DNA of 64,000 bases, from the NCBI GenBank assembly GCA_026129255.1, contig JAHCIJ010000003.1, positions 434,001-498,000 of the forward strand. Reading direction: 5' to 3'. Source of the stretch: Anaerolineales bacterium (GTDB lineage Bacteria > Chloroflexota > Anaerolineae > Anaerolineales > UBA11579). Shown here in pieces: positions 1 through 64,000 of this stretch. Position 1 is the first letter of the stretch; each line of letters starts with the position of its first letter. The notes beneath the pieces were generated by a model. That model saw only the letters and a list, made by a program, of their open reading frames with translations, searched no databases and was not told the DNA's origin. The position numbers and the translations under genes are program-made.

Positions 1-155
1 TTGAGGTGCGCCAGTACGCCTACCGCATTGGCCTCCTGGCCGATGTAGGTGTGGGTGGTGCCGTAGAAAGCGCCTTTGGGGAAAGCATCCAGCACGGTTT
101 CTTCAAAGCGGCGGATGGTGTACAGCTGCCGGTATAGCGCGGCGTGGTCTGGCAT
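1..155 (-). CDS. TPP-dependent dehydrogenase E1 component, alpha subunit (5' part, cut by window edge)
   Basis: Only the first 51 codons are inside the window. The visible N-terminus has the pattern LYRQLYTIRRFEE, then FYGTTHTYIGQEANAVGV, which is typical of the thiamine-diphosphate E1 alpha family (pyruvate, branched-chain 2-oxo acid or acetoin dehydrogenase type). The start at 155 is chosen because a TATAAT hexamer on the minus strand (163-168) lies exactly 7 bases before this ATG. An alternative in-frame ATG at 164 overlaps the TAA of the upstream sugar transferase gene, so translational coupling is also possible. The exact substrate cannot be told from this fragment. Its position downstream of glycan genes may be incidental if it has its own promoter. 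Confidence 0.75.
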   Translation of the reverse strand, partial: MPDHAALYRQLYTIRRFEETVLDAFPKGAFYGTTHTYIGQEANAVGVLAHL

Positions 156-162
156 GGCGCGC

Positions 163-168
163 ATTATA
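163..168 (-). promoter_or_regulatory. -10 hexamer of a probable leaderless promoter for the E1 gene
   Basis: Minus strand reads TATAAT, then 7 bases, then ATG at 155. The hexamer lies across the end of the upstream sugar transferase gene. No clear -35 was identified. Confidence 0.5.
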
Positions 169-844
169 ACGGGCCGCCCTTTTCGTCTGGGGCTGCTGCC
201 GGGCGGCTGCCCATGAACTCCATGGCGGTGGCGTTGCCCGGCTGGCTAATGCCTTCGCGCTGCAGCACTTTGAGCGGCGTGAGCAGCAAGATCTTGATAT
301 CCAGCCACAGCGACCAGTTGTCCACGTACCAGACATCCAGGGCGAACTTGTCCTCCCATGAGACGTTGTTGCGGCCATTGATCTGGGCCCAGCCGGTGAT
401 GCCCGGCAGGGTGAGATGACGGCGGAACTGCTGCGGGGTGTAGCGGTCCAGGTAGCGCATCAGCAGCGGGCGCGGGCCAACCAGGCTCATCTCGCCGCGT
501 AGCACATTCCATAGCTCGGGCAGTTCGTCCAGGCTGGTGGCGCGCAGCAGACGGCCGAAGCCGGTGAGGCGCTGGGCGTCTGGCAGCGGCTGGCCATCTG
601 CACCGCTGGCGTCTCGCATGGTGCGGAACTTGTAGAGGGTGAAGGGCAGGCCACCGATGCCCGGGCGCGGCTGGCGGAAGAGCACCGGCTGGCCGAGGAA
701 GATTCGTACCAATAGCGCCAGCAGCAGGATGAGCGGCAGCAGCACAATGCCGCCCAGCAGGGCCAGCACGAAGTCTAGAATGCGCTTGGAGCGGGGAATG
801 GAGGCACGCGGTGACACGCTGCTGATTTTATCAGCGCGTGACAA
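164..844 (-). CDS. Polyprenyl-phosphate sugar-1-phosphate transferase (bacterial sugar transferase family)
   Basis: 226 aa, the usual size of the short monotopic phosphoglycosyl transferases (PglC/WcaJ catalytic domain, PF02397). These move a sugar-1-phosphate from a UDP-sugar to undecaprenyl phosphate and so start a glycan repeat unit at the inner membrane face. One hydrophobic segment covers residues 22-49 (the re-entrant membrane helix). It is followed by KFRTMR, the catalytic Asp-Glu in SLDELPELWNVLRG, and MSLVGPRP. The gene overlaps the upstream ATP-grasp gene by 14 bases, and its stop overlaps a possible start of the E1 gene, so the three are probably an operon. The sugar specificity cannot be read from sequence. 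Confidence 0.9.
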   Translation of the reverse strand: MSRADKISSVSPRASIPRSKRILDFVLALLGGIVLLPLILLLALLVRIFLGQPVLFRQPRPGIGGLPFTLYKFRTMRDASGADGQPLPDAQRLTGFGRLLRATSLDELPELWNVLRGEMSLVGPRPLLMRYLDRYTPQQFRRHLTLPGITGWAQINGRNNVSWEDKFALDVWYVDNWSLWLDIKILLLTPLKVLQREGISQPGNATAMEFMGSRPAAAPDEKGGPL

Positions 845-1814
845 ACATCTTTTCTACGGCGCGGGCGTAAATCGCCTTGGCCGTGGCGCGGTTCTCCGGC
901 AGGTGGCGGGCAAAGTGCTCCATCATGATGCCGGAATTCACTTCCAACACCTGCAGCTCGCCCTCCACTTCCACAACATCTATGGAAGCAAAGCGAATGT
1001 TGATGGCGCGTTGTGCCGCTTGAGCGATGCTAAGCAGTGTGTCCAGAAGCGGGCCAGGCTGCAGCTGCTCCGGGCTGGCGCCCGCGCTGAGGTTGTGTTT
1101 CCAGCCCACGGTGAGTAGATCGCCCGCGCTGGGAATGTGCTCCAGCTGGCCCTCGTGCTGCTCCAGGGCTTCGGCGGCCTGCGCCTGGGTGAGCTCCCCG
1201 GCCACCAGGGCGCGCTCGAGCAGCGTGCGCAGGTTGCTGGCGCCGTCACCTACCAACTGCGGGCGTTGCTTGCTGTAGGCCAACTGGCATTCGCCATCCA
1301 GCATCATCAGGCGGTATTCATTCTTGATGTCGTGATACGGGGACAGGCTGAGCGACTGGCCTTTTTGGAAGATGCTCTGAACGGCCTTCTCCAACTCGGC
1401 TTGTGTGTTGACCTTGGCTACGCCCAACCCGCCTGTGCCTTCATTGGGCTTGGCGACCAGCGGGCGGATGCCCTCATCCGGGCGTTGGCCGAGGGTGGCA
1501 TAGTCCATGATGCCTTGCCAGTGACCGTCGTCTGGGATGTAGGCGGCCCGGTTGGGATTGAGGAACAAGCGGTGCTCGATGCAGGGGATGCCGCGGCTTT
1601 TAAGCAGTGCGGCCGTGCCTGCTTTGTCGCCTGCCAGCATATGCGCGGTGGCGGAGTTGATCTCAAAGTTGAAGCCGAAGATGTGGCGCGCCTGCCCGTC
1701 TTTCTCCAGACGCAGGATCCAATTCTGCGAGAAAGGCGTGAACGTATAGCCTTGCTCTTCAGCAATTTCCTGCAACAGGGTGACGAGGATACGCTCGCGG
1801 GCTGGATTTGGCAT
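831..1814 (-). CDS. ATP-grasp carboxylate-amine ligase-like protein
   Basis: About 327 aa from the chosen start MPNPARER. The central and C-terminal parts look like an ATP-grasp fold of the RimK/cyanophycin-synthetase/glutathione-synthetase type. Supporting motifs are a glycine-rich loop (NEGTGGLGV), a Lys-containing strand before it (RPLVAKP), and a C-terminal metal-binding segment (FASIDVVEVEGELQVLEVNSG), where the Glu and Asn would hold Mg-ATP. The substrate is unknown; next to a sugar transferase it could add an amino acid or acyl group to a glycan or peptide. The open frame extends upstream, but a TAGAAT hexamer 7 bases before ATG 1814 favours this start. The 3' end overlaps the sugar transferase start by 14 bases. 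Confidence 0.7.
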   Translation of the reverse strand: MPNPARERILVTLLQEIAEEQGYTFTPFSQNWILRLEKDGQARHIFGFNFEINSATAHMLAGDKAGTAALLKSRGIPCIEHRLFLNPNRAAYIPDDGHWQGIMDYATLGQRPDEGIRPLVAKPNEGTGGLGVAKVNTQAELEKAVQSIFQKGQSLSLSPYHDIKNEYRLMMLDGECQLAYSKQRPQLVGDGASNLRTLLERALVAGELTQAQAAEALEQHEGQLEHIPSAGDLLTVGWKHNLSAGASPEQLQPGPLLDTLLSIAQAAQRAINIRFASIDVVEVEGELQVLEVNSGIMMEHFARHLPENRATAKAIYARAVEKMFVTR

Positions 1815-1821
1815 GCGCCAT

Positions 1822-1827
1822 ATTCTA
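1822..1827 (-). promoter_or_regulatory. -10 hexamer, probable leaderless promoter of the ATP-grasp gene
   Basis: Minus strand reads TAGAAT, 7 bases, ATG (1814). The same geometry is seen at several other starts in this window. Confidence 0.5.
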
Positions 1828-1913
1828 AGCGGCAGAGTGCTCACACGCTGCTGCAAAAAAGGGCAACTTGTAACCTTTAAGCTTGGCTCCCAGGAGTATG
1901 CCGGAGGGCAAAT

Positions 1914-1944
1914 AAAAAGCCCGCTCTTTTGAGCGGGCTTTTTT
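1914..1944 (-). terminator. Intrinsic terminator downstream of lexA
   Basis: A perfect GC-rich stem (GCCCGCTC pairing with GAGCGGGC, extended by A/T pairs) with a four-base loop. It is flanked by A and T runs on both sides, so it can work in both directions. On the minus strand it lies 16 bases past the lexA stop and separates lexA from the ATP-grasp gene. Confidence 0.9.
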
Positions 1945-1959
1945 GTTGGTATTGGAGCG

Positions 1960-2661
1960 TTAGTTGGCTGGACCCATTTGGCGGATGACCATCACCACCT
2001 TGCCCTGCACCTGCACGGCGCGCGGGTTCTCTACAAAGATGGGTTGCATGGTGGGGTTGGCGGGTTGCAGGCGGATGCCGCCGTTCTCTTTGTAGAAATA
2101 CTTGAGGGTAGTTTCGTCTCGGTCAGTCAGCCACACGGCCACCATCTCGCCGTTGCGGGCGTCCTGGGCTTTCTTCATGACGACGATGTCACCATCGTTG
2201 ACCATGGCGTCGACCATCGAGTCGCCCTGCACCTCGAGTGCAAAGAGGTCTTCTTCTTTGTCACCGGGGCCGAGCAAACTGCGGGCGATCTCTACGCCAC
2301 TGTCCTGATCGTAATAGGCAAAGTCTGAGCCGGGCACAGGCATGGGTGAGCCGGCCACAATGCGGCCGACCACCGGCACTTTGATGAGGTCTTCAATGGC
2401 TTCGCGCACGGCGTTGGCCGCATTGCTGATGCCCTTGACCAGGCGCACGCCGCGTGAGATCTTGCGGTCACGCTCAATGTAGCCTTCTTCCTCAAGTTGG
2501 TTGAGGTAGTAGTTGACTACCGAGGTGGAAGAGATGCCGGTTTGCTTGCCGATCTCACGGATGGAAGGCGGGTAGCCATTCTCCTCCTGATAGCGCTCCA
2601 GTAGATCGAGGATCTTCTTGTGGCGCTCGCTCAAGCCCTTGCGTCTTTTAGCCATCATCAT
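1960..2661 (-). CDS. lexA: LexA repressor (SOS regulator, self-cleaving serine peptidase S24)
   Basis: 233 aa. The N-terminal winged helix-turn-helix spans about residues 5-70 (LSERHKKILDLLERY, then PSIREIGKQTGISSTSVV). The C-terminal S24 peptidase domain has an Ala-Gly cleavage site (RIVAGSP), the nucleophile in GDSM and the general-base Lys in TTLKYF. The protein represses SOS genes until RecA filaments trigger self-cleavage. The start is the first of three consecutive ATG codons, with GAGGAG seven bases upstream; the open frame continues further 5' without family similarity. A 17-bp palindrome between promoter and start is a candidate auto-operator. The neighbouring gene on the other side diverges. 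Confidence 0.95.
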   Translation of the reverse strand: MMMAKRRKGLSERHKKILDLLERYQEENGYPPSIREIGKQTGISSTSVVNYYLNQLEEEGYIERDRKISRGVRLVKGISNAANAVREAIEDLIKVPVVGRIVAGSPMPVPGSDFAYYDQDSGVEIARSLLGPGDKEEDLFALEVQGDSMVDAMVNDGDIVVMKKAQDARNGEMVAVWLTDRDETTLKYFYKENGGIRLQPANPTMQPIFVENPRAVQVQGKVVMVIRQMGPAN

Positions 2662-2679
2662 ATGCCTGCTCCTCGCACC

Positions 2680-2696
2680 TGACCTGTAATAGGTCA
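2680..2696. promoter_or_regulatory. Candidate LexA operator (perfect inverted repeat)
   Basis: The plus strand reads TGACCT, five bases, AGGTCA: a perfect 6-bp inverted repeat. It sits between the predicted lexA promoter and the lexA Shine-Dalgarno, where an auto-repressor would bind. That it is the SOS box of this organism is an inference. Confidence 0.5.
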
Positions 2697-2709
2697 TTTG
2701 TGCTAATCC

Positions 2710-2739
2710 AGAATAACATGAACAGGCGTTCTGCGTCAA
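2710..2739 (-). promoter_or_regulatory. lexA promoter
   Basis: On the minus strand TTGACG (2734-2739) is followed after 18 bases by TATTCT (2710-2715). Start of transcription would fall a few bases before the 2680-2696 palindrome. Confidence 0.5.
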
Positions 2740-2821
2740 GTTAGAGTCGGGGTCAGTTTGCGGATGGCTTTTATAATTACCGGCGAGCGGCATCTGCCGC
2801 CCAGCAAATGAAACCACGCCC

Positions 2822-3832
2822 ATGAGCAAACACGTTGTTCTTATCACTGGGGCGGCTGGCGAAATTGGCCAGGCGCTTGTGCGCGAGCTGGCGGGCCGCG
2901 GCAGCCACATCCTCACGCTGGATTTGGCAGAGATGCCGGCCGAGCTGGCGCCGTTGAGCACGCACATTAAAGGCAGCATCACAGACAAGGCGCTCATCCA
3001 GCAGATCGGTGAGCAATACACGCTGGACACTATCTATCACCTGGCAGCCTTGCTCTCCACCCGAGCAGAGCACTCCCCGGCGCTGGCCCACGAAGTGAAC
3101 GTGGATGCCAGCGTTTTGCTTTTGGAGCTGGCCGCAGCACAATCCACGGCGCGCGCGCAGGCGGTCAAGTTTATTTTCCCCAGCTCCATGGCGGTGTATG
3201 GCCTGCCCAGCCTGGAGGCCAAAGCCGCGGCTGGTGCGGTGCCGGAGGAGCAGCACTTGCACCCGGCCACCATGTACGGCGCCAACAAGCTGGCAGTCGA
3301 GCTGCTGGGCGAGTATTACGCCCAGCATTACATGCGCCTGGCCGAGCAGCCGCCGGCGCGTTTGGACTTCCGCGCGTTGCGCTTCCCCGGTTTGATCAGC
3401 GCCTTCACGCTGCCCACCGGCGGCACCAGCGACTTTGGGCCGGAGATGTTGCACGCCGCGGCGCAGGGCCGGCCGTATGCCTGCTTTGTGCGCCCGGATG
3501 CCACGATCCCGTTCATGGCCATGCCGGATGGGGTCAAGGCGCTGCTGCAGCTGGCCGATGCGCCGCGCGCCGCGCTGACGCGCAGCGCCTATAACGTGAG
3601 CAGCTTCAGCTTGTCTGCCGAGGCGTTTTGCCAGCGCGTGCTGGCGGCTTTTCCGGATGCCGAGATCAGCTACCAGCCGCACCTGCAACGCCAGGGCATT
3701 ATCGACTCGTGGCCGATGGATATTGATGATGACACGGCGCGCGCCAACTGGGGCTGGGCACCTGATTTTGGCTTGGAGCGTTGCTTCAACGAATATCTGA
3801 TCCCTAACATTCGCCAGCGCTATCAGCAGTAA
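2822..3832 (+). CDS. tdh: L-threonine 3-dehydrogenase, short-chain (SDR) type
   Basis: 336 aa NAD-dependent epimerase-like protein. It has an N-terminal Rossmann motif (TGAAGEIG), catalytic Ser in FPSSMAVYG and Tyr/Lys in TMYGANK. Features specific to the SDR threonine dehydrogenases are YHLAALLS, RFPGLIS, TDF/SDFGPEM, CFVRPD, IPFMAMPD and the late DSWPMDIDDDTARANWGW block. The enzyme oxidises L-threonine to 2-amino-3-ketobutyrate. No 2-amino-3-ketobutyrate CoA ligase (kbl) lies next to it here. A TATAAT at 2772-2777 lies upstream but has no matching -35 and is 44 bases from the ATG. The gene diverges from lexA and is convergent with panD. Confidence 0.88.
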   Translation: MSKHVVLITGAAGEIGQALVRELAGRGSHILTLDLAEMPAELAPLSTHIKGSITDKALIQQIGEQYTLDTIYHLAALLSTRAEHSPALAHEVNVDASVLLLELAAAQSTARAQAVKFIFPSSMAVYGLPSLEAKAAAGAVPEEQHLHPATMYGANKLAVELLGEYYAQHYMRLAEQPPARLDFRALRFPGLISAFTLPTGGTSDFGPEMLHAAAQGRPYACFVRPDATIPFMAMPDGVKALLQLADAPRAALTRSAYNVSSFSLSAEAFCQRVLAAFPDAEISYQPHLQRQGIIDSWPMDIDDDTARANWGWAPDFGLERCFNEYLIPNIRQRYQQ

Positions 3833-3836
3833 AGCG

Positions 3837-3863
3837 CAGCTCCAGGGGGAAGCTGTAAATTTT
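3837..3863 (+). terminator. Weak hairpin between the convergent tdh and panD genes
   Basis: CAGCT / AGCTG arms with an imperfect extension are followed by TAAATTTTT. The stem is short and bulged, so this is only a candidate terminator. Confidence 0.3.
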
Positions 3864-3888
3864 TGGGTGGGATTAGTGCGCGTGGCGC

Positions 3889-4230
3889 CTAAAGATAGCG
3901 TACGAACTTGTTGTTCTCGTCTACCAGAATGAAGGTGGTCTCTACTGGCTCGGCGCTGATCTCAAACGCCATGATGATGACTTGCTCGCCAGCCTCGATG
4001 AGGTGCGCCGCGGCGCCGTTCATGGTGATGGTGCCGCTGCCGCGCGGCCCTACGATGACATAGGTCTCCAGACGTTCACCGGTGGTGTTGCTGACCACCA
4101 GCACTTTTTCGCCTGGCCACAAGCCAGCGCGTTCCACCAGCTCTTCATCGATGGTGATGCTGCCGATGTAGGCTACGTTGGCCTCGGTGACAGTGGCATT
4201 ATGGATCTTGGAGCGGACAAGAATACGCAT
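3889..4230 (-). CDS. panD: Aspartate 1-decarboxylase proenzyme (pantothenate pathway)
   Basis: 113 aa, close to the usual ~125 aa. It begins MRILVRSKIHNATVTEANVAY and has the self-processing Gly-Ser bond in IGSITID (residues 24-25), where cleavage creates the pyruvoyl group. NTTGERLETY and the ITMNGAAAHL segment, which builds the active site, are also present. It makes beta-alanine for coenzyme A. No other pan gene is next to it. A TAAAAT hexamer on the minus strand eight bases before the ATG suggests a leaderless transcript. The promoter lies back-to-back with that of the lipoprotein gene. Confidence 0.95.
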   Translation of the reverse strand: MRILVRSKIHNATVTEANVAYIGSITIDEELVERAGLWPGEKVLVVSNTTGERLETYVIVGPRGSGTITMNGAAAHLIEAGEQVIIMAFEISAEPVETTFILVDENNKFVRYL

Positions 4231-4238
4231 AGTCTGTG

Positions 4239-4244
4239 ATTTTA
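4239..4244 (-). promoter_or_regulatory. -10 hexamer of the panD promoter (probably leaderless)
   Basis: Minus strand TAAAAT, 8 bases, ATG at 4230. No Shine-Dalgarno is present. Confidence 0.45.
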
Positions 4245-4261
4245 CTCGCTTTGGGCATCGC

Positions 4262-4267
4262 TATAAT
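4262..4267 (+). promoter_or_regulatory. -10 hexamer of a leaderless promoter for the lipoprotein gene
   Basis: TATAAT, 7 bases, then GTG at 4275. There is no room for a ribosome binding site. This promoter is divergent from the panD promoter, whose hexamer is only 17 bases away. Confidence 0.6.
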
Positions 4268-4274
4268 TGCGCCC

Positions 4275-5042
4275 GTGAAGTCTATTCGTATTTCCCTGAC
4301 GTTGCTGGCCAGTGCGGCCTTACTGGCGGGCTGCTTTGTGCCCGTGCCGCTGGACGAGCCCACCCCCGAGGGGCCGCTGGAGCCAACCTCTACGCCCACC
4401 GAGACGCCGGTGTGGTTCCCGGCTACGGCTACACCGTCTCCGTTTCCAACGCCGCTGGTCAACCCCACGGCAGACTTGCGGCCGGGGGTAGCTGACTTGC
4501 TGGTGGAGGATGGCTTCACAGATGCGCTGGTCTGGGCCACCAGCTCAGATGCGGATGCCTCGGCGCAGGTGGCCAATGGCCGCCTCAGCCTGGTGCTGAA
4601 GAGCGAGCGCAGCTATTTGGTCAGCACACGTAGCAGCCCCATCTTGGGTGACTTTTACGCTGAGATCACCGCGGCGACCAACTTTTGCCATGGGGAAGAT
4701 GAATACGGCCTAGTCGTGCGTGCCATGGACGGCGACCACTTCCGCTTTGCCCTGTCGTGCGACGGCCGCGCCAAGGTGGACCGTTTTTACAACGGTGGGC
4801 TCACTCGCCAGGTGGGCTGGGTGAGCAGCGGTGCGATCCCCTCACTGGCCCCCAGCAGCACGCGTTTGGCGGTGTGGGCGGCCGGCAGCCAGATGCACTT
4901 TTTTGTGAATGATTTTTATCTGTTCAGTGTCACTGATTCGCAATTGTTCCGTGGCACAGTGGGCGCCTTTGTGCATACCTCTGGCAGCCAGGATGTCTCT
5001 GTCGGCTTCTCGGATCTCAAGGTTTGGCAGGTGGAGCGCTAA
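4275..5042 (+). CDS. Secreted lipoprotein with a C-terminal jelly-roll (LamG/DUF1080-like) domain
   Basis: 255 aa from GTG 4275. The frame is open further upstream, but this start gives a canonical lipoprotein signal (MKSIRISLTLLASAALLAGC, lipobox LLAGC, Cys20) and follows TATAAT by 7 bases. The mature part begins with a Pro/Thr-rich linker (about residues 21-70), then about 180 residues rich in beta-strand. These include NGRLSLVLKS, GDFYAEITAATNF, DEYGLVVRAMDGDHFRFALS, MHFFVNDFYLFSV, GTVGAFVHTS and FSDLKVW, the pattern of concanavalin-A-like carbohydrate-binding or keto-disaccharide-hydrolase folds. It is presumably anchored outside the membrane. The ligand is unknown and there is no operon partner. 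Confidence 0.7.
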   Translation: MKSIRISLTLLASAALLAGCFVPVPLDEPTPEGPLEPTSTPTETPVWFPATATPSPFPTPLVNPTADLRPGVADLLVEDGFTDALVWATSSDADASAQVANGRLSLVLKSERSYLVSTRSSPILGDFYAEITAATNFCHGEDEYGLVVRAMDGDHFRFALSCDGRAKVDRFYNGGLTRQVGWVSSGAIPSLAPSSTRLAVWAAGSQMHFFVNDFYLFSVTDSQLFRGTVGAFVHTSGSQDVSVGFSDLKVWQVER

Positions 5043-5051
5043 ACGCGCAGG

Positions 5052-5081
5052 TTGACTATATTCGCACATTTGCTCTATAAT
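5052..5081 (+). promoter_or_regulatory. Sigma-70-type promoter upstream of ssb
   Basis: TTGACT (5052-5057), 18-bp spacer, TATAAT (5076-5081), giving a leader of about 160 bases. A second TTGACT at 5201-5206 with a poor -10 near 5226 is a possible alternative closer promoter. The leader region 5090-5235 shows no ORF or recognised riboswitch. Confidence 0.6.
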
Positions 5082-5247
5082 CTCACTGTCGGTGAGTGAA
5101 TTCTGACTTGCACCGGGCAAACAGCTCGGGAAACTTACACAAACGCTCATCCGAAAAGGAGACCCCCCTACAACCCCATAACTGAATACATCCCGATCTG
5201 TTGACTTTAATAGACTCTATTTTGCTATCTAAAAGAAGGAGCACAAC

Positions 5248-5715
5248 ATGTCTTATCACAAGATCACTATCGTAGGCAATCTGGGGCGTGACCCTGAGAT
5301 GCGCTATACCCCCGGCGGCCAGGCCGTGACCAACTTCAATGTGGCCAGCAACCGCCAGTACACCGGCTCCAACGGTGAAAAGATCAAGGAAACTGTGTGG
5401 TTCCGCATTTCTGCCTGGGGCCGCCAGGCCGAGATCTGCAACCAGTACCTCAAGACCGGCAGCCAGGTGATGATCGAAGGGCGCATGACGCCTGACAAGG
5501 CCAGCGGTGGCCCGCGGGTGTGGACGCGCCAAGACGGCACGCCCTCTGCCTCCTACGAGGTCACGGCGGAGCGTGTGGTCTTCCTCGGCGGCCGCGGCGG
5601 CGGCGACATGGGCGGCGGCGGTGGCGGCGGAAGTGCCGGGGCCGACGGCGACTATGGCATGCCCATGGAGCCGGACGGCATGATGGGCGGCAGCGAGGAC
5701 GAGATCCCGTTCTAG
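5248..5715 (+). CDS. ssb: Single-stranded DNA-binding protein
   Basis: 155 aa. The OB-fold domain covers residues 1-107 (MSYHKITIVGNLGRDPEMRY at the N-terminus, WFRISAWGRQAE in the middle). A glycine-rich linker follows, then the acidic tail ending DEIPF, which matches the conserved SSB tip that recruits replication and repair proteins. AAGGAG lies seven bases before the ATG. SSB coats ssDNA at forks and repair sites. It heads a plus-strand gene run that continues through DUF3467, translin-like, Cas4-like and nadK to recN. Confidence 0.96.
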   Translation: MSYHKITIVGNLGRDPEMRYTPGGQAVTNFNVASNRQYTGSNGEKIKETVWFRISAWGRQAEICNQYLKTGSQVMIEGRMTPDKASGGPRVWTRQDGTPSASYEVTAERVVFLGGRGGGDMGGGGGGGSAGADGDYGMPMEPDGMMGGSEDEIPF

Positions 5716-5721
5716 GCAGCC

Positions 5722-6081
5722 ATGGCTGAACCCAACGAGCCGAAACAAAAGCCCGGCGCAGGGAAACCTGCGCCGCGGCTGGTGATCCCGCCCACCACGG
5801 AGCTGGTCTACAGCAACGTGGTGCGCGTGGCGCACTCGCCGGCCGAGATCGTGTTTGATTTTGGCCGCCTGTTGCCAGGTGAGCTGGATATTTTCATCAA
5901 GACGCGTGTGCTCATGTCGCCGCTCAGCGCCAAGCTGTTGCAGCGCGCCTTGAGCGAGAACCTGAGCAAGTACGAGAGCCAGTTTGGCGAGATCAAGCTG
6001 CCGGAGGGCAAGAGCCTGGCCGACAACTTGTTCAAATCCATCCAGTCGCCGGATGCGCCTGACGAGCCCAAGGCGGAATGA
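5722..6081 (+). CDS. DUF3467 family protein
   Basis: 119 aa. The DUF3467 core lies at about residues 28-110 (VYSNVVRVAHSPAEIVFDFG, RVLMSPLSAKLLQRAL, then NLSKYESQFGEI). The N-terminal 25 residues are charged and Pro-rich. The biochemical role of this family is unknown. It starts 6 bases after ssb and its end overlaps the translin-like gene by 4 bases, so the three are co-transcribed; pairing with ssb hints at a DNA- or nucleic-acid-linked role, but that is only inference. Confidence 0.8.
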   Translation: MAEPNEPKQKPGAGKPAPRLVIPPTTELVYSNVVRVAHSPAEIVFDFGRLLPGELDIFIKTRVLMSPLSAKLLQRALSENLSKYESQFGEIKLPEGKSLADNLFKSIQSPDAPDEPKAE

Positions 6082-6716
6082 TGGAACGCTTGGAACACAT
6101 CGCTGACAACATTCGCGCCGACTTGGAAGCCCAAACGGCGGCGCGTGACACGGCGCTGGCGCACTCGCGCCAGCTGACGCGGCACTGCTCGCAGGCCATC
6201 CGCGCCATCCATCGCGATGAGCACGACACGGCCGCCGCCGAGCTCAAAGCGGCTGCCGAGCTGGCCGAGGCGTTGCGCGCCGGTTTGAAAGACTTCCCTG
6301 ATCTGTACTTTGCTGGCTATACCCAGGATGCGCTGAAGGAGTACGCCGAGGCCAACCTGGTGAATGCGCTGGTGTACAACACTGCGCTGCCCAGCCCACA
6401 GGAGCTGGGCGTCGAGTCGGCCACGTTTTTGCAGGGCTTGTCTGAGGCGGCGGGCGAGCTGCGCCGCCGCTGCCTGGATATTTTGCGCCACGGCCACTCT
6501 GAGGAAGCCGAGCGCCTGCTGGGCCAGATGGATGACATCTATGCCGTGCTGGTGACGATGGACTATCCTGACGCGGTGACACGCGGCCTACGCCGCCTGA
6601 CCGATATCTGCCGCAGCCTGGTGGAGCGCACGCGCGGCGATATGACCATCAGCCTGCGCCAGCAGCGTTTGGAGGCCAGCCTGCAGTCGCTGGAGGAGAA
6701 GCTCAAGCGCGCATGA
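6078..6716 (+). CDS. Translin family protein
   Basis: 212 aa, nearly all helical, as in translin. Family features are an early Arg/His-rich helix with QAIRAIHRDEHDTA, then YTQDALKEYAEANLVNALV, LGVESATFLQGLSEAAGELRRRCLDILRHG, AERLLGQMDDIYAVLVTMDYPDAV and the C-terminal LTDICRSLVERTRGD. Eukaryotic and archaeal members bind single-stranded RNA/DNA as octamers. The acidic residues of the RNase partner TRAX are not obvious, so RNase activity is uncertain. The ATGA start overlap with DUF3467 and the 4-base overlap with the next gene show tight coupling. Confidence 0.75.
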   Translation: MMERLEHIADNIRADLEAQTAARDTALAHSRQLTRHCSQAIRAIHRDEHDTAAAELKAAAELAEALRAGLKDFPDLYFAGYTQDALKEYAEANLVNALVYNTALPSPQELGVESATFLQGLSEAAGELRRRCLDILRHGHSEEAERLLGQMDDIYAVLVTMDYPDAVTRGLRRLTDICRSLVERTRGDMTISLRQQRLEASLQSLEEKLKRA

Positions 6717-6946
6717 GTACGCAGTGGATCAAGGCGTCTGAGATCGGCGAGTATTTGTATTGCCAGCGCGCCTGGTGGCTGCGCCTGCAAGGCGTAGCCA
6801 GCGCCAATGTGCACGAGCTGGCCGAGGGCACACGCCAGCACGCCCGCCACGGGCGTGGCTGGCAGTGGGCCAACCTGCAGCGTGGGCTGGTGGCGCTGCT
6901 CATTGTGGCGGCGCTGATCTTGCTGCTGATGCAGTTGGCGAGCTAA
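6713..6946 (+). CDS. Cas4/RecB-like nuclease, N-terminal half (Fe-S Cys and motif I) with membrane helix
   Basis: 77 aa. The N-terminus ASEIGEYLYCQRAWWLRLQG matches the start of Cas4-like proteins, where this Cys (residue 17) is the first ligand of the iron-sulfur cluster. EGTRQHARH supplies the motif I His. A hydrophobic helix (about residues 58-75) follows and the protein stops. The next ORF continues in the same reading frame after a single TAA and one codon, and carries the rest of the nuclease motifs. Either the two act as subunits or one gene is interrupted by a stop codon. The start overlaps the translin-like gene by 4 bases. Confidence 0.6.
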   Translation: MSTQWIKASEIGEYLYCQRAWWLRLQGVASANVHELAEGTRQHARHGRGWQWANLQRGLVALLIVAALILLLMQLAS

Positions 6947-6949
6947 GGC

Positions 6950-7465
6950 ATGTACGCGCTGGCTGCGGTTCTCCTGCTGCTGTTGGCTGCCCTGCTGTGG
7001 TGGGGCAGCCTGCGCCAGCGCGCCGCTCTGGGGCTGCCCGAAGGGCAAGTGCTGTATTCGGATACCGGCGTGGAACGCCGCGTGGAGCAACCCTTGTTTG
7101 ACGAGGCGCTGGGCCTGATCGGGCGGCCAGACTATTTGATCCAGGGGGCTGATGGGCTGGTGCCGGTAGAGGTCAAGAGCGGGCGCACGCCGCGCGCGCC
7201 GCATCAATCACACATTTATCAGGTGGCGGCGTATTGTGCGCTGGTGGCGCGTACATTCCACCAGCGCCCGGCGTATGGCATCATTCGCTATCCGCAGCGC
7301 AGCTTCCGCGTGGAGTTCACCACGGCGCTCGAGGCGCAATTGCTGAGCGTGCTGGAGGCGATGCGGGTGAGTTTGCAGCGCGGCGAGCTACACCGCTCAC
7401 ACCAGGTGGCGGCGCGCTGTGCGGCCTGCGGATACCGCCTGGCTTGTACTGAACGGATACACTAA
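6950..7465 (+). CDS. Cas4/RecB-like nuclease, C-terminal half (catalytic core and Cys cluster)
   Basis: 171 aa. A membrane helix covers residues 1-20. The PD-(D/E)xK core follows: GRPDYLI (motif II Asp), VPVEVKSGR (motif III), QVAAYC (motif with Gln/Tyr). Near the C-terminus, CAACGYRLAC gives the three remaining Fe-S cysteines. With the N-terminal Cys and motif I of the ORF just upstream this makes a complete Cas4/Dna2-type exonuclease with a two-helix membrane hairpin inserted after motif I. No cas1, cas2 or CRISPR array is in the window, so a CRISPR role is not supported. It is followed by nadK. Confidence 0.7.
   Translation: MYALAAVLLLLLAALLWWGSLRQRAALGLPEGQVLYSDTGVERRVEQPLFDEALGLIGRPDYLIQGADGLVPVEVKSGRTPRAPHQSHIYQVAAYCALVARTFHQRPAYGIIRYPQRSFRVEFTTALEAQLLSVLEAMRVSLQRGELHRSHQVAARCAACGYRLACTERIH
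7458..7463 (+). promoter_or_regulatory. Possible internal leaderless -10 for nadK
   Basis: TACACT, 6 bases, ATG at 7470. The match to consensus is weaker than at the other leaderless starts and the site lies inside the upstream gene. Confidence 0.25.
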
Positions 7466-7469
7466 GCCT

Positions 7470-8351
7470 ATGGCACAGCCAAACACCCCCATGCCTGCCT
7501 TCAAGCAAGTGGCCGTGCTTGCCAGCCCCTCCAATACCGAAGCGGTGGCTTTGTGCGAGGAGGTGGCACAGTTTCTCGGCCGCCACAAGATCGCGGCGGC
7601 CAGCGGCCTGCTGCAAGGCGAAAGCACGCAGCAGGCGCTGCGCCAGCAGGGCGCCGACCTGGTGATCGCCCTTGGCGGCGATGGCACCATGCTGCGCGTC
7701 GGGCACATCTGCGCCCCGCTGAACATCCCCCTGATCGGCATCAACCACGGCAACTTTGGTTTTCTTATTGAGCTTGGCCCACAGGAGTGGCAGCACTACC
7801 TGCCGCGCCTGGCCAGTGGGGAATACTCGCTGGAGAAGCGCATGTTGCTGCACGTACAGCTGCGCCGCGGCGAGCAGGTGTTGGGCAGCTGGCAAGCCCT
7901 CAACGAGGCCATGGTTGGCCGCGGGCGCGTGGTGCGCCCGGTGCACCTGAGCGCCAGCCTGGATGGCACTCCGCTGACCACCTATGTGTCTGATGGCGTG
8001 ATCATCTCGACACCCACCGGGTCCACGGCGTATGCGCTGGCTGCGGGCGGCCCGATCCTGCCGCCTACGCTGCGCAACTTGCTGCTGCTGCCGGTCGCGC
8101 CGCACCTCAGCGTGGAGCGCGCCCTGGTGCTCTCGGAGGGCGCCAGCATCACGGTGAAATTGGAGCGCGGCGACGAAGCCGTGCTCAGCGTGGACGGCCA
8201 ACCTCCGGAAGCAATGCAGATCGGCGATTGCGTGGACGTGCGCGCCAGCGAGCACAGCCTGTCTTTTGTGCGCTTCCGTGAAGCCAGTTATTTCTACCAG
8301 CGCCTATTGTCTTTGATGGCCAACAATCCCTCTGCCGGAGCCGCCGCATGA
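7470..8351 (+). CDS. nadK: NAD kinase
   Basis: 293 aa. It has the ATP/polyphosphate-NAD kinase signatures: ALGGDGTMLRVGH (GGDG motif with catalytic Asp), GINHGNFGFLIEL, ALNEAMVGRG, and the NAD-binding segment DGVIISTPTGSTAYALAAGGPI. It phosphorylates NAD to NADP. The start at 7470 leaves an N-terminus (MAQPNTPMPAFKQVAVLASP) fitting the family; the frame is open 17 codons further upstream. The end overlaps the next gene by 4 bases (ATGA). It is a middle member of the ssb-recN run. Confidence 0.93.
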   Translation: MAQPNTPMPAFKQVAVLASPSNTEAVALCEEVAQFLGRHKIAAASGLLQGESTQQALRQQGADLVIALGGDGTMLRVGHICAPLNIPLIGINHGNFGFLIELGPQEWQHYLPRLASGEYSLEKRMLLHVQLRRGEQVLGSWQALNEAMVGRGRVVRPVHLSASLDGTPLTTYVSDGVIISTPTGSTAYALAAGGPILPPTLRNLLLLPVAPHLSVERALVLSEGASITVKLERGDEAVLSVDGQPPEAMQIGDCVDVRASEHSLSFVRFREASYFYQRLLSLMANNPSAGAAA

Positions 8352-8866
8352 CGACGACTACCTATTGTGCCAATCACCCTGATCGTGAGACGGCTCTGCG
8401 TTGCAACAATTGTGAGAAGTACATCTGCCCCCAGTGCGCGGTGCACACGCCCACCGGCTACCGTTGCAAAGAATGTGTGCGCGGCCGCCAAAAAGTGTTT
8501 GAGACTGCCACCACGCTGGACTATGTGCTGGCCTTTGTTATTGGGGCTGCGCTCTCGGCGCTAGGCGCCTTCATTGCCATGCGCATTGGCTTCTTCACGC
8601 TGTTCCTAGCTCCGTTTGCTGGCAGCTTGATCGCCGAAGCCATCCGCCGCGCCACCGGGCGTCGCCGTTCGATGCGCTTGTTCCGCCTGGCGGCAGTGGC
8701 GGTGGGCCTGGGCGCCGCTCCGTTTGTGTTGCTGCCCTTGGCCTATATTTTTCTGGGCGGGCAAGGCATCCGCATGTTCATTGCTGTGATATGGCCGCTG
8801 TTGTATCTCTTCTTGGCCGTCTCCGCGACTTACTATCGCCTGGCTGGGATCGAGCTCAGACGCTAA
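8348..8866 (+). CDS. B-box-type zinc-finger membrane protein
   Basis: 172 aa. The N-terminal 45 residues hold a double zinc-binding pattern (CANHPDRETALRCNNC, ICPQC, GYRCKEC). Three or four hydrophobic helices then cover roughly residues 55-85, 115-135 and 138-160. The layout, a small soluble zinc finger fused to membrane helices, is common in Chloroflexota and Actinobacteria but has no assigned function. The gene overlaps nadK by 4 bases and ends directly against recN, so it sits in the operon. Confidence 0.6.
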   Translation: MTTTTYCANHPDRETALRCNNCEKYICPQCAVHTPTGYRCKECVRGRQKVFETATTLDYVLAFVIGAALSALGAFIAMRIGFFTLFLAPFAGSLIAEAIRRATGRRRSMRLFRLAAVAVGLGAAPFVLLPLAYIFLGGQGIRMFIAVIWPLLYLFLAVSATYYRLAGIELRR

Positions 8867-10591
8867 ATGCTGACCGAACTTCGCATCCAAAATTTCGCCA
8901 TCATCGAAGACCTCACCCTGGAGCTGGGCAGTGGCCTGGTGACCTTCTCGGGTGAAACCGGTGCAGGCAAATCCATCCTCATCGATGCGGTCGAGACTCT
9001 GCTGGGCGTGCGCGCCGACACCAGTCTGATCCGAGCGGGCGATGAGCGCGCCACGGTGGAGGGCACCTTCCGCATTCCGGATGCGACGCGTGAGCATATC
9101 CACGCCATTTTGCAGCGCGAAGAATTGCTGGACGATGCCGATTATGTACAGATCGCGCGTGAGTTCCGGCGTGAAGGGCGCAATGTGGTGCGCATCAATG
9201 GCCGCCCTTCCACGGTGGCCCTGGTGCGCGAGCTGGGCGAACTGCTGATCGACCTGCACGGCCAGTCAGAGCATCTCTCGCTGTTGCGCGTACCGGCCCA
9301 TCGTGTGCTGCTTGACCGCTATGCCGGGGTGGAGCGCGAGCTGGCCGCCTACCAGAAGACCTACGGCCAGCTGCAAGAGCTGCGCCGTGAGTTGGCTAGC
9401 CTGCGCGAGGCCGAGGCGGACGCCACCCGGCGTATTGAATTGCTAAGCTTCCAGGTGCAGGAGATCGAGGCGGCCAAGCTGCTGCCCGAGGAGGAAGCCA
9501 GCCTGCGCGATGAGCGCACGCGCCTGGCCAACGCCGAGAGCCTGGCAGCCAACGCCACACTGGCGCTGGCCGCACTCGACGAGAGCGAAGACGAAAGCCC
9601 CTCCGGTAATGACCGTATGGGCGCCGCCGTGGATGCGCTGGGCGCCCTGGCACGCGTAGACGCTTCGCAGGCTGGGTTGCACAACCGCGCCCAGGGCCTG
9701 TTGGACGAGCTGGCCGATGTTGCCCGCGAGCTGCGCGGGTACCTGGAGCAGATCGAGTTCAACCCCAAGCGGCTCGAAGAGGTCGAAGAGCGTCTGGCGC
9801 TGCTGCAGAGTCTGAAGCGCAAATATGGCGAAGACATCCCGGCCATCCTTGCTTTTGGGCAGCGTGCCCGCAAAGATTTGGAGAATATCTCCAATGCCGA
9901 GGAGCGCCTCGAAGCTTTGCAGGCAGGCGAGCGCGAGCTGCTGGCTACGTTGGCACAGGAAGCGCAAGCCCTCTCTGTCAAGCGCCATGCCGCCGCGGAG
10001 GAGCTCAGCAAGGGCATCGAAGTGGAGCTGGATGACCTCAAGATGGAGGCGGCGCGCTTCGGTGTGGACTTCAGCACCCGGCCGGATGAAGACGGCCTGG
10101 TGATCGATGGGCAGCGCGTGGCCTTTGATGGCAACGGGCATGAGACTGTCGAATTTCTCGTGGCGCCAAATCCGGGCGAAGGGCTGAAGCCGCTGGTCAA
10201 GATCGCCTCCGGTGGTGAGACGGCGCGCCTGATGCTGGCGATGAAGAACGTGCTGGCGCGCGCCGACCACACACCGACGCTGATCTTTGACGAGATCGAT
10301 CAAGGCATCGGCGGGCGCGTGGGCAGCGTGGTGGGTGAGAAGCTGTGGCGCCTGGCGCGTGCGCATCAAGTATTGTGCGTCACACATCTGCCGCAGCTGG
10401 CCGCGTATGGTGACCAACACTTCAAAGTGGAGAAAGTGGTGAGCGACGGGCGCACGCAAACACAAGCTGTGCGTTTGAAAGATGACGCGCGCATTCAAGA
10501 GCTCGCCAACATGTTTGGTGAAGTAAGCGATGGCACTTTGCAATCTGCGCGTGAATTAATGGATGCTGTGCGCGCTACCACGAAAGCATGA
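8867..10591 (+). CDS. recN: DNA repair protein RecN (SMC-like ATPase)
   Basis: 574 aa, standard RecN length. Walker A is in SGETGAGKSILIDAVETLLG (residues 28-47) and the head continues with INGRPSTVALVRELGELLIDLHGQSEH. A long coiled coil occupies about residues 160-400. Walker B and the signature lie in KIASGGETARLMLAMKNVL and LIFDEIDQGIGGR, followed by VLCVTHLPQLAAYGDQHF. RecN acts in double-strand break repair and is SOS-controlled in many bacteria. No copy of the lexA palindrome is visible just upstream because the gene abuts its neighbour. Confidence 0.96.
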   Translation: MLTELRIQNFAIIEDLTLELGSGLVTFSGETGAGKSILIDAVETLLGVRADTSLIRAGDERATVEGTFRIPDATREHIHAILQREELLDDADYVQIAREFRREGRNVVRINGRPSTVALVRELGELLIDLHGQSEHLSLLRVPAHRVLLDRYAGVERELAAYQKTYGQLQELRRELASLREAEADATRRIELLSFQVQEIEAAKLLPEEEASLRDERTRLANAESLAANATLALAALDESEDESPSGNDRMGAAVDALGALARVDASQAGLHNRAQGLLDELADVARELRGYLEQIEFNPKRLEEVEERLALLQSLKRKYGEDIPAILAFGQRARKDLENISNAEERLEALQAGERELLATLAQEAQALSVKRHAAAEELSKGIEVELDDLKMEAARFGVDFSTRPDEDGLVIDGQRVAFDGNGHETVEFLVAPNPGEGLKPLVKIASGGETARLMLAMKNVLARADHTPTLIFDEIDQGIGGRVGSVVGEKLWRLARAHQVLCVTHLPQLAAYGDQHFKVEKVVSDGRTQTQAVRLKDDARIQELANMFGEVSDGTLQSARELMDAVRATTKA

Positions 10592-10622
10592 AGGTGTTAT
10601 ACAATAACAACACGCTCTTTCA

Positions 10623-11354
10623 ATGCTGACCTTACTGTTTGCACCGGACGCAGACGAAGCAGCTGTACTCACTCTTATTCTTCAACGCGCTGGCTTCGAA
10701 GTCCGCTTGGTTACTGAGCTTGACCAGCTTTCGCAGGGCGATCGCCCCGCAGAGCTTTTCTTCTTCGCGTTCACTACTGAAAAAGCCATCACTTCTGAAT
10801 TTATCAGCCAATTGCGTCTTGAGAACCAGGCGCCGATCGTGATGCTGATGGAAGCCGGTGATGAGAGCGCCCAGATCGACTTTATTGAAGCAGGGGCTGA
10901 TCTTGCATTCAGCCGCCCGTACAGCCACAAATTCATGGTGGCGCAACTACGCGCCCTGATGCGCCGCAGCTCCGGCTTGCCCTACTTCAGTCTGCCGGCG
11001 CTTAGCCAGGCGGGCATCACGCTCGACCCCTCGAAGCGCAGTGTGCAGGTGGGCAAGGATGCGCCTACGCGTCTTACCCAGCTGGAGTTCCGTTTGTTGT
11101 ATGCGCTGATGACGCACCCCGGCCGGATCATCCCTTCTGAGAATCTGGTGGAGTATGTGTGGGGCTACGGCGGCGAAGGCAGCCAGGGTCTGGTGCGCGG
11201 GTTGATCAGCCGTCTGCGCGGCAAGATCGAGCCCGATCCCTCAAACCCGCGCTACATCATGACCGATGCGGGCATAGGCTACTATTTTGAGCCTGAGCCC
11301 GACCAGCAGCGCATGTTCAGCAAGACGGAGAAAAGTACTAGCGAAGTGCGCTAG
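10623..11354 (+). CDS. OmpR/PhoB-type winged-helix regulator with degenerate receiver domain
   Basis: 243 aa. The C-terminal winged helix is clear at about residues 125-225 (LTQLEFRLLYALMTHPGRII, ENLVEYVWGYGG, GLISRLRGKIEPDPSNPRYI, GIGYYF). The N-terminal 115 residues keep the receiver size and its last helix (FIEAGADLAFSRPYSHKFMVAQL), but the strand that should carry the phospho-acceptor Asp reads ELFFFAFTTEK, with Ala at that place. The early acidic pair survives as DADE. Phosphorylation-independent control is therefore likely, and no histidine kinase is adjacent. The gene is 31 bases after recN; TATACAAT-like sequence lies upstream. Confidence 0.8.
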   Translation: MLTLLFAPDADEAAVLTLILQRAGFEVRLVTELDQLSQGDRPAELFFFAFTTEKAITSEFISQLRLENQAPIVMLMEAGDESAQIDFIEAGADLAFSRPYSHKFMVAQLRALMRRSSGLPYFSLPALSQAGITLDPSKRSVQVGKDAPTRLTQLEFRLLYALMTHPGRIIPSENLVEYVWGYGGEGSQGLVRGLISRLRGKIEPDPSNPRYIMTDAGIGYYFEPEPDQQRMFSKTEKSTSEVR

Positions 11355-11371
11355 TTTAGCGAAGTGCGCTA
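11339..11371 (+). repeat. Two copies of a 15-bp palindromic unit at the end of the regulator gene
   Basis: TAGCGAAGTGCGCTA occurs at 11339-11353 and 11357-11371 (18-bp period). Each unit is an inverted repeat (TAGCG/CGCTA), and the first contains the stop codon of the regulator gene. Confidence 0.7.
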
Positions 11372-11467
11372 AGCTAATCTTCTTGTAGTGCCATCTAGTT
11401 AAGGGTCAGCACATCACTTAAGTATTGGGGGCTCCGCTCCAGTGACTCCGCTAAGGGGGAACTTTGC

Positions 11468-11622
11468 ACACAGTCATTCCGAGGCGGCTTTCTGCACGGG
11501 TAAGTGGATACCAAAAGTTTGACAGCCGAGGAATCCTTTAGGGCAAGCAGGCTCAAGTAGTTTTTGCAATGCCCTAAAGGACTCCTCCTCGCCGCTTCGC
11601 TGCTCGTTCGGAGTGACTGTGT
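11468..11622. repeat. Large imperfect palindrome, CATTCCGAG/GAGGAATCC type
   Basis: Outer arms CACAGTCATTCCGA (near 11467-11480) and TCGGAGTGACTGTG (near 11609-11622) pair with one mismatch. Inner arms TCCTTTAGGGCA and TGCCCTAAAGGA pair perfectly. First unit of a repeat block with no credible gene between 11372 and 11967. Confidence 0.75.
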
Positions 11623-11635
11623 TCTTGCAAGTCTG

Positions 11636-11735
11636 ACTGTCATTCCGAGCGGGTGCTAAAACCAGTACCTGACCGCCGAGCCCGCGCCAGCGAGGAATCC
11701 ATGCTGGCGGGTATTCCAAACTTACATTTGACCGA
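11636..11735. repeat. Second CATTCCGAG/GAGGAATCC repeat unit
   Basis: It contains GTCATTCCGAGCGGG, later GCGAGGAATCC, and short palindromes around CCAGC/GCTGG. It shares its edge words with the unit before it and has no coding potential of its own. Confidence 0.55.
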
Positions 11736-11736
11736 A

Positions 11737-11864
11737 AACCTGTCATTGCGAGCCACAGACCGCTTGCGGTCTGTGAGCGTGGCAATCTTGTTCTGTGCCT
11801 TTGGGATTAAAACCAGATTGCTTCGGTCGGCTGCATTGACATGCAGCCTCTCTCGCAATGACGG
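11737..11864. repeat. Third repeat unit, CATTGCGAG...CTCGCAATGAC palindrome
   Basis: Outer arms TGTCATTGCGAG and CTCGCAATGACGG face each other. Inside are a 10-bp perfect hairpin (CACAGACCGC, TT, GCGGTCTGTG at 11754-11775) and a GGCTGCAT/ATGCAGCC hairpin near 11829-11847. The TGGCAATCTTG...AGATTGC words form another inner pair. Confidence 0.75.
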
Positions 11865-11865
11865 T

Positions 11866-11963
11866 GGGCATCTTGGGAGCGTTGCATGATATGCAGCAAC
11901 CGCTTAGCAATGAGGGGCATCTTGGGACGCTGCATGATATGCAGCAACCGCTTCGCAATGACG
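11866..11963. repeat. Two tandem 49-bp repeats with an inner GCTGCAT-ATGCAGC hairpin
   Basis: Units 11866-11914 and 11915-11963 both read GGGCATCTTGGGA, a TGCATGATATGCA palindrome, CAACCGCTT and GCAATGA, and differ at only a few positions. They share the CGCAATGAC word with the third unit. The last unit ends five bases before the rpoD stop codon, so the block may be transcribed as the rpoD 3' UTR. Confidence 0.8.
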
Positions 11964-11967
11964 GGTG

Positions 11968-13530
<1,563 letters not shown>

Positions 13531-13533
13531 AGC

Positions 13534-15462
13534 TTAGGGTAGTCTACCTTGTGGCAAGCCGCGTTTGGGCGCATTGGCTAATGCCTGGTCCAGACGTAGC
13601 AAGGTCTGTGTGTTTTGTATCATCAGCTGCTGGTATTCGCTGGCTTTTAGGTCGCCCTCTTGTTGGGCTTGTTGCTGCAGATAGCGCATCTGCTCGTTGC
13701 CCTTGCGCAGTACGCGGCGGCGCAATAGCAGGAAGGTGCGCAATAGATCTTCAAAGACCTTTTCATCTTCGGTGTCAAATTCTTCGGAGCGCTGCAGGAT
13801 CTCCTCCATGCGGTCCAGCAGGGACATGGGGAGTTTTTGCAAGGCGTAGCTGTATGGCTCCTGCTCGTTCTGCTCCAGCGCCTCACGCGAGAGGCGGAAC
13901 ATTTCCTGGTGATCGCTGTGCTCAAAATCATTGATGGAGAGGCGCGGCAAGCCAGCTTCCAGCAGGGCGCGGTCTACACGATAGAGCAGCTCAGGTTGGC
14001 GCACGATGATGCCCATGCAGTGTGATTCGAGGCGCACGGTGCTGTCTTCAATGTTGGGCAGCGGCCGTGCCTCGGGCAGGTTGGGCGCCGGTGCGCTGGG
14101 GCGGCGGCGCGCCGTGGGCTGGCGGCTGGGCCGCTCAGCCATCAGGCTGCGCTCATCCACCTGCAGCAGGCGCGCCAGCTTTTGCGTATAGCTGTCACGC
14201 TCTACCGGGCTGGGCACATCGGCGATGAGTGGCAGCACCTGGGCAGCTAGCTCACGCTTGACCTTGGCATCTTGCAGGTCTTTGCCCGCCGCCAGGCTGT
14301 ACATCACGTGCTCCACGATGGGGCGGGCGGCCAGCAGCAGGCGCGGCCAGGCTTCCGGGTCCGCGGAGACGATCTCATCGGGGTCTTTGCCATCCGGCAG
14401 GGAGGTGACGCGGATATCGGCTTGCAGGCGGCCCTCGTGGCGCAGCAGGCCGCGGGCATCGAAGACCGGGTCGGCCTCGCGGTCAAGACTCTTGCGTGCG
14501 ACTTCCAGGCCGCGCAGCGTGGCCTTGTCGCCCGCTGCGTCGGCATCCAGCGCCAATACAATGCGCGTGGTCAGCCGCTTGAGCGTGCGCAACTGTTGCT
14601 CGCCCAGCGCCGTGCCCATGGGGGAGACGGCGTTGGCGTAGCCCGCCTGGTGCAGGGCGATGACATCCATATAGCCTTCCACCAGCACGGCTTCATCCTG
14701 AGTGCGGATGACCTTACGGGCCTTGTCCATGCCATACAGCAGGCTGCCCTTGTCAAACAGGGGATTTTGGGCGGAGTTGAGATATTTAGGCGTGGCCTCG
14801 TCTCGCAGGGCACGGGCGCCAAACCCCGCCATCTTGCCGTTGGCATCACGAATGGGGAATATCAGCCGGTGGCGGAAGCGCGGATAGCGGCGCCCGTCGT
14901 CAGCCTGGCTGAGGATGCCGGCTTCCAACATCTCTTCGAGGGTGAAGCCAGCCTGTTGCAGCGCGGTGCTTAGCGGTTCGAGTGCGTCTGGCGCGTAACC
15001 GAGCTCAAAGGTGGCGATCGTCTCATCGGTGAGATTGCGGCCGTGCAGATAAGCCAATACCTGGCTGCCTGCTGGCGTAGTGGTGAGCTGCTGGTGGTAG
15101 AAGCGCACCGCAGCTTCCAGCGCATCGCGCAGGCGGCCGTGCTGCTCTTTGGCCGCCTGCTCCATGGGGCTGGTGGGGCGCAGTTGGATACCGGCGCGGT
15201 CAGCCAGACGGCGCAAAGCCTCGGCGAAATCGAGGCCCTCTTTCTTCATTACATATTTGAAAATGTCGCCGCCTTCATTGCACTGGCCAAAACAGCGCCA
15301 AGTGCCCGATTCAGGAAAGACGGCAAAAGAAGGGGTGCGTGTATTGCTATGGAAGGGACAGAAACCGCTGAGGTTCTTGCCGGCGCGGCGCAACTGAACA
15401 CCGCTCTCGGAGACGATGTCTTCAATGGCTAAACGAGCTTTGATCTCCTCAACATTGCTCAT
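13534..15462 (-). CDS. dnaG: DNA primase
   Basis: About 642 aa from ATG 15462 (MSNVEEIKARL). The N-terminal zinc-binding domain has CPFH near residue 34 and C-x4-C in CFGQCNEGG. The TOPRIM core contains VLVEGYMDVIALHQAG, VSPMGTALGEQQL and the metal-binding DADAAGDKA. The C-terminal ~200 residues are helical and would bind the replicative helicase. DnaG makes RNA primers at the fork. A GTG at 15477 extends the frame by 5 codons and is an alternative start. TATAAT at 15495-15500 lies just upstream, so the leader is very short and no Shine-Dalgarno is seen. rpoD follows 3 bases after the stop. Confidence 0.95.
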   Translation of the reverse strand: MSNVEEIKARLAIEDIVSESGVQLRRAGKNLSGFCPFHSNTRTPSFAVFPESGTWRCFGQCNEGGDIFKYVMKKEGLDFAEALRRLADRAGIQLRPTSPMEQAAKEQHGRLRDALEAAVRFYHQQLTTTPAGSQVLAYLHGRNLTDETIATFELGYAPDALEPLSTALQQAGFTLEEMLEAGILSQADDGRRYPRFRHRLIFPIRDANGKMAGFGARALRDEATPKYLNSAQNPLFDKGSLLYGMDKARKVIRTQDEAVLVEGYMDVIALHQAGYANAVSPMGTALGEQQLRTLKRLTTRIVLALDADAAGDKATLRGLEVARKSLDREADPVFDARGLLRHEGRLQADIRVTSLPDGKDPDEIVSADPEAWPRLLLAARPIVEHVMYSLAAGKDLQDAKVKRELAAQVLPLIADVPSPVERDSYTQKLARLLQVDERSLMAERPSRQPTARRRPSAPAPNLPEARPLPNIEDSTVRLESHCMGIIVRQPELLYRVDRALLEAGLPRLSINDFEHSDHQEMFRLSREALEQNEQEPYSYALQKLPMSLLDRMEEILQRSEEFDTEDEKVFEDLLRTFLLLRRRVLRKGNEQMRYLQQQAQQEGDLKASEYQQLMIQNTQTLLRLDQALANAPKRGLPQGRLP

Positions 15463-15494
15463 GCGGTTGCGCTGCACACCCGGGCAGGATGGGC

Positions 15495-15500
15495 ATTATA
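15495..15500 (-). promoter_or_regulatory. -10 hexamer of the dnaG-rpoD promoter
   Basis: Minus strand TATAAT with no clear -35. Transcription would start about 10 bases before GTG 15477 or 25 before ATG 15462. Confidence 0.45.
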
Positions 15501-15576
15501 CCCGCCGAGCTTTGCCCGCTCATTTGCCGTCCACGTGAGCATGGTAGCATTTTGCCTGCCACCAACAGGAGCTGCT

Positions 15577-17742
15577 ATGCCATATCGATCTCAAAAGCCG
15601 ATTCAATTTGCGCTGCCGGAGCGCATCGCCCGCCTGGCCGACCTTGCCTATAACCTGTGGTGGACCTGGCACCCGGATGCGCAGGACCTCTTCCAGCGTA
15701 TTGACCCTTTGCAATGGGTGGCCAGTGCGCACAACCCGGTTGTCTTTCTGCGTGACCTGGCGCCGATGACGCTGCAAGCTGCCAGCATTGACCTGAACTT
15801 TACCGAGCACTATGACCGCGTGGTCGCCGCCTTTGACGCTTATGTGCGCTCAGCAGAAACCTGGTTTGGGCAGAGTTACCCCCAACGCGTAAAGAGCCCC
15901 ATTGCCTATTTCTCCTCTGAGTTTGGCTTGCATGAAACCCTGCCCATCTATGCGGGCGGTTTGGGCATCCTGGCCGGTGACCACCTTAAGGAAGCCAGTG
16001 ACCTCGGCTTGCCGTTGGTGGCCGTGGGTTTCTTGTATACGCATGGCTATTTCTTCCAACACATTAGTGAAGATGGCTGGCAAGAATCGCGCCCCGTGAC
16101 ACTCAAATTTGAAGAGATGCCGGTGTTGCCAGTAGTGAATGCTGAGGGCGAGCCCCTGATGGTGTCAATTGAGCTGCCCGGGCGCAGCCTGCATGCCCAA
16201 GTATGGGAGATCCGCGTGGGGCGCGTGTCGCTGTATCTGCTGGACAGTAATGTGGATGCCAACAACCCCGCCGACCGCGAGCTCACGGCGCGTCTGTATA
16301 GCAGCGATCTGGATCTGCGTATCTCGCAAGAGATACTGTTGGGCATCGGCGGCGTGCGCGCCCTGCGCATGCTGGGCTACAACCCCACAGTGTGGCATAT
16401 GAACGAGGGGCACTCGGCATTTTTGGGTTTGGAGCAGGCGCGCGAGTTGGTGCAAGGCGGCATGCCGCTGGCCGAGGCCATTCGCAAAGTGCGGCTGCAC
16501 AACGTCTTCACGACGCACACACCGGTACCCGCCGGGAACGATGAATTCCCGATCTGGTTAGTGGACCGCTATTTTTCGCATTACTGGCCTGAGTTGGGTT
16601 TAGACCAGGAAGGCTTCATTAGACTGGCGCACCAGGTGGTGGGTTGGGGTGAAGCCTTCAGCATGCCGGTGCTGGCCATGCGCTTCTCGGCGCAGCACAA
16701 CGGCGTATCTGAATTGCACGGCCAGGTGGCTCGTAGCATGTGGCGCGGGTTGTGGCCCACGCTGGATGAGAAACAGGTGCCGATCGGGCACATCACCAAT
16801 GGCATTCACACGCACACCTGGCTCAGTAAACGCATGGGCCAGTTGTATACCAAGCACCTCAAGGATTGGACGCCGCGCTTGGATGAGCCCGAAGCCTGGC
16901 AGAAAATCCATGACATTCCTAATGAGCAACTGTGGCGCGCCCGGCGGCACGCCAAGCGCAAGCTGGCCTTCTACGTGCGCGAGCGCACGCGCCAGCAATG
17001 GCTGCACGAGGGCATCCACCCGGTGCAGGTGGTAGCGGGCGGCGCGCTGCTGGACCCCTACGCGCTGACGATCGGTTTTGCTCGTCGCTTCGCCACGTAT
17101 AAGCGCGCCAACCTGGTGCTCTCAGATCTGGAGCGCTTGCTGGCGCTGGTCAACAAGCCCGGCCGCCCGGTGCAGATCTTGTTTGCGGGCAAAGCGCACC
17201 CGGCGGATGAAGGCGGCAAGCAGCTCATTCAAGAGGTGTACCGCGCCGTCAAGAAGGGCGAGGCAGGCGGGCGCCTGGTCTTCCTGGAAGGGTATGACAT
17301 GGAGTTGGCGCGCTATCTGGTGCAGGGCGTGGATGTGTGGCTCAACACGCCGCGCCGCCCAATGGAAGCTTCGGGTACCTCGGGGCAGAAGGCAGCGCTT
17401 AATGGCGCGCTGAACTTCTCGATCCTGGATGGTTGGTGGCGCGAAGGTTACAACGGCAAGAACGGCTGGGCGATCGGTACGGAGCAGGAATATAGCGACC
17501 CGGCCGAGCAGGATCTTGCAGACGCCAATAGCCTCTACGATATTTTGGAGAACCAGGTCATTCCGCTGTACTATGACGGGCGGGATGGCAACCAACCCAC
17601 AGATGGCTGGCTGGCAATGGTCAAAGAATCCATCAGCACGCTGGCGCCGCAGTTCAGCGCCCGGCGCATGGTGAAAGAGTACGTGGATACGTTGTACCTG
17701 CCAGCCATGGAAGGCAGTGCCGACGGCGTGGAGATCGGGTAA
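15577..17742 (+). CDS. glgP: Alpha-glucan (glycogen) phosphorylase, short bacterial/archaeal type with DUF3417 N-terminus
   Basis: 721 aa from ATG 15577, which has CAGGAG five bases upstream. Residues 20-130 match the DUF3417 start of this subfamily (LADLAYNLWWTWHPDAQDLF). The GT35 core follows with AYFSSEFGLHETLPIYAGGLGILAGDHLKEASDLGLP, WHMNEGHSAFLGLEQ, FTTHTPVPAGND, ITNGIHTHTW, FARRFATYKRANL, and the pyridoxal-phosphate Lys region EASGTSGQKAALNGALN followed by LDGWWREGY. It releases glucose-1-phosphate from storage or malto-oligosaccharide chains. It diverges from dnaG and is directly followed by the UPF0316 gene with an overlapping TAATG. Confidence 0.93.
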   Translation: MPYRSQKPIQFALPERIARLADLAYNLWWTWHPDAQDLFQRIDPLQWVASAHNPVVFLRDLAPMTLQAASIDLNFTEHYDRVVAAFDAYVRSAETWFGQSYPQRVKSPIAYFSSEFGLHETLPIYAGGLGILAGDHLKEASDLGLPLVAVGFLYTHGYFFQHISEDGWQESRPVTLKFEEMPVLPVVNAEGEPLMVSIELPGRSLHAQVWEIRVGRVSLYLLDSNVDANNPADRELTARLYSSDLDLRISQEILLGIGGVRALRMLGYNPTVWHMNEGHSAFLGLEQARELVQGGMPLAEAIRKVRLHNVFTTHTPVPAGNDEFPIWLVDRYFSHYWPELGLDQEGFIRLAHQVVGWGEAFSMPVLAMRFSAQHNGVSELHGQVARSMWRGLWPTLDEKQVPIGHITNGIHTHTWLSKRMGQLYTKHLKDWTPRLDEPEAWQKIHDIPNEQLWRARRHAKRKLAFYVRERTRQQWLHEGIHPVQVVAGGALLDPYALTIGFARRFATYKRANLVLSDLERLLALVNKPGRPVQILFAGKAHPADEGGKQLIQEVYRAVKKGEAGGRLVFLEGYDMELARYLVQGVDVWLNTPRRPMEASGTSGQKAALNGALNFSILDGWWREGYNGKNGWAIGTEQEYSDPAEQDLADANSLYDILENQVIPLYYDGRDGNQPTDGWLAMVKESISTLAPQFSARRMVKEYVDTLYLPAMEGSADGVEIG

Positions 17743-18266
17743 TGGAGCTTTCGTTCACACAGCAAGACATTCTGATGGCGCTGGGCATCTTTATGCTGCG
17801 CGTCGTTAACCAGAGCCTGGACACGCTACGCGTGGTGATGATGTTGCGCGGCCGCAAGCTGGAAACGTGGATCCTGGGTTTCATCGAAACGGTGATCTTT
17901 GTCGTGGCGTTGGGTTCTGTGATCTCAGGCCTGGATAATGTGCTCAACATCATTGGCTATTCTGCCGGCTTTGCCACGGGGACCACGGTGGGTATGTGGG
18001 TGGAAGACCGCTTGGCGATCGGTTTCATCAACCTGCGTATTGTGAGCCCCAAGCGCGGCACCGCAATGGTGCAGCATTTGCGCGAGGCGGGCTACGGCGT
18101 GACGGAGATCCCGGCGCGCGGCAAGGATGGCATGGTGAGCCTGCTCAATCTGAGCGTGCGCCGCAAGGAAGTGGACCAGGTGCAGGCGTTGGTGGAGTCT
18201 GTGGACAGCACCGCCTTTATCACCAGCGAGGAAACGCGCCCGCTGCGGCGGGGGTTCTGGGGGTGA
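17742..18266 (+). CDS. UPF0316/DUF2179 membrane protein
   Basis: 174 aa. Three membrane helices lie in the first ~85 residues (LMALGIFMLRVVNQSLDTLRVVM, ETVIFVVALGSVI, VLNIIGYSAGFATGTTVGMWVED). A soluble C-terminal DUF2179 domain of about 80 residues follows (LREAGYGVTEIPARGKDGMVSLLNLSVRRKEV), of the kind suspected to bind a small ligand. The function of the family is not established. The start overlaps the glycogen phosphorylase stop (TAATG), so the two are co-translated, but no functional link is evident. Confidence 0.8.
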   Translation: MELSFTQQDILMALGIFMLRVVNQSLDTLRVVMMLRGRKLETWILGFIETVIFVVALGSVISGLDNVLNIIGYSAGFATGTTVGMWVEDRLAIGFINLRIVSPKRGTAMVQHLREAGYGVTEIPARGKDGMVSLLNLSVRRKEVDQVQALVESVDSTAFITSEETRPLRRGFWG

Positions 18267-18442
18267 TGCGCCGGCTTCGTCGGCGCGGCGAAGCCCACGA
18301 AGCGTCCCTTAGCCTCGCACTGTATGGGCTTCGCCTGTTATGGTTGCCTAGGGCGCGGGCGCTTCTTGAGTAGAGGAAAGCTGCATGTGTTAGTTCGGAA
18401 GATAAGACAGGCTTAGATGAGAACTAAAATTGGCGCAGCAGT

Positions 18443-18463
18443 GGGCGGGTCTCAGACCCGCCC
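18443..18463. repeat. Perfect 10-bp GC-rich inverted repeat
   Basis: GGGCGGGTCT, one base, AGACCCGCCC, followed by CTAC. No T-run follows, so it is a poor terminator. It looks like a dispersed palindromic repeat. The surrounding non-coding stretch 18267-18527 shows nothing else except short GGCTTCG/CGAAGCC words. Confidence 0.6.
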
Positions 18464-18527
18464 CTACGCTTATCATCCTTATTAGACGTTTCTAATTACT
18501 CACACCTGCTTGCCACTCCCTTCCGAG

Positions 18528-18977
18528 ATGAATGACCTGAATTGTCCACAATGTGGAGGCAAAGTGCCCGAAGGAGTGCAATGCTCTGATCGCTTTTGGG
18601 AAGGGCAAATATTGGAAGGCAGTCACCCTGCCTACTACGCGGTGCACCATCTCAGCGTGCCCGCGTATTACTTGCAGCACAACCTGTATTCGCGCCAGGG
18701 GTGGTTGGCGGTGCATAAACTCCTGAGCGAATTTGTGTTTGATGGGCTCACTCCCGAAAACGCGCGTCGGAAAATAGGGCGGCACGTTGATTCACGTAAC
18801 CGCACATTCAGTATTGTGCGCGGTGAGAAGCTGCTGGGTGTGGAGCAGATAGAGTGGGGCTTGACTATAGCTGATGTGCGGCTAGACACGGCCGAACACT
18901 ATTGCGCTGATGTGCGCCGTTGGGCGCGGCAAGTGTGCAAAGACAGCGCTGCCCTGGCAGCAGCAAGCTCAAACTAG
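18528..18977 (+). CDS. DUF5946 family protein
   Basis: 149 aa from ATG 18528, which starts directly with the zinc-ribbon half MNDLNCPQCGGKVPEGVQC. The rest follows the DUF5946 pattern: a Phe/Glu-rich stretch, YAVHHLSVPAYYLQHNLYS, and a C-terminal DVRLDTAEHYCADVRRWARQV. The function is unknown. The stop overlaps by 4 bases the stop region of the convergent M29 peptidase gene. No obvious Shine-Dalgarno or promoter is seen upstream. Confidence 0.65.
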   Translation: MNDLNCPQCGGKVPEGVQCSDRFWEGQILEGSHPAYYAVHHLSVPAYYLQHNLYSRQGWLAVHKLLSEFVFDGLTPENARRKIGRHVDSRNRTFSIVRGEKLLGVEQIEWGLTIADVRLDTAEHYCADVRRWARQVCKDSAALAAASSN

Positions 18978-20077
18978 ATTACAAACTTGCCGTCTTTGTA
19001 GAAGACTTCACCGTCCACCAGAATCTCTGAGTCTTCGCGCAAATCACAGATCATGTCCCAGTGGATGGCGCTGGTGTTCTTGCTGCCCGTTTCCGGATAG
19101 CCGAGGCCGAGGGCCATATGGAATGAGCCGCCGATCTTTTCGTCGAGCAGGATGTGGCCGGTGAAGCGGTCAATATCCGTATTAAGGCCGATGGCAAATT
19201 CGCCCACGTAGCTGGCGCCCTCATCGGTGGCCAGCATTTGCTTCAAGTAGGCTTCTTGCGTGCGCGCCGTGGCGCTCACTACCTTGCCCTCAGTGAACTT
19301 GAGCTCGATATCCTCCACCACCACGCCATCTTCAATGGCGGGGTAGCTGTAGCGCACCCAGCCGTTGAGCGAATTTTCGATTGGGCCGGTATAGATCTCG
19401 CCGTCAGGCATGTTGTAGCGGCCGTGCGAATTCTTCCAGGTGCGGTCTTTTATGGAAAGCTGCAGGTCTACATTCGGGCCGCGCAAGTGCACTTTGTCGT
19501 GCCCGGTCAGAGCGTCAATGTAGTGTTGCTGCTCCTGCTTGATCTTGAGCCAGTGAGCAACGGGGTCGGCTTCGTGAGCGTGCACGGCACGGAAGATAAA
19601 GTCGGAGTATTCGGTCAGGCTCATGCCCGCTTGCATGGCGTAGCCCTGAGTGGGGAAGATACTGGTCACCCACTTGAACTTGCCGGCAGCCGAGCGATCG
19701 AACTGGTTCTTGAGGCTGGCGGAGAAGGCGGAGGCCGCGGCCGATTGCATTTGCGGGTTCACGCTGCTGAGGGCTTTGGTATTGGCCTCAGACCACAGGC
19801 GGATGCGCGCTTCAAACTCGCGGTAGGCCAGGGCGGTGAACTCGTTTTCCGTGCGCGCCAGCTCGGGCGTGGCCAGGCTAAGGAACAGCGCGCGCTGCTC
19901 GGGGAACTCCATCTGCAAGTGCGGGCGGCCGCCGCGCTCTACTACGCGTTTGAAGACTTCCACCACCAGGGGCATAGCCTCGGTGGTGGTTTCGATGATG
20001 ACACGGTCGCCGGGTTGAATATCGGTGGAATAGTCCACCAGAATGCGAGCAAAGTTTTCGATGCGTGGGTCTGCCAT
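18974..20077 (-). CDS. Aminopeptidase, M29 family (AmpS/aminopeptidase T type)
   Basis: 367 aa. The N-terminal domain is MADPRIENFARILVDYSTDIQPGDRVIIE. The co-catalytic metal site of M29 metallopeptidases is visible: Glu in MPDGEIYTGP, Glu in YVGEFAIGLN, His in GSFHMALGLGYPETG and His/Asp in SAIHWDMICDLR near the C-terminus. These enzymes remove N-terminal residues from peptides in the cytosol. AAGGAG lies six bases before the ATG and a TATAAT at 20104-20109 gives a short leader. The gene is convergent with the DUF5946 gene. Confidence 0.92.
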   Translation of the reverse strand: MADPRIENFARILVDYSTDIQPGDRVIIETTTEAMPLVVEVFKRVVERGGRPHLQMEFPEQRALFLSLATPELARTENEFTALAYREFEARIRLWSEANTKALSSVNPQMQSAAASAFSASLKNQFDRSAAGKFKWVTSIFPTQGYAMQAGMSLTEYSDFIFRAVHAHEADPVAHWLKIKQEQQHYIDALTGHDKVHLRGPNVDLQLSIKDRTWKNSHGRYNMPDGEIYTGPIENSLNGWVRYSYPAIEDGVVVEDIELKFTEGKVVSATARTQEAYLKQMLATDEGASYVGEFAIGLNTDIDRFTGHILLDEKIGGSFHMALGLGYPETGSKNTSAIHWDMICDLREDSEILVDGEVFYKDGKFVI

Positions 20078-20103
20078 GCAGCTCTCCTTATTGGTTGGCG
20101 CGC

Positions 20104-20109
20104 ATTATA
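20104..20109 (-). promoter_or_regulatory. -10 hexamer of the M29 aminopeptidase promoter
   Basis: Minus strand TATAAT about 26 bases before the start codon. Unlike the leaderless starts, the short leader here carries AAGGAG. Confidence 0.5.
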
Positions 20110-20135
20110 AGCCTGGCGGATAGGAAAGATGTCTT

Positions 20136-20188
20136 ATGATTAATTGATTAATCAGTCAATCGGTTAATCGGTCAGGCGTAGCGCCTGA
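20136..20188. repeat. Degenerate 8-9 bp tandem repeats ending in a hairpin
   Basis: Successive words TGATTAAT, TGATTAATC, AGTCAATC, GGTTAATC, GGTCAGGC are followed by the perfect hairpin TCAGGCG, TAG, CGCCTGA (20172-20188). The block lies between the divergent M29 peptidase and oxidoreductase promoters and could be a regulator site. Confidence 0.4.
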
Positions 20189-20192
20189 ATGG

Positions 20193-20198
20193 TAGAAT
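20193..20198 (+). promoter_or_regulatory. -10 hexamer upstream of the fused oxidoreductase gene
   Basis: TAGAAT 29 bases before the ATG at 20228. The 20172-20188 hairpin sits just upstream, in the -35 to -10 region. Confidence 0.4.
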
Positions 20199-20227
20199 GC
20201 CCACAGGTTAACCTTAAAGAAAATCCC

Positions 20228-22366
20228 ATGAAACAATTATTGCAAAACATGCGTGCGCGCAGCCCACACCTGGCCGACGTGCCAGTGCCAACCCCGCAGC
20301 CGGGCTTTGTGCTGGTGCGTAATGCCGCCTCGCTGGTATCGGCGGGCACGGAGCGCATGCTGGTGGAGTTTGCTGGCGCGTCACTGCTGGGCAAGGCACG
20401 CTCGCGGCCCGATCTGGTGCGCCAGACCTTGGACAAAGCACGGCGCGAGGGCTTGGCCAGCACCGCCCAGGCGGCGCTTGGGCGGTTGGGCGAGCCGATG
20501 GCACTCGGCTATTCTAGTGCTGGAGTAATAGTAGAGCTGGGCGAAGGCACGCGCGGCTTCAAAGTGGGCCAGCGCGTGGCCTGCGCGGGCGGCAACTACG
20601 CCGTGCACGCTGAGTATGTCAGTGTGCCGCGTAATTTGGTGGCCACGCTGCCGGCCAAGCTCGGTTTTGAAGAGGCCGCATTTACTACGCTGGGCGCGAT
20701 CGCCCTGCACGGCTTCCGCCTGGCCGAGGAGCAGGTGGGGGCGCGCGTGGCGGTGATCGGCTTGGGTCTGCTGGGCCAGCTGGCCAGCAGCATTGCCGCC
20801 GCGGCGGGCTGCCAGGTACTGGGCATTGACCTGGATGCCAAGCGCGTAGCTCTTGCGCAGGCGCGCGGCCTGAAGGCGGTTGGCCGTAAAGAAGCTGCCG
20901 AGCGCTGTGCTGCTTTCACGGGCGGGCAAGGTTTTGACGCTGTGCTGATCTGTGCAGATACCGAATCCAATGACCCAGTGCAACTGGCGGGTGAGATTGC
21001 GCGCGACCGTGCCACGGTAGTGGCCGTGGGCGCGGTAGGCATGGACGTGCCGCGCCGCAGCTATTATGGCAAAGAGCTCACCTTCATCGTCTCGCGCTCG
21101 TATGGGCCGGGGCGCTATGACCCTGAATACGAAGAAGGCGGGCGTGACTACCCGATTGGCTATGTGCGCTGGACTGAAGGGCGCAACCTGCAAGCCTTTG
21201 CAGACCTGATGGCTTCGGGCGCGGTGGATGTGAGCAAGCTCATCAGTCATCGCTTCTCAATTGCAGAAGCTCCCAAAGCTTATGAACTGATCCAGAGTGA
21301 CAAGCCCTTCCTGGGCGTGCTGATCACCTACCCGGGCGCGGCTACTGCGCCCAGCAAGGCCAGCCGCAAGGTAGTGTTTGAGGCCAAGCCGTTATCCAAA
21401 GACAAGATTGGTTTGGGCGTGCTGGGCGCGGGCAACTTTGCGCGCAACACCCTGCTGCCTGCGCTGCGTGGGTTGCCGGTGGATATGGTGGGCATCACCT
21501 CGGCCAGTGGGCGCCCAGCGGCCGACTTGGGCAAGCGCTTCGGCTTCCACTATGCCTCCAGCGATGAGGCGCAGATCCTGGCAGACCGCAATGTGGATGC
21601 GGTGGCCATCCTCACGCGGCACAACCTGCACGCCAAGCAGACGTTGGCGGCGCTCAAGGCTGGCAAGCATGTCTTCTGTGAGAAACCGCTGGCGCTGAAC
21701 GAGAAAGAACTGGCTGCCGTGGAGCGCCAAGCGAGTAAAGCGGGCAGCCCGCTACTGATGGGCGGCTTCAACCGCCGCTTCTCGCCAATGGCGCAGGAAC
21801 TCAAGCGGTTCCTGGCTGGCCGCAGCCAGCCGCTGGCGGCGCACTTCCGCGTCAACGCCGGTGCGCTGCCACCGTATCACTGGCTGCATGACCCGCAGCG
21901 CGGCGGCGGGCGCATTGTGGGCGAGGCGTGCCACTTTATTGACTTCCTTATATATCTTGTGGGCCAGTCGCCCTCGGCGGTGTTCGCCGAAGCGCTGCCC
22001 GATGATGAGCGCTTCAAGCAAGACAACGTGCAGATCACGCTGCGCTTTGCGGACGGCTCGATGGGCACGGTAACGTACCTGGCCAACGGCGACCGTTCGC
22101 TGCCCAAGGAGCGCATGGAGCTGTTCTGCGGCGGCAAGGTGGCGGTACTGGATGACTTCCGCCAGCTGGAGCTGACCGAAGACGGCCGCACGCGCACCCA
22201 GCGCGGCAAGCAGGATAAAGGCCACCGCGCCGGCGTGCAGGCCTTCCTGGCTGCGATCCAGGCGGGCGGCCCGGCGCCCATTCCCTATGAGCAGTTGTTC
22301 GGTGGGGCGCGGGCGGCGTTTGGGGCGCTGCAATCGCTCGAGACCGGCAAGCAAATTCTGTTTTAG
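20228..22366 (+). CDS. Bi-domain oxidoreductase: zinc-type alcohol dehydrogenase fused to Gfo/Idh/MocA dehydrogenase
   Basis: 712 aa from ATG 20228 (MKQLLQNMRARSPHLADVPV), which matches the family start better than the earlier in-frame ATG at 20189. Residues 1-360 are medium-chain dehydrogenase-like (SLVSAGTERMLVEF, GYSSAGVIVELGEG, FTTLGAIALHGFRLAEEQVGARVAVIGLGLLGQ), though several catalytic zinc ligands are not obvious. Residues 375-710 are a Gfo/Idh/MocA fold (GVLGAGNFARNTLLPAL, HVFCEKPLALNEKEL, GGRIVGEACHFIDFLIYLVG). Such fusions occur near surface-polysaccharide genes and probably act on sugars or sugar nucleotides. The substrate is not known. It stands alone here. Confidence 0.85.
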   Translation: MKQLLQNMRARSPHLADVPVPTPQPGFVLVRNAASLVSAGTERMLVEFAGASLLGKARSRPDLVRQTLDKARREGLASTAQAALGRLGEPMALGYSSAGVIVELGEGTRGFKVGQRVACAGGNYAVHAEYVSVPRNLVATLPAKLGFEEAAFTTLGAIALHGFRLAEEQVGARVAVIGLGLLGQLASSIAAAAGCQVLGIDLDAKRVALAQARGLKAVGRKEAAERCAAFTGGQGFDAVLICADTESNDPVQLAGEIARDRATVVAVGAVGMDVPRRSYYGKELTFIVSRSYGPGRYDPEYEEGGRDYPIGYVRWTEGRNLQAFADLMASGAVDVSKLISHRFSIAEAPKAYELIQSDKPFLGVLITYPGAATAPSKASRKVVFEAKPLSKDKIGLGVLGAGNFARNTLLPALRGLPVDMVGITSASGRPAADLGKRFGFHYASSDEAQILADRNVDAVAILTRHNLHAKQTLAALKAGKHVFCEKPLALNEKELAAVERQASKAGSPLLMGGFNRRFSPMAQELKRFLAGRSQPLAAHFRVNAGALPPYHWLHDPQRGGGRIVGEACHFIDFLIYLVGQSPSAVFAEALPDDERFKQDNVQITLRFADGSMGTVTYLANGDRSLPKERMELFCGGKVAVLDDFRQLELTEDGRTRTQRGKQDKGHRAGVQAFLAAIQAGGPAPIPYEQLFGGARAAFGALQSLETGKQILF

Positions 22367-22448
22367 GCGCAAGTTCGCCGCTTTTGGCGTAGTTTGGCGG
22401 CTGAGTATCGCCAGCACTGTGTTCAACGTAGGTGTTTGATTGTGAAAT

Positions 22449-22477
22449 TTGACACCTTTTAACCCCTGTGATAAACT
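22449..22477 (+). promoter_or_regulatory. Promoter of the nuo operon
   Basis: TTGACA (22449-22454), 17-bp spacer, TAAACT (22472-22477). The leader of about 58 bases before nuoA has no strong Shine-Dalgarno. The preceding stretch 22367-22448 shows no gene and no convincing terminator. Confidence 0.7.
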
Positions 22478-22541
22478 GAACTTAACCTACAATCATCAGA
22501 ATATTCGCTCTGGTTTAGCTTTTGTAGGTCAACTAAAGCCT

Positions 22542-22898
22542 ATGCTACAAGACTACCTACCGATAGCAGTACTCCTGATCATCTCGAGCGGCTTGGCGGT
22601 GTTGATCGTCATCATCGGCAATATTATTGGCCCGCGCCGAGAGGACAGCCGCAAGATGGCCCCCTACGAATCGGGCATGCAGGCCATCGGCCCGGGCACA
22701 CGCCGTATGCCCGTGCGCTTCTACCTGATCGCGGTGCTGTTCATCCTCTTTGATATTGAAGTAGTGTTCTTTCTGCCCTGGGCGGTTGTGTTCCGCCAGT
22801 TGGGCGTGTTCGGCTTGATCGAAATGTTCGTGTTCATTGCCATCCTGCTGGTTGGCTATGTGTACGCCTGGAAGAAAGGCGCGCTGGAATGGGACTAG
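22542..22898 (+). CDS. nuoA: NADH-quinone oxidoreductase subunit A
   Basis: 118 aa from ATG 22542 ([14 protein letters not shown]); the frame is open for 31 codons further upstream without family similarity. Three membrane helices are present, with the conserved loop [43 protein letters not shown] between the first two. The acidic DIE motif belongs to the membrane-arm junction that helps form the quinone channel. It is the first gene of a complete 14-gene operon. Its end overlaps nuoB by 10 bases. Confidence 0.95.
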
Positions 22899-23371
22899 AG
22901 CAAAAACTTGGCAATATGGGCATTGTCACCACCACGCTGGAGCAGGTGGTGAACTGGAGCCGCACGCGCGCCATGTGGCCCATGCTGTTTGGCTTGGCCT
23001 GCTGCGCCATCGAAATGATGGCCTCGCAGGGCGCCGATTACGACGCCAGCCGCTTCGGTATGGAGCTGATGCGCGCTTCTCCCCGCCAGGCCGATCTGAT
23101 GATCGTGGCTGGCCGCGTGAGCCGCAAGATGGCCCCCGTGCTGCGTCGTTTGTATGACCAAATGCCTTCGCCCAAGTGGGTGGTCTCCATGGGAGACTGC
23201 GCCTCGTGTGGAGGTGTGTTCAATAACTATGCCATTGTGCAGGGTGTAGACGAGATCGTGCCGGTGGATGTGTACGTGGCCGGCTGCCCACCGCGCCCTG
23301 AGGCCCTGATCCACGGCATCATGACGCTGCACGAGCGTATCAAGGGCGAAAAGTTCAAGGACTGGGCGTAA
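22889..23371 (+). CDS. nuoB: NADH-quinone oxidoreductase subunit B (cluster N2)
   Basis: 160 aa. The four ligands of the terminal cluster N2 are present: the tandem Cys in [10 protein letters not shown] (residues 38-39), Cys in [11 protein letters not shown] (104) and Cys in [10 protein letters not shown] (133). It forms the quinone-site floor with NuoD. Length is slightly shorter than proteobacterial NuoB because the N-terminal extension is small. It overlaps nuoA by 10 bases, and nuoC starts 4 bases after the stop. Confidence 0.97.
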
Positions 23372-23375
23372 GCGC

Positions 23376-23888
23376 ATGAAAGCCGAACTGCAACCTGTAT
23401 TGGACGCGCTGCAAAGCGCGTTTGGTGCACAACCCAGCGAATTCCGTGAGCAGGCTCGGGCTGTGCTGGCCGCCGAGCACATTGTGGCTGCGGCGCGCCT
23501 GCTGCGCGATGCGCATGGCTTCAACATGCTGGCGGCGCTGAGCGCAGTGGACTACTGGCCGGAGCGCCAGCCGCGTTTGCATGTGGTCTACCAGTTCAAG
23601 AACCTGGACAAGAATTTGCGCCTGGAGCTGCGCGTGCCGCTGGACGGCGATGAGCCAGAATTGCCCAGTGTTATCGAGGTGTTCCCCAACGCCAACTGGC
23701 ATGAGCGTGAGCTGTGGGACATGTTCGGTATTCGCGTCACCAACCATCCAGACCTGCGCCGCATTCTGATGCCGGCGGATTGGGTGGGGCACCCGCTGCG
23801 TAAGGATTACCCGCTGGGCTACGAAGAAGTGCAGTTCAGCTTTAACTTTGAAGAGATCGATCAGCGCAAGCCGCGCCCGCAGGATTAA
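23376..23888 (+). CDS. nuoC: NADH-quinone oxidoreductase subunit C (30-kDa subunit)
   Basis: 170 aa. The 30-kDa signature is ERELWDMFGIRVTNHPDLRRIL, with the C-terminal HPLRKDYPLGYEEVQF. It is a peripheral-arm subunit that scaffolds NuoB and NuoD. It is encoded separately from NuoD rather than fused as in E. coli. The N-terminal ~40 residues are variable. Confidence 0.95.
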   Translation: MKAELQPVLDALQSAFGAQPSEFREQARAVLAAEHIVAAARLLRDAHGFNMLAALSAVDYWPERQPRLHVVYQFKNLDKNLRLELRVPLDGDEPELPSVIEVFPNANWHERELWDMFGIRVTNHPDLRRILMPADWVGHPLRKDYPLGYEEVQFSFNFEEIDQRKPRPQD

Positions 23889-23889
23889 T

Positions 23890-25122
23890 ATGACCATCTC
23901 TCAACTTGAAATCACTCACGATGAGCTGAAGCACCTCGTCTCCGAGCGTGCTCACACTGGCGAGACCCTGCTGTTGAACATGGGCCCGCAGCATCCCAGC
24001 ACGCACGGCGTGCTGCGTTTGCTGCTGGAGCTGGACGGCGAGATCGTGGTCAATTGCATTCCGGACATTGGCTTCCTGCACACCGGCATCGAAAAGAATA
24101 TGGAAGCCAAGTCGTACGAGAAGGCCGAGGTGATGACAGACCGCCTCGACTATCTCAATACGATGGGCAACAACCTGGCCTACTGCCTGGCGGTAGAGAA
24201 GCTGGTGGATCTGGATGTGCCCGCCCGCGCCCAGGCCATCCGTGTCATCTTCGCCGAGTTGCAGCGCATTGCCTCGCACTTGGTGTGGCTGGCCACGCAC
24301 GCGCTGGACCTGGCGGCGATGTCCATGTTCTTCTACTGCTTCAACCAGCGCGAGCGCATTCTGGACATTATGGAAATGTGCGCCGGACAGCGCATGATGA
24401 CCACTTATTTCCGCCCCGGCGGTTTGTGGCGCGATGTGCCGGCTGAGTTTGAGACGGCGGTGCGCGCTTTCATTGACAGCTTTCCCAAGGAAATTGAGCT
24501 CTACGAGGGTTTGCTCGACAAGAACCCCATCTTCCTCGACCGCACCAAGGGCATTGGCATCTTCACGGGTGAAGAGGGCATCGCTTGGGGCGTGACCGGC
24601 TCCACCCTGCGTGGCTCCGGTGTGGCCTACGACCTGCGCAAGGAAGAGCCGTACAGCGGCTACGAGCAGTATGACTTTGAGGTGTGCACCGAGCAAGAGG
24701 GTGATGTGTATGCCCGCTACCGTGTGCGCATGCGTGAATTCCATGAATCGCTGAAGATCATTCGCCAAGCTCTCGATAAGCTGCCCAGCGGCCCCTTCCG
24801 CAGCAACAATCGTAAGTTTGTGCCCCCGCCGCGTGCGGAGTTGGGCGAGAGCATGGAAGCGGTGATCCACCACTTCAAGTTGTGGACCGAAGGCTTCCCC
24901 GCTCCCAAGAATTCCATCTATATGCCTGTTGAATCCCCGCGTGGGGAGTTGGGTGTGTATCTTGAAGGCGATGGCGGCCCCAAGCCGTATCGCTGCCACT
25001 GGCGCACGCCTTCATTTGTGAACCTGCAGATCCTGCCCAAGATCTCACAGGGCTGCTATGTGGCAGACCTGGTGGCGATCATCGGCAGCATTGACATCGT
25101 ACTTGGAGATACTGACCGGTGA
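23890..25122 (+). CDS. nuoD: NADH-quinone oxidoreductase subunit D (49-kDa subunit)
   Basis: 410 aa from ATG 23890, one base after the nuoC stop. The quinone-site residues are clear: the His of GPQHPSTHGVLR, HTGIEKNMEAKSYEKA, and the Tyr of MTDRLDYLNTMGNN. The hydrogenase-related core continues with RIASHLVWLATHALDLAAMSMFFY and ends ILGDTDR. With NuoB it makes the quinone-reduction pocket. It overlaps nuoE by 4 bases (GTGA). Confidence 0.97.
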   Translation: MTISQLEITHDELKHLVSERAHTGETLLLNMGPQHPSTHGVLRLLLELDGEIVVNCIPDIGFLHTGIEKNMEAKSYEKAEVMTDRLDYLNTMGNNLAYCLAVEKLVDLDVPARAQAIRVIFAELQRIASHLVWLATHALDLAAMSMFFYCFNQRERILDIMEMCAGQRMMTTYFRPGGLWRDVPAEFETAVRAFIDSFPKEIELYEGLLDKNPIFLDRTKGIGIFTGEEGIAWGVTGSTLRGSGVAYDLRKEEPYSGYEQYDFEVCTEQEGDVYARYRVRMREFHESLKIIRQALDKLPSGPFRSNNRKFVPPPRAELGESMEAVIHHFKLWTEGFPAPKNSIYMPVESPRGELGVYLEGDGGPKPYRCHWRTPSFVNLQILPKISQGCYVADLVAIIGSIDIVLGDTDR

Positions 25123-25625
25123 ACCCGCTGCGCGAACGTTACGGCCAGGAGATCGACGACATCCTGGCGAAGTATCCGCAGGAGCAAAAGCGCTCTGCGG
25201 TCATGCCGTTGCTGTATGTGGCTCAGCGTGAGTACGGGTATGTAACCCGCGAGCACTTGGGACAGATCGGCGAGATCCTTGCGATCGCCCCCACGGAAGT
25301 TGCTTCCATTGTGGGTTTCTACACCCTGTATCACGATACGCCGGGCGGCAAGTACCGCCTGCAGATATGCAATGACTTGCCGTGTGCCCTGCGTGGCGCC
25401 GACAAGTTCCTGGAGGGTGTGTGCGATCACTTGGGCGTCAAGCCCGGTGAGACCAGCGAAGATGGTGTGGTGACCGTAGAAGCGGTGATGTGCTTGGCGG
25501 CGTGCGACAAGGCGCCGATGTTCCAGGTGCAGAGCGCTGAGGGCATCAGCTATCACGAGAACCAGACCGTACAGAGCACCATCGCTCTGGTTGACGGCTG
25601 GCGCAAGAAGGAGGAGACGAAATGA
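25119..25625 (+). CDS. nuoE: NADH-quinone oxidoreductase subunit E (2Fe-2S N1a)
   Basis: 168 aa, GTG start inside the nuoD stop. The thioredoxin-like 2Fe-2S domain has the four ligands as CNDLPC (residues 87 and 92) and CLAAC (128 and 132). The N-terminal helical part carries the family words AVMPLLYVAQREYGYVT and VGFYTLY. It pairs with NuoF at the NADH-oxidising tip. It overlaps nuoF by 4 bases (ATGA). Confidence 0.95.
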   Translation: MNPLRERYGQEIDDILAKYPQEQKRSAVMPLLYVAQREYGYVTREHLGQIGEILAIAPTEVASIVGFYTLYHDTPGGKYRLQICNDLPCALRGADKFLEGVCDHLGVKPGETSEDGVVTVEAVMCLAACDKAPMFQVQSAEGISYHENQTVQSTIALVDGWRKKEETK

Positions 25626-26917
25626 ACGACATCCTTCTGCGCCACCGCGAAATTAAAGATATCGGCCAGTTGGCCGTATACCGCCAGCACGAGGGCTTCG
25701 AAGGCTTCAAGCGTGCGGTGACCGGCATGCAGCCGGACGAGCTCACCGAGATGGTCAAAGCCTCCGGCCTGCGCGGCCGTGGCGGCGCTGGCTTCTCCAC
25801 GGGCATGAAGTGGTCCTTCATTGATAAGAACGCCTGGCCGCACTATGTTGTGGTCAATGCCGACGAATCGGAGCCGGGCACCTTCAAAGACCGCGAGATC
25901 ATGGAAAGCAACCCGTTCCAGTTCCTGGAAGGGGTTGCCCTGTGTGCTTATGCCGTAGGCGCGCACACAGCCTATATCTACCTGCGCGGTGAGTTCTGGC
26001 AGTTGGCAGCGCATCTGGATGCGAGCATTGCCGAGATGGAAAAAGAAGGCCTGCTGGGCGATAACCTGTTCGGCAGCGACTACAGCCTGCGTATCTATAC
26101 TCATTTGGGCGCCGGCGCTTACATTTGTGGCGAAGAGACGGCGCTGCTCGAATCGCTGGAAGGCAAATTGGGCCAGCCGCGGTTGCGCCCGCCGTTCCCG
26201 CCGAGTTTCGGTTTGTATGGCAAGCCGACCATCGTCAACAACGTCGAGACGCTGGCCAACGTGCCGCTGATCGTGCAGAAGGGCGTGGACTGGTTCCGCG
26301 GCTTTGGCACGGAGAAGAGCCCGGGCACTAAGGTATTCAGCCTGTCTGGCAACGTGGTCAAGCCGGGCAATTATGAGTTGCCGCTAGGCACTACCTTCCG
26401 CGAACTGATCTATACGCACGGCGGCGGCATCACCGATGGCCGCAAGATCAAAGCCATCATGCCGGCCGGTGCGTCTTCCTCCTTGATCGTGGCGGATGAC
26501 AAAGCGCTTGACACGCCCATGGATTACGAAAGTGTGCCCAGTGTTGGTGCTATGCTCGGCTCGGCCTCCATCATTGTGGTGGACGAGACGGTGAGCATGG
26601 ACTGGCTGATCAACAAGACCATGCACTTCTTCCAGCACGAGTCGTGCGGCAAGTGCACGCCGTGCCGTGAGGGCACGTATTGGATGCGCCACCTGACGGA
26701 ACGCATCCATCACAATCAGGCTACCTGGGATGATGTCATCCTGTTGCAGGATGTGGCCAGCAACGTAAAGGGCAAATGCCTGTGCGCGCTGGGCGATTTT
26801 TCCACCGAAGCGGTGATCTCAAGCATTACGCGCTTCCGTGGTGACTTTGAAGCCAAAGTGGGCGCGCCGCTGAGCGCCCCGGCCGAGGCCGAATTGAAAG
26901 AGCAAGTGAGCAACTAA
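25622..26917 (+). CDS. nuoF: NADH-quinone oxidoreductase subunit F (FMN, N3)
   Basis: 431 aa. The FMN/NADH-binding glycine-rich loop is LRGRGGAGFSTGMKW, followed by ESEPGTFKDREIM and GAGAYICGEETALLESLEGK. Near the C-terminus ESCGKCTPCREGTYWM with a later Cys (KCLCALGDF) supplies the N3 4Fe-4S ligands. It accepts hydride from NADH and passes electrons on. nuoG begins 1 base after the stop. Confidence 0.97.
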   Translation: MNDILLRHREIKDIGQLAVYRQHEGFEGFKRAVTGMQPDELTEMVKASGLRGRGGAGFSTGMKWSFIDKNAWPHYVVVNADESEPGTFKDREIMESNPFQFLEGVALCAYAVGAHTAYIYLRGEFWQLAAHLDASIAEMEKEGLLGDNLFGSDYSLRIYTHLGAGAYICGEETALLESLEGKLGQPRLRPPFPPSFGLYGKPTIVNNVETLANVPLIVQKGVDWFRGFGTEKSPGTKVFSLSGNVVKPGNYELPLGTTFRELIYTHGGGITDGRKIKAIMPAGASSSLIVADDKALDTPMDYESVPSVGAMLGSASIIVVDETVSMDWLINKTMHFFQHESCGKCTPCREGTYWMRHLTERIHHNQATWDDVILLQDVASNVKGKCLCALGDFSTEAVISSITRFRGDFEAKVGAPLSAPAEAELKEQVSN

Positions 26918-26918
26918 G

Positions 26919-29453
26919 ATGGCCGTTGCCGATACCACTCAACAGACATTGGTCACGCTGACCATTGATGAGCAGCAGATCAGCGTGGCGCCGGGCACCC
27001 TGGTGGTGGACGCCGCCAAGCGTGCTGGCATTGATATTCCTGTCTTCTGCTACCACCCCAAGATGGAACCGGTGGGGATGTGCCGTATGTGCCTGGTGGA
27101 GGTGGGCCGCCCGGTGCTGGACCGCGCCACCGGCCAACCGGTGATGGGCGAAGACGGCCAGCCGCAGTTGCAGTTTGGCCCCAAGCTGGAGACGGGCTGC
27201 ACCGTGCCGGTAAGCGAAGGCATGGTGGTGCGCGGCTACACCGAGAAGGTGAAAGAAGCGCGTGATGAGGTGCTGGAGTTCCTGCTGACCTCGCATCCGC
27301 TGGACTGCCCGATCTGTGACAAGGGCGGTGAGTGCCCGCTGCAAAACCTGACGATGAAGTTTGGCCCCGGCCAGACGCGCTACATCTACGATGAGAAGAT
27401 CCGCCTGGACAAGCATGTGCCGCTGGGCGATCTGATCTTCTTGGATCGTGAGCGCTGCATTCAGTGTGCGCGCTGCACGCGCTTCCAGACTGAGATCGCT
27501 GACGATCCGGTGATCGGCTTCAACGAACGCGGTCGCAAGCTGGAGATCGTCACCTTCTCTGACCCTGGCTTCGACTCGTACTGGTCTGGCAACACCACCG
27601 ACATCTGCCCGGTGGGTGCGCTCACCACGGCGGACTTCCGCTTTGGCGCCCGCCCGTGGGAACTGAAATCGGTTGCCTCGATCTGCACGCACTGCCCAGT
27701 GAACTGCAACACCACGCTCAACACGCGCCGTGAGGCCAAGAGCGGCGGTAAGGCAGTGGTCAAGCGCATCATGCCGCGCCAGAACGAAATGGTTAATGAG
27801 ATCTGGCTGTGCGATAAAGGCCGCTTTGTGTACCAATACACTGAAGAAGCAAATCGAATCGGCCAGCCGTTGCTGAGCAAGAACAACCAACTGGCCCCGG
27901 CCAGTTGGGACGAGGCTTTGGCCGCGGTAGCCGACAAGGTCAAGAAATCCGGCGGCAAGCTCACCACCGTGGTGAGCGGCCGTTTGAGCAACGAAGATTA
28001 CTTCAACATCAAGGCCTTCACCGAAGCCGCCAAGGGCCAGATCGCACTGTACAGCCACATGGCTGGCGGTGACCTGGTGAGCCAGGTGGGCTTGGGTCAG
28101 GGCAGCAACCTGGCCGATCTCGGCAAGGGCGATGCCATCCTGGTGGTGGCGAGCGACTTGGAGGAAGAAGCCTCCATGTGGTGGCTGCGCGTCAAGCAGG
28201 CCGCCGAGCGCGGCGCCAAGCTGATCGTCGCCAACCCGCGCCGCACCAAGCTAGAGCGCGAGGCCACGCATGTGGTGCGCTACAGCTACGGCGAAGAAGC
28301 CGCGGCGGTGCACGCCCTGATCGATAGCATTTCCCCCAAGCGCCCGGAGCAGACTGAAGCCGTCAAGCGCTTGATGACCCAGGATGAGATCAAGGCTGCC
28401 GCCAAGGACATTGCCGAGGCGCAGAACCTGGTGGTCTTCTACGGCAGCGAAGGCACTGACCTGGCTGCCTCCGAATCGCTGGCCTCTGCCGCCGCCAACC
28501 TGCTGATTGCAACCGGCCACGTGGGCAAACCCAACAACGGCTTGGTGGCGGTGTGGGACAAGAGCAACGTGCAAGGCGCCTGGGAACTGGGGCTGCGCCC
28601 CAGCGGCGATCTGGCTTCACTGATGAAGGATGCCGAAGTGCTGTACCTGGTGGGTGTAGACCCCAGCGGCGATGACCCGCAGTTGGCCGCCGCCGTGGAC
28701 GCCGCCAAGTTTGTGGTGGTGCAGGAGCTGGCCGAGACCAAGACCACGCAGGCCGCCGATGTGGTGCTGCCGGCACAGGCCTTCACTGAGCGCGAAGGTA
28801 CGCTGACTTCCGGCGAGCGCCGCGTACAGCGCTACTACCCGGCGGTGCCGGCGGTGGGCGAGACGCGCGCGGACTACACCATCGCTGCCCAACTAGGTGC
28901 CCTCATCGGCGCCACGCTGGAAGCTGTGAGCGCGGGCCGCGTGTTTGCTCAACTAGTGGAAACCAACGAAGCCTACAAGGGCTTAACGATGCAACGCCTG
29001 GCCGAAGTGACTGAGCAATGGCCGATCATTGGCCGTGCGGACGTGTACTACGGTGGTACCACCTATGACAATAAGAGCGGCCTGGGCGTGCAAGTGTCCA
29101 GCGCGGCTGACCGTGGCGAGACCCCGGTGCTTTCGTTTGCGCAGCCGTTGGAGCGCGAGCGTGGTGATGGCCTGCTGGCCGTACCGGTCACCAAGCTGTA
29201 TGACCACGGCAACATGATCTCCAAGACGGTGCTGCTGCACAACCGTTTGCAGAAGCCGCAGGTCACCCTCAACCCTGAGGATGCCGAGCGCCTGGGCCTG
29301 GAAGATGGCAAGGCCACCAAGGTTAGCGTCAACGGCGTGCAGGCGGCGGTGACCGCCTACGTGGACAACAGCTTGCCGCGTGGCACGGTGCTTATTCCGC
29401 GCAGCCTGGGCTTGCCGATCAGTGGCCCGTACACGCTGAAGGTGGAGGCCTAA
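26919..29453 (+). CDS. nuoG: NADH-quinone oxidoreductase subunit G (multiple Fe-S clusters)
   Basis: 844 aa. The N-terminal 2Fe-2S N1b ligands are Cys44, Cys55 and Cys58 (FCYHPKMEPVGMCRMC) plus a Cys in LETGCTVPV. The His/Cys N5 motif follows (HPLDCPICDKGGECPLQN), then the N4 Cys set in CIQCARCTRFQ and DICPVGAL. A molybdopterin-oxidoreductase-like domain starts with an extra CTHCPVNCN motif, which may hold the off-path N7-type cluster of some complexes I. The C-terminal part (LAETKTTQAADVVLPAQAFTEREGT) is typical. It is the largest peripheral-arm subunit. Confidence 0.96.
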   Translation: MAVADTTQQTLVTLTIDEQQISVAPGTLVVDAAKRAGIDIPVFCYHPKMEPVGMCRMCLVEVGRPVLDRATGQPVMGEDGQPQLQFGPKLETGCTVPVSEGMVVRGYTEKVKEARDEVLEFLLTSHPLDCPICDKGGECPLQNLTMKFGPGQTRYIYDEKIRLDKHVPLGDLIFLDRERCIQCARCTRFQTEIADDPVIGFNERGRKLEIVTFSDPGFDSYWSGNTTDICPVGALTTADFRFGARPWELKSVASICTHCPVNCNTTLNTRREAKSGGKAVVKRIMPRQNEMVNEIWLCDKGRFVYQYTEEANRIGQPLLSKNNQLAPASWDEALAAVADKVKKSGGKLTTVVSGRLSNEDYFNIKAFTEAAKGQIALYSHMAGGDLVSQVGLGQGSNLADLGKGDAILVVASDLEEEASMWWLRVKQAAERGAKLIVANPRRTKLEREATHVVRYSYGEEAAAVHALIDSISPKRPEQTEAVKRLMTQDEIKAAAKDIAEAQNLVVFYGSEGTDLAASESLASAAANLLIATGHVGKPNNGLVAVWDKSNVQGAWELGLRPSGDLASLMKDAEVLYLVGVDPSGDDPQLAAAVDAAKFVVVQELAETKTTQAADVVLPAQAFTEREGTLTSGERRVQRYYPAVPAVGETRADYTIAAQLGALIGATLEAVSAGRVFAQLVETNEAYKGLTMQRLAEVTEQWPIIGRADVYYGGTTYDNKSGLGVQVSSAADRGETPVLSFAQPLERERGDGLLAVPVTKLYDHGNMISKTVLLHNRLQKPQVTLNPEDAERLGLEDGKATKVSVNGVQAAVTAYVDNSLPRGTVLIPRSLGLPISGPYTLKVEA

Positions 29454-29454
29454 G

Positions 29455-30465
29455 ATGCTTGTTGATTGGGCTCTCGTACTGGAGTGGGTGATCAAGAGCA
29501 TTTTGCTCGTGTTCATCTTGCTGACCGGTTTTGCCTACACCACCTTCTATGAGCGCAAACTGGCCGCGTTGATCCAGTTGCGCATTGGCCCCAACCGCGC
29601 TGGCCCGGGTGGCTGGCTGCAGCCGGCTGCGGATGGGGTGAAACTCATCTTCAAAGAAGAGTTCACCCCGGCTCAGGCGTACAAGTTTGTGTTCGTGCTG
29701 GCCCCGATCATTACCGTGGTGCCAGCGCTGGTTATCATGGCGGTGGTGCCGTGGGGCGATGTGGTTAACATCTTTGGCCGCATGGTGCCGCTGCACATTG
29801 CCGATATCAATGTAGCTGTGCTGTACATCCTCTCGGTGGCCTCGGTGTCCGTGTATGGCATCGTGCTGGCGGGCTGGGCCTCCAACAACAAATACTCCAT
29901 GCTGGGCGGGTTGCGCTCCTCGGCGCAGATGCTGAGCTACGAACTGGCGCTGGGCTTGGCATTCATCGGCCCGATCCTGCTGGCAGGCTCGATGAGCCTG
30001 ACGGAGATCATCGATGCCCAGCGCAATATCTGGTACATCGTCTATCAGCCGCTGGGCGCAGTGATCTTCTACATCGCCATGCTGGCTGAGGTTAACCGTG
30101 CGCCCTTTGATATGCCCGAAGCCGAGCAAGAGCTCACCGCGGGCTATCACACCGAATATTCCGGTATGAAGTTCTCGCTGTTCTTCATGGGTGAGTACAT
30201 CAAGATGGCTGCGGTGAGCGGCATCTTTGCTGCCCTGTTCCTGGGTGGCTACCGTGGCCCGTTTGTGGATGAGCTGCCCGCGCTGGGGCCGCTGTACTTC
30301 TTCTTGAAAATTGTGGCAAGCCTGGGCGTGATGATCTGGATCCGTGCCACCATGCCGCGCTTGCGTTATGACCGCCTGATGGCTTTCGGCTGGAAGGTTT
30401 TGCTGCCGCTGGCCTTATTCAATGTGCTCATCACCGCTGTGGTGATTGTGGCGTTGGGACTGTAA
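29455..30465 (+). CDS. nuoH: NADH-quinone oxidoreductase subunit H
   Basis: 336 aa with about eight membrane helices. Signatures are FYERKLAALIQLRIGPNRAGP near the start and AEVNRAPFDMPEAEQELTAGYHTEYSGMKF in the middle. This acidic loop lines the quinone channel entrance and the first proton path. It lies one base downstream of nuoG and one base upstream of nuoI. Confidence 0.96.
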   Translation: MLVDWALVLEWVIKSILLVFILLTGFAYTTFYERKLAALIQLRIGPNRAGPGGWLQPAADGVKLIFKEEFTPAQAYKFVFVLAPIITVVPALVIMAVVPWGDVVNIFGRMVPLHIADINVAVLYILSVASVSVYGIVLAGWASNNKYSMLGGLRSSAQMLSYELALGLAFIGPILLAGSMSLTEIIDAQRNIWYIVYQPLGAVIFYIAMLAEVNRAPFDMPEAEQELTAGYHTEYSGMKFSLFFMGEYIKMAAVSGIFAALFLGGYRGPFVDELPALGPLYFFLKIVASLGVMIWIRATMPRLRYDRLMAFGWKVLLPLALFNVLITAVVIVALGL

Positions 30466-30466
30466 G

Positions 30467-30976
30467 ATGCTGAGAGGAATTTTCGAAATTGCCAGGGGCA
30501 TGTGGCTGACGAGCACGCAGATCTTCAAGCGCCGCCAGACCTACCAGTACCCCGAACAAAAGCGCCCGGTGCGCACCCGTTTCAAAGGCCGCCACGAGCT
30601 GCGCCGTTATGAGAACGGCTTGGAGCGCTGCATTGGCTGCTCGCTGTGCGCGGCAGCCTGCCCGGCAGACGCCATCTTTGTGGAAGCGTCTGAGAACACG
30701 GATGAGAAGCGCTTCTCTCCGGGTGAGCGCTATGCCAGCACCTATGAGATCAATATGCTGCGCTGCATCTTCTGCGGCTACTGCGAAGATGCCTGCCCCA
30801 CGCAAGCCATCGTCCTGGGTGACAACTACGAGCTGACCTTCACGGACCGCTCACAGTCCATCTACACGCGTGAGAAGCTGCTGGTGCCTGTGCCACCCGG
30901 CGGCCAGCCGACCCCGCAGCAGGTGGAGCCTGGTACCTTCAACCGCTCCATCCCCGTAATGAAGAACCCGGACTAG
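30467..30976 (+). CDS. nuoI: NADH-quinone oxidoreductase subunit I (2x4Fe-4S)
   Basis: 169 aa from ATG 30467; the frame is open 7 codons further upstream inside nuoH. Two classical ferredoxin motifs carry clusters N6a and N6b: ERCIGCSLCAAACPADAI and LRCIFCGYCEDACPTQAI. An N-terminal amphipathic helix (IFEIARGMWLTSTQIF) would sit on the membrane. It relays electrons to N2 on NuoB. Confidence 0.96.
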   Translation: MLRGIFEIARGMWLTSTQIFKRRQTYQYPEQKRPVRTRFKGRHELRRYENGLERCIGCSLCAAACPADAIFVEASENTDEKRFSPGERYASTYEINMLRCIFCGYCEDACPTQAIVLGDNYELTFTDRSQSIYTREKLLVPVPPGGQPTPQQVEPGTFNRSIPVMKNPD

Positions 30977-30982
30977 TGCACG

Positions 30983-31507
30983 ATGAATGGTGAGCTAATC
31001 CTCTTCTTTGTATTGGCCGCAGTGGCCATCGGTGCGGCGCTGGGCATGTTGTTCAGCCGCAACGCGGTGTACTCGGCGCTGTTCCTGATCCTGAACTTTG
31101 CCACCGTGGCGGTGTTCTTCCTGCTGTTGGGTGCGCCGTTCATTGCCATGGCGCAGGTCACGGTATATGCCGGCGCCATCATGGTGCTGTTCCTGTTCGT
31201 GATCATGTTGTTGGGTGCCGAGCAAATTCAGCACCAGGCACGCCGCGGCTGGCAGCGCCCGCTGGCCATGCTGCTGACGCTGGCCTTGCTGGCGGAAAGC
31301 GCTTATTTGATCTTCACGCGCAGTGACCTGCTGACAGTACTGGAGCCGGCCGCCTCGGATTACGGTAACCCGCAGGCCATCGGTATGCTGCTGTTCACCG
31401 AATATCTGCTGCCTTTTGAAGTTACGTCTATTCTGCTGTTGGCTGCCATGGTTGGTGCCATTGTGCTGGTGAAAGAAGATCGAAAGAAATCAGGCGGTCA
31501 GAAATGA
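30983..31507 (+). CDS. nuoJ: NADH-quinone oxidoreductase subunit J
   Basis: 174 aa, five hydrophobic helices. Family words are [54 protein letters not shown]. The helix with the pi-bulge glycine run (VYAGAIMVL) is part of the proton-coupling hinge. It overlaps nuoK by 4 bases. Confidence 0.95.
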
Positions 31508-31806
31508 TTCCCATCTCGTATTACTTTGCTCTCTCCGCCATTTTGTTTTCGCTGGGCGCACTGGGTGTGCTTATTCGCCGTAACGCCATCATCATCTTCA
31601 TGTCTGTGGAGCTGATGCTGAATGCGGCCAACTTGCTGTTTGTGGCCTTTGCGCGCGCCAATGGGGCCTTGTCTGGCCAGGTGCTGGTGTTCTTTGTGAT
31701 CGCGGTGGCGGCGGCTGAAGTGGCTGTGGGCCTGGCGCTGATCGTGATCATCTTCCGTAACCGCCAGAGCATTGATATTGACGAAATGAGCAGCCTCAAG
31801 GGCTAA
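31504..31806 (+). CDS. nuoK: NADH-quinone oxidoreductase subunit K
   Basis: 100 aa, three helices, standard length. The conserved buried glutamates used for proton transfer are seen in [18 protein letters not shown] and [14 protein letters not shown]. The start overlaps the nuoJ stop (ATGA), and nuoL begins 1 base after the stop. Confidence 0.96.
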
Positions 31807-31807
31807 T

Positions 31808-33889
31808 ATGGACGCCTTCGCACTCGTTCCCTGGATCGTGTTCTTTCCGCTGATCGGCCTGGTCATTAACCTGGCCGTGGGCCGCCGCATGGGTGAGCGC
31901 TTCAGCTCCATTGTTGGCACGCTGGCCGTGCTCTCCGCGTTTGTGGTGGCGGTGCTGCAGTTCTTGAGCCTGCAATCTCATCCGCACGGCGCCATTGTGC
32001 ACCTGGCGGACTGGATCAACATCGGCAGCCTGCAAATCCCGTGGGCCTTCAACGTGGATACGCTCTCGGTCACCATGATGTTGGTGATCTCCGGCGTGGG
32101 CACGCTGATTCATATCTATGCCGCCGGTTATATGCACTATGACGTGCGCTACAAAGAAGACCCCGGCAGCTTCACGCGCTTCTTTATCTATCTTAATTTG
32201 TTCATTGCCGCCATGATGATCCTGGTGAGCGGCAATAGCTACCTGATGCTGTTCGTCGGTTGGGAAGGTGTGGGTTTGTGCTCCTTCCTGCTGATCGGCT
32301 TCTGGTACTCACGCAACCCGGATGGCACGAAGGGTCTGCTCAATTCGCAGGCGGCCAAGAAAGCCTTCGTGGCCAACCGCGTGGGTGACTTTGGTTTCCT
32401 GCTGGCTATGTTCCTCACCTTTTGGGCATTCGGCTCGCTAAGCTTTGACCAGGTGCTGCCCAATGCCGCCAATGTAGACCCGCGCATCATCATGGCCATC
32501 ACGCTGTGCATGCTGATCGGCGTGACTGGTAAGTCGGCGCAACTGCCGCTGTACGTGTGGTTGCCGGATGCCATGGCCGGCCCCACGCCGGTGTCTGCAC
32601 TTATCCATGCCGCCACGATGGTGACGGCCGGTGTGTACCTGGTGGTGCGCTCGGCCCCGCTGTTCGGTGCAGTGCCCGAGGCTGGCAACATCGTCGCCAT
32701 CGTGGGCGGTGTGACCGCTCTGTTCGCCGCCACGATCGCGGTGGCGCAATCTGACATCAAGAAAGTGCTGGCCTATTCCACCATTAGCCAACTGGGCTTC
32801 ATGGTGGCGGCGGTGGGCATGGGCGCCTATGTAGCGGGCATGTTCCACCTGGTGACACACGCCTTCTTCAAGGCGCTGCTGTTCCTGGGTTCCGGCTCGG
32901 TCATTTTGGCGCTGGAACGTGCGCACCATCCGCTGGATGGACATCACGACGACCACCATGATGAGCATCACGATGACCATCATGCACCCTTTGACCCGCA
33001 AGACATGCGCAACATGGGCGGCCTGCGCAAACAGATCCCGGCCACGTACCGCGTCTACCTGATCGGCGCGCTGGCCCTGGCAGGTCTGCCACCGCTGGCG
33101 GGCTTCTTCTCCAAAGACGAAATTCTGACCGATGCGCTGCACGCCAATATGCTGGTGTGGGGTTTGCTGACGGCGGCTGCCTTCCTGACCGCCTTCTACA
33201 TGGGCCGCCAGATCTGGCTGGTCTTCTTCGGCGAGGCACGGACCAAAGCCGCCAAGGAAGCGGTTGAGAGCCCGCGCACGATGTTGATCCCGCTGGGGAT
33301 CCTGGCGGCGCTCTCCATTTTTGGCGGTCTGATCAATGTGCCGGTGCTGCACCCCTTTACCGATTGGCTGGAGCACACTTTGGGGCATGACTTTGCGCAT
33401 GCCACGGTGTTCAACTTTGGCGTGGCGATCTTCTCCACCGTGCTGGCGCTGATCGCGATCTACGTCTCCTGGCGGCTGTACGGCCGCAAGCCGTTGGCTG
33501 CTGGCGAGGTGGACCCGCTGAAGAAACGCTTGGGCTTTGTGTTCACCGGCATGGAAAACAAGTGGTGGGTGGACGAACTGTACGATGCCGTCATCATCCA
33601 GCCGTACCGCCGCCTGGCGGCCTTCCTGGCCGATGTGGTGGATTGGCGCTTCTGGCATGACTGGGTGCATGACAGTGTGATCGCGCGCGGCTTTGGCGCC
33701 TTCGCACGCTTCCTGGCTGAGCCGGTGGATATGGGCGTGATCGATGGGATTTCCAAGGGGCTGGCGGCGTTGGCCAAGGGTTTGGGCCGCGGTTTCAGTC
33801 TGCTGCAAAGTGGCTATGTGCGCAACTACGCCTTGATGGTGTTCTTTGGCGTAGTGCTTATGATCGGATACCTGGTCTTTTCGAGCTGA
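31808..33889 (+). CDS. nuoL: NADH-quinone oxidoreductase subunit L (antiporter-like), with a histidine-rich insert
   Basis: 693 aa. The N-terminal and antiporter domains are typical (FVGWEGVGLCSFLLIGFWYSR, AMAGPTPVSALIHAATMVTAGVYLVVR, KKVLAYSTISQLGFMVAAVG, then PPLAGFFSKDEIL). The lateral amphipathic helix and last membrane helix occupy the C-terminal ~150 residues. Between the THAFFKALLFLGSGSVI helix and the LRKQIPATYRVYLIGALAL segment lies an unusual run rich in His and Asp (about residues 373-398, DNA 32925-32988) that would sit in an extramembrane loop. It is the distal proton-pumping subunit. Confidence 0.95.
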   Translation: MDAFALVPWIVFFPLIGLVINLAVGRRMGERFSSIVGTLAVLSAFVVAVLQFLSLQSHPHGAIVHLADWINIGSLQIPWAFNVDTLSVTMMLVISGVGTLIHIYAAGYMHYDVRYKEDPGSFTRFFIYLNLFIAAMMILVSGNSYLMLFVGWEGVGLCSFLLIGFWYSRNPDGTKGLLNSQAAKKAFVANRVGDFGFLLAMFLTFWAFGSLSFDQVLPNAANVDPRIIMAITLCMLIGVTGKSAQLPLYVWLPDAMAGPTPVSALIHAATMVTAGVYLVVRSAPLFGAVPEAGNIVAIVGGVTALFAATIAVAQSDIKKVLAYSTISQLGFMVAAVGMGAYVAGMFHLVTHAFFKALLFLGSGSVILALERAHHPLDGHHDDHHDEHHDDHHAPFDPQDMRNMGGLRKQIPATYRVYLIGALALAGLPPLAGFFSKDEILTDALHANMLVWGLLTAAAFLTAFYMGRQIWLVFFGEARTKAAKEAVESPRTMLIPLGILAALSIFGGLINVPVLHPFTDWLEHTLGHDFAHATVFNFGVAIFSTVLALIAIYVSWRLYGRKPLAAGEVDPLKKRLGFVFTGMENKWWVDELYDAVIIQPYRRLAAFLADVVDWRFWHDWVHDSVIARGFGAFARFLAEPVDMGVIDGISKGLAALAKGLGRGFSLLQSGYVRNYALMVFFGVVLMIGYLVFSS

Positions 33890-33899
33890 GGACGAAATA

Positions 33900-35408
33900 A
33901 TGGAATTTCTTTTACAACCCCTGAATCTACTGACGTTCTTCCCAGTGCTTGGCGTCTTGGTGCTGCTGTTTTTGGGCAAGCGCGATGGCCTGAGCCGCTG
34001 GGTGGCGTTGGCAACCTCACTGCTGACCTTTGGTGTCTCTCTCTGGGTGCTGGGCATGTTCAATGCCGAGAACCCCAACCTGCAGCTCAACTTTGCCTAT
34101 GACTGGATCCAAGCGGCTGGCTGGAACATCCGCTACTCCATGGGCATTGATGGCTTGAGCATCCTGCTGGTGCTGCTCACCACCTTCCTCTCGCCGATCG
34201 CCATTCTCTCCACCTGGCATGCAGTGGAAGAGCGCGTACGTGACTTCATGATCTTCTTCCTGCTGCTCGAGATGGGTATGCTGGGTGTGTTCCTGGCGCA
34301 GGATCTGTTCTTGTTCTACATCTTCTGGGAGTTTACGCTGGTGCCGATGTACTTCCTCATCGGTATCTGGGGTGGCGCACAGCGTATGTATGCGGCCATC
34401 AAGTTCTTCTTGTATACGATGGCTGGCTCTATCCTCATGCTGCTGGCCATCCTGTGGCTGGGCATCAACCAGGGCACCTTCCACTTGCCAGACCTGATCG
34501 CCATGGGCGGCATCCCGCCTGAGGTGCAGTTCTGGCTGTTCCTTGCCTTCGCGGCGGCCTTCGCCATCAAGGTGCCGATGTGGCCGCTGCACTCGTGGTT
34601 GCCGGATGCTCACGTGCAGGCGCCTACGGCTGGCTCGGTAATTCTGGCCGGTGTGCTGCTCAAGATGGGTACCTACGGCTTCCTGCGCTTCAACCTGCCG
34701 CTGTTCCCGCAGGCCGCGGTGCAGCTGGCGCCGGCCATGGCTACCCTGGCCGTGATCGGCATTGTGTACGGCGCGATCGTTTCATACTCCCAAAAGGATG
34801 TAAAGAAACTGGTGGCGTATTCCTCGATCAGCCACTTGGGTTTCGTGATGCTGGGCTTGTTCGCTTTGAACGCCCAGGGTATTGAAGGCGCTATTTTGCA
34901 AATGGTCAACCACGGCATCAGCACCGGTGCCTTGTTCTTGATTGTGGGCTTTATCTATGAGCGCCGCCACACGCGTGAATTCAGCGAGTTCGGCGGTTTG
35001 TGGAAGGTTATGCCGGTGTACGCCGTGCTGGCCTTGATCGTCTCACTTTCCTCGATGGGCTTGCCCGGCCTGAACGGCTTCGTGGGCGAGTTCACTATCT
35101 TGCTCGGCGCCTGGGGCGCTGGCGAGGGTGGGGCGCTGGGCTCGGTGTGGTTCACGGTATTTGCAGCGCTGGGCGTGATCCTGGCCGCGGTTTACATGCT
35201 CTACATGTTCCAGAAAATGTTCCTTGGCCCCGTGACGGTGAAAGCCAACGAAGCCTTGAAGGACCTGACCTGGCGTGAGATCGCTGTGATGGTTCCGCTG
35301 CTGGTTCTGATCTTCTGGATCGGTTTGTATCCCAAGCCATTCTTTGCCCTTATGCACCCCGCCGTGGAGCAGCTGGTAACGCTGCTGCAGGCTGCCGCTA
35401 TTCACTAA
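33900..35408 (+). CDS. nuoM: NADH-quinone oxidoreductase subunit M (antiporter-like)
   Basis: 502 aa, about 14 helices. Antiporter signatures are YFLIGIWGGAQRMYAAIKFFLYTMAGS, KVPMWPLHSWLPDAHVQAPTAGSVILAGVLLKMGTYGFLRF and DVKKLVAYSSISHLGFVMLG. The conserved Glu of helix 5 (LLLEMGMLGVF and nearby EFTLVPMYF) and Lys of helix 7 are present. It is a proton-pumping subunit placed 10 bases after nuoL. Confidence 0.96.
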   Translation: MEFLLQPLNLLTFFPVLGVLVLLFLGKRDGLSRWVALATSLLTFGVSLWVLGMFNAENPNLQLNFAYDWIQAAGWNIRYSMGIDGLSILLVLLTTFLSPIAILSTWHAVEERVRDFMIFFLLLEMGMLGVFLAQDLFLFYIFWEFTLVPMYFLIGIWGGAQRMYAAIKFFLYTMAGSILMLLAILWLGINQGTFHLPDLIAMGGIPPEVQFWLFLAFAAAFAIKVPMWPLHSWLPDAHVQAPTAGSVILAGVLLKMGTYGFLRFNLPLFPQAAVQLAPAMATLAVIGIVYGAIVSYSQKDVKKLVAYSSISHLGFVMLGLFALNAQGIEGAILQMVNHGISTGALFLIVGFIYERRHTREFSEFGGLWKVMPVYAVLALIVSLSSMGLPGLNGFVGEFTILLGAWGAGEGGALGSVWFTVFAALGVILAAVYMLYMFQKMFLGPVTVKANEALKDLTWREIAVMVPLLVLIFWIGLYPKPFFALMHPAVEQLVTLLQAAAIH

Positions 35409-35414
35409 GGAACT

Positions 35415-36866
35415 ATGAACTTCTTCTCATCTGCCGACCTGATTACTGCCCTGCCGCTGGTCTTTCTGACGGTGTGGGCGTGCATTCTGCTGCTGGTGGC
35501 GGCCTTCGCCGGCCAGCGCCAGGGCCTGGTGCCCGCTCTCTCCCTGGCGGGCTTGCTGGGCACGGCGTATCTGCTGGTGAGCCAGATGGGCTTGCAGGCA
35601 GATGCGTTTGGCGGGATGTTTGTGACGGATGGCTTCTCCACCTTCATCAACATTGTGTTGATCCTGGGCGGTGTGCTCAGCGTAGCGCTCTCCTATGATT
35701 ACTTGAAGCGCATGGAGATCGCCAAGCCTGAATACTATGTGCTGATGCTGTTCTCGATCAGCGGCATGATGCTGATGGCTTCGGCAGCGGACCTGATCGT
35801 GGTCTTCCTGGCGCTGGAGTTGCTCTCCATCCCACTGTATGTGCTTGCAGGTATTGCGCGGGGAAACTTGCGCTCTGAAGAAGCGGGTCTGAAATATTTC
35901 CTGCTGGGTGCGTTTGCCAGCGGTTTTCTAGTGTATGGAATTGCTTTGGTGTATGGCGCCACTGGCACCACGCTGCTGAGTGGCGTAGTGGCTGCGGCTA
36001 GCGCTGGTCTGGAGTACCCCATCTACCTGGTGTTGGGCGCCGGCCTGATCCTGGTTGGTTTGGGCTTCAAGGTGGCAGCGGTGCCCTTCCACATGTGGAC
36101 GCCAGACGTGTATGACGGCTCACCGACCTCGGTGACCGCATTCATGGCGGTGGGCGCCAAGGCAGCCGGTTTTGCTGCCCTGCTGCGCATCTTTGTGTCT
36201 GCCTTCCCCTCGATCAGTGAGCAGATCACGCCGGTGCTGTATGTGATGTGTGCGGCCACGCTGATCATTGGTAACCTGCTGGCGATCGTGCAGAGTAATG
36301 TCAAGCGCATGCTGGCTTACTCCAGTATCTCGCACGCCGGTTTCATCTTGATGGCGCTTGTAGCCTATGGCAATGACGCGGCGCGTTTTGACGTCGTCTC
36401 GTCTGCCTTGTTCTACTTGCTGGCGTTCACCTTTGCCAGCTTTGGCTCCTGGGCTGTGGTTATGTCGCTGGAGAAAAGCCTGGGGCGTGGCTTGGAATTC
36501 AAAGACTATGCTGGCTTGTTCCGCCGCAGTCCGGGTCTGGCGATGGCCATGCTGGTGTTCATGCTCTCCTTCGCTGGTGTGCCACCCACGCTGGGCTTCG
36601 CGGGCAAGTTCTACTTGTTCCGTGCCGTGTTGGAAGGCGGCTATGTGTGGCTGGCGATCGTGGGCGTGGTTGCATCGCTCATCTCGGCCTATTACTACCT
36701 GCGTCTGATCGTTGTGATGTTCATGCAAGAGGGCGAGCCTGAGGTTGCGCGCGTACCTGCGCTGGGCATTACGGCTGCGGTCACGGCGGTGGCCTCAGTG
36801 GTGTTGTTCATTTTCTCTGGGCCACTATTCGCCTGGGCATCGCAAGCGCTGCTGCGTATCTTCTAA
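35415..36866 (+). CDS. nuoN: NADH-quinone oxidoreductase subunit N (antiporter-like)
   Basis: 483 aa, about 14 helices. Signatures are VVFLALELLSIPLYVLAGIARGN, EAGLKYFLLGAFASGFLVYGIALVYGATGTT, KVAAVPFHMWTPDVYDGSPTSVTAFMAVGAKAAGFAALLR and NVKRMLAYSSISHAGF. It is the third antiporter-like subunit and the last gene of the operon. No terminator is obvious between it and the HAD gene, so some read-through is possible. Confidence 0.96.
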   Translation: MNFFSSADLITALPLVFLTVWACILLLVAAFAGQRQGLVPALSLAGLLGTAYLLVSQMGLQADAFGGMFVTDGFSTFINIVLILGGVLSVALSYDYLKRMEIAKPEYYVLMLFSISGMMLMASAADLIVVFLALELLSIPLYVLAGIARGNLRSEEAGLKYFLLGAFASGFLVYGIALVYGATGTTLLSGVVAAASAGLEYPIYLVLGAGLILVGLGFKVAAVPFHMWTPDVYDGSPTSVTAFMAVGAKAAGFAALLRIFVSAFPSISEQITPVLYVMCAATLIIGNLLAIVQSNVKRMLAYSSISHAGFILMALVAYGNDAARFDVVSSALFYLLAFTFASFGSWAVVMSLEKSLGRGLEFKDYAGLFRRSPGLAMAMLVFMLSFAGVPPTLGFAGKFYLFRAVLEGGYVWLAIVGVVASLISAYYYLRLIVVMFMQEGEPEVARVPALGITAAVTAVASVVLFIFSGPLFAWASQALLRIF

Positions 36867-36891
36867 CTCTTCGATTGCTGTAGTTCTAGGT

Positions 36892-36897
36892 TATAGT
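36892..36897 (+). promoter_or_regulatory. -10 hexamer, leaderless promoter of the HAD phosphatase gene
   Basis: TATAGT, 7 bases, ATG at 36905. It lies in the 38-base gap after nuoN. Confidence 0.5.
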
Positions 36898-36904
36898 GTC
36901 GGCT

Positions 36905-37573
36905 ATGGTCAAAATACGCGCCTTGCTGTTTGACTTCGACGGTCTGATCCTGGATACCGAATGGCCGGATTATGAATCCTGGCAGGAGGTCTACCAGAAT
37001 TTTGGCTGCGAACTGCCCGTGGAGGTTTGGGGGCAGATCGTAGGCGGAGACGGCGCCTCAGATTTTGACCCGTATACCTATTTGGCCGAGTTGAGCGGCA
37101 AGCCAGTGGACCGTGAAGAGATCTGGATCAGCCGCCGCCAGAAGTACCTCGACAACATCAGTGAGCTAGAGGTCTTGCCGGGGGTAGTGGATTACTTGGA
37201 CGCGGCTGAGGACATGGGCCTGCTGTTGGCGGTAGCTTCGAGCTCGCCAGAGAATTGGGTGCGCGGCCACCTGGCACGCCTGGGTCTGTATGAGCGTTTT
37301 GATGCCATCAAGACGGCTGACGATGTGAAGCGCACCAAACCCGACCCGGAGCTGTATAACGCCGCCCTGGCCGACCTGGGTGTGGGCGCGCACGAGGCGA
37401 TTGTGTTTGAAGACTCGCCCAACGGCGTGATGGCTGCCAAGGCGGCTGGTGTGTTCGCTGTGGCGGTGCCTAACCGCATCACGGCACAACTGGCGCTGGA
37501 TGGGGCGGATCTGCGGCTGGATTCCCTCGCGGATTTATCGTTGCAAGAATTGCTTAGCAGTATCCAACAGTAA
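36905..37573 (+). CDS. HAD-superfamily hydrolase (beta-phosphoglucomutase/phosphatase-like)
   Basis: 222 aa. The HAD motifs are complete: motif I LLFDFDGLILDTE (two Asp), motif II in LLAVASSSPENW (Ser), motif III Lys in VKRTKPDPELY and motif IV in VFEDSPNGVMAAKAAG. The helical cap (about residues 18-80) puts it in subfamily IA, with phosphoglycolate phosphatases and beta-phosphoglucomutases; the exact substrate cannot be deduced. ATG 36905 is chosen over an in-frame upstream start because TATAGT lies 7 bases before it. GC content drops sharply after this gene. Confidence 0.88.
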   Translation: MVKIRALLFDFDGLILDTEWPDYESWQEVYQNFGCELPVEVWGQIVGGDGASDFDPYTYLAELSGKPVDREEIWISRRQKYLDNISELEVLPGVVDYLDAAEDMGLLLAVASSSPENWVRGHLARLGLYERFDAIKTADDVKRTKPDPELYNAALADLGVGAHEAIVFEDSPNGVMAAKAAGVFAVAVPNRITAQLALDGADLRLDSLADLSLQELLSSIQQ

Positions 37574-37641
37574 AAACATGATTAAGCCTTGACACAATTA
37601 GTTGAACAGGCTAAGTTAGAACAAATGTATGAGAGGCTGTC

Positions 37642-38391
37642 GTGAGTTTCGATACGGAGAAGTGGTCGCTTAGCTTTGTTGAAAACCATCTAGTTGATAT
37701 TCAGCAAAAACTCCTTGATGAATTGGTTAGATTTGGCGCCCCTAACTACATGCTTGAATTGATTTACGCGTTAGGGTATTTCATTTCTTACCAACAAATA
37801 CGACTCAAAGGTGAGAAGTGGGTTGAGGCAGAAAGTGACTTCCCCTATTGGTTACGTACGAGTCTAAATGCAATTGAAGCTGTTGATTCGACAGTGCGTC
37901 CAAATTGGTCATCGTCTCCTCCACGTACCAAACTCCCGATTCCCACAGAGAACGATATCTTGGAGATGGTGAAGCAAGGAGAAAACCAAGTATACGAATT
38001 TAAGAGCTCGCTGACAGAAGTTACTAGAATGGCAAAAGAAATCGCCGCCATGCTGAATTCCAGCCAAGGCGGAGTAATACTCTATGGAGTTGAGGATAAC
38101 GGAGTTGTGTCAGGAACCAATCTGTCCAAACAGGAGCTGGATCAAAGGCTAAATAACTCCATTAAAAACTCTATTGCTCCTGCTGCCGTCGTTCAAGTTG
38201 AAGCCGTTAATATTGCTGATGTTCAAATACTGGTTATTTTGGTCCCTGGATGGGATGGACAGAATGTCTTTCAATACGATGGACGTATTTATTTGAGGAA
38301 GGCACTAATGCAATGGTTGCAAAACCTGAAGAAGTGCGGGCCTTACATCAGGGCAACTTTGTGGTTTGAAGCCTTGTTTCATTCCCCTTGA
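37642..38391 (+). CDS. AlbA_2 (Schlafen/divergent AAA-4) domain protein with a probable C-terminal frameshift
   Basis: 249 aa as read, GTG start with GAGAGG five bases upstream. Residues 1-100 are of unknown fold. Residues 105-222 match the AlbA_2 putative nucleic-acid-binding domain (EFKSSLTEVTRMAKEIAAMLNSSQGGVILYGVEDNG). After IYLRK at 38301 the frame breaks from the family. Slipping back one base there gives GTNAMVAKPEEVRALHQGNFVV and a stop at 38367-38369, which fits the usual domain end. One G in a short G run is therefore probably missing, by mutation or assembly error. The gene is much more AT-rich than its neighbours, suggesting transfer. Function is not known; relatives occur among regulators and defence genes. 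Confidence 0.7.
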   Translation: MSFDTEKWSLSFVENHLVDIQQKLLDELVRFGAPNYMLELIYALGYFISYQQIRLKGEKWVEAESDFPYWLRTSLNAIEAVDSTVRPNWSSSPPRTKLPIPTENDILEMVKQGENQVYEFKSSLTEVTRMAKEIAAMLNSSQGGVILYGVEDNGVVSGTNLSKQELDQRLNNSIKNSIAPAAVVQVEAVNIADVQILVILVPGWDGQNVFQYDGRIYLRKALMQWLQNLKKCGPYIRATLWFEALFHSP

Positions 38392-38418
38392 CTCTCTCAC
38401 TGTGTGAGACCGTATACT
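38388..38418 (+). promoter_or_regulatory. MerR-type promoter with 19-bp spacer and internal operator
   Basis: TTGACT (38388-38393), 19-bp spacer, TATACT (38413-38418). The spacer holds a perfect inverted repeat TCTCAC, TGT, GTGAGA (38395-38409). The over-long spacer with a dyad between the two elements is the hallmark of MerR-activated promoters. ATG 38425 follows the -10 by 6 bases, so the mRNA is probably leaderless. Confidence 0.75.
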
Positions 38419-38424
38419 TTCGCC

Positions 38425-39270
38425 ATGTTTCGCATTGGCGAGTTCTCCAAGTTCAGCCGGGTGTCTGTGCGCATGCTGCGCCACTACGATCAGCTGGGGC
38501 TGCTGCGCCCGGCGCACGTGGACCCGGCCACCGAGTACCGCTATTACACGGCCGACCAGTTGGTCCGGCTGCACCGCATCATCGCCCTGCAGGACATCGG
38601 CTTTAGTTTGGAGCAGATCCGCGGTTTGCTGGTGGAGCGCCCGGTGAGCGCCGAGGAAATGAGCGGCATGCTGCTCTTGAAACAGGCCGAGCTGCAGACC
38701 AAGGTGCAGGGAGATTTGGAACGCCTGAACCGCATCGCCGAGCGCATCCGCCAAGTGGAAGAGAGCGAGACGGCGCACTACGACGTGGTGGTGCGCCAAG
38801 TCGAACCGCTGCGCGTCGCGAGCATCCGCCTGGCGCAGGGTGGCAACCCGGATCTGACACCCGTTTTTGAGGAGCTGGAATTCTATGTGGGTCGTTATAA
38901 AGCTCGGCGCGAGGAACCGCCACTGGCGTTGTACTTTGGTGATGAAGCCGGGGGCGGTGACATTGCAGTTGCGGTACCGCTGAAGGCCGATGTGCAACCG
39001 AGCGACCGCGTGGAGGTGACGGAGTTACCCGCCGTTACGATGGCCTGCGTGGTGCACCGCGGCGGCTACGAGAACATTCACTTGGCCGTGGGCGTGTTGA
39101 TGCGCTGGGTGCAGGCAAACACCTATCGCACGGTGCAGGCCGCGCCGATGCGCGAGGTGTACTATCGCTTCGGCGCTGATTTGCAGGGGTACCAGTTGCC
39201 CGCAGTCTACCTGACGGACCAGAACGACGAATTTGTGACAGAGATCCAAATCCCCATCGAAAGGAATTAG
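38425..39270 (+). CDS. MerR-family regulator with GyrI-like effector domain
   Basis: 281 aa from ATG 38425. The N-terminal MerR winged helix is MFRIGEFSKFSRVSVRMLRHYDQLGLLRPAHVD, followed by EYRYYTADQLVRLHRIIALQDIGFSLEQI and a dimerisation coiled coil (about residues 75-115). The C-terminal ~150 residues look like a GyrI-like/bacterial effector-binding domain (VASIRLAQGG, then DRVEVTELPAVTMACVVHRGGYENI), as in BmrR-type multidrug sensors. Its own promoter has the 19-bp-spaced MerR layout, implying self-regulation. The next two genes probably form its operon and would be its targets. Confidence 0.88.
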   Translation: MFRIGEFSKFSRVSVRMLRHYDQLGLLRPAHVDPATEYRYYTADQLVRLHRIIALQDIGFSLEQIRGLLVERPVSAEEMSGMLLLKQAELQTKVQGDLERLNRIAERIRQVEESETAHYDVVVRQVEPLRVASIRLAQGGNPDLTPVFEELEFYVGRYKARREEPPLALYFGDEAGGGDIAVAVPLKADVQPSDRVEVTELPAVTMACVVHRGGYENIHLAVGVLMRWVQANTYRTVQAAPMREVYYRFGADLQGYQLPAVYLTDQNDEFVTEIQIPIERN

Positions 39271-39272
39271 AT

Positions 39273-39599
39273 ATGGCCTATTACCTAGTGACTGCAAAGC
39301 CTGATGAAGCGCGCATGGCTGAGTTGCGCACACGGTTGCAGAGCGGCGAGGTCCGTGAGATGTGGCCCTTTGGTGAGTCTTTGCACTACAGCTTAGAGAA
39401 TGCCAGGCTAAGGGACGATGGCACCGCGGTATGGGAGGAAGAAGACTATTGCCGCCCGCCGCTGGCACAGGAACGTGCCGCTGTGCTGGATGACTACTTT
39501 GCGAATATCGAAGTGGAGCGCGTGGACGAGGGCCGCGGCTGGGAGCGCATCGAAGGGTTGCAAGGCATGTTCGATATGCTATTGGGAGGCAGGAAATGA
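39273..39599 (+). CDS. Hypothetical protein
   Basis: 108 aa, not recognised. It is acidic, with the start MAYYLVTAKPDEARMAELRTRL and no signal peptide or membrane helix. AAGGA is six to seven bases before the ATG. It lies 2 bases after merR and its stop overlaps the aldo/keto reductase start (ATGA), so it belongs to this operon and may be a small-molecule-handling partner of the reductase; that is only an inference from position. Confidence 0.6.
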   Translation: MAYYLVTAKPDEARMAELRTRLQSGEVREMWPFGESLHYSLENARLRDDGTAVWEEEDYCRPPLAQERAAVLDDYFANIEVERVDEGRGWERIEGLQGMFDMLLGGRK

Positions 39600-40615
39600 A
39601 GTTGCGCTACCGATTGCTGGGAGACAGCGGCCTGCGCGTCTCCGAGTTGTGTCTGGGCACCATGACCTTTGGCGAGACCTGGGGCTGGGGAGCCACAAAG
39701 GAAGACAGCCGCAAGCAGCTTGAGCTGTTTGCGGAGGCAGGCGGCAACTTTGTGGATACCTCGGTGAATTACACAGACGGCACCAGCGAGGAATACCTGG
39801 GCGAATTCATGGCGGGCGAGCGCGACCGCTATGTGCTGGCAACGAAATACTCGCTCACGAAAGAAACCTCCACCGACCCGAACTCCGGCGGCAATAGCCT
39901 CAAGTCTATGCGCCGCGCGGTCGAGACCAGTCTGCGCCGCCTGCAGACTGACTACATTGACCTGCTCTACCTGCATATGTGGGATTTTGTCACGCCAGTG
40001 GAAGAAGTGATGGCTGGTTTGCAGCAACTGGTGCAGAGCGGCAAAGTGCTCTACGTTGGTTTCTCAGACTCGCCGGATTGGATCGTGGCCGAAGCTAACA
40101 CTCTGGCTGCCGAGCGCGGCTGGGCGCGGCCGGTGGCGCTGCAGATTCCGTACTCGTTGGCTGGCCGCACGCCGGAACGTGCTCTGCTGCCCATGGCGCG
40201 CCACTGGAAGATGACAACTCTGGCATGGGGTGTGCTGAGCGCCGGCCTGCTGACCGGAAAGTATACGAAGGAGAACAGCGAGCCCACACGCATGGATCGC
40301 TCCAAAACTCAAATCAATGAGCGCACGCAGAACATCATTGCTGTGGTGGAGGCAGTCGCCAAGGAGAGCGGCCGCTTGATGTCTCAGGTGGCGATCAACT
40401 GGGCGCGCCAGCAGCCAGGCGTGATCCCCATCGTGGCCGGGCGCACGCCGGCGCACTTAGCAGACAACCTGGCCGCGGTGGAATGGCGGCTGAGCGGTGA
40501 GCAGCTGGCGCGGCTGGATGAAATCAGCCAGATCGAGCTTGGCTTCCCGCACGGATTCCTGGAAGGCAGGGCGCTGATCTTTGGCGCGACGTACGACCGG
40601 CTGGATCGTGAGTAA
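39596..40615 (+). CDS. Aldo/keto reductase
   Basis: 339 aa. Family motifs are GLRVSELCLGTMTFG at the N-terminus, the catalytic Asp/Tyr region FVDTSVNYTDGTSEEYLGEF, catalytic Lys in VLATKYSL, His in DLLYLHMWD, and the NADPH-binding C-terminal segment PIVAGRTPAHLADNLAAVEW. It reduces aldehydes or ketones with NADPH. Being controlled by a MerR/GyrI-type sensor suggests a role in handling reactive carbonyls or xenobiotics (inference). A strong terminator follows 11 bases after the stop. Confidence 0.92.
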   Translation: MKLRYRLLGDSGLRVSELCLGTMTFGETWGWGATKEDSRKQLELFAEAGGNFVDTSVNYTDGTSEEYLGEFMAGERDRYVLATKYSLTKETSTDPNSGGNSLKSMRRAVETSLRRLQTDYIDLLYLHMWDFVTPVEEVMAGLQQLVQSGKVLYVGFSDSPDWIVAEANTLAAERGWARPVALQIPYSLAGRTPERALLPMARHWKMTTLAWGVLSAGLLTGKYTKENSEPTRMDRSKTQINERTQNIIAVVEAVAKESGRLMSQVAINWARQQPGVIPIVAGRTPAHLADNLAAVEWRLSGEQLARLDEISQIELGFPHGFLEGRALIFGATYDRLDRE

Positions 40616-40626
40616 GGTATGAAGAG

Positions 40627-40656
40627 AAAAAGGCGAGGCTATTAGCCTCGCCTTTT
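40627..40656. terminator. Bidirectional intrinsic terminator between the aldo/keto reductase gene and lipA
   Basis: Perfect 9-bp stem GGCGAGGCT / AGCCTCGCC with loop ATT, flanked by AAAAA and TTTT. It serves both convergent genes. Confidence 0.92.
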
Positions 40657-40685
40657 ATGTGGTGAGTTTTGCGTTGTTTCGCGCG

Positions 40686-41642
40686 TCAGGAGACGAGGCC
40701 GTCTCCGTACAGCTTGCGGTGCACGGCGCTGAGGGCACGCACCTGGTCGGCGGCGTGGTAGCTGCTGCGCACCAGCGGGCCGCTTTCGACCCACTGGAAG
40801 CCGATGCTGAGGCCGTATTCTTTGAAATCAGCAAATTCTTCGGGCGTGACGTAGCGATCAATTGGCAGATGCTGCTTGCTGGGCTGCAGGTACTGGCCGA
40901 GGGTGAGGATGTCTACTCCCCAATCACGCTGGTCACGCATCACGGCTTTGACTTCCTCATTGGTCTCGCCGAGGCCGAGCATGATGCCGCTCTTGGTCAG
41001 CACTTCGGGGTCCATCTTCTTGGCGTTGCTGAGCGTGGCCGCGGCCCACTCATAGTTATCTTGTGGCTGTACCTTTTTGAACAGGCGGGGCACAGTTTCC
41101 ACATTGTGATTGAGGATCTCAGGGCGAGCGTCCATCACGATCTTGAGCGCTTCGGCGCTGCCCTTGAAGTCAGGAATGAGCAGCTCGATCGAGCAGCCCG
41201 GGTGGATCTGGCGGATGCGCTTGACCACCATGGCCAGGATCGGGGCGCCGCCATCAGCGCGCTCATCACGGTTCACGCTGGTGATCACGGCGTGGCTGAG
41301 GCCCATGTCCTTCACGGCCTGCGCTACGCGCAGCGGCTCGGCCCAGTCCATCTCGTTGGGCATGCCGCGCTTGATGTCGCAGAAACCGCAGGAGCGGGTG
41401 CACACATCGCCCAGCATCAGGAAGGTGGCGGTGCCGTCACCCCAACATTCGCCGATGTTAGGGCACATCGCCTCTTCGCACACGGTGTGCAGCGCTTTGC
41501 TGCGCATGAGGCGCTTGATGTTCTCGTAGCTCTCGCCCATGGGAGCGCGCACACGGATCCAATCGGGGCGGCGGCTGGGTTTTGGCGCCAGCTGGATGTC
41601 TTCCAGCGGGATGCGGTTACGGGTAGGGGTGTGCTGGGCCAT
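40686..41642 (-). CDS. lipA: Lipoyl synthase (radical SAM)
   Basis: 318 aa. Both Fe-S sites are present: the auxiliary cluster Cys set in [16 protein letters not shown] and the radical-SAM C-x3-C-x2-C in [11 protein letters not shown] late [10 protein letters not shown] gives the conserved Ser ligand. It inserts sulfur into octanoyl groups on 2-oxo-acid dehydrogenase E2 and glycine cleavage H proteins. No lipB or lplA is adjacent. TAAAAT lies 6 bases before the ATG, so the transcript is probably leaderless. Confidence 0.97.
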
Positions 41643-41657
41643 AGGTAAATTTTACCT
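41643..41657 (-). promoter_or_regulatory. lipA -10 region overlapping a 15-bp palindrome
   Basis: Minus strand TAAAAT (41649-41654), 6 bases, ATG. The same bases form the perfect palindrome AGGTAAA, T, TTTACCT. A repressor binding here would block the promoter, but the palindrome could be chance in AT-rich DNA. Confidence 0.35.
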
Positions 41658-41682
41658 GAATGAGTTGGCGAGCCGGGATGTG

Positions 41683-42219
41683 CTATTTAGCTTTTGCGGA
41701 GTAATTCTGGCGTGCAGCAACAATCATTTCCTTGGCCTCAGCGGCATCACCCCAGCGCACAATTTTGACCCACTTGTTTTCTTCAAGGTCTTTGTAATGA
41801 GCAAAGAAGTGCTCGATCTGCTGCAAGGTGATCTCAGGCAAGTCCTTGGCCTCGATCACGCGCTCGTAACGTTTGGTGAGCCGCGTGACAGGTACGGCGA
41901 TGATTTTTTCGTCGTGCCCGGCCTCGTCTTGCATGATGAGCACGCCGATGGGGCGCGCAGCAATTACTGAGCCGGGGATGAGGGCACGCGTGTTGGCAAC
42001 CAGGACATCGCAGGGGTCGCCGTCGCCGGAGAGGGTCTGCGGGATGAAGCCATAGTTGCCCGGGTAACGCATGGGTGTGTAGAGGAAACGGTCAACCACG
42101 AGCGCGCCAATGCTCTCGTTGAACTCATACTTGATTGGCTCGCCACCCGTGGGAACCTCGATGATCACGTTGACTTCATCAGGAACATTGGGGCCGGGGT
42201 CAATAGATTTGAGGGTCAT
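41683..42219 (-). CDS. ppa: Inorganic pyrophosphatase (family I, soluble)
   Basis: 178 aa. Active-site words are [35 protein letters not shown] and the signature [10 protein letters not shown], plus [13 protein letters not shown] and [10 protein letters not shown]. It hydrolyses PPi and pulls biosynthetic reactions forward. AAGGAA is five bases before the ATG. It lies 24 bases downstream of the GT-C-like gene on the same strand, so it may be co-transcribed from that gene's promoter. Confidence 0.96.
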
Positions 42220-42243
42220 ATCGATTCCTTGGTTAGCTGGGTG

Positions 42244-44205
42244 CTAGCAACCAGCCTCTGCGAGCTCTTGCGGCAGGTGGGCATCAGGCAGCCATGTATT
42301 CCAGGCGTAACATAATTTTTCGAGGGCGGCGGGCTGCTTGAGCAAGATGTCTGCAGTGAGCACGCGTGCCTCTTGTTCTCTGTCGGTTCTCAGCAAAGCT
42401 TCAATCACTGGGAACCTGCCGAACTGCAGGTTGGAAGTATAGTCTTGATCTTCGGTGATTTCCCAAAGATCAAGCACAGTCTCCCAATCGCCTTGCTGCT
42501 GCGCCAGATCCATCTTTTGAAAGTAGTAACACCAGGTTCGCTCTGGTTCTTCTCCGAAGATGTCGGGGTTGGGCAATGGTCCCTGAGTTGTTGATATCAG
42601 GTCAAGCCTGCTCAGGTGGGCTATCTCGGTTATGCCGGAATCTGCCAAACGATTGTATTGGTCCGCTTCATTTAGAAACCACACGCATTGGCCATAGTTC
42701 GAGTTGTCGTAAAGAACTAGCTTCTGGCTGTTTGCAACCAAGTGCAGGTTGCTGATACTAAAGCGCAGCTCAACATTGTTTTCGAGATCTTCCTGATAGG
42801 CAGCGAGGTCATCGTAGTAATCAAGCATCCAGTAACTTACCTGACCATCTGCGGAGATGGGGGCCGCGTACAAAGTATTCACCGCTGCTGCTGCGGCGTA
42901 CCTGCTGGTGAAAGTGCTCATGACCTCTGGGCCAACCAGGGCAGTGCCTGCTTCAATGCTGGGAGCGCGCCAGTAGAACTGCCAGTACATGCGCCGCTGC
43001 TCTTCCCAATCCCAACGGTAAAGGTTTGCGGAACGTAAGTGTGCGCCCACCGCCAGGCCTATAAGCACAGCCAAGAGCACGTTGCGGTAGACACTTTTGC
43101 GGAGAAGTAGGTGTAGTAAGCCTGAGAACAAGACAGCTGCCCCCAGCATGGCGGGCAGAGAGAATCTATCGACAAATAGCCCGCCTAGCAGCGTGCGCCC
43201 GGTCATTTGGATGGGAAGCAAGCTCAAAACGATGGCTAAAAGACCCAGCAGTGTTGCTTGAGCGGCAGGGCGCTCAGGTGTCTCCTCTTTGGCGGAGGAT
43301 AGTTGTAGGTAAATGAAACAGACAAAAGCAGTAACCACTGTCAGGCTCAGAGAGAAAAGTACTGCTCGGTCTGAGAAATCAATGAGCTGCGCACTCAGCG
43401 TCTTTGACCAGGCATCCACCACCACGGTAAGCAAGTTTTGCAAAGTAGCTTGCAGGAAAGCAAGCGCCCCAATCCATACCAACGGATTGGGATCTTGCGG
43501 CATGGTGAGGGTGACGCGCCAGATGAAAAACCCGACCAGAATAGCGAAGTAGGGCAACCATTGGCGGATAGCGCTCTTCACTGCTGCTTTGAACGAAGTA
43601 CCTGGTGTGTAGAACCATGCAAGCAGGATCAGAGGGCGCGCAAGCTCAAGGCCGGCAAAATACTCCATGGTGAAGAGATGGGCAATTCCGGTCAGGATGG
43701 CTAATAGTAGCCAGACCCAGCGCTTACCTTGGGAGCGTAGGGCGCGGAGCATGGCGTACAGCGAAAACAGGAACAGGTTGTATACGATGAAATGCTGGCT
43801 ATAAGCAGCCGCAATGGAGCTTTGGCTGAATGAGGGATAAACCAAAAACAAGACGCTCGCCATTTGAGCCATCTGTTCTGCTTTCGGCCAGAGCATGCGA
43901 AGAATCAGCCACAAGAATATTGCAGCGGACAAGCGTAACAAAAAAAAGAAGATATGCCAATGCAAAGGAGTGACCCCTAAAATGGGGATAGTGACTGAGT
44001 ATGTCCAAAATGACAGGGGGCGAATATAGCTAAAAAACTCACTCAGCAATTCTGGAGAGCCCTGTTGGGCGAGGAATATTATTGGCCAATCATCCCAATA
44101 AAAGCCCAGCTGAGGGATGAGCAAACCAAAAGCCAGAATGGCAATCAAAAATAGGAATGCGGGAAAGAATAGTGCTTTAAGTCTGTGCTGCTCAAGGAAG
44201 TACAT
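42244..44205 (-). CDS. Polytopic membrane protein, GT-C glycosyltransferase-like
   Basis: 653 aa. About ten or more membrane helices fill residues 10-410, followed by a soluble C-terminal region of about 240 residues, partly helical. The first extramembrane loop has the acidic motif GFYWDDWPIIF directly after helix 1, the position of the catalytic Asp in lipid-phosphosugar-dependent GT-C enzymes (PMT/ArnT type). No specific family can be named. Start 44205 is supported by TAGAAT six bases upstream. GC is lower than in the neighbouring housekeeping genes. It probably acts on the outer face of the membrane in glycan or protein glycosylation. Confidence 0.55.
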   Translation of the reverse strand: MYFLEQHRLKALFFPAFLFLIAILAFGLLIPQLGFYWDDWPIIFLAQQGSPELLSEFFSYIRPLSFWTYSVTIPILGVTPLHWHIFFFLLRLSAAIFLWLILRMLWPKAEQMAQMASVLFLVYPSFSQSSIAAAYSQHFIVYNLFLFSLYAMLRALRSQGKRWVWLLLAILTGIAHLFTMEYFAGLELARPLILLAWFYTPGTSFKAAVKSAIRQWLPYFAILVGFFIWRVTLTMPQDPNPLVWIGALAFLQATLQNLLTVVVDAWSKTLSAQLIDFSDRAVLFSLSLTVVTAFVCFIYLQLSSAKEETPERPAAQATLLGLLAIVLSLLPIQMTGRTLLGGLFVDRFSLPAMLGAAVLFSGLLHLLLRKSVYRNVLLAVLIGLAVGAHLRSANLYRWDWEEQRRMYWQFYWRAPSIEAGTALVGPEVMSTFTSRYAAAAAVNTLYAAPISADGQVSYWMLDYYDDLAAYQEDLENNVELRFSISNLHLVANSQKLVLYDNSNYGQCVWFLNEADQYNRLADSGITEIAHLSRLDLISTTQGPLPNPDIFGEEPERTWCYYFQKMDLAQQQGDWETVLDLWEITEDQDYTSNLQFGRFPVIEALLRTDREQEARVLTADILLKQPAALEKLCYAWNTWLPDAHLPQELAEAGC

Positions 44206-44211
44206 GTAAAC

Positions 44212-44217
44212 ATTCTA
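44212..44217 (-). promoter_or_regulatory. -10 hexamer, leaderless promoter of the GT-C-like gene
   Basis: Minus strand TAGAAT, 6 bases, ATG at 44205. No Shine-Dalgarno. Confidence 0.5.
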
Positions 44218-44347
44218 TCTCGCGTGTATTTTGTTATTTTTAGCTTGCGGGGTTAATCTAACCGGTCAATTCGAATGCTCAAGTTCCTCTATGCAAGTAG
44301 TTTATGGATCAAAGCCAACGCGATGTTCTAGGTGATATAACGAAGCA

Positions 44348-44385
44348 AAAAAATAGAGCCCCATATCGGGGAGTCTCTATTTTTT
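44348..44385 (-). terminator. Intrinsic terminator overlapping the end of the 44377-46515 gene
   Basis: An 11-bp outer stem (AAAAAATAGAG / CTCTATTTTTT) and a CCCC/GGGG inner stem, with a run of seven T on the minus strand. The stop codon (44377-44379) lies within the stem. Confidence 0.85.
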
Positions 44386-46515
44386 GTAAGAGAAAATCAA
44401 GTACGGATCAATCCTGTGAGTCTGTTGCAGATAGCTCAATATCTCTTCCTTCTCCTGTTCTGGCAGCTGCAAAAACAACTCTCGATGGATAACAAGGAAG
44501 AAGCCCTGTTCGGGACCACGGACGTTAGCCAGTACCTCGCGCAACTGCTCACCTAAAGGCCCGTTTGCTGCAACAATTAGCTCAAGCTCTCTTTGCTGTG
44601 AATCCAGTTTGTAGCTCAATACTTGATAATCCTCGGAGAGGGTCACGAATTCAAATGCGGTTAAACTCTCTGAAAAGATAGCTTGCTTAAGCAGGAAAGG
44701 CCTGACGACAGCATTGTCCATCGAAAACTCACCAACCGCCCAAACCCAACCTTGTTCGGGATCAAGAACCCACTCTCCGTCCCGGTCGCCAGATACCAAG
44801 AGCAGTGTAAAGCGATCATACTCAGCACTAGCTTGATCAAAGAATTGTCTAAAACCGTTAGCAGTGGAGCTCACATTAAAACCCATCAAGGCCTGATCTA
44901 CTGGTTGCCCGTTACTTCTGCTGAGTGAATCTGAAACCATGTTTGAAATCCAACCAGCTTGCCGTGCCACAGCCATGCCAAAGATCAGGACAAAAAGCAA
45001 GCGAAACAACCAGAGTGCCTTGGAGAGACCGATAGAAGTTGTGAGCGAGTTAACGGTCAAGTAGCTCCAAGCTTGGGTAAACATAAAAAATATAAACGGA
45101 AGGATTGGCATCCAGTACCTGGTAACAGGCACGCTTCCACTCAGGGCAATTGCCACTAATGTGAATGCAATGAGGGCAAGCGAGAAGAACTGATTAATCC
45201 TAAAATCTGCCCTGTCCTTCTTGGATAGTTTTCTCGCTTGGGAGAATATCAAGACAATGACTAAGCAAGAGACAACCACGTAGGGCTGCTGCGCCATTGA
45301 ATTCCAAAACGAATTAAGGAAATCAACAACCGTGGCCCCAACAGAATGGAAGCCCAGATTGTATACAAAGAGCTTGCGGCTTTCAATCTGGGTCACTACT
45401 GGTACAACTACTGTGGCCTCTGATTTCGTCGTTGCATCAAGCCAAACCAAAAAAGCAAAAGGAGAAAATGAAAGCAAGGCAAACAAAAAAGCTTTGCGGG
45501 TGCGACGCAGTGAATTTTGAACACCATCAACAAAAACCCAGAACAGCAGAACTACCGCGCTCAAGGCAATGCCCATAAATCTTGTAACACTAGCTAGAGA
45601 GGATAGAAGCAACGCGCCGAGAAAGTAACTGTGTTTGCTAGTAAGCTTATAGGTCAAAATGCAATAATAGGTGACTACAATAAAGAGAACATAAAGCGGT
45701 TCGGTAAGTCCGTAAAAGAATAGCCGAATAAAGTCCTGCAATGAGGCTAGTAAAAATAGAAACACAATGTTTAAAATTGAGTCGTGCGACAATCTTCGGA
45801 GCACAAGTGCAAAGAATATAAGGGTCAGCAAAACACAAGCGGAGGAGATAAAAGCTGCGCCGTCACCTGTAAATGGACTGATGAACATCCATGCCGACAG
45901 AAGCAACGGCCAGACTGGAGGCAACTGGTTAAACTGTAGCTGCCCTTCAGTCATCGGCTGCATTGCTGTTAGAAGATAACTAAAAGAATCCCCACCGACC
46001 GTAACCCCCAACAAAGAAATATGGAAAGCCCAGAAGAGCCCGATGACGATGGCTGCCCAAATTTCAGCATGATAGCCAAATAGCTTGCTAGACAATTGCT
46101 CGTAAGGTAAACGGATTTTTAAATTACTTAAGAAAACTGCCAACTTTGGAGCCAAGATAACGCCAAGCAGGTTGCCAACAAAGAGATACACAAGTAAGAG
46201 GCGCGAAGCTGGCGCTTCTCCTAGCAAAATTGCACAGTACTGCAACCCCGAGAGACCAAAAGCAATTCCAATCAAGACCAGGGAACTGTCGCCCCAGCGC
46301 TTGCTTCTTTCGCGCGCCAAAAATACTACCGCCCAGCTCAAAGCGGTTATAAGAAGAGCCGCCGGGGGCACACGAATTGGCTCTGGCAAAGATTGACCAA
46401 CTGCCAAAGCTGCACGCAGGAGGACAGAGGCAAAGAGAAGAGAGAAAAGTGAAAAGACTTCTATTACAAATTTAAGCAACACTGCCGCATCGTGGCGTTT
46501 GAGCATATCTTTCAT
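44377..46515 (-). CDS. Polytopic membrane protein, GT39/GT-C glycosyltransferase-like
   Basis: About 712 aa from ATG 46515; the frame is open to a TTG at 46572, and ATG 46506 is another choice. No good Shine-Dalgarno marks any of them. About a dozen helices fill residues 10-520. An acidic loop after an early helix reads LGVTVGGDSFSYLLTAM, followed by PPVWPLLLSAWMF, reminiscent of GT39-like mannosyl/arabinosyl transferases, where an Asp in this loop is catalytic. The C-terminal ~180 residues are soluble. It is AT-rich (roughly 45% GC by eye) and its end carries an intrinsic terminator. The donor and acceptor are unknown. Confidence 0.55.
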   Translation of the reverse strand: MKDMLKRHDAAVLLKFVIEVFSLFSLLFASVLLRAALAVGQSLPEPIRVPPAALLITALSWAVVFLARERSKRWGDSSLVLIGIAFGLSGLQYCAILLGEAPASRLLLVYLFVGNLLGVILAPKLAVFLSNLKIRLPYEQLSSKLFGYHAEIWAAIVIGLFWAFHISLLGVTVGGDSFSYLLTAMQPMTEGQLQFNQLPPVWPLLLSAWMFISPFTGDGAAFISSACVLLTLIFFALVLRRLSHDSILNIVFLFLLASLQDFIRLFFYGLTEPLYVLFIVVTYYCILTYKLTSKHSYFLGALLLSSLASVTRFMGIALSAVVLLFWVFVDGVQNSLRRTRKAFLFALLSFSPFAFLVWLDATTKSEATVVVPVVTQIESRKLFVYNLGFHSVGATVVDFLNSFWNSMAQQPYVVVSCLVIVLIFSQARKLSKKDRADFRINQFFSLALIAFTLVAIALSGSVPVTRYWMPILPFIFFMFTQAWSYLTVNSLTTSIGLSKALWLFRLLFVLIFGMAVARQAGWISNMVSDSLSRSNGQPVDQALMGFNVSSTANGFRQFFDQASAEYDRFTLLLVSGDRDGEWVLDPEQGWVWAVGEFSMDNAVVRPFLLKQAIFSESLTAFEFVTLSEDYQVLSYKLDSQQRELELIVAANGPLGEQLREVLANVRGPEQGFFLVIHRELFLQLPEQEKEEILSYLQQTHRIDPYLIFSYKK

Positions 46516-46672
46516 TTTAACACTAAGAGTACTGGCACCCTGCGGCCGAGAAGAGGCCTGCCATTGATCCAAGCAAGAGGTCGGCGCCTCGCTTTTGCGG
46601 CTGGAAGGGGGCGCCCCCCTATTGATGGCTGCTTGGTCAATGTTGCCGGAGTCCCGCGGGGAGGCTTCAAGT

Positions 46673-46678
46673 TATAAT
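46673..46678 (+). promoter_or_regulatory. -10 hexamer of the uronic-acid biosynthesis operon
   Basis: TATAAT, with transcription likely starting near 46685, about 50 bases before GTG 46737. No convincing -35 is seen. The flanking sequence 46573-46672 is GC-rich, non-coding and contains GGGGGCGCCCCCC. Confidence 0.5.
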
Positions 46679-46736
46679 GCAATCTTGGATCGCTTAAGAG
46701 AACTAAGAAAACATCTACATGCTATCGGAGAAGTGC

Positions 46737-47339
46737 GTGACGGTAAGAATCCATCCAACTGCAGACGTTTCGCCTGAGGCTAAAATCGGCGAGGGGACTT
46801 CTGTATGGCATCAAGCACAAATCAGGGAGAACGCCGTAATTGGCTCCGAGTGCATTATTGGCAAAGGGGTCTATATTGGTGAAGGTGTAACGATAGGCAA
46901 TAGGGTGAAAATCCAAAATTACGTCTCCGTCTACGAGGGCTTAACCATCGAAGATGGCGTAATGGTAGGGCCGCATGTATGCTTCACCAACGATATGCTC
47001 CCACGCGCCATCCGGCCGGACGGTGCGTTGAAATCTTTGGAAGATTGGACATTGGTCTCAACCCTGGTGCGCCACGGCGCTGGCTTGGGGGCAAACTCCA
47101 CCATCCGATGTGGAGTGGTGATCGGCCGTTGGGCGCTGGTGGGTGCAGGCAGCGTGGTTACCAAGGATGTACCGGACTACGCCCTAGTGTATGGCAACCC
47201 GGCTCGCCTGCACGGTTTTGTCTGCCCGCATGGTCACCGGCTGGAATTCGTTTCCGAAGAGGATGGAATTGTACGAACCACAAACAGCATTTGCAACGAA
47301 AGCATAGAATTTTCTGCTGAAGATTGGTACAAGCAATGA
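46737..47339 (+). CDS. wbpD: Left-handed beta-helix N-acetyltransferase, WbpD/WlbB type
   Basis: 200 aa from GTG 46737, chosen because CGGAG lies six bases upstream and the protein then begins MTVRIHPTADVSPEAKIGEGTSVWH as in WbpD/WlbB. Hexapeptide repeats run through residues 10-140 (IGSECIIGKGVYIGEGVTIGNRVKIQNYVSVYEGLTIEDGVMVGPHVCFTNDMLPRA). The conserved end is WALVGAGSVVTKDVPDYALVYGNPAR. In P. aeruginosa and Bordetella such enzymes acetylate the 3-amino group of UDP-GlcNAc3NA. An earlier ATG at 46719 is possible. It overlaps the next gene by 4 bases. Confidence 0.82.
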   Translation: MTVRIHPTADVSPEAKIGEGTSVWHQAQIRENAVIGSECIIGKGVYIGEGVTIGNRVKIQNYVSVYEGLTIEDGVMVGPHVCFTNDMLPRAIRPDGALKSLEDWTLVSTLVRHGAGLGANSTIRCGVVIGRWALVGAGSVVTKDVPDYALVYGNPARLHGFVCPHGHRLEFVSEEDGIVRTTNSICNESIEFSAEDWYKQ

Positions 47340-48418
47340 TTTCAATCGCAAAACCGATTATCGAAGACGAAGAGAAACAGGCTGTATTACAAGTCCTTGA
47401 GTCTGGGGTGCTGGCTCAGGGACCAAGAGTGGAAGAATTTGAAAAGTCCTTTGCTAGGATGTGTGGTGTGGAGCATGCCGTAGCCACCTCTTCGGGCACT
47501 ACCGCTCTGCACACAGCTTTGTTGGCGCACAAAATTGGGCAGGGCGACGAAGTTATCACCAGCCCATTCACCTTTATCGCCTCAGCCAACAGCATTTTGT
47601 ATGTTGGCGGCAAACCCGTCTTTGTGGACATTGACCCCAATACATTTAACATTGACCCGGCGAAGATCGAGGCGGCTATCACCCAAAAGACTAAGGCAAT
47701 TATGCCGGTGCACCTGTTTGGCCTAAGCTGCGACATGGAAGCCATCCAAGCTATTGCGGATAAATACAACCTCATTGTGATTGAGGACGCCTGTCAAAGC
47801 CACGGAGCCTCATTCCGTGGAAAGCGCGTAGGCTCTTTTGGTACAGGTATCTTTTCCCTCTACCCTACTAAAAACATCACTTCAGCCGAGGGGGGCATGA
47901 TTACGACGAATGACTCCAAGCTGGCCGATGAGTGTCGCATTATCCGCCAACACGGTATGCGTCGACGCTATTATCACGATGACCTGGGCTTCAACTTCAG
48001 AATGACAGATGTCCACGCTGCGATTGGCAATGAGCAACTAAAGAAACTGGGTCGTTTCAATTCGGCTCGGCAAAAAAATGCCAAATTTTTCAACGAGAAT
48101 CTGCAATTCGTGCAAACTCCGCGGACCCCGGAAGGCTACGAACATGTGTACCATCAGTACACCATCAAAGTGCCCTCCGACAAACGAGACGCCCTCGTCG
48201 AGCATCTTAAAGAACGTGGAGTGGGCAGCGGGGTTTACTATCCCGTGCCTGTGCATAAGCAGAGCTACTACGTTAACGAATTGGGATACCGGGTTTCTCT
48301 ACGCGAAGCAGAGCAGGCTGCCGAGCAGGTGCTCTCGTTACCCGTCCATCCCGGTCTGTCTGGGGCGGATCTGGAAGTTATCGTTAACCAAGTAAACAGT
48401 TTCCTCGCATCGGATTAG
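47336..48418 (+). CDS. wbpE: DegT/DnrJ/EryC1 sugar aminotransferase, WbpE/WlbC type
   Basis: 360 aa, ATG inside the upstream stop. PLP-enzyme motifs are AVATSSGTTALHTALLA, VITSPFTFIASANSILYVGGKPVFVDID, VIEDACQSHGASFRGKRVGSFG and the Schiff-base Lys in SLYPTKNITSAEGGMITT. Substrate-side words GFNFRMTDVHAAIGNEQL and GVYYPVPVHKQ follow. With its neighbours it would transaminate the 3-keto group of a UDP-GlcNAc-uronic acid using glutamate. Assignment to this branch rests on the cluster; alone it could be any VioA-like aminotransferase. Confidence 0.85.
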   Translation: MISIAKPIIEDEEKQAVLQVLESGVLAQGPRVEEFEKSFARMCGVEHAVATSSGTTALHTALLAHKIGQGDEVITSPFTFIASANSILYVGGKPVFVDIDPNTFNIDPAKIEAAITQKTKAIMPVHLFGLSCDMEAIQAIADKYNLIVIEDACQSHGASFRGKRVGSFGTGIFSLYPTKNITSAEGGMITTNDSKLADECRIIRQHGMRRRYYHDDLGFNFRMTDVHAAIGNEQLKKLGRFNSARQKNAKFFNENLQFVQTPRTPEGYEHVYHQYTIKVPSDKRDALVEHLKERGVGSGVYYPVPVHKQSYYVNELGYRVSLREAEQAAEQVLSLPVHPGLSGADLEVIVNQVNSFLASD

Positions 48419-48421
48419 TAC

Positions 48422-49429
48422 GTGGAAAAACTAAAAGTTGCCGTAATAGGCGTAGGCTCAATGGGAAGCAACCATGCTCGCCTATTGGCTGAGCTGCCCG
48501 CGGCCGACCTGGTTGCCGTCGCAGACAGCAATATAGACTTAGCCATTGGAGCAGCCCAACGATATGGGGCCAAGGGATACGGCGATTACGTCGAGATGTT
48601 GGAGAAGGAGCGGCCAGATGCTGTTTCGGTGGTCGTTCCAACTGCCATGCACGAGAAGGTGGGCAGCGCGGCTCTCGAAGCCGGTGCACATGTGCTCATT
48701 GAAAAACCAATCGCCTCAACCTTGCAAGAGGGCCAACGCCTGGTTGAGCTTGCCGCCCGAGTGCAACGCAAGCTTATGGTGGGTCATATTGTCAGATTCA
48801 ATCCAGCGATACGGGCTTTGCGCGAAAAGATTCAATCCAACGAGCTTGGTCAGATTTTTCAGATCATATGTCGGCGGGTTGGCCCCTTCCCGGCGCGCAT
48901 TAGAGACGTGGGCGTCGTCATTGATTTGGCCACCCACGATATCGATGTGATGCGCTTCCTTACCCAGATGGAGCCGACGAGAGTTTTTGCTGAAATCGCA
49001 CAGCGTGTTCATACAGACCATGAAGACTTGGTGTTTGGGCTTTTTGGCTTCCCAAATGGGATGACTGCGGCGCTTGAGATCAACTGGTTAACACCCACCA
49101 AAGTCAGAGAAGTACTTGTGCTGGGTGAGCGCGGCATGTTCCGCGTGGATGACCTGACCCAGGATCTGTATTTCTTTGAAAATGCAGCCATCGATGGAGA
49201 GCTTTGGCACCCACTCAAAGCTATTAAGGGCGTCAGTGAGGGGCGGATGGTTCGATATGCCATTAACCGGTACGAACCTTTACGGGCTGAGATCGAAGCC
49301 TTCTTGAACTGTATTCTCACGGATACGGATGAACCCATCAGCGGCCATGATGGATTAGAAGCTCTACGTTTGGCGCTCGCAATCATCGAATCGGGAAATT
49401 CACATCAGGCAATTGAGGTTACGAAGTGA
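48422..49429 (+). CDS. wbpB: Gfo/Idh/MocA dehydrogenase, WbpB/WlbA type
   Basis: 335 aa, GTG start 3 bases after the aminotransferase. The Rossmann motif is VAVIGVGSMGSNHARLL. The family catalytic Lys is in HVLIEKPIASTLQEG, and the His-containing stretch DLATHDIDVMRFL lies in the substrate domain. In the UDP-2,3-diamino-uronic acid pathway it oxidises C3 to the ketone for the aminotransferase. It overlaps the next gene by 4 bases (GTGA). Confidence 0.82.
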   Translation: MEKLKVAVIGVGSMGSNHARLLAELPAADLVAVADSNIDLAIGAAQRYGAKGYGDYVEMLEKERPDAVSVVVPTAMHEKVGSAALEAGAHVLIEKPIASTLQEGQRLVELAARVQRKLMVGHIVRFNPAIRALREKIQSNELGQIFQIICRRVGPFPARIRDVGVVIDLATHDIDVMRFLTQMEPTRVFAEIAQRVHTDHEDLVFGLFGFPNGMTAALEINWLTPTKVREVLVLGERGMFRVDDLTQDLYFFENAAIDGELWHPLKAIKGVSEGRMVRYAINRYEPLRAEIEAFLNCILTDTDEPISGHDGLEALRLALAIIESGNSHQAIEVTK

Positions 49430-50748
49430 GCCTCGTCACACTAACGAAGCGCATTCAAAACAAAGAGGCCCGCATAGCGGTTATTGGACTAGGCTATGTT
49501 GGCTTGCCGGTCGCGTGTCGGTTTGCCCAGGTGGGCTTTGAAGTGATAGGCGTGGATATTCTGGCCAACCGTGTGGCAGCAATCAACGCTGGCGTGTCTC
49601 CTATCAAGGGCAACGAACCTGGTCTTGGGGAACTCATCGCAGATGTCACTGCGTCCGGCAGGCTGCGTGCGACAACTGCGTATGCAGAGCTGGCGGAGTG
49701 CGAAGTCATCTTGATTGATGTAGAGACGCCTGTGGATGACCAACACCAGCCGCGCTACGATGCATTGCGTAGCTGCTTGAAAAGCCTGGGGCCAGTATTG
49801 GCTCAGGGTGCTTTGGTCATTGTGGAATCTACAATTTCCCCTGGAACAATCCAGAACTTGGTCGCCCCTATACTCGAGGAGAGCTCCGGCAGGAAACTTG
49901 GAAAAGACTTCTATCTGGGGAATTGCCCCGAACGAGTGATGCCCGGGAAGCTGCTAGAAAACCTACGCACGCTGAGCCGTGTAGTTGGAGGGATGACCCC
50001 GGAAACCGCCGAAGCCATGATTGCACTCTATGGACATATCGTAGAGGCGGATCTGGACCCTACCGACTGCATTACAGCTGAACTGGTAAAGACGGTTGAG
50101 AACGCTTACCGGGATGTGCAAATTGCCTTCGCAAACGAAGTGGCCATGCTGAGCGAAGCAGTTGGCGGAGACGTTTGGAAAGTGCGAGAGCTAGTAAACA
50201 AAAGCCCGGGACGGCACATGCTTTTCCCGGGAGCTGGTGTAGGGGGGCACTGCATCCCCAAAGACCCGTGGTTGCTGGTACATGCGGTAGAAGGCAGGGA
50301 TTTCCGTCCCTTATTGATACCGACGGCGCGTAATATCAATGACCAGATGCCGTTGCACGTTTTACGTTTGCTGGAAGAAACACTGAGCAAGAACAACAAG
50401 GCTTTGAAAGATGCCCAGATCTTAGTGCTTGGCTACACATACTTGGAAGATTCGGATGACACGCGCAACACGCCCAGCGTGGTACTTATCGACGCACTGC
50501 TGGCAGCAGGCGCAAATGTCGTGGTTCATGATCCATACGTGGAAGCCTATGTTGGCGATGCGCTCGCCATGGCCAAAGGCAGCGATGCAGCTGTGCTAAT
50601 GGTGAAACACAGCCACTATGCTACGCTAAACCTCCAGGAACTGAAGCAGGTGCTAAACACGCCTGTGCTTATCGATGGGCGCGGCTTCTTGTCGCCCACA
50701 GCTGCGCGCTCCGCGGGCCTGGACTATGTCCGACTGGGTACCGGATAG
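49426..50748 (+). CDS. wbpA: UDP-N-acetyl-hexosamine 6-dehydrogenase (WbpA/WecC type)
   Basis: 440 aa. The N-terminal NAD-binding domain is RIAVIGLGYVGLPVACRFAQVGFEVIGVDI. The central domain has VIVESTISPGTIQNLV and FYLGNCPERVMPGK. The catalytic Cys is in GAGVGGHCIPKDPWLL, and the C-terminal UDP-binding domain has VLGYTYLEDSDDTRNTP, so the enzyme looks active. It oxidises C6 of UDP-GlcNAc or UDP-ManNAc to the uronic acid. The four-gene set provides the steps to a UDP-2,3-diacetamido-uronic acid. Confidence 0.9.
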   Translation: MSLVTLTKRIQNKEARIAVIGLGYVGLPVACRFAQVGFEVIGVDILANRVAAINAGVSPIKGNEPGLGELIADVTASGRLRATTAYAELAECEVILIDVETPVDDQHQPRYDALRSCLKSLGPVLAQGALVIVESTISPGTIQNLVAPILEESSGRKLGKDFYLGNCPERVMPGKLLENLRTLSRVVGGMTPETAEAMIALYGHIVEADLDPTDCITAELVKTVENAYRDVQIAFANEVAMLSEAVGGDVWKVRELVNKSPGRHMLFPGAGVGGHCIPKDPWLLVHAVEGRDFRPLLIPTARNINDQMPLHVLRLLEETLSKNNKALKDAQILVLGYTYLEDSDDTRNTPSVVLIDALLAAGANVVVHDPYVEAYVGDALAMAKGSDAAVLMVKHSHYATLNLQELKQVLNTPVLIDGRGFLSPTAARSAGLDYVRLGTG

Positions 50749-50787
50749 TAAAGTAAAGCTCTGTCTCAGCACGCATGAGCAATCCCG

Positions 50788-51822
50788 ATGAAGATTCTCC
50801 TAGACATAGGTCACCCTGCTCACGTACATTTTTTCCGCCCGGCACTCCACGAGTGGCAAAAACAGGGTTATGAAGTATTGATTACTGCCCGTAAAAAAGG
50901 CGGTGTTATCGAACTGCTGGATTACTACAACCTAAAGTATCTTGTGACCAGCGAACAGTGGAGCGGCGGAGCACTTAGGCAGCTCGCCAAGCTCCTCGGC
51001 CACACCTGGAGGCTCTGGCGAACCGCCAGGCAATTCCGCCCCAGCCTTATTCTGAGCATAAGCTCTCCGATGGCGGCCTGGGTCTCTTTGCTTAGCGGCA
51101 TCCCGCACTGGACCTTTGACGACACCGAGCACGCCACCCTGGAGCATAGACTGTACCGGCCAGGGGCCAAGCGCATCTACACCCCCCTAGGCTTCACAAA
51201 GGACTTGGGGCCAAAACAGGTGAAATATCCAGGCTTCCATGAATTGGCCTACTTGCACCCCAATCGCTTTGCCCCAAATCCTGAGGTACTTAAACGCGCC
51301 GGGCTTGAACCGGGCGAGCGGTTTTTTGTCGTGCGCACTGTGGCCTGGACTGCTGCCCACGACATTGGCCAACATGGACTGACTCCAAAAGATGTAGAAC
51401 GCTTGCTTGAGATTTTGAGGAGCCATGGCAAGGTGGCCATTTCGAGAGAAGGATCCAGCCATATCGGAATCGGCTCCAAAAAGCTGCACCCCAGATATAT
51501 GCACGACTTGCTGTATTACGCCACGTTGTACATTGGCGAAGGGGGTACGATGGCAACCGAGGCGGCCTTGCTAGGCACGCCATCCATATTTGTCAACACA
51601 CTGACGGCGAGCAACTGGCAGGAGCTGGAACACACCTATGGGCTGATGTACTCGTTTAAGTCAGGCGTACCTGCGATAGCAAAAGTGGAAGAACTGCTGA
51701 ACAAGGCTAACCTGGGGGCAGGTTGGCAGGAGAAACGCGAGCGCCTACTCAAAGACAAAATAGATGTCACTCAGTACGTGGTGGATGAAGTGCAGAAGTT
51801 CTGGCTGGCAAAAAAAAGTTAA
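50788..51822 (+). CDS. DUF354 family protein (UDP-GlcNAc 2-epimerase/GT-B-like)
   Basis: 344 aa. The DUF354 start is clear (KILLDIGHPAHVHFFRPALHEWQKQGYEVLITAR). The C-terminal half has the GT-B-like features RYMHDLLYYATLYIGEGGTMATEAALLGTPSIFVN. The family resembles the UDP-GlcNAc 2-epimerase/MurG fold but has no proven reaction. Here it could be a glycosyltransferase, or stand in for the C2 epimerase (WbpI) that this locus otherwise lacks. There is no Shine-Dalgarno. It lies 39 bases after wbpA and overlaps by 4 bases the convergent flippase-like gene. Confidence 0.75.
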   Translation: MKILLDIGHPAHVHFFRPALHEWQKQGYEVLITARKKGGVIELLDYYNLKYLVTSEQWSGGALRQLAKLLGHTWRLWRTARQFRPSLILSISSPMAAWVSLLSGIPHWTFDDTEHATLEHRLYRPGAKRIYTPLGFTKDLGPKQVKYPGFHELAYLHPNRFAPNPEVLKRAGLEPGERFFVVRTVAWTAAHDIGQHGLTPKDVERLLEILRSHGKVAISREGSSHIGIGSKKLHPRYMHDLLYYATLYIGEGGTMATEAALLGTPSIFVNTLTASNWQELEHTYGLMYSFKSGVPAIAKVEELLNKANLGAGWQEKRERLLKDKIDVTQYVVDEVQKFWLAKKS

Positions 51823-52784
51823 ACATTTGTATCTTCTAATTTTCGTTTGCGATGGTATAAAAAGTACCACGAGATAGGCGCCAAGACGCAATGAACTAAA
51901 TAGCCTGCACCGTGCACAAGCGCCGTAGCAGATACTCCCTGAATAAAGGTGAAGTTATAGACCTGGGATATGTAGCCGATGGCGGTTTCTAGGACTCCGA
52001 TATTCCCAGGGGTGATGAACACTGTGTTCAGCAATGCAGCAAATACAGCATAGTTAATGCCGGCCATCGGCTTGAAAGCAATCACCCCCAGACTGCTGAA
52101 CGCCAGCCAGAAGGCCAGGCCAGAAAACACAAACTCGGCCACCTGCCAAATTCCGGCAATCAGAAATTCTGGCTTGTGGGCGCGGAGTCGCTCGACGCCA
52201 GCGAAGAACAAGTCCAGCATGTTACCAATGCGCCCCAGAGACGCTGTGATGTGATTGGGGACACGCAGCCACAGCGCAAAAATACTGCAGCTAAAAAGCA
52301 CACTAAGTACCCACAGGAATTCCGGCGGCGATTGGCCTGTAAGCCAAAGTAGAGCGTTGTTTATAAGCATCAAAAGACCACCCACAAAAAACGTAATCAC
52401 CAAGGCCCCTAAAAGTATCGATGGCGCCTGTGAATAAGGTATGTCGTAACGTTTTTTGAGGTACACAGCGCGGGCTACACTTCCCGATTGGGCCGGCAAA
52501 ACCAAGTTGACTATGCCCGCAGCCATATACAGACCAAAGTTCTCTAAGTATCCAATCGGGGCGCCGATCACGCGATGAATGATTGCAAAGCGAGCCGAGG
52601 CACAAAAGTAGGATGCCATCAGACATATCGAAAGAAGGAAGAACGACTTTGGCCCAATAGTAAAAACAACTTTAAATTCATCCCAGTTAAGTATCACAAA
52701 CCGGCCAAGCAGCACAAAGATCAGCAGGACAAAGCCGATTTTCAGAATTCGTCCAAGGGAAGTGGACCAGGATTTTGAAGCCAT
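51819..52784 (-). CDS. Flippase-like membrane protein (UPF0104/lysylphosphatidylglycerol synthase TM family)
   Basis: 321 aa with 8 membrane helices. Family words are FGLYMAAGIVNLVLPAQSGSVARAVYLKKRY and INYAVFAALLNTVFITPGNIGVLETAIGYI. The AglD/MprF-type transmembrane domain is often found beside glycan genes and may help lipid or lipid-linked sugar transfer across the membrane; direct evidence of flipping is limited. It is the last gene of the minus-strand operon, 1 base after the CDP-glycerol-transferase-like gene. Confidence 0.75.
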   Translation of the reverse strand: MASKSWSTSLGRILKIGFVLLIFVLLGRFVILNWDEFKVVFTIGPKSFFLLSICLMASYFCASARFAIIHRVIGAPIGYLENFGLYMAAGIVNLVLPAQSGSVARAVYLKKRYDIPYSQAPSILLGALVITFFVGGLLMLINNALLWLTGQSPPEFLWVLSVLFSCSIFALWLRVPNHITASLGRIGNMLDLFFAGVERLRAHKPEFLIAGIWQVAEFVFSGLAFWLAFSSLGVIAFKPMAGINYAVFAALLNTVFITPGNIGVLETAIGYISQVYNFTFIQGVSATALVHGAGYLVHCVLAPISWYFLYHRKRKLEDTNV

Positions 52785-52785
52785 G

Positions 52786-53931
52786 CTAGCTTGCCTGCTC
52801 TAGTAGGCGCGCCAACTGGGCAACCGCGGTTTGCGTGGCAAACCCGTAGTTGTATACATACTCGTCCCGGGCCGCTGAAATTGCCGCTGAATACTGTGCG
52901 GCGGCATCGGAGAGCTCGGCTGCACCAGAAAGGATATCGGCCAGAGCCTCCGGAGCAAACACTTTTCCGAGGCGCTGGCGCACGGCCAGCTCTGCCGGGG
53001 ATAGACCGAAAAGGTGCCAATTGGGATTGTTGACCTTGGGCAGCACATCAATAAAAAGGACAGGTCGCAGGCGGAGAAAGGCATATTCCAAGGCTACTCC
53101 GGAATAATCGCTGATTAGTAAATCAGCCGTAAGCAAAGAAGTCTGGCCGGCAGCAGGGTTCTCCAGACGAAATTGGGGCTGCCTGATGAAGGTGTTAGTC
53201 AAACGGCGCAAGACAGCTGTGCCCATTTGCATCGGATGCGGGCGGAGTACAACCTCAAAATCTTGCTCCAGTAAGCCTGCCACCAACTCGATGCCAATTC
53301 GCCCCAACACGTTGTCTTCACCCCAAGAAGGTGCAACTAAGACCTGTTTGTGATTGCCCTCGCGGCCTGCACCGCTAACCTGAGCATACTGCTTAATGAG
53401 CGTGTCCATCTTGGTGTATCCAACGGGGAGGGTAGGCCGCGGTTGACGCCGAGCAGCTGCGTCCATGGCTGCGGTTTCCTGGGTATGATGCGGCCCTGCA
53501 CTAAAAATCAAAGTGTAGTGATCAAATGCGTTGGGAGAGTAGGCCGCATGGAAGCTTACCAGCGAGTGAGGCACACAAATTACATGCTCAGCAGCCCTGG
53601 GTACATTGAACAGCGAAAGAGTGGCGGTGGAAACAAACGCACGACAGGGTAGCCAGTAAAGAGCAAACTGGCTCAAGTGGTACAAGCTCGGGCTTTTAGT
53701 CTGGTGCAACAAAGCGGTACGAGGGTTGACGACGACTGCGGTCTTCAGCCGGCCATCACATGCGGCAGCAATGGAGCCTAGCCACTGCTCGTCCATGCCC
53801 GCCTTGTAAAAAAAGATTACATCTGCGCCGCCGGAACGAAAGAAGCGATTAATTTCCCGCAAATCACTGAACCATGCACCTGAGAACAGATACCACAGGA
53901 TTTCAGACAGAGCTCGCCCAAGCAAGGCCAT
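52786..53931 (-). CDS. CDP-glycerol glycerophosphotransferase-like protein
   Basis: 381 aa. The GT-B-like C-terminal half shows KQVLVAPSWGEDNVLGR, FEVVLRPHPMQ, and the signature LLISDYSGVALEYAFLRLRPVLFIDV, as in TagB/TagF teichoic-acid polymerases. The N-terminal half is less conserved (DVIFFYKAGMDEQW). Family members transfer a phospho-glycerol group from a CDP carrier. In this locus the available CDP-linked donor would be cytidine diphosphoramidate, so this is one candidate for the group transferase (inference). Gap to the upstream zinc-ribbon gene is 10 bases. Confidence 0.7.
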   Translation of the reverse strand: MALLGRALSEILWYLFSGAWFSDLREINRFFRSGGADVIFFYKAGMDEQWLGSIAAACDGRLKTAVVVNPRTALLHQTKSPSLYHLSQFALYWLPCRAFVSTATLSLFNVPRAAEHVICVPHSLVSFHAAYSPNAFDHYTLIFSAGPHHTQETAAMDAAARRQPRPTLPVGYTKMDTLIKQYAQVSGAGREGNHKQVLVAPSWGEDNVLGRIGIELVAGLLEQDFEVVLRPHPMQMGTAVLRRLTNTFIRQPQFRLENPAAGQTSLLTADLLISDYSGVALEYAFLRLRPVLFIDVLPKVNNPNWHLFGLSPAELAVRQRLGKVFAPEALADILSGAAELSDAAAQYSAAISAARDEYVYNYGFATQTAVAQLARLLEQAS

Positions 53932-53941
53932 AATTGCGGAG

Positions 53942-54352
53942 CTACTTCTTCTTTCCGATGACTACGATGCGCGCCGTGAAGGTTTTGGGCGACAGGCGCA
54001 TGACCCATTCCGTCAATCTAGTGACTGGTTTACTTAGCACCGCTCCACCTAGGAACATAGATAGCGGACGCAGGAACACATAACCCTCAACCTTGGCGAA
54101 CTGGTCGGCGCTATTGAAGCGCTTGTAATCATAATGGCCTTTATAGAACTCTTCGTAGTATTCAACACTCTCAGTTGGGGTCTGCGAAAATTTCTCGTAG
54201 CTTACATCGTTGGCGCCAGTTGCCAATAACATAGGGATGCCGTTGCGCACGGGGTAGCTAGCGCCACAGCCAAGGCTTTGCAGGCTCTCGCTGCCGGCTG
54301 CTTCGAGTTTGCTCTCGCACCGAGGGCAGGCAAAAATCTCAAAAGAATTCAT
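53942..54352 (-). CDS. Trm112-like zinc-ribbon protein, probable methyltransferase remnant
   Basis: 136 aa, start overlapping the upstream gene (ATGA). The N-terminus FACPRCESKLEA, then GCGASYPVRNGIPMLL, is the zinc-ribbon module that precedes many class I SAM methyltransferases, but its second Cys pair is reduced to one Cys. YYEEFYKGHYDYKRF and the end LSPKTFTARIVVIGKKK look like the edges of such an enzyme, yet the SAM-binding glycine loop (LDVGCGxG) is missing. It may be an internally deleted methyltransferase or a small accessory protein of the methyltransferase just upstream. Confidence 0.5.
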   Translation of the reverse strand: MNSFEIFACPRCESKLEAAGSESLQSLGCGASYPVRNGIPMLLATGANDVSYEKFSQTPTESVEYYEEFYKGHYDYKRFNSADQFAKVEGYVFLRPLSMFLGGAVLSKPVTRLTEWVMRLSPKTFTARIVVIGKKK

Positions 54353-55113
54353 TTCTCTTCCTTGCTGGCTGAAATCCAAACCCAGAAGTGACCGAACGAG
54401 AGGGTGGCGAAGAGTTTATCAAAAAGCTGGGTCAGGCGCCGGTTGTGAGGCGTATCGCGATACTCGGTAAAACCATACCAGTTCTCCAGTTTTACTTTGG
54501 CCAGAGTAGTGATTTTTTGAAGAAGCACATAGACGCTATGGCGGTCAATTGAAAAGCGCCCTGCATAGCCGCGTGCAAGTAACTGCTTACGCAAAAAGCG
54601 CTGTGTGGCCAACTCCTTATAGTCAGACGGGTTCTTGAGGCCACGAATAAGCTCCAGCCCGCTAACCGGGTGCACAGAAAACCCCAGAACTCCCTGCGCA
54701 GTGAGCCAAGGCATTAATCTGTCAATGCCATTAAGCCACTCTGCCTTCGGATAGGCTTGCACAGTCCCAAAAAGGGTGATGAGGTCAAAGACTCCCTTTT
54801 TGAAAGGCAGGTGACGTATATCGGCAACAAGCGCATCGATTTCAACAGGAAGAGTAGCCTTAAGCCGTTGAATTGCAGCGAAGCTACGGTCAACGCCTAT
54901 ACAGGAACTATGCCGCAATTTCTCTTGATGGAAATCAACCACCCTGCCTGAGCCTACTCCAAGTTCCAGCCACCGCTCCCCGGGGGCTAAACGAATGTCC
55001 ACCGTAAAGGGATAACCGGCCAGCAGTAGGTCGCTGGCAGACAGACCGGAATCATGCTTCCACTCATTCTGGTAAAAAGCATCGAACAGGGTTTCGTAGC
55101 GTTTTTCAGACAT
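54349..55113 (-). CDS. Class I SAM-dependent methyltransferase
   Basis: 254 aa. The SAM-binding motif I is RWLELGVGSGRVVDF (about residue 47), motif II region CIGVDRSFAAIQRL, then ALVADIRHLPFKKGVFDLITLFG. The C-terminal 90 residues are specific to this protein. The substrate is unknown; in C. jejuni, methyltransferases lie next to the glutamine kinase set and make the O-methyl group of methyl-phosphoramidate, so this is a candidate for an equivalent role (inference by position). It is coupled to the zinc-ribbon gene and lies 3 bases after the formyltransferase-like gene. Confidence 0.75.
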   Translation of the reverse strand: MSEKRYETLFDAFYQNEWKHDSGLSASDLLLAGYPFTVDIRLAPGERWLELGVGSGRVVDFHQEKLRHSSCIGVDRSFAAIQRLKATLPVEIDALVADIRHLPFKKGVFDLITLFGTVQAYPKAEWLNGIDRLMPWLTAQGVLGFSVHPVSGLELIRGLKNPSDYKELATQRFLRKQLLARGYAGRFSIDRHSVYVLLQKITTLAKVKLENWYGFTEYRDTPHNRRLTQLFDKLFATLSFGHFWVWISASKEEK

Positions 55114-55116
55114 CGC

Positions 55117-55965
55117 TTATGCCAGGAACAAGTCTTGAAGGATTTGCGCTCGCAAGGCACCGTGCATCGTAAAGAAGGTGCGGCCTTCTGCTGGATCCTG
55201 CTTTTGGCTTGGCAGGCGAGAATAGTCCGCCTCGGAACCGTGCGTTACCAGAAGTCTATGCAAGAGGTCGCCACGAAGCAGGACATCATAGAAGGCCATA
55301 ACTGCTTCGTAGAGTTGATCTGGAGTGTACTTGGTTTTATCCACCCCAAATCGCAAAGGTTCGAATTCATGCGTGGCGATAATGTCGCCGGTGTCAATAC
55401 CGGCATTCATGTAAAAACAGGACATGCCCGGCTTGCCGCGCACCGCGCGAGACCACAACAGGCAATCGCCCCCGCGCACAAAAGGCACAACGCCTGGGTG
55501 CAAATGAATGAAGCGCTTGCCGGGTAGGCTAAGCAAGCTTTCCGGCATTATGCCGCTGGTAGAGTACAACCAAGCAGGCTGAGGTGAACGCTCCAAGTAT
55601 TCTCGCAACTTGGGATCGTCCAGGCCAAAAGCATACAGGCGCAGCACATTTGCGGAATATCGGCTGTAATCAATAGGGGTAAAGAAATCGGGAGAGCCTT
55701 GAAAGTGCGCCTGGATAGCCCGGGCGAGCTTTCGCATATAAGGTCTGCGCAACTGGAACTGACGAAGGATGCGAATAAGGAACCACGTGATGCGCAGGCC
55801 GAGCAGCCTGACCACCAACTCGGTTGGACGGTAGCGCGGCACAAGACGCAAATCCAGTATCATGGCGGGCTGTAATCCGGCTTTTTGAAATGCATCCAGA
55901 TAGGCAATTGTTGCCGTGCCCTCTGAAGCCATCACGGCAAGATTGGTCTGCAGCTGCTTGCTCAC
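55117..55965 (-). CDS. Formyltransferase-fold protein (methionyl-tRNA formyltransferase-like)
   Basis: 282 aa from GTG 55965, whose GTGA overlaps the upstream stop. The recognisable block is RFIHLHPGVVPFVRGGDCLLWSRAVRGK followed by GIDTGDIIATHEFE, which corresponds to the Asn-x-His loop and the later Asp of N-formyltransferases. The catalytic Asn position holds His (FIHLHPG), so the chemistry may differ. The first 80 residues keep a Rossmann-like start (VMASEGTATIAYLDAFQKAG). In sugar loci such enzymes formylate amino sugars. It sits between the helical small protein and the methyltransferase. Confidence 0.65.
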   Translation of the reverse strand: MSKQLQTNLAVMASEGTATIAYLDAFQKAGLQPAMILDLRLVPRYRPTELVVRLLGLRITWFLIRILRQFQLRRPYMRKLARAIQAHFQGSPDFFTPIDYSRYSANVLRLYAFGLDDPKLREYLERSPQPAWLYSTSGIMPESLLSLPGKRFIHLHPGVVPFVRGGDCLLWSRAVRGKPGMSCFYMNAGIDTGDIIATHEFEPLRFGVDKTKYTPDQLYEAVMAFYDVLLRGDLLHRLLVTHGSEADYSRLPSQKQDPAEGRTFFTMHGALRAQILQDLFLA

Positions 55966-56384
55966 TTGACCAACTCCGCGACCAACGAGCGCGCCCATGT
56001 TTCTAATTCCGGGGGATAGAGGCTCCGCTGCGTCAGGTTGCCATCAAGAACCTTCAGGGCAGAGTTCAGGAACTTAAGATCGCCGTGCGCTTGCGCAAAG
56101 GAAAGTAACAGGGCAACTGCCAGCGGCAAATATGAGGGCTGCACATCCGCAACCGGGCGCGCATTGCGGCTGAGGTCCTTCGTGTAAAAAGCACGCAGCT
56201 TACGGGTGACATCCAGCTTCTTGCATAGGCGATCCAAAGTCTGTACCGCTTTGGGATCGTCGTGGGCCAATGCTCCCGCAAACAAGGAGTGCAAGAACTC
56301 TTCCGTAGAAAAGGCGCCCTTCGGCGCTGCCCGAGGTGCCGGCGGGGAGGGAAGGTCAGCGGGCCAGATTCTGCTCGCGTTCAT
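55962..56384 (-). CDS. Hypothetical small helical protein
   Basis: 140 aa, not recognised. After a Pro/Ala-rich start (about 25 residues) it is predicted all-helical, with no P-loop, metal motif, signal or membrane helix. It overlaps the cytidylyltransferase and the formyltransferase-like genes by 4 bases each, so it is translated with them. Its place directly after the predicted phosphoglutamine cytidylyltransferase is where cj1415 (CDP-amidate kinase) lies in C. jejuni, but there is no kinase signature. Confidence 0.55.
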   Translation of the reverse strand: MNASRIWPADLPSPPAPRAAPKGAFSTEEFLHSLFAGALAHDDPKAVQTLDRLCKKLDVTRKLRAFYTKDLSRNARPVADVQPSYLPLAVALLLSFAQAHGDLKFLNSALKVLDGNLTQRSLYPPELETWARSLVAELVK

Positions 56385-57175
56385 GCTGCCCTCAAGAAGG
56401 TATCCTCATAAAAGCTATCCAGAGCGCCGTTTTCTCGCATCTGCGTATACAACTGCAAGTCCTGCAATGTGTCCACTTCCAGCCAGCCGTTGCTTACCGG
56501 CACGGATTGCATGTGCCACTCGCTATCAATCAAATATTGAAGCAAGCTGGTCATGAACATCTTGTCGAAGCTCTGGCCGTCATAGATGGCAGCGGGGTCC
56601 ATGCTATCGTACACGTCAAGCAAAGTGGGGATGGCCGCAGCCTGAAACTTAATGAGCCCGATGTACTGGGCTTGGATATCTGCCAGTGACTCGGGCTTCT
56701 TACCCAGTTCGAGAATGCGCCCATCCGGGGACAGCTTCAAGGTTTCAGCATCCTGTAGCGGATTCGGCATGCGGGCAGACCAATATCGCTGCCAGGCTTC
56801 ATCCACGACAACACACGCCGGGGCGCTGCAGGCTAACAGGGCTTGCAGCACGCGCGGCTCGTAAACAATATCCCCATATGAGACCACGAGGTCTTCCCCA
56901 CACGTCATCAAATGACGCGCGGTGAAAAGTGTGGCGACCATATTGGTTTCGGCAAAGCGTTCATTGAGCACCACATCGTAACCCAGCGCTTCAATCTGTT
57001 CGGCACGGTAGCCGCCGGCCACAGTAATGTCGTCCAAGCCGGCTTGGCGAATGGCAGCCACCTGGCGCGCCAACAAGCTGCGGCCGTCCAGTTCGACCAG
57101 GCACTTGGGGCGGTCATCAGTAAGCGGAGCCAGGCGTGTGCCCTGGCCGGCAGCCAGGATAAGGACTTTGGTCAT
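56381..57175 (-). CDS. Sugar/choline-phosphate-type nucleotidyltransferase; predicted CTP:phosphoglutamine cytidylyltransferase
   Basis: 264 aa. The N-terminal signature LILAAGQGTRLAPLTDDRPKCLVELDG and the metal-binding VVSYGDIVYEP are typical of LicC-like nucleotidyltransferases; VVDEAWQRYWSARMPNP, NGWLEVDTLQDL complete the fold. On its own this would be called a phosphocholine or sugar-phosphate cytidylyltransferase. Next to a C26 hydrolase and a PEP-synthase-like kinase, in the order of cj1418-cj1417-cj1416, the better guess is transfer of CMP to N-phospho-L-glutamine, giving gamma-glutamyl-CDP-amidate. No choline kinase is present. Confidence 0.75.
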   Translation of the reverse strand: MTKVLILAAGQGTRLAPLTDDRPKCLVELDGRSLLARQVAAIRQAGLDDITVAGGYRAEQIEALGYDVVLNERFAETNMVATLFTARHLMTCGEDLVVSYGDIVYEPRVLQALLACSAPACVVVDEAWQRYWSARMPNPLQDAETLKLSPDGRILELGKKPESLADIQAQYIGLIKFQAAAIPTLLDVYDSMDPAAIYDGQSFDKMFMTSLLQYLIDSEWHMQSVPVSNGWLEVDTLQDLQLYTQMRENGALDSFYEDTFLRAA

Positions 57176-57196
57176 TACACACCAGTGAGGGAGGTA

Positions 57197-57826
57197 TCAG
57201 CTAAAAAGATGCTTTAGCAAAGCGGCATCTTGGGCCAGAATTTTCGGTTCTCGCTCGGGGTGCCACATAATACCATAGTGAGGTATTGCCTCATGTTGGA
57301 AGGCTTCGACCGTGTTGTCGGCTGCCAGCGCAATGACATTGAACTGCCCAGGTAGGTCTTCGAGAGCAAAACCGTAATTGTGGTAGCTGTTCACGTCCAG
57401 GCTGGGAGGCCAAGAGAGGAATTCCTGCTGGAGGCGGACCTCATGACGTTGGGCAACGTGCTCTTCCAGTGGGGTCAGTCTGCCGCCGTAGTAATCCCCC
57501 ATGAGCTGCATGCCACGGCAAACTCCCAGAGCGGGGAGCCCGGCTGCGCGAGCATAATCGAGCGCCAGGCGTTCGAAGCGGTCGCGCTCCGGGGCAGGCT
57601 TGCTGCTTTTCGGGAAGGAACTTAGGTCGTTGCCTCCGGAGAGGATAATGCCATCGAGTGCCAGGGCTCCTAAATAACCGACAACATCCTCTATTGTGTT
57701 GGCAAGCGGAATTGCTAGCAACCCCAATTGTTCCAACAGAGGAGCCCAGCGCTGGTCCAGGCAATCACGGCGCTCTCCATGGGGTTCAACGTACTCCACT
57801 CGCTGCGTAAGGCCAATACGTCTCAT
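57197..57826 (-). CDS. Class I glutamine amidotransferase-like hydrolase (C26); predicted gamma-glutamyl-CDP-amidate hydrolase
   Basis: 209 aa. It has the oxyanion strand DGIILSGGNDLSSF, the nucleophile in LGVCRGMQLMGDYYGG, and catalytic His/Glu in YGIMWHPEREPK, so the triad looks intact. The N-terminus MRRIGLTQRVEYVEPHGERRDCLDQRW fits C26 gamma-glutamyl hydrolases such as Cj1417. It would split L-glutamate from gamma-glutamyl-CDP-amidate and release cytidine diphosphoramidate. It overlaps the kinase gene by 4 bases, and 21 bases separate it from the cytidylyltransferase. A generic gamma-glutamyl-GABA hydrolase is the alternative. Confidence 0.8.
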   Translation of the reverse strand: MRRIGLTQRVEYVEPHGERRDCLDQRWAPLLEQLGLLAIPLANTIEDVVGYLGALALDGIILSGGNDLSSFPKSSKPAPERDRFERLALDYARAAGLPALGVCRGMQLMGDYYGGRLTPLEEHVAQRHEVRLQQEFLSWPPSLDVNSYHNYGFALEDLPGQFNVIALAADNTVEAFQHEAIPHYGIMWHPEREPKILAQDAALLKHLFS

Positions 57827-60800
57827 TGCACAATATTAATCCTCTTGGCCTTGCAATCTAATTCCACCACTTGGGCAGAAGCTAGCTTGGAGAGCAGAGC
57901 CTCTCCGACTCCAATGGCAGCGGGCAGATTGAGCTCTGCAGCGCGAATTGTCATATGAGAGTTAGCGCCTCCATAAGCAGTAATCAGGCCGCCAATCTCC
58001 CGGCCAAAAAGCCAATCATAGCCAGGGTCTGCTTGCGGGATGAGCACGATTTTGCCTTTGAGATCCAAATCCAAGTCAATGACTTCAGCTAGGTTTGCCA
58101 CGGCAGCGATAATTTGTTTGCTAGAGACAAAGTTCGGGTGGCTGACAGGGATTTCAAAGGCCCAAAAATCAGCCTCGTCTCGAATCAAAGGAGGCAACAA
58201 AGTACTCTCAGTGAGGTGATGGAATTCCTGCCCTTCTTCAGAACGAGCTCGCAACCAAGCACCCACATCAGCTAGAGAGCTCGTGCGTAGCCACATTAAA
58301 TCATTGATGTTGATGAACGAGAGCTCACCGCGGCCAAGCTGGTGTTCTGCCCCAAATGCAGCAATCTCCTCCAAGGCGGCGCTGAGGTTGCGTGAGAAGA
58401 CGAATTTAGAAGACTCGCGGCCAGCAATAGCCCCGCGCAAGAACTTCTCGAATGCTGTGAATTCACCTGGCAGCCCCAGCTCGCCGAGGAGTCTGGAGAT
58501 CGTCTTCCTTTCCTCTGCAGTCCAACTGAATTCTGCGTGAACTGAAGGATCGTTGCCTTCCGAACCACTCAAGATATGACCCAAATAAAGATCCGGGTTC
58601 TCGGCGTAATTGGGAGAAGTGATTTCATACGTGCCTGGGCGTAAGTGACCATAACCAGCGATGAATTCCTCACGGGAGAGCTCTCCCCTGGCTACTTTGT
58701 AGCTATCTACTTCAAAACTACGGGTAACTGTATTTAGCGAGTTAATGAAGGCTTCCAGCCTTTCGTTGCTCAGGACGCCGCAGCGCACCAAAGAGCGCAG
58801 CAAGGTAACAGCCACAAAGCCAGCACGAGCCAGGTGTGCAAAAGGCAGCGTCCCGTACTCTCGGCAATCCTGAAGCAAAGTAAAGGCGCGGTCGAGGGGT
58901 TGCAGACCTGTTGTCTTGAGGGCGTCTATGCGCTCCTCCAACTGCAGCACGCGCGCCAGGTCATTCTCAAAACGCTGGAAGGCGTTGAGGGTTACCTGGC
59001 GCAATCCTTCGCGCAGCTCAGCAATATCGGATTGAGAGAATCCGGCGGGCCGCAGACGCTGGTTAGCTTGCTGGTCAAAATCAAAATAGAGACAGGTGAA
59101 GGCAATTTCGAATTCGACCTTATCGTGCAACTCAGGATGGTGAGCGAGACGATCCACATAGTGAGCCAACAATCGTGAGGCAAGTTCTGTGGATAATGAG
59201 GTGGGGATAAAAGAAGCAAAACTGGCGCGCGCGTCCACGTAGGGGTGTCCGGTGAAGTTGACCAGCAGGGGCTGAGGGCGCACGTCTCGATAGCCGTGTT
59301 CAGCACGCTGGCGAGCCCAAATGTCATCTGTAATCAAATACTGGTACAAGCTAAGCGCCAGAGGCCGCGGATTGGTGCCTACAATCTCCGCGGGATTCCA
59401 ATCCGGCATGACACCAAAAATAGGGCGGCCTTCCAGCAGCCAAGGCTCACTAGGGCGGCGGCGAGAAAAAAGCGCAGACGCCTGCCGCAAAGCCGCCATC
59501 ACAGTTTTGTCGGAGGGCTCCTGCATGCGAAGCTGCAGCACCAAAGGGCGCACCTGCAGGATGTGCACTTGGCCATCTGCAGATTGAGCGAATTCGATGT
59601 CCAGCGCGTCATAGCCCAAGAGCGACTCGATCTCAAGCACGGCCTGGAATACAGGATCCAAATCTGGCACCAGGGTCAAAGAGGACTGGCTGCGATGTAG
59701 CACAACCGTACGCATGTCTGTACCAGCCCCACTGGTGACGCCATCTGTGCGCTCGCTGTCTTCGAAGTTAAAGGTGTAATACGGCGCCCCCCGACCCAGG
59801 CCACGGGTCAATACAACACCACTCCGCACAACATTGGCCACAACAGCCTGCACGAGCACCTGATGTTTGGGATTGTCATCACCATAAGAGGCAATTACCT
59901 GTTCGATTGCATCAGAAACTTCGGCCGGTTTGCTACTTTGCACATTCAGCAAGCTAGTGAAGCCGCCAGCGTTGGACTCGGTCCAACTGTCCTCGCTGCG
60001 CGCGCTGCTGCGCACAGCGAGTTGCGCAGAAGGGAACTTTGCCTGGATGGAGGAAATCACCCGCTGGGGTGTCTGTTGCCATTTTTCCAAGTCTACAGTT
60101 ACTTGCTCACCAATATAGCTTTTTTGAACCAGTGAACGCAGACGAGCCAATGTTTCTGCTTTTGTACCCAGAACAAAATGTGCTAGGTCCTGTGGCGCAT
60201 TGAGCTCTGCCCATTTTCCGGCACATTCTACAACCCTAGCCGGTTGGCCATCCTGTATCAACTGCTCGACCAGCCTAGGCAGGTCCCATGTATTGATTTG
60301 ATCGCCTTGTTCAGCGGCAATCTGCAGAATGCGGCGAACAACAGCTGGCCCAGTTTTCATGAGACCAACGAACTCCCCACTTGCCTGCTCCATATCCACG
60401 GCTCGAGAAATCTCGACCAGATTCCCGCCAGAAAGACGGATCTTCTCTGCTTGCAGCATATCTTTCTTTGAACGGGAAGAGTATCGCTCTCGCCAGTTGC
60501 TGTCCATCCCCACAACCAGATCCCCTTGCTCAGAGAGTACGGACGCGATGGCTTCACTGCGCAGAACGATATCCGAATAAGTGATTAGTAGATCGCTAGT
60601 TTCCGGCAGTGGGGCTGAAAGCAGCGAGCGTACACTGCCAGACTTCTGCCAGCTTGGATTGAAAGAAAAGTGAATCTCCGGGTAGCGGCTGGCAATCTCT
60701 TCAAAGTGATAGCCGCCCACAAAATAAAACTCCGGCTGACAAACCGAGCGAAACGCTTCCATCAGCCAGTCCAATACGCGAGAATCGCCCCGCACTGGCG

Positions 60801-60876
60801 CTAGCGCAGAAGGCGCCATACCGCGGGTTGGCAAACCAGCGCCCAATATAATCACCCGGATTTGTTTCATTGCCAT
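57823..60876 (-). CDS. Nucleotidyltransferase - ATP-grasp - phosphohistidine fusion; predicted L-glutamine kinase
   Basis: 1017 aa. Domains: residues 1-235 a nucleotidyltransferase-like fold with a weak loop (ILGAGLPTRG) but intact LITYSDIVL; about 255-480 a pyruvate-phosphate-dikinase-type ATP-grasp (LAVRSSARSEDS, GGFTSLLNV, HILQVRPL); about 490-930 a mainly helical linker; 930-1017 the swivelling phosphohistidine domain GGANSHMTIRAAELNLPAAIGVGE, with His974 as the carrier. No PEP/pyruvate TIM barrel is present, which excludes PEP synthase. Cj1418 of C. jejuni, with the ATP-grasp/His layout, phosphorylates the amide of L-glutamine. Adjacent C26 and cytidylyltransferase genes support the same role. 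Confidence 0.78.
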   Translation of the reverse strand: MAMKQIRVIILGAGLPTRGMAPSALAPVRGDSRVLDWLMEAFRSVCQPEFYFVGGYHFEEIASRYPEIHFSFNPSWQKSGSVRSLLSAPLPETSDLLITYSDIVLRSEAIASVLSEQGDLVVGMDSNWRERYSSRSKKDMLQAEKIRLSGGNLVEISRAVDMEQASGEFVGLMKTGPAVVRRILQIAAEQGDQINTWDLPRLVEQLIQDGQPARVVECAGKWAELNAPQDLAHFVLGTKAETLARLRSLVQKSYIGEQVTVDLEKWQQTPQRVISSIQAKFPSAQLAVRSSARSEDSWTESNAGGFTSLLNVQSSKPAEVSDAIEQVIASYGDDNPKHQVLVQAVVANVVRSGVVLTRGLGRGAPYYTFNFEDSERTDGVTSGAGTDMRTVVLHRSQSSLTLVPDLDPVFQAVLEIESLLGYDALDIEFAQSADGQVHILQVRPLVLQLRMQEPSDKTVMAALRQASALFSRRRPSEPWLLEGRPIFGVMPDWNPAEIVGTNPRPLALSLYQYLITDDIWARQRAEHGYRDVRPQPLLVNFTGHPYVDARASFASFIPTSLSTELASRLLAHYVDRLAHHPELHDKVEFEIAFTCLYFDFDQQANQRLRPAGFSQSDIAELREGLRQVTLNAFQRFENDLARVLQLEERIDALKTTGLQPLDRAFTLLQDCREYGTLPFAHLARAGFVAVTLLRSLVRCGVLSNERLEAFINSLNTVTRSFEVDSYKVARGELSREEFIAGYGHLRPGTYEITSPNYAENPDLYLGHILSGSEGNDPSVHAEFSWTAEERKTISRLLGELGLPGEFTAFEKFLRGAIAGRESSKFVFSRNLSAALEEIAAFGAEHQLGRGELSFININDLMWLRTSSLADVGAWLRARSEEGQEFHHLTESTLLPPLIRDEADFWAFEIPVSHPNFVSSKQIIAAVANLAEVIDLDLDLKGKIVLIPQADPGYDWLFGREIGGLITAYGGANSHMTIRAAELNLPAAIGVGEALLSKLASAQVVELDCKAKRINIVQ

Positions 60877-60881
60877 CGAAG

Positions 60882-62756
60882 CTATGAGGAGGCCAAAGCC
60901 ACCGGCTGCTGGGAGAGCATGCTTTGGCGAACCGGAGCGCGTCGATCACCTTCATCAAAGAACTCACGCAACCACAGTTCCAAGTTGACCCACTTCCAGA
61001 TTAACGCCCCCGACTTTTTGCGACCAGCCTTGTGGGCGGAAAAGATACGTTCGACAGCTTCCCAATTCCAGTAGGGTCGGTTTTTGAAGCTCTCCGAGTA
61101 AATTAGGTCTTCGGCGAAACTGATCACTTCTGGGTCTGCGAAAAATTCATCCTCTGGTGCTTCAAAACCAACCTTGTCTTTGCGGTTGTAAATCAGGTCG
61201 GGCAGGTCTTCTCTAATCGCCTCGCGGAAGGCAACCTTGGTCTCGCCATCTGCCAGTAGCTCTTCGGCAACCATTGCCATTGCGGCATGCACGAGCTCAT
61301 AATCCATAAAGGGTTCGCGGCACTCAACGCTCCATCGCATGGAGCTCTTATCTCCCCACATCAGATTGTGTGGGATGGAAGTTGAGAATAACGTGAGATT
61401 GAGTACTTCCCGCAAGGGTTTTGCCTGCCATCGTGGGTCCATCTGATCTCCGCATACTGACTGCAAGTACGCGTGATCTACCCATGGGGTGATCCGACTC
61501 CTCCAGAGAAAGTCGCGCAGACTATGGGGGAGTAACAGGAACAGGAATAAAGCATAAGGAAAGAGCTGCTTGAACTTAGTGAGGCCAAGAATCATATTCT
61601 TAACCAAGCTGCCCCACTTGCCTCGCTTGAATAACTCCAAGAAGTAGTAACCCCAGTAGTAAACATAACCGCCAAAGAGCTCGTCGCCCCCTTGCCCGTC
61701 CAGCAGGACCCTGGCGCCATTCTCATGTGCCAGTTTGAAGACGCGGTACTGGGCATAGGCGCTCAACCCGGTGACCGGTTCTTCCATGGCTGCAACGAAA
61801 TCTGCCACATCGTCCATGAAGGTTTTGGGGTCTACACTGGTGTAGTGTGGTTTTGCGCCTGTGTATCTGACAACCTCATCGATGTATTTGCTTTCATCTA
61901 CAGAGCTGCCTGGGGCCACAAGAGAAAAAGCGTTGAACTCACTGGGCAAAGCCCGGTCCAAAATGCATGTAATTGCGCTGGAATCAATGCCGCCGCTCAA
62001 ACAGACGCCAACCGGCACATCTGAGACGGTGCGCCACTTGACTGCCTCCGTAAATATACGCCGCAGTTCAGCAGAGTCCTGTGCGCGCCGCGGGGTAGGC
62101 GTATACCACTGAGAAATCTTGTACTCACCGCTGGCCAATTTGAAGCGCAGCATATGCCCCGGCAATAGAGAGTAGATATTGGTAAAGAAGGTGCGGTCAT
62201 TGTGCTGTGTAAGATTAAAAGCCAGATATTCCATGATGATCTGTTCATCTGGCTTTGAAACCACACCACATTCAGGGAAGGCGCCCAACATGGAGGAAAA
62301 GATTAGCCGGGTGCCCTCTGTATGGAAATATAGGGGCTTAACTCCGAAGCGATCTCGGCAGAGCAGTAGTTCGCCTTCTTGCTGATCGTAGAGAGCCAGA
62401 CCCCACATACCGTTGAATAGCTCGAAGCACTCATCTCCATACTCCTGATAAGCATGGAGAATAACTTCTGTATCACTGTCACTCTTAAACTCATGGCCGG
62501 CTTTTACTAAACGTTCGCGTATCGATTTGTAGTTATATATTTCGCCGTTGAAGACAATCCAAAAACGACCATCTGGAGTGCTCATCGGCTGATTGCCGCG
62601 TTCTGATAGATCAATGATGGCGAGGCGAGTCGAGCCCAGCGAAACTGCTTCGTCGACGTAAGTGCCAGAGCCATCTGGTCCGCGGAATCGGGCCAGATAA
62701 TTCATCCGCTTGATAAGCTCGGTGTCGCCCCAGGTGAAGCCGTTTATTCCACACAT
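60882..62756 (-). CDS. asnB: Asparagine synthase-type glutamine amidotransferase
   Basis: 624 aa from ATG 62756, which puts the nucleophile at Cys2 (MCGINGF). The class II glutaminase domain has ARFRGPDGSGTY, LAIIDLSERGNQPM and VFNGEIYNYK. The synthetase domain has the PP-loop SGGIDSSAITCIL, LLDGQGGDELFGGY and REPFMDYELV. It may make asparagine, but in O-antigen loci AsnB-like enzymes often amidate uronic acids (for example WbpS). The neighbouring uronic acid pathway makes that likely here. It lies 18 bases after the WbpG-like gene and 5 bases before the kinase gene. Confidence 0.88.
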   Translation of the reverse strand: MCGINGFTWGDTELIKRMNYLARFRGPDGSGTYVDEAVSLGSTRLAIIDLSERGNQPMSTPDGRFWIVFNGEIYNYKSIRERLVKAGHEFKSDSDTEVILHAYQEYGDECFELFNGMWGLALYDQQEGELLLCRDRFGVKPLYFHTEGTRLIFSSMLGAFPECGVVSKPDEQIIMEYLAFNLTQHNDRTFFTNIYSLLPGHMLRFKLASGEYKISQWYTPTPRRAQDSAELRRIFTEAVKWRTVSDVPVGVCLSGGIDSSAITCILDRALPSEFNAFSLVAPGSSVDESKYIDEVVRYTGAKPHYTSVDPKTFMDDVADFVAAMEEPVTGLSAYAQYRVFKLAHENGARVLLDGQGGDELFGGYVYYWGYYFLELFKRGKWGSLVKNMILGLTKFKQLFPYALFLFLLLPHSLRDFLWRSRITPWVDHAYLQSVCGDQMDPRWQAKPLREVLNLTLFSTSIPHNLMWGDKSSMRWSVECREPFMDYELVHAAMAMVAEELLADGETKVAFREAIREDLPDLIYNRKDKVGFEAPEDEFFADPEVISFAEDLIYSESFKNRPYWNWEAVERIFSAHKAGRKKSGALIWKWVNLELWLREFFDEGDRRAPVRQSMLSQQPVALASS

Positions 62757-62774
62757 ATGCAATCGTCCGTTTCG

Positions 62775-63941
62775 CTAACGAGCGGGAGCCTCTCTCTTGC
62801 GCGAGTCCATCTCATAAAACATGGGCGGTGTCCAAGAGAGCAGCAATTGGAAGACTATACGGACAATTGGAGCAAGCTTGCTGATTAGTGGAAAGTATGA
62901 AGGGAAATCAGTAAAGCTCTTGGCGGGGAGCTTCATGATTTCGTTGAATTCTTCCTCACTAACGCCCAGTTTCTTGATGACGTACTCTACATCCTCTTCG
63001 ACCTTCTCCGATGGGTGCGGAGGCTGTTTAAACCTTTCGACTGCCTCATCCCGTGTAATTTCCTTGGCACGCACCAGCGCGGAGAGGGTAATGATGCGTT
63101 TATCTATTTTGAACTTCTCGGGGAGGAGATAGCTGTACACAAAACGAGTGTATATGTTCTCATAGTGATGGCCACCATAATACTGCCAGCCCAATTCTTG
63201 CTCCAAAAGTTTTTGGGCCTGGTCCTTGCGGTATTCCATGTAATTCAGAGGGCGCACAAGTTGGATACGCTTCAGGAAACTGAATTTGAGGAAATCCCAT
63301 AGGTTCAAATTAGGGAAGGATTTGATCTTCTTGGAGCCATAAGCAGTCTGGATATGGCGCAAGATGCGCCCGTCCATATAAGTCCATTCGCGGGGCATCT
63401 TGCCTTCGGTGCGGAAATTGCTACCGTTGAGGATGTATTTAACGCCCTCTCGCTCGGCAATGCGATACAGTGTAGCGTCTATGGCAATGTCAGTTGGCGC
63501 ATCCGCCCAAGGGAAGGATGCTTTCAGGAAGGAGATGAGTATCTCTCGGTATTCCTCCCAATCCACCACGTAAGTTTCCAAATCGAAGCCAAACTTGTTG
63601 ACAACTTTCTTGATGTTGCTGACCGCAATCGGGGAATTCCAACCATTGTCGAAGTGAACGGCCAGAGCGCGCAGCCTATTTTGGGCTGCCCAATGTACTA
63701 GGTAGCTGCTGTCTGTGCCTCCACTAACTCCAACAACACAATCATAAGCTTTCCCTTCGCCCGCCGCTTTCATCTTGCCCACTAACTGGTCCAAGCGACG
63801 CTTGCCCTCCACTCCGAGGGGCCAATCCTGCTCCACACGTTGGTATAGCTTGCAATGGTTGCAGATTCCTTGGTCGTCGAACCAGGTCCCTGGCACTGTT
63901 TCATCAATAATGCATTTAGAGCATGTTTGTTTTAGCAGCAT
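62775..63941 (-). CDS. N-acetyl sugar amidotransferase, WbpG/PseA-like
   Basis: 388 aa from ATG 63941 (MLLKQTCSKCIID); a TTG at 63977 would be the alternative. A zinc-ribbon start (CSKC, then GICNHC) is followed by the PP-loop ATPase motif CVVGVSGGTDSSYLVHWA and AVHFDNGWNSPIAVSNI, the layout of WbpG. These enzymes turn an acetamido group into acetamidino using ammonia from HisH/HisF-type partners. No such partners are in the window, though AsnB follows 18 bases later. It is the first gene of the eleven-gene minus-strand operon. Confidence 0.85.
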   Translation of the reverse strand: MLLKQTCSKCIIDETVPGTWFDDQGICNHCKLYQRVEQDWPLGVEGKRRLDQLVGKMKAAGEGKAYDCVVGVSGGTDSSYLVHWAAQNRLRALAVHFDNGWNSPIAVSNIKKVVNKFGFDLETYVVDWEEYREILISFLKASFPWADAPTDIAIDATLYRIAEREGVKYILNGSNFRTEGKMPREWTYMDGRILRHIQTAYGSKKIKSFPNLNLWDFLKFSFLKRIQLVRPLNYMEYRKDQAQKLLEQELGWQYYGGHHYENIYTRFVYSYLLPEKFKIDKRIITLSALVRAKEITRDEAVERFKQPPHPSEKVEEDVEYVIKKLGVSEEEFNEIMKLPAKSFTDFPSYFPLISKLAPIVRIVFQLLLSWTPPMFYEMDSRKREAPAR

Positions 63942-63979
63942 CAGTTGAGTTACCTTAAAAAGCAGAGGTGTTGACAAAA

Positions 63980-63985
63980 ATTATA
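63980..63985 (-). promoter_or_regulatory. -10 hexamer of the minus-strand glycan operon
   Basis: Minus strand TATAAT. The leader to ATG 63941 is about 33 bases and contains AAGG 11 bases before the ATG. The -35 lies at or beyond the window edge. Confidence 0.45.
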
Positions 63986-64000
63986 ACAGCCAGGTATTGC

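Follow-up and report, generated by a model that had tools for sequence, protein, structure and literature searches.

A candidate variant of the Campylobacter phosphoramidate activation cassette, with a fused kinase, in an Anaerolineales genome

According to work by Raushel, Cj1416 and Cj1417 of Campylobacter jejuni reportedly act in the making of CDP-amidate. The Campylobacter pathway has been reviewed (PMC6429109), and its kinase Cj1418, formerly misannotated as a PEP synthase, is an ATP-dependent L-glutamine kinase (PMC10971088). In the C. jejuni HS1 complex the genes follow the order mpnA-mpnB-mpnC and their products have 779, 200 and 253 aa (PMC7901785). The phosphoramidate groups on the Campylobacter surface serve as receptors for phages and influence serum resistance (PMC3907429, PMC8949473, PMC7901785), and one other report describes a phosphoramide on Xanthomonas LPS (PMC8042644). 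Beyond this report, hardly any phosphoramidate surface groups are known outside Campylobacter.

The original prediction for the window (the whole stretch of 64,000 nucleotides of an Anaerolineales genome that was analysed) was that a PEP-synthase-like kinase, a C26 hydrolase and a LicC-like cytidylyltransferase are encoded one after the other, collinear with cj1418-cj1417-cj1416. The three ORFs are indeed found in that order, and the collinearity holds in this respect. However, the locus is not a plain copy: its kinase is fused to an extra pseudo-nucleotidyltransferase domain, and a counterpart of mpnD (cj1415), the CysC-like fourth gene of the mpnA-mpnB-mpnC-mpnD set, is absent from the cassette. 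Because this fourth gene is missing, the cassette is best classed as a variant of the Campylobacter pathway and not as a strict member of it. The prediction had mentioned neither the N-terminal domain of the kinase, nor the missing gene, nor the conserved neighbours.

Layout of the cassette and its neighbourhood

The kinase stop codon and the hydrolase start overlap in an ATGA, and the order on the minus strand is kinase, hydrolase, cytidylyltransferase. The features of the region are:

51819..52784, minus strand: LPG_synthase_TM / flippase-like membrane protein (PF03706, 76.5 bits)
52786..53931, minus strand: TagF-like transferase, GT-B fold, 381 aa (PF04464, 40.2 bits, cut-off 22.1)
53942..54379, minus strand: Trm112-like zinc-ribbon protein (PF03966, 21.3 bits, slightly under cut-off)
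54349..55113, minus strand: SAM-dependent methyltransferase (Methyltransf_25)
55117..55998, minus strand: formyltransferase-fold protein with His for the catalytic Asn (HxHPG; Formyl_trans_N, 23.7 bits, cut-off 26.1)
55962..56384, minus strand: U140, a 140-aa protein of unknown fold, in many relatives fused to the next gene
56381..57175, minus strand: LicC-like cytidylyltransferase, candidate CTP:phosphoglutamine cytidylyltransferase, 264 aa (NTP_transf_3)
57197..57826, minus strand: C26-type hydrolase, candidate gamma-glutamyl-CDP-amidate hydrolase, 209 aa (best family NF045546)
57823-60876, minus strand: PEP-synthase-like kinase ORF, 1017 aa
57823..60189, minus strand: L-glutamine-kinase-like part of the kinase, residues 230-1017, with ATP-binding, middle and phosphohistidine (H974) domains
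60181..60876, minus strand: N-terminal pseudo-nucleotidyltransferase domain of the kinase, residues 1-232, paralogue of the cassette cytidylyltransferase
60882..62762, minus strand: asparagine-synthase-like amidotransferase, a conserved neighbour also present in loci L045, L046, L048, L070 and L090
62775..63977, minus strand: N-acetyl sugar amidotransferase-like protein, a conserved neighbour with homologues in L045-L048, L070 and L090

The kinase matches Pfam PPDK_N and PEP-utilizers and lacks a PEP barrel, as had been predicted. Residues 230-1016 match NCBIfam NF004508/PRK05849 over the full length of the model with 935 bits (cut-off 501), a cut-off that was reached in none of 14 control genomes. 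A closer kinship to rifampin phosphotransferase or PEP synthase, which the prediction had named as the outcome that would count against it, does not appear in these family scores: the best PEP synthase model gives 63 bits, the PEP synthase family TIGR01418 39 bits (cut-off 740) and the rifampin phosphotransferase family NF041857 29 bits (cut-off 999). The kinase shares with both enzymes the ATP-binding and phosphohistidine architecture, and they provide its best solved folds, but it falls far under their family cut-offs and belongs to another cassette context. Its GGANSHM motif (GGxNSHM), which aligns with the phosphohistidine motif of PEP synthase, contains H974, invariant in 45 of 45 relatives. 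A fold search with the AlphaFold2 model (pLDDT 90) returned rifampin phosphotransferase as the best solved relative of the kinase part. Since no glutamine kinase was among the solved structures matched, this search is unable to separate the two activities. Cj1418 itself we take to be a member of PRK05849, on the basis of its length, gene order and neighbourhood and the hydrolase family.

For the hydrolase (Pfam Peptidase_C26) the gamma-glutamyl-CDP-amidate hydrolase equivalog NF045546 is by far the best family, although its 135 bits do not reach the cut-off of 250. Six further cassettes, some with CysC and some without, have hydrolases that score just 109-133 (110-123 in the CysC-bearing loci), so this cut-off probably marks Campylobacter-like sequences only. 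The triad C103/H189/E191 is intact, as foreseen, and about 99-100% of 86 relatives keep it. The likeness of the cytidylyltransferase (Pfam NTP_transf_3) to LicC is borne out by LicC (1jyk) being its best solved structure, and the protein has every residue that is invariant among 83 cassette relatives, catalytic residues included.

With respect to C. jejuni, the three enzyme types, their order and a glycan gene context are held in common, and the product lengths are alike (a kinase part of 785 residues, 209 and 264 aa in the window against 779, 200 and 253 aa). The differences extend to the putative transferase, a 381-aa TagF-like protein in the window and a MeOPN transferase of 609-642 aa in C. 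jejuni, and to the methyltransferase of the window, which is not conserved among related loci. Judged without a reference sequence, no clear counterpart of a Cj1421/Cj1422-type MeOPN transferase or of the paired methyltransferases was recognised beside the cassette. The methyltransferase at 54349..55113 could possibly O-methylate the P-N group or a sugar. Its identity with the methyltransferase of CysC-type loci was considered and rejected, the two being unrelated.

The other flank of the cassette carries UDP-sugar dehydrogenase, aminotransferase and acetyltransferase-like genes. The nearest relatives, in Rhodoferax, Methylobacillus and Accumulibacter, have much of the neighbour set in common and in the same order, and GC content drops from 0.60 to about 0.49-0.57 across the island (40000-64000 of the window). 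From this shared ordered gene set and the GC drop, horizontal acquisition of the glycan island appears likely. A phage-integrase-family gene lies past the end of the window (L160:10233-11135). Within the window, two large minus-strand ORFs at 42244-44205 (653 aa) and 44377-46572 (731 aa) have no Pfam match.

Distribution and the two kinase architectures

At least 551 relatives of the kinase were found in 84,980 species genomes that were scanned. The best 80 of these, together with ten plasmid or phage records, one viral contig and the window, make up a set of 92 loci. These loci share ancestry and were selected for their resemblance to the query set, and their counts are not independent. No Campylobacter locus was found among the best 80 of at least 551 relatives or in the plasmid and phage collections. 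About 19 phyla are represented, with haloarchaea and candidate-phyla genomes among them, with the proviso that an assignment resting on a single metagenome bin may reflect contamination. Within their flanks the hydrolase is found in 86 of 92 and the cytidylyltransferase in 83 of 92, mostly in the order seen in the window. This co-occurrence is far beyond chance, and the cassette is real and widespread.

Among 398 genomes sampled evenly from the phylum to which Rhodoferax (L045) belongs, 15 carry the kinase family above cut-off; all kinase frames except that of the centre genome are too short for a fusion, and CysC occurs in 8 of 15 unfused loci. By comparison, the phylum of the window yields the kinase family in one of 400 sampled genomes, namely that of the window, and another Anaerolineales genome (L090) carries the same module in a different gene order.

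The kinases show two architectures, a fused form of about 1020 residues with the N-terminal domain, to which the kinase of the window belongs, and an unfused form of about 785 residues. One strongly supported group in the tree has 55 members, of which 51 are fused kinases; among the four exceptions, L083 and L088 end at contig edges and L079 has its N-domain in another frame. When the 59 fused and 33 unfused loci are compared, a CysC-like gene of the mpnD/Cj1415 type is present in 3/59 (L076, L106 and L112) against 23/33, and a strong TagF-like gene in 26/59 against 1/33. The P values of these contrasts (5e-11 and 1e-5) are descriptive only, because related loci are not independent. The kinases of L092, L096, L104 and L114 (three Acidobacteriota loci and one gammaproteobacterial bin) include a fused CysC domain, and that of L042, from a human-gut phage record, forms one protein with the C26 hydrolase. 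Such fusions tie these proteins to one pathway.

The domain that distinguishes the fused form (residues 1-232) resembles the cytidylyltransferase of its own cassette, with 24% identity (E 8e-15) and the same NTase fold (Z about 24). The catalytic Lys, present in 83/83 cytidylyltransferases, is replaced in 56/56 N-terminal domains; Met79 is lost in all of them and Asp142 in nearly all, and the position of Asp235 is changed in 47/56. Asp102, Glu144, Gly173 and Trp231 are kept. This pattern marks the domain as a conserved pseudoenzyme rather than a product of decay. A loss of the nucleotidyltransferase-signature Arg, suggested by a MAFFT alignment, was dropped, the Arg being retained in the pairwise alignment. 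That the domain serves docking or channelling is a guess.

The sequences point to a wide spread of the activation chemistry and to two forms of the pathway with differing last steps. In the literature searched, which consisted mostly of papers outside subscription, neither the fused kinase form nor such a distribution was found to have been described before.

The proposed pathway and its last step

The prediction that the three-gene cassette makes CDP-amidate is well supported by the full-length PRK05849 match, the C26 family of the hydrolase, the intact catalytic residues, the conserved trio and the domain fusions. From the glycan genes around the cassette, one may reasonably expect that a P-N group decorates a surface glycan. 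The pathway proposed here is built on genes, residues, conservation, gene associations and genome absences that were observed, and all of its chemistry is what we infer from them. The cytidylyltransferase would convert N-phosphoglutamine and CTP to CDP-N-glutamine, from which the C26 hydrolase would remove glutamate to leave cytidine diphosphoramidate (CDP-NH2). The fourth step would differ from that of Campylobacter: with no CysC-like CDP-amidate kinase in the cassette, the TagF-like transferase would move the phosphoramidate from CDP-NH2 to a glycan hydroxyl. The dead N-terminal domain of the kinase probably docks the active cytidylyltransferase or binds nucleotide, and the labile N-phosphoglutamine would in this way be passed on.

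For the window, it is on balance probable that the locus is a variant phosphoramidate activation cassette of this kind, whose CDP-NH2 is used directly by the TagF-like transferase and whose dead kinase domain docks a partner or binds nucleotide. The broader proposition is put forward tentatively: a second branch of bacterial phosphoramidate metabolism would exist across many phyla, with the dead domain serving docking or channelling and with CDP-amidate that is not 3'-phosphorylated as the donor for a TagF-like transferase. A specific candidate phosphoramidate transferase results, and it becomes testable whether glycans with P-N bonds occur in many environmental bacteria.

The alternative that fares best, albeit an unlikely one, is that the ordinary Campylobacter pathway operates: a kinase encoded elsewhere, either the ATP-sulfurylase-CysC protein or some other one, would 3'-phosphorylate CDP-amidate and a MeOPN-type transferase would then act. 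The host genome does have one APS-kinase domain, and the three fused-kinase loci with a CysC-like gene are in keeping with such a route. However, this sole APS kinase is part of an assimilatory ATP-sulfurylase-CysC fusion on another contig, and the scarcity of CysC-like genes in fused as opposed to unfused loci also argues against it.

Direct transfer by the TagF-like protein has to be weighed against a second explanation. PF04464 proteins of known function use CDP-glycerol or CDP-ribitol, and the TagF-like protein could instead have no connection with the P-N cassette and build a polymer of glycerol phosphate or polyol phosphate. With TagF-type CDP-glycerol glycerophosphotransferases it shares the GT-B fold and the RxH and DxS motifs; its best fold match is TagF bound to CDP-glycerol (Z 23.1), and TagF and TarL structures are both among its matches, although in a second aligner UDP-GlcNAc epimerases score about equal to TagF. 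Moreover, in C. jejuni HS1 tagF and tagD adjoin mpnABCD, where they serve the backbone (PMC7901785). Against a polymer stands the host genome, in which no TIGR01518 match, that is, no CDP-glycerol synthase (glycerol-3-phosphate cytidylyltransferase, TagD), was found; this genome is about 92% complete and gene absences in it are not absolute. Its only PF04464 protein is the TagF-like protein of the cassette, and genes of this type travel with the CDP-amidate cassette in its fused-kinase form. A role in polymer synthesis is improbable on this evidence, and transfer of phosphoramidate from CDP-NH2 is preferred for the TagF-like protein of the window.

This assignment leaves the 33 of 59 fused loci, for instance that of Marinobacter, in which no strong TagF-like gene lies within the flanks, and where another transferase must therefore act. 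A candidate for these loci is the pair formed by U140 and the formyltransferase-fold protein, which is present in 26/56 fused loci. The pair also adjoins CysC in several CysC-type loci, and in L155 CysC and U140 form a single ORF. Fusions of the formyltransferase-fold protein with the 140-aa domain before it are frequent; the protein has His in place of the catalytic Asn (HxHPG) in 30/31 relatives, with H165, H167 and D202 conserved, which sets it apart from a usual formyltransferase and possibly points to a new activity. That transfer or completion of the phosphoramidate group falls to this pair instead of the TagF-like protein is improbable as well: half of the fused loci are without the pair, and the formyltransferase fold is not known to have CDP-donor chemistry.

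Least likely of all is that the kinase acts on a substrate other than glutamine and that the product is no phosphoramidate, a view favoured by the fold match to rifampin phosphotransferase, by the official label of PRK05849 (hypothetical protein) and by the relatives in L041 and L044 that have no hydrolase and cytidylyltransferase, but the fold is indecisive for the reason given above and the best family of the coupled hydrolase is specific for gamma-glutamyl-CDP-amidate, which makes sense only with a glutamine-derived P-N intermediate.

In the plasmid loci L041 (Cupriavidus) and L044 (Microvirga), the PRK05849-like kinases have neither hydrolase nor cytidylyltransferase genes nearby, and that of L041 has a thiamine-pyrophosphate enzyme and an aminotransferase in its neighbourhood; these kinases may serve a different use of N-phosphoglutamine. 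In L039, a plasmid of Agrobacterium vitis, an unfused cassette adjoins genes for a CDP-alcohol phosphatidyltransferase, LysE exporters and a tRNA-ligase-related protein, and it may yield a small phosphoramidate metabolite instead of a glycan decoration.
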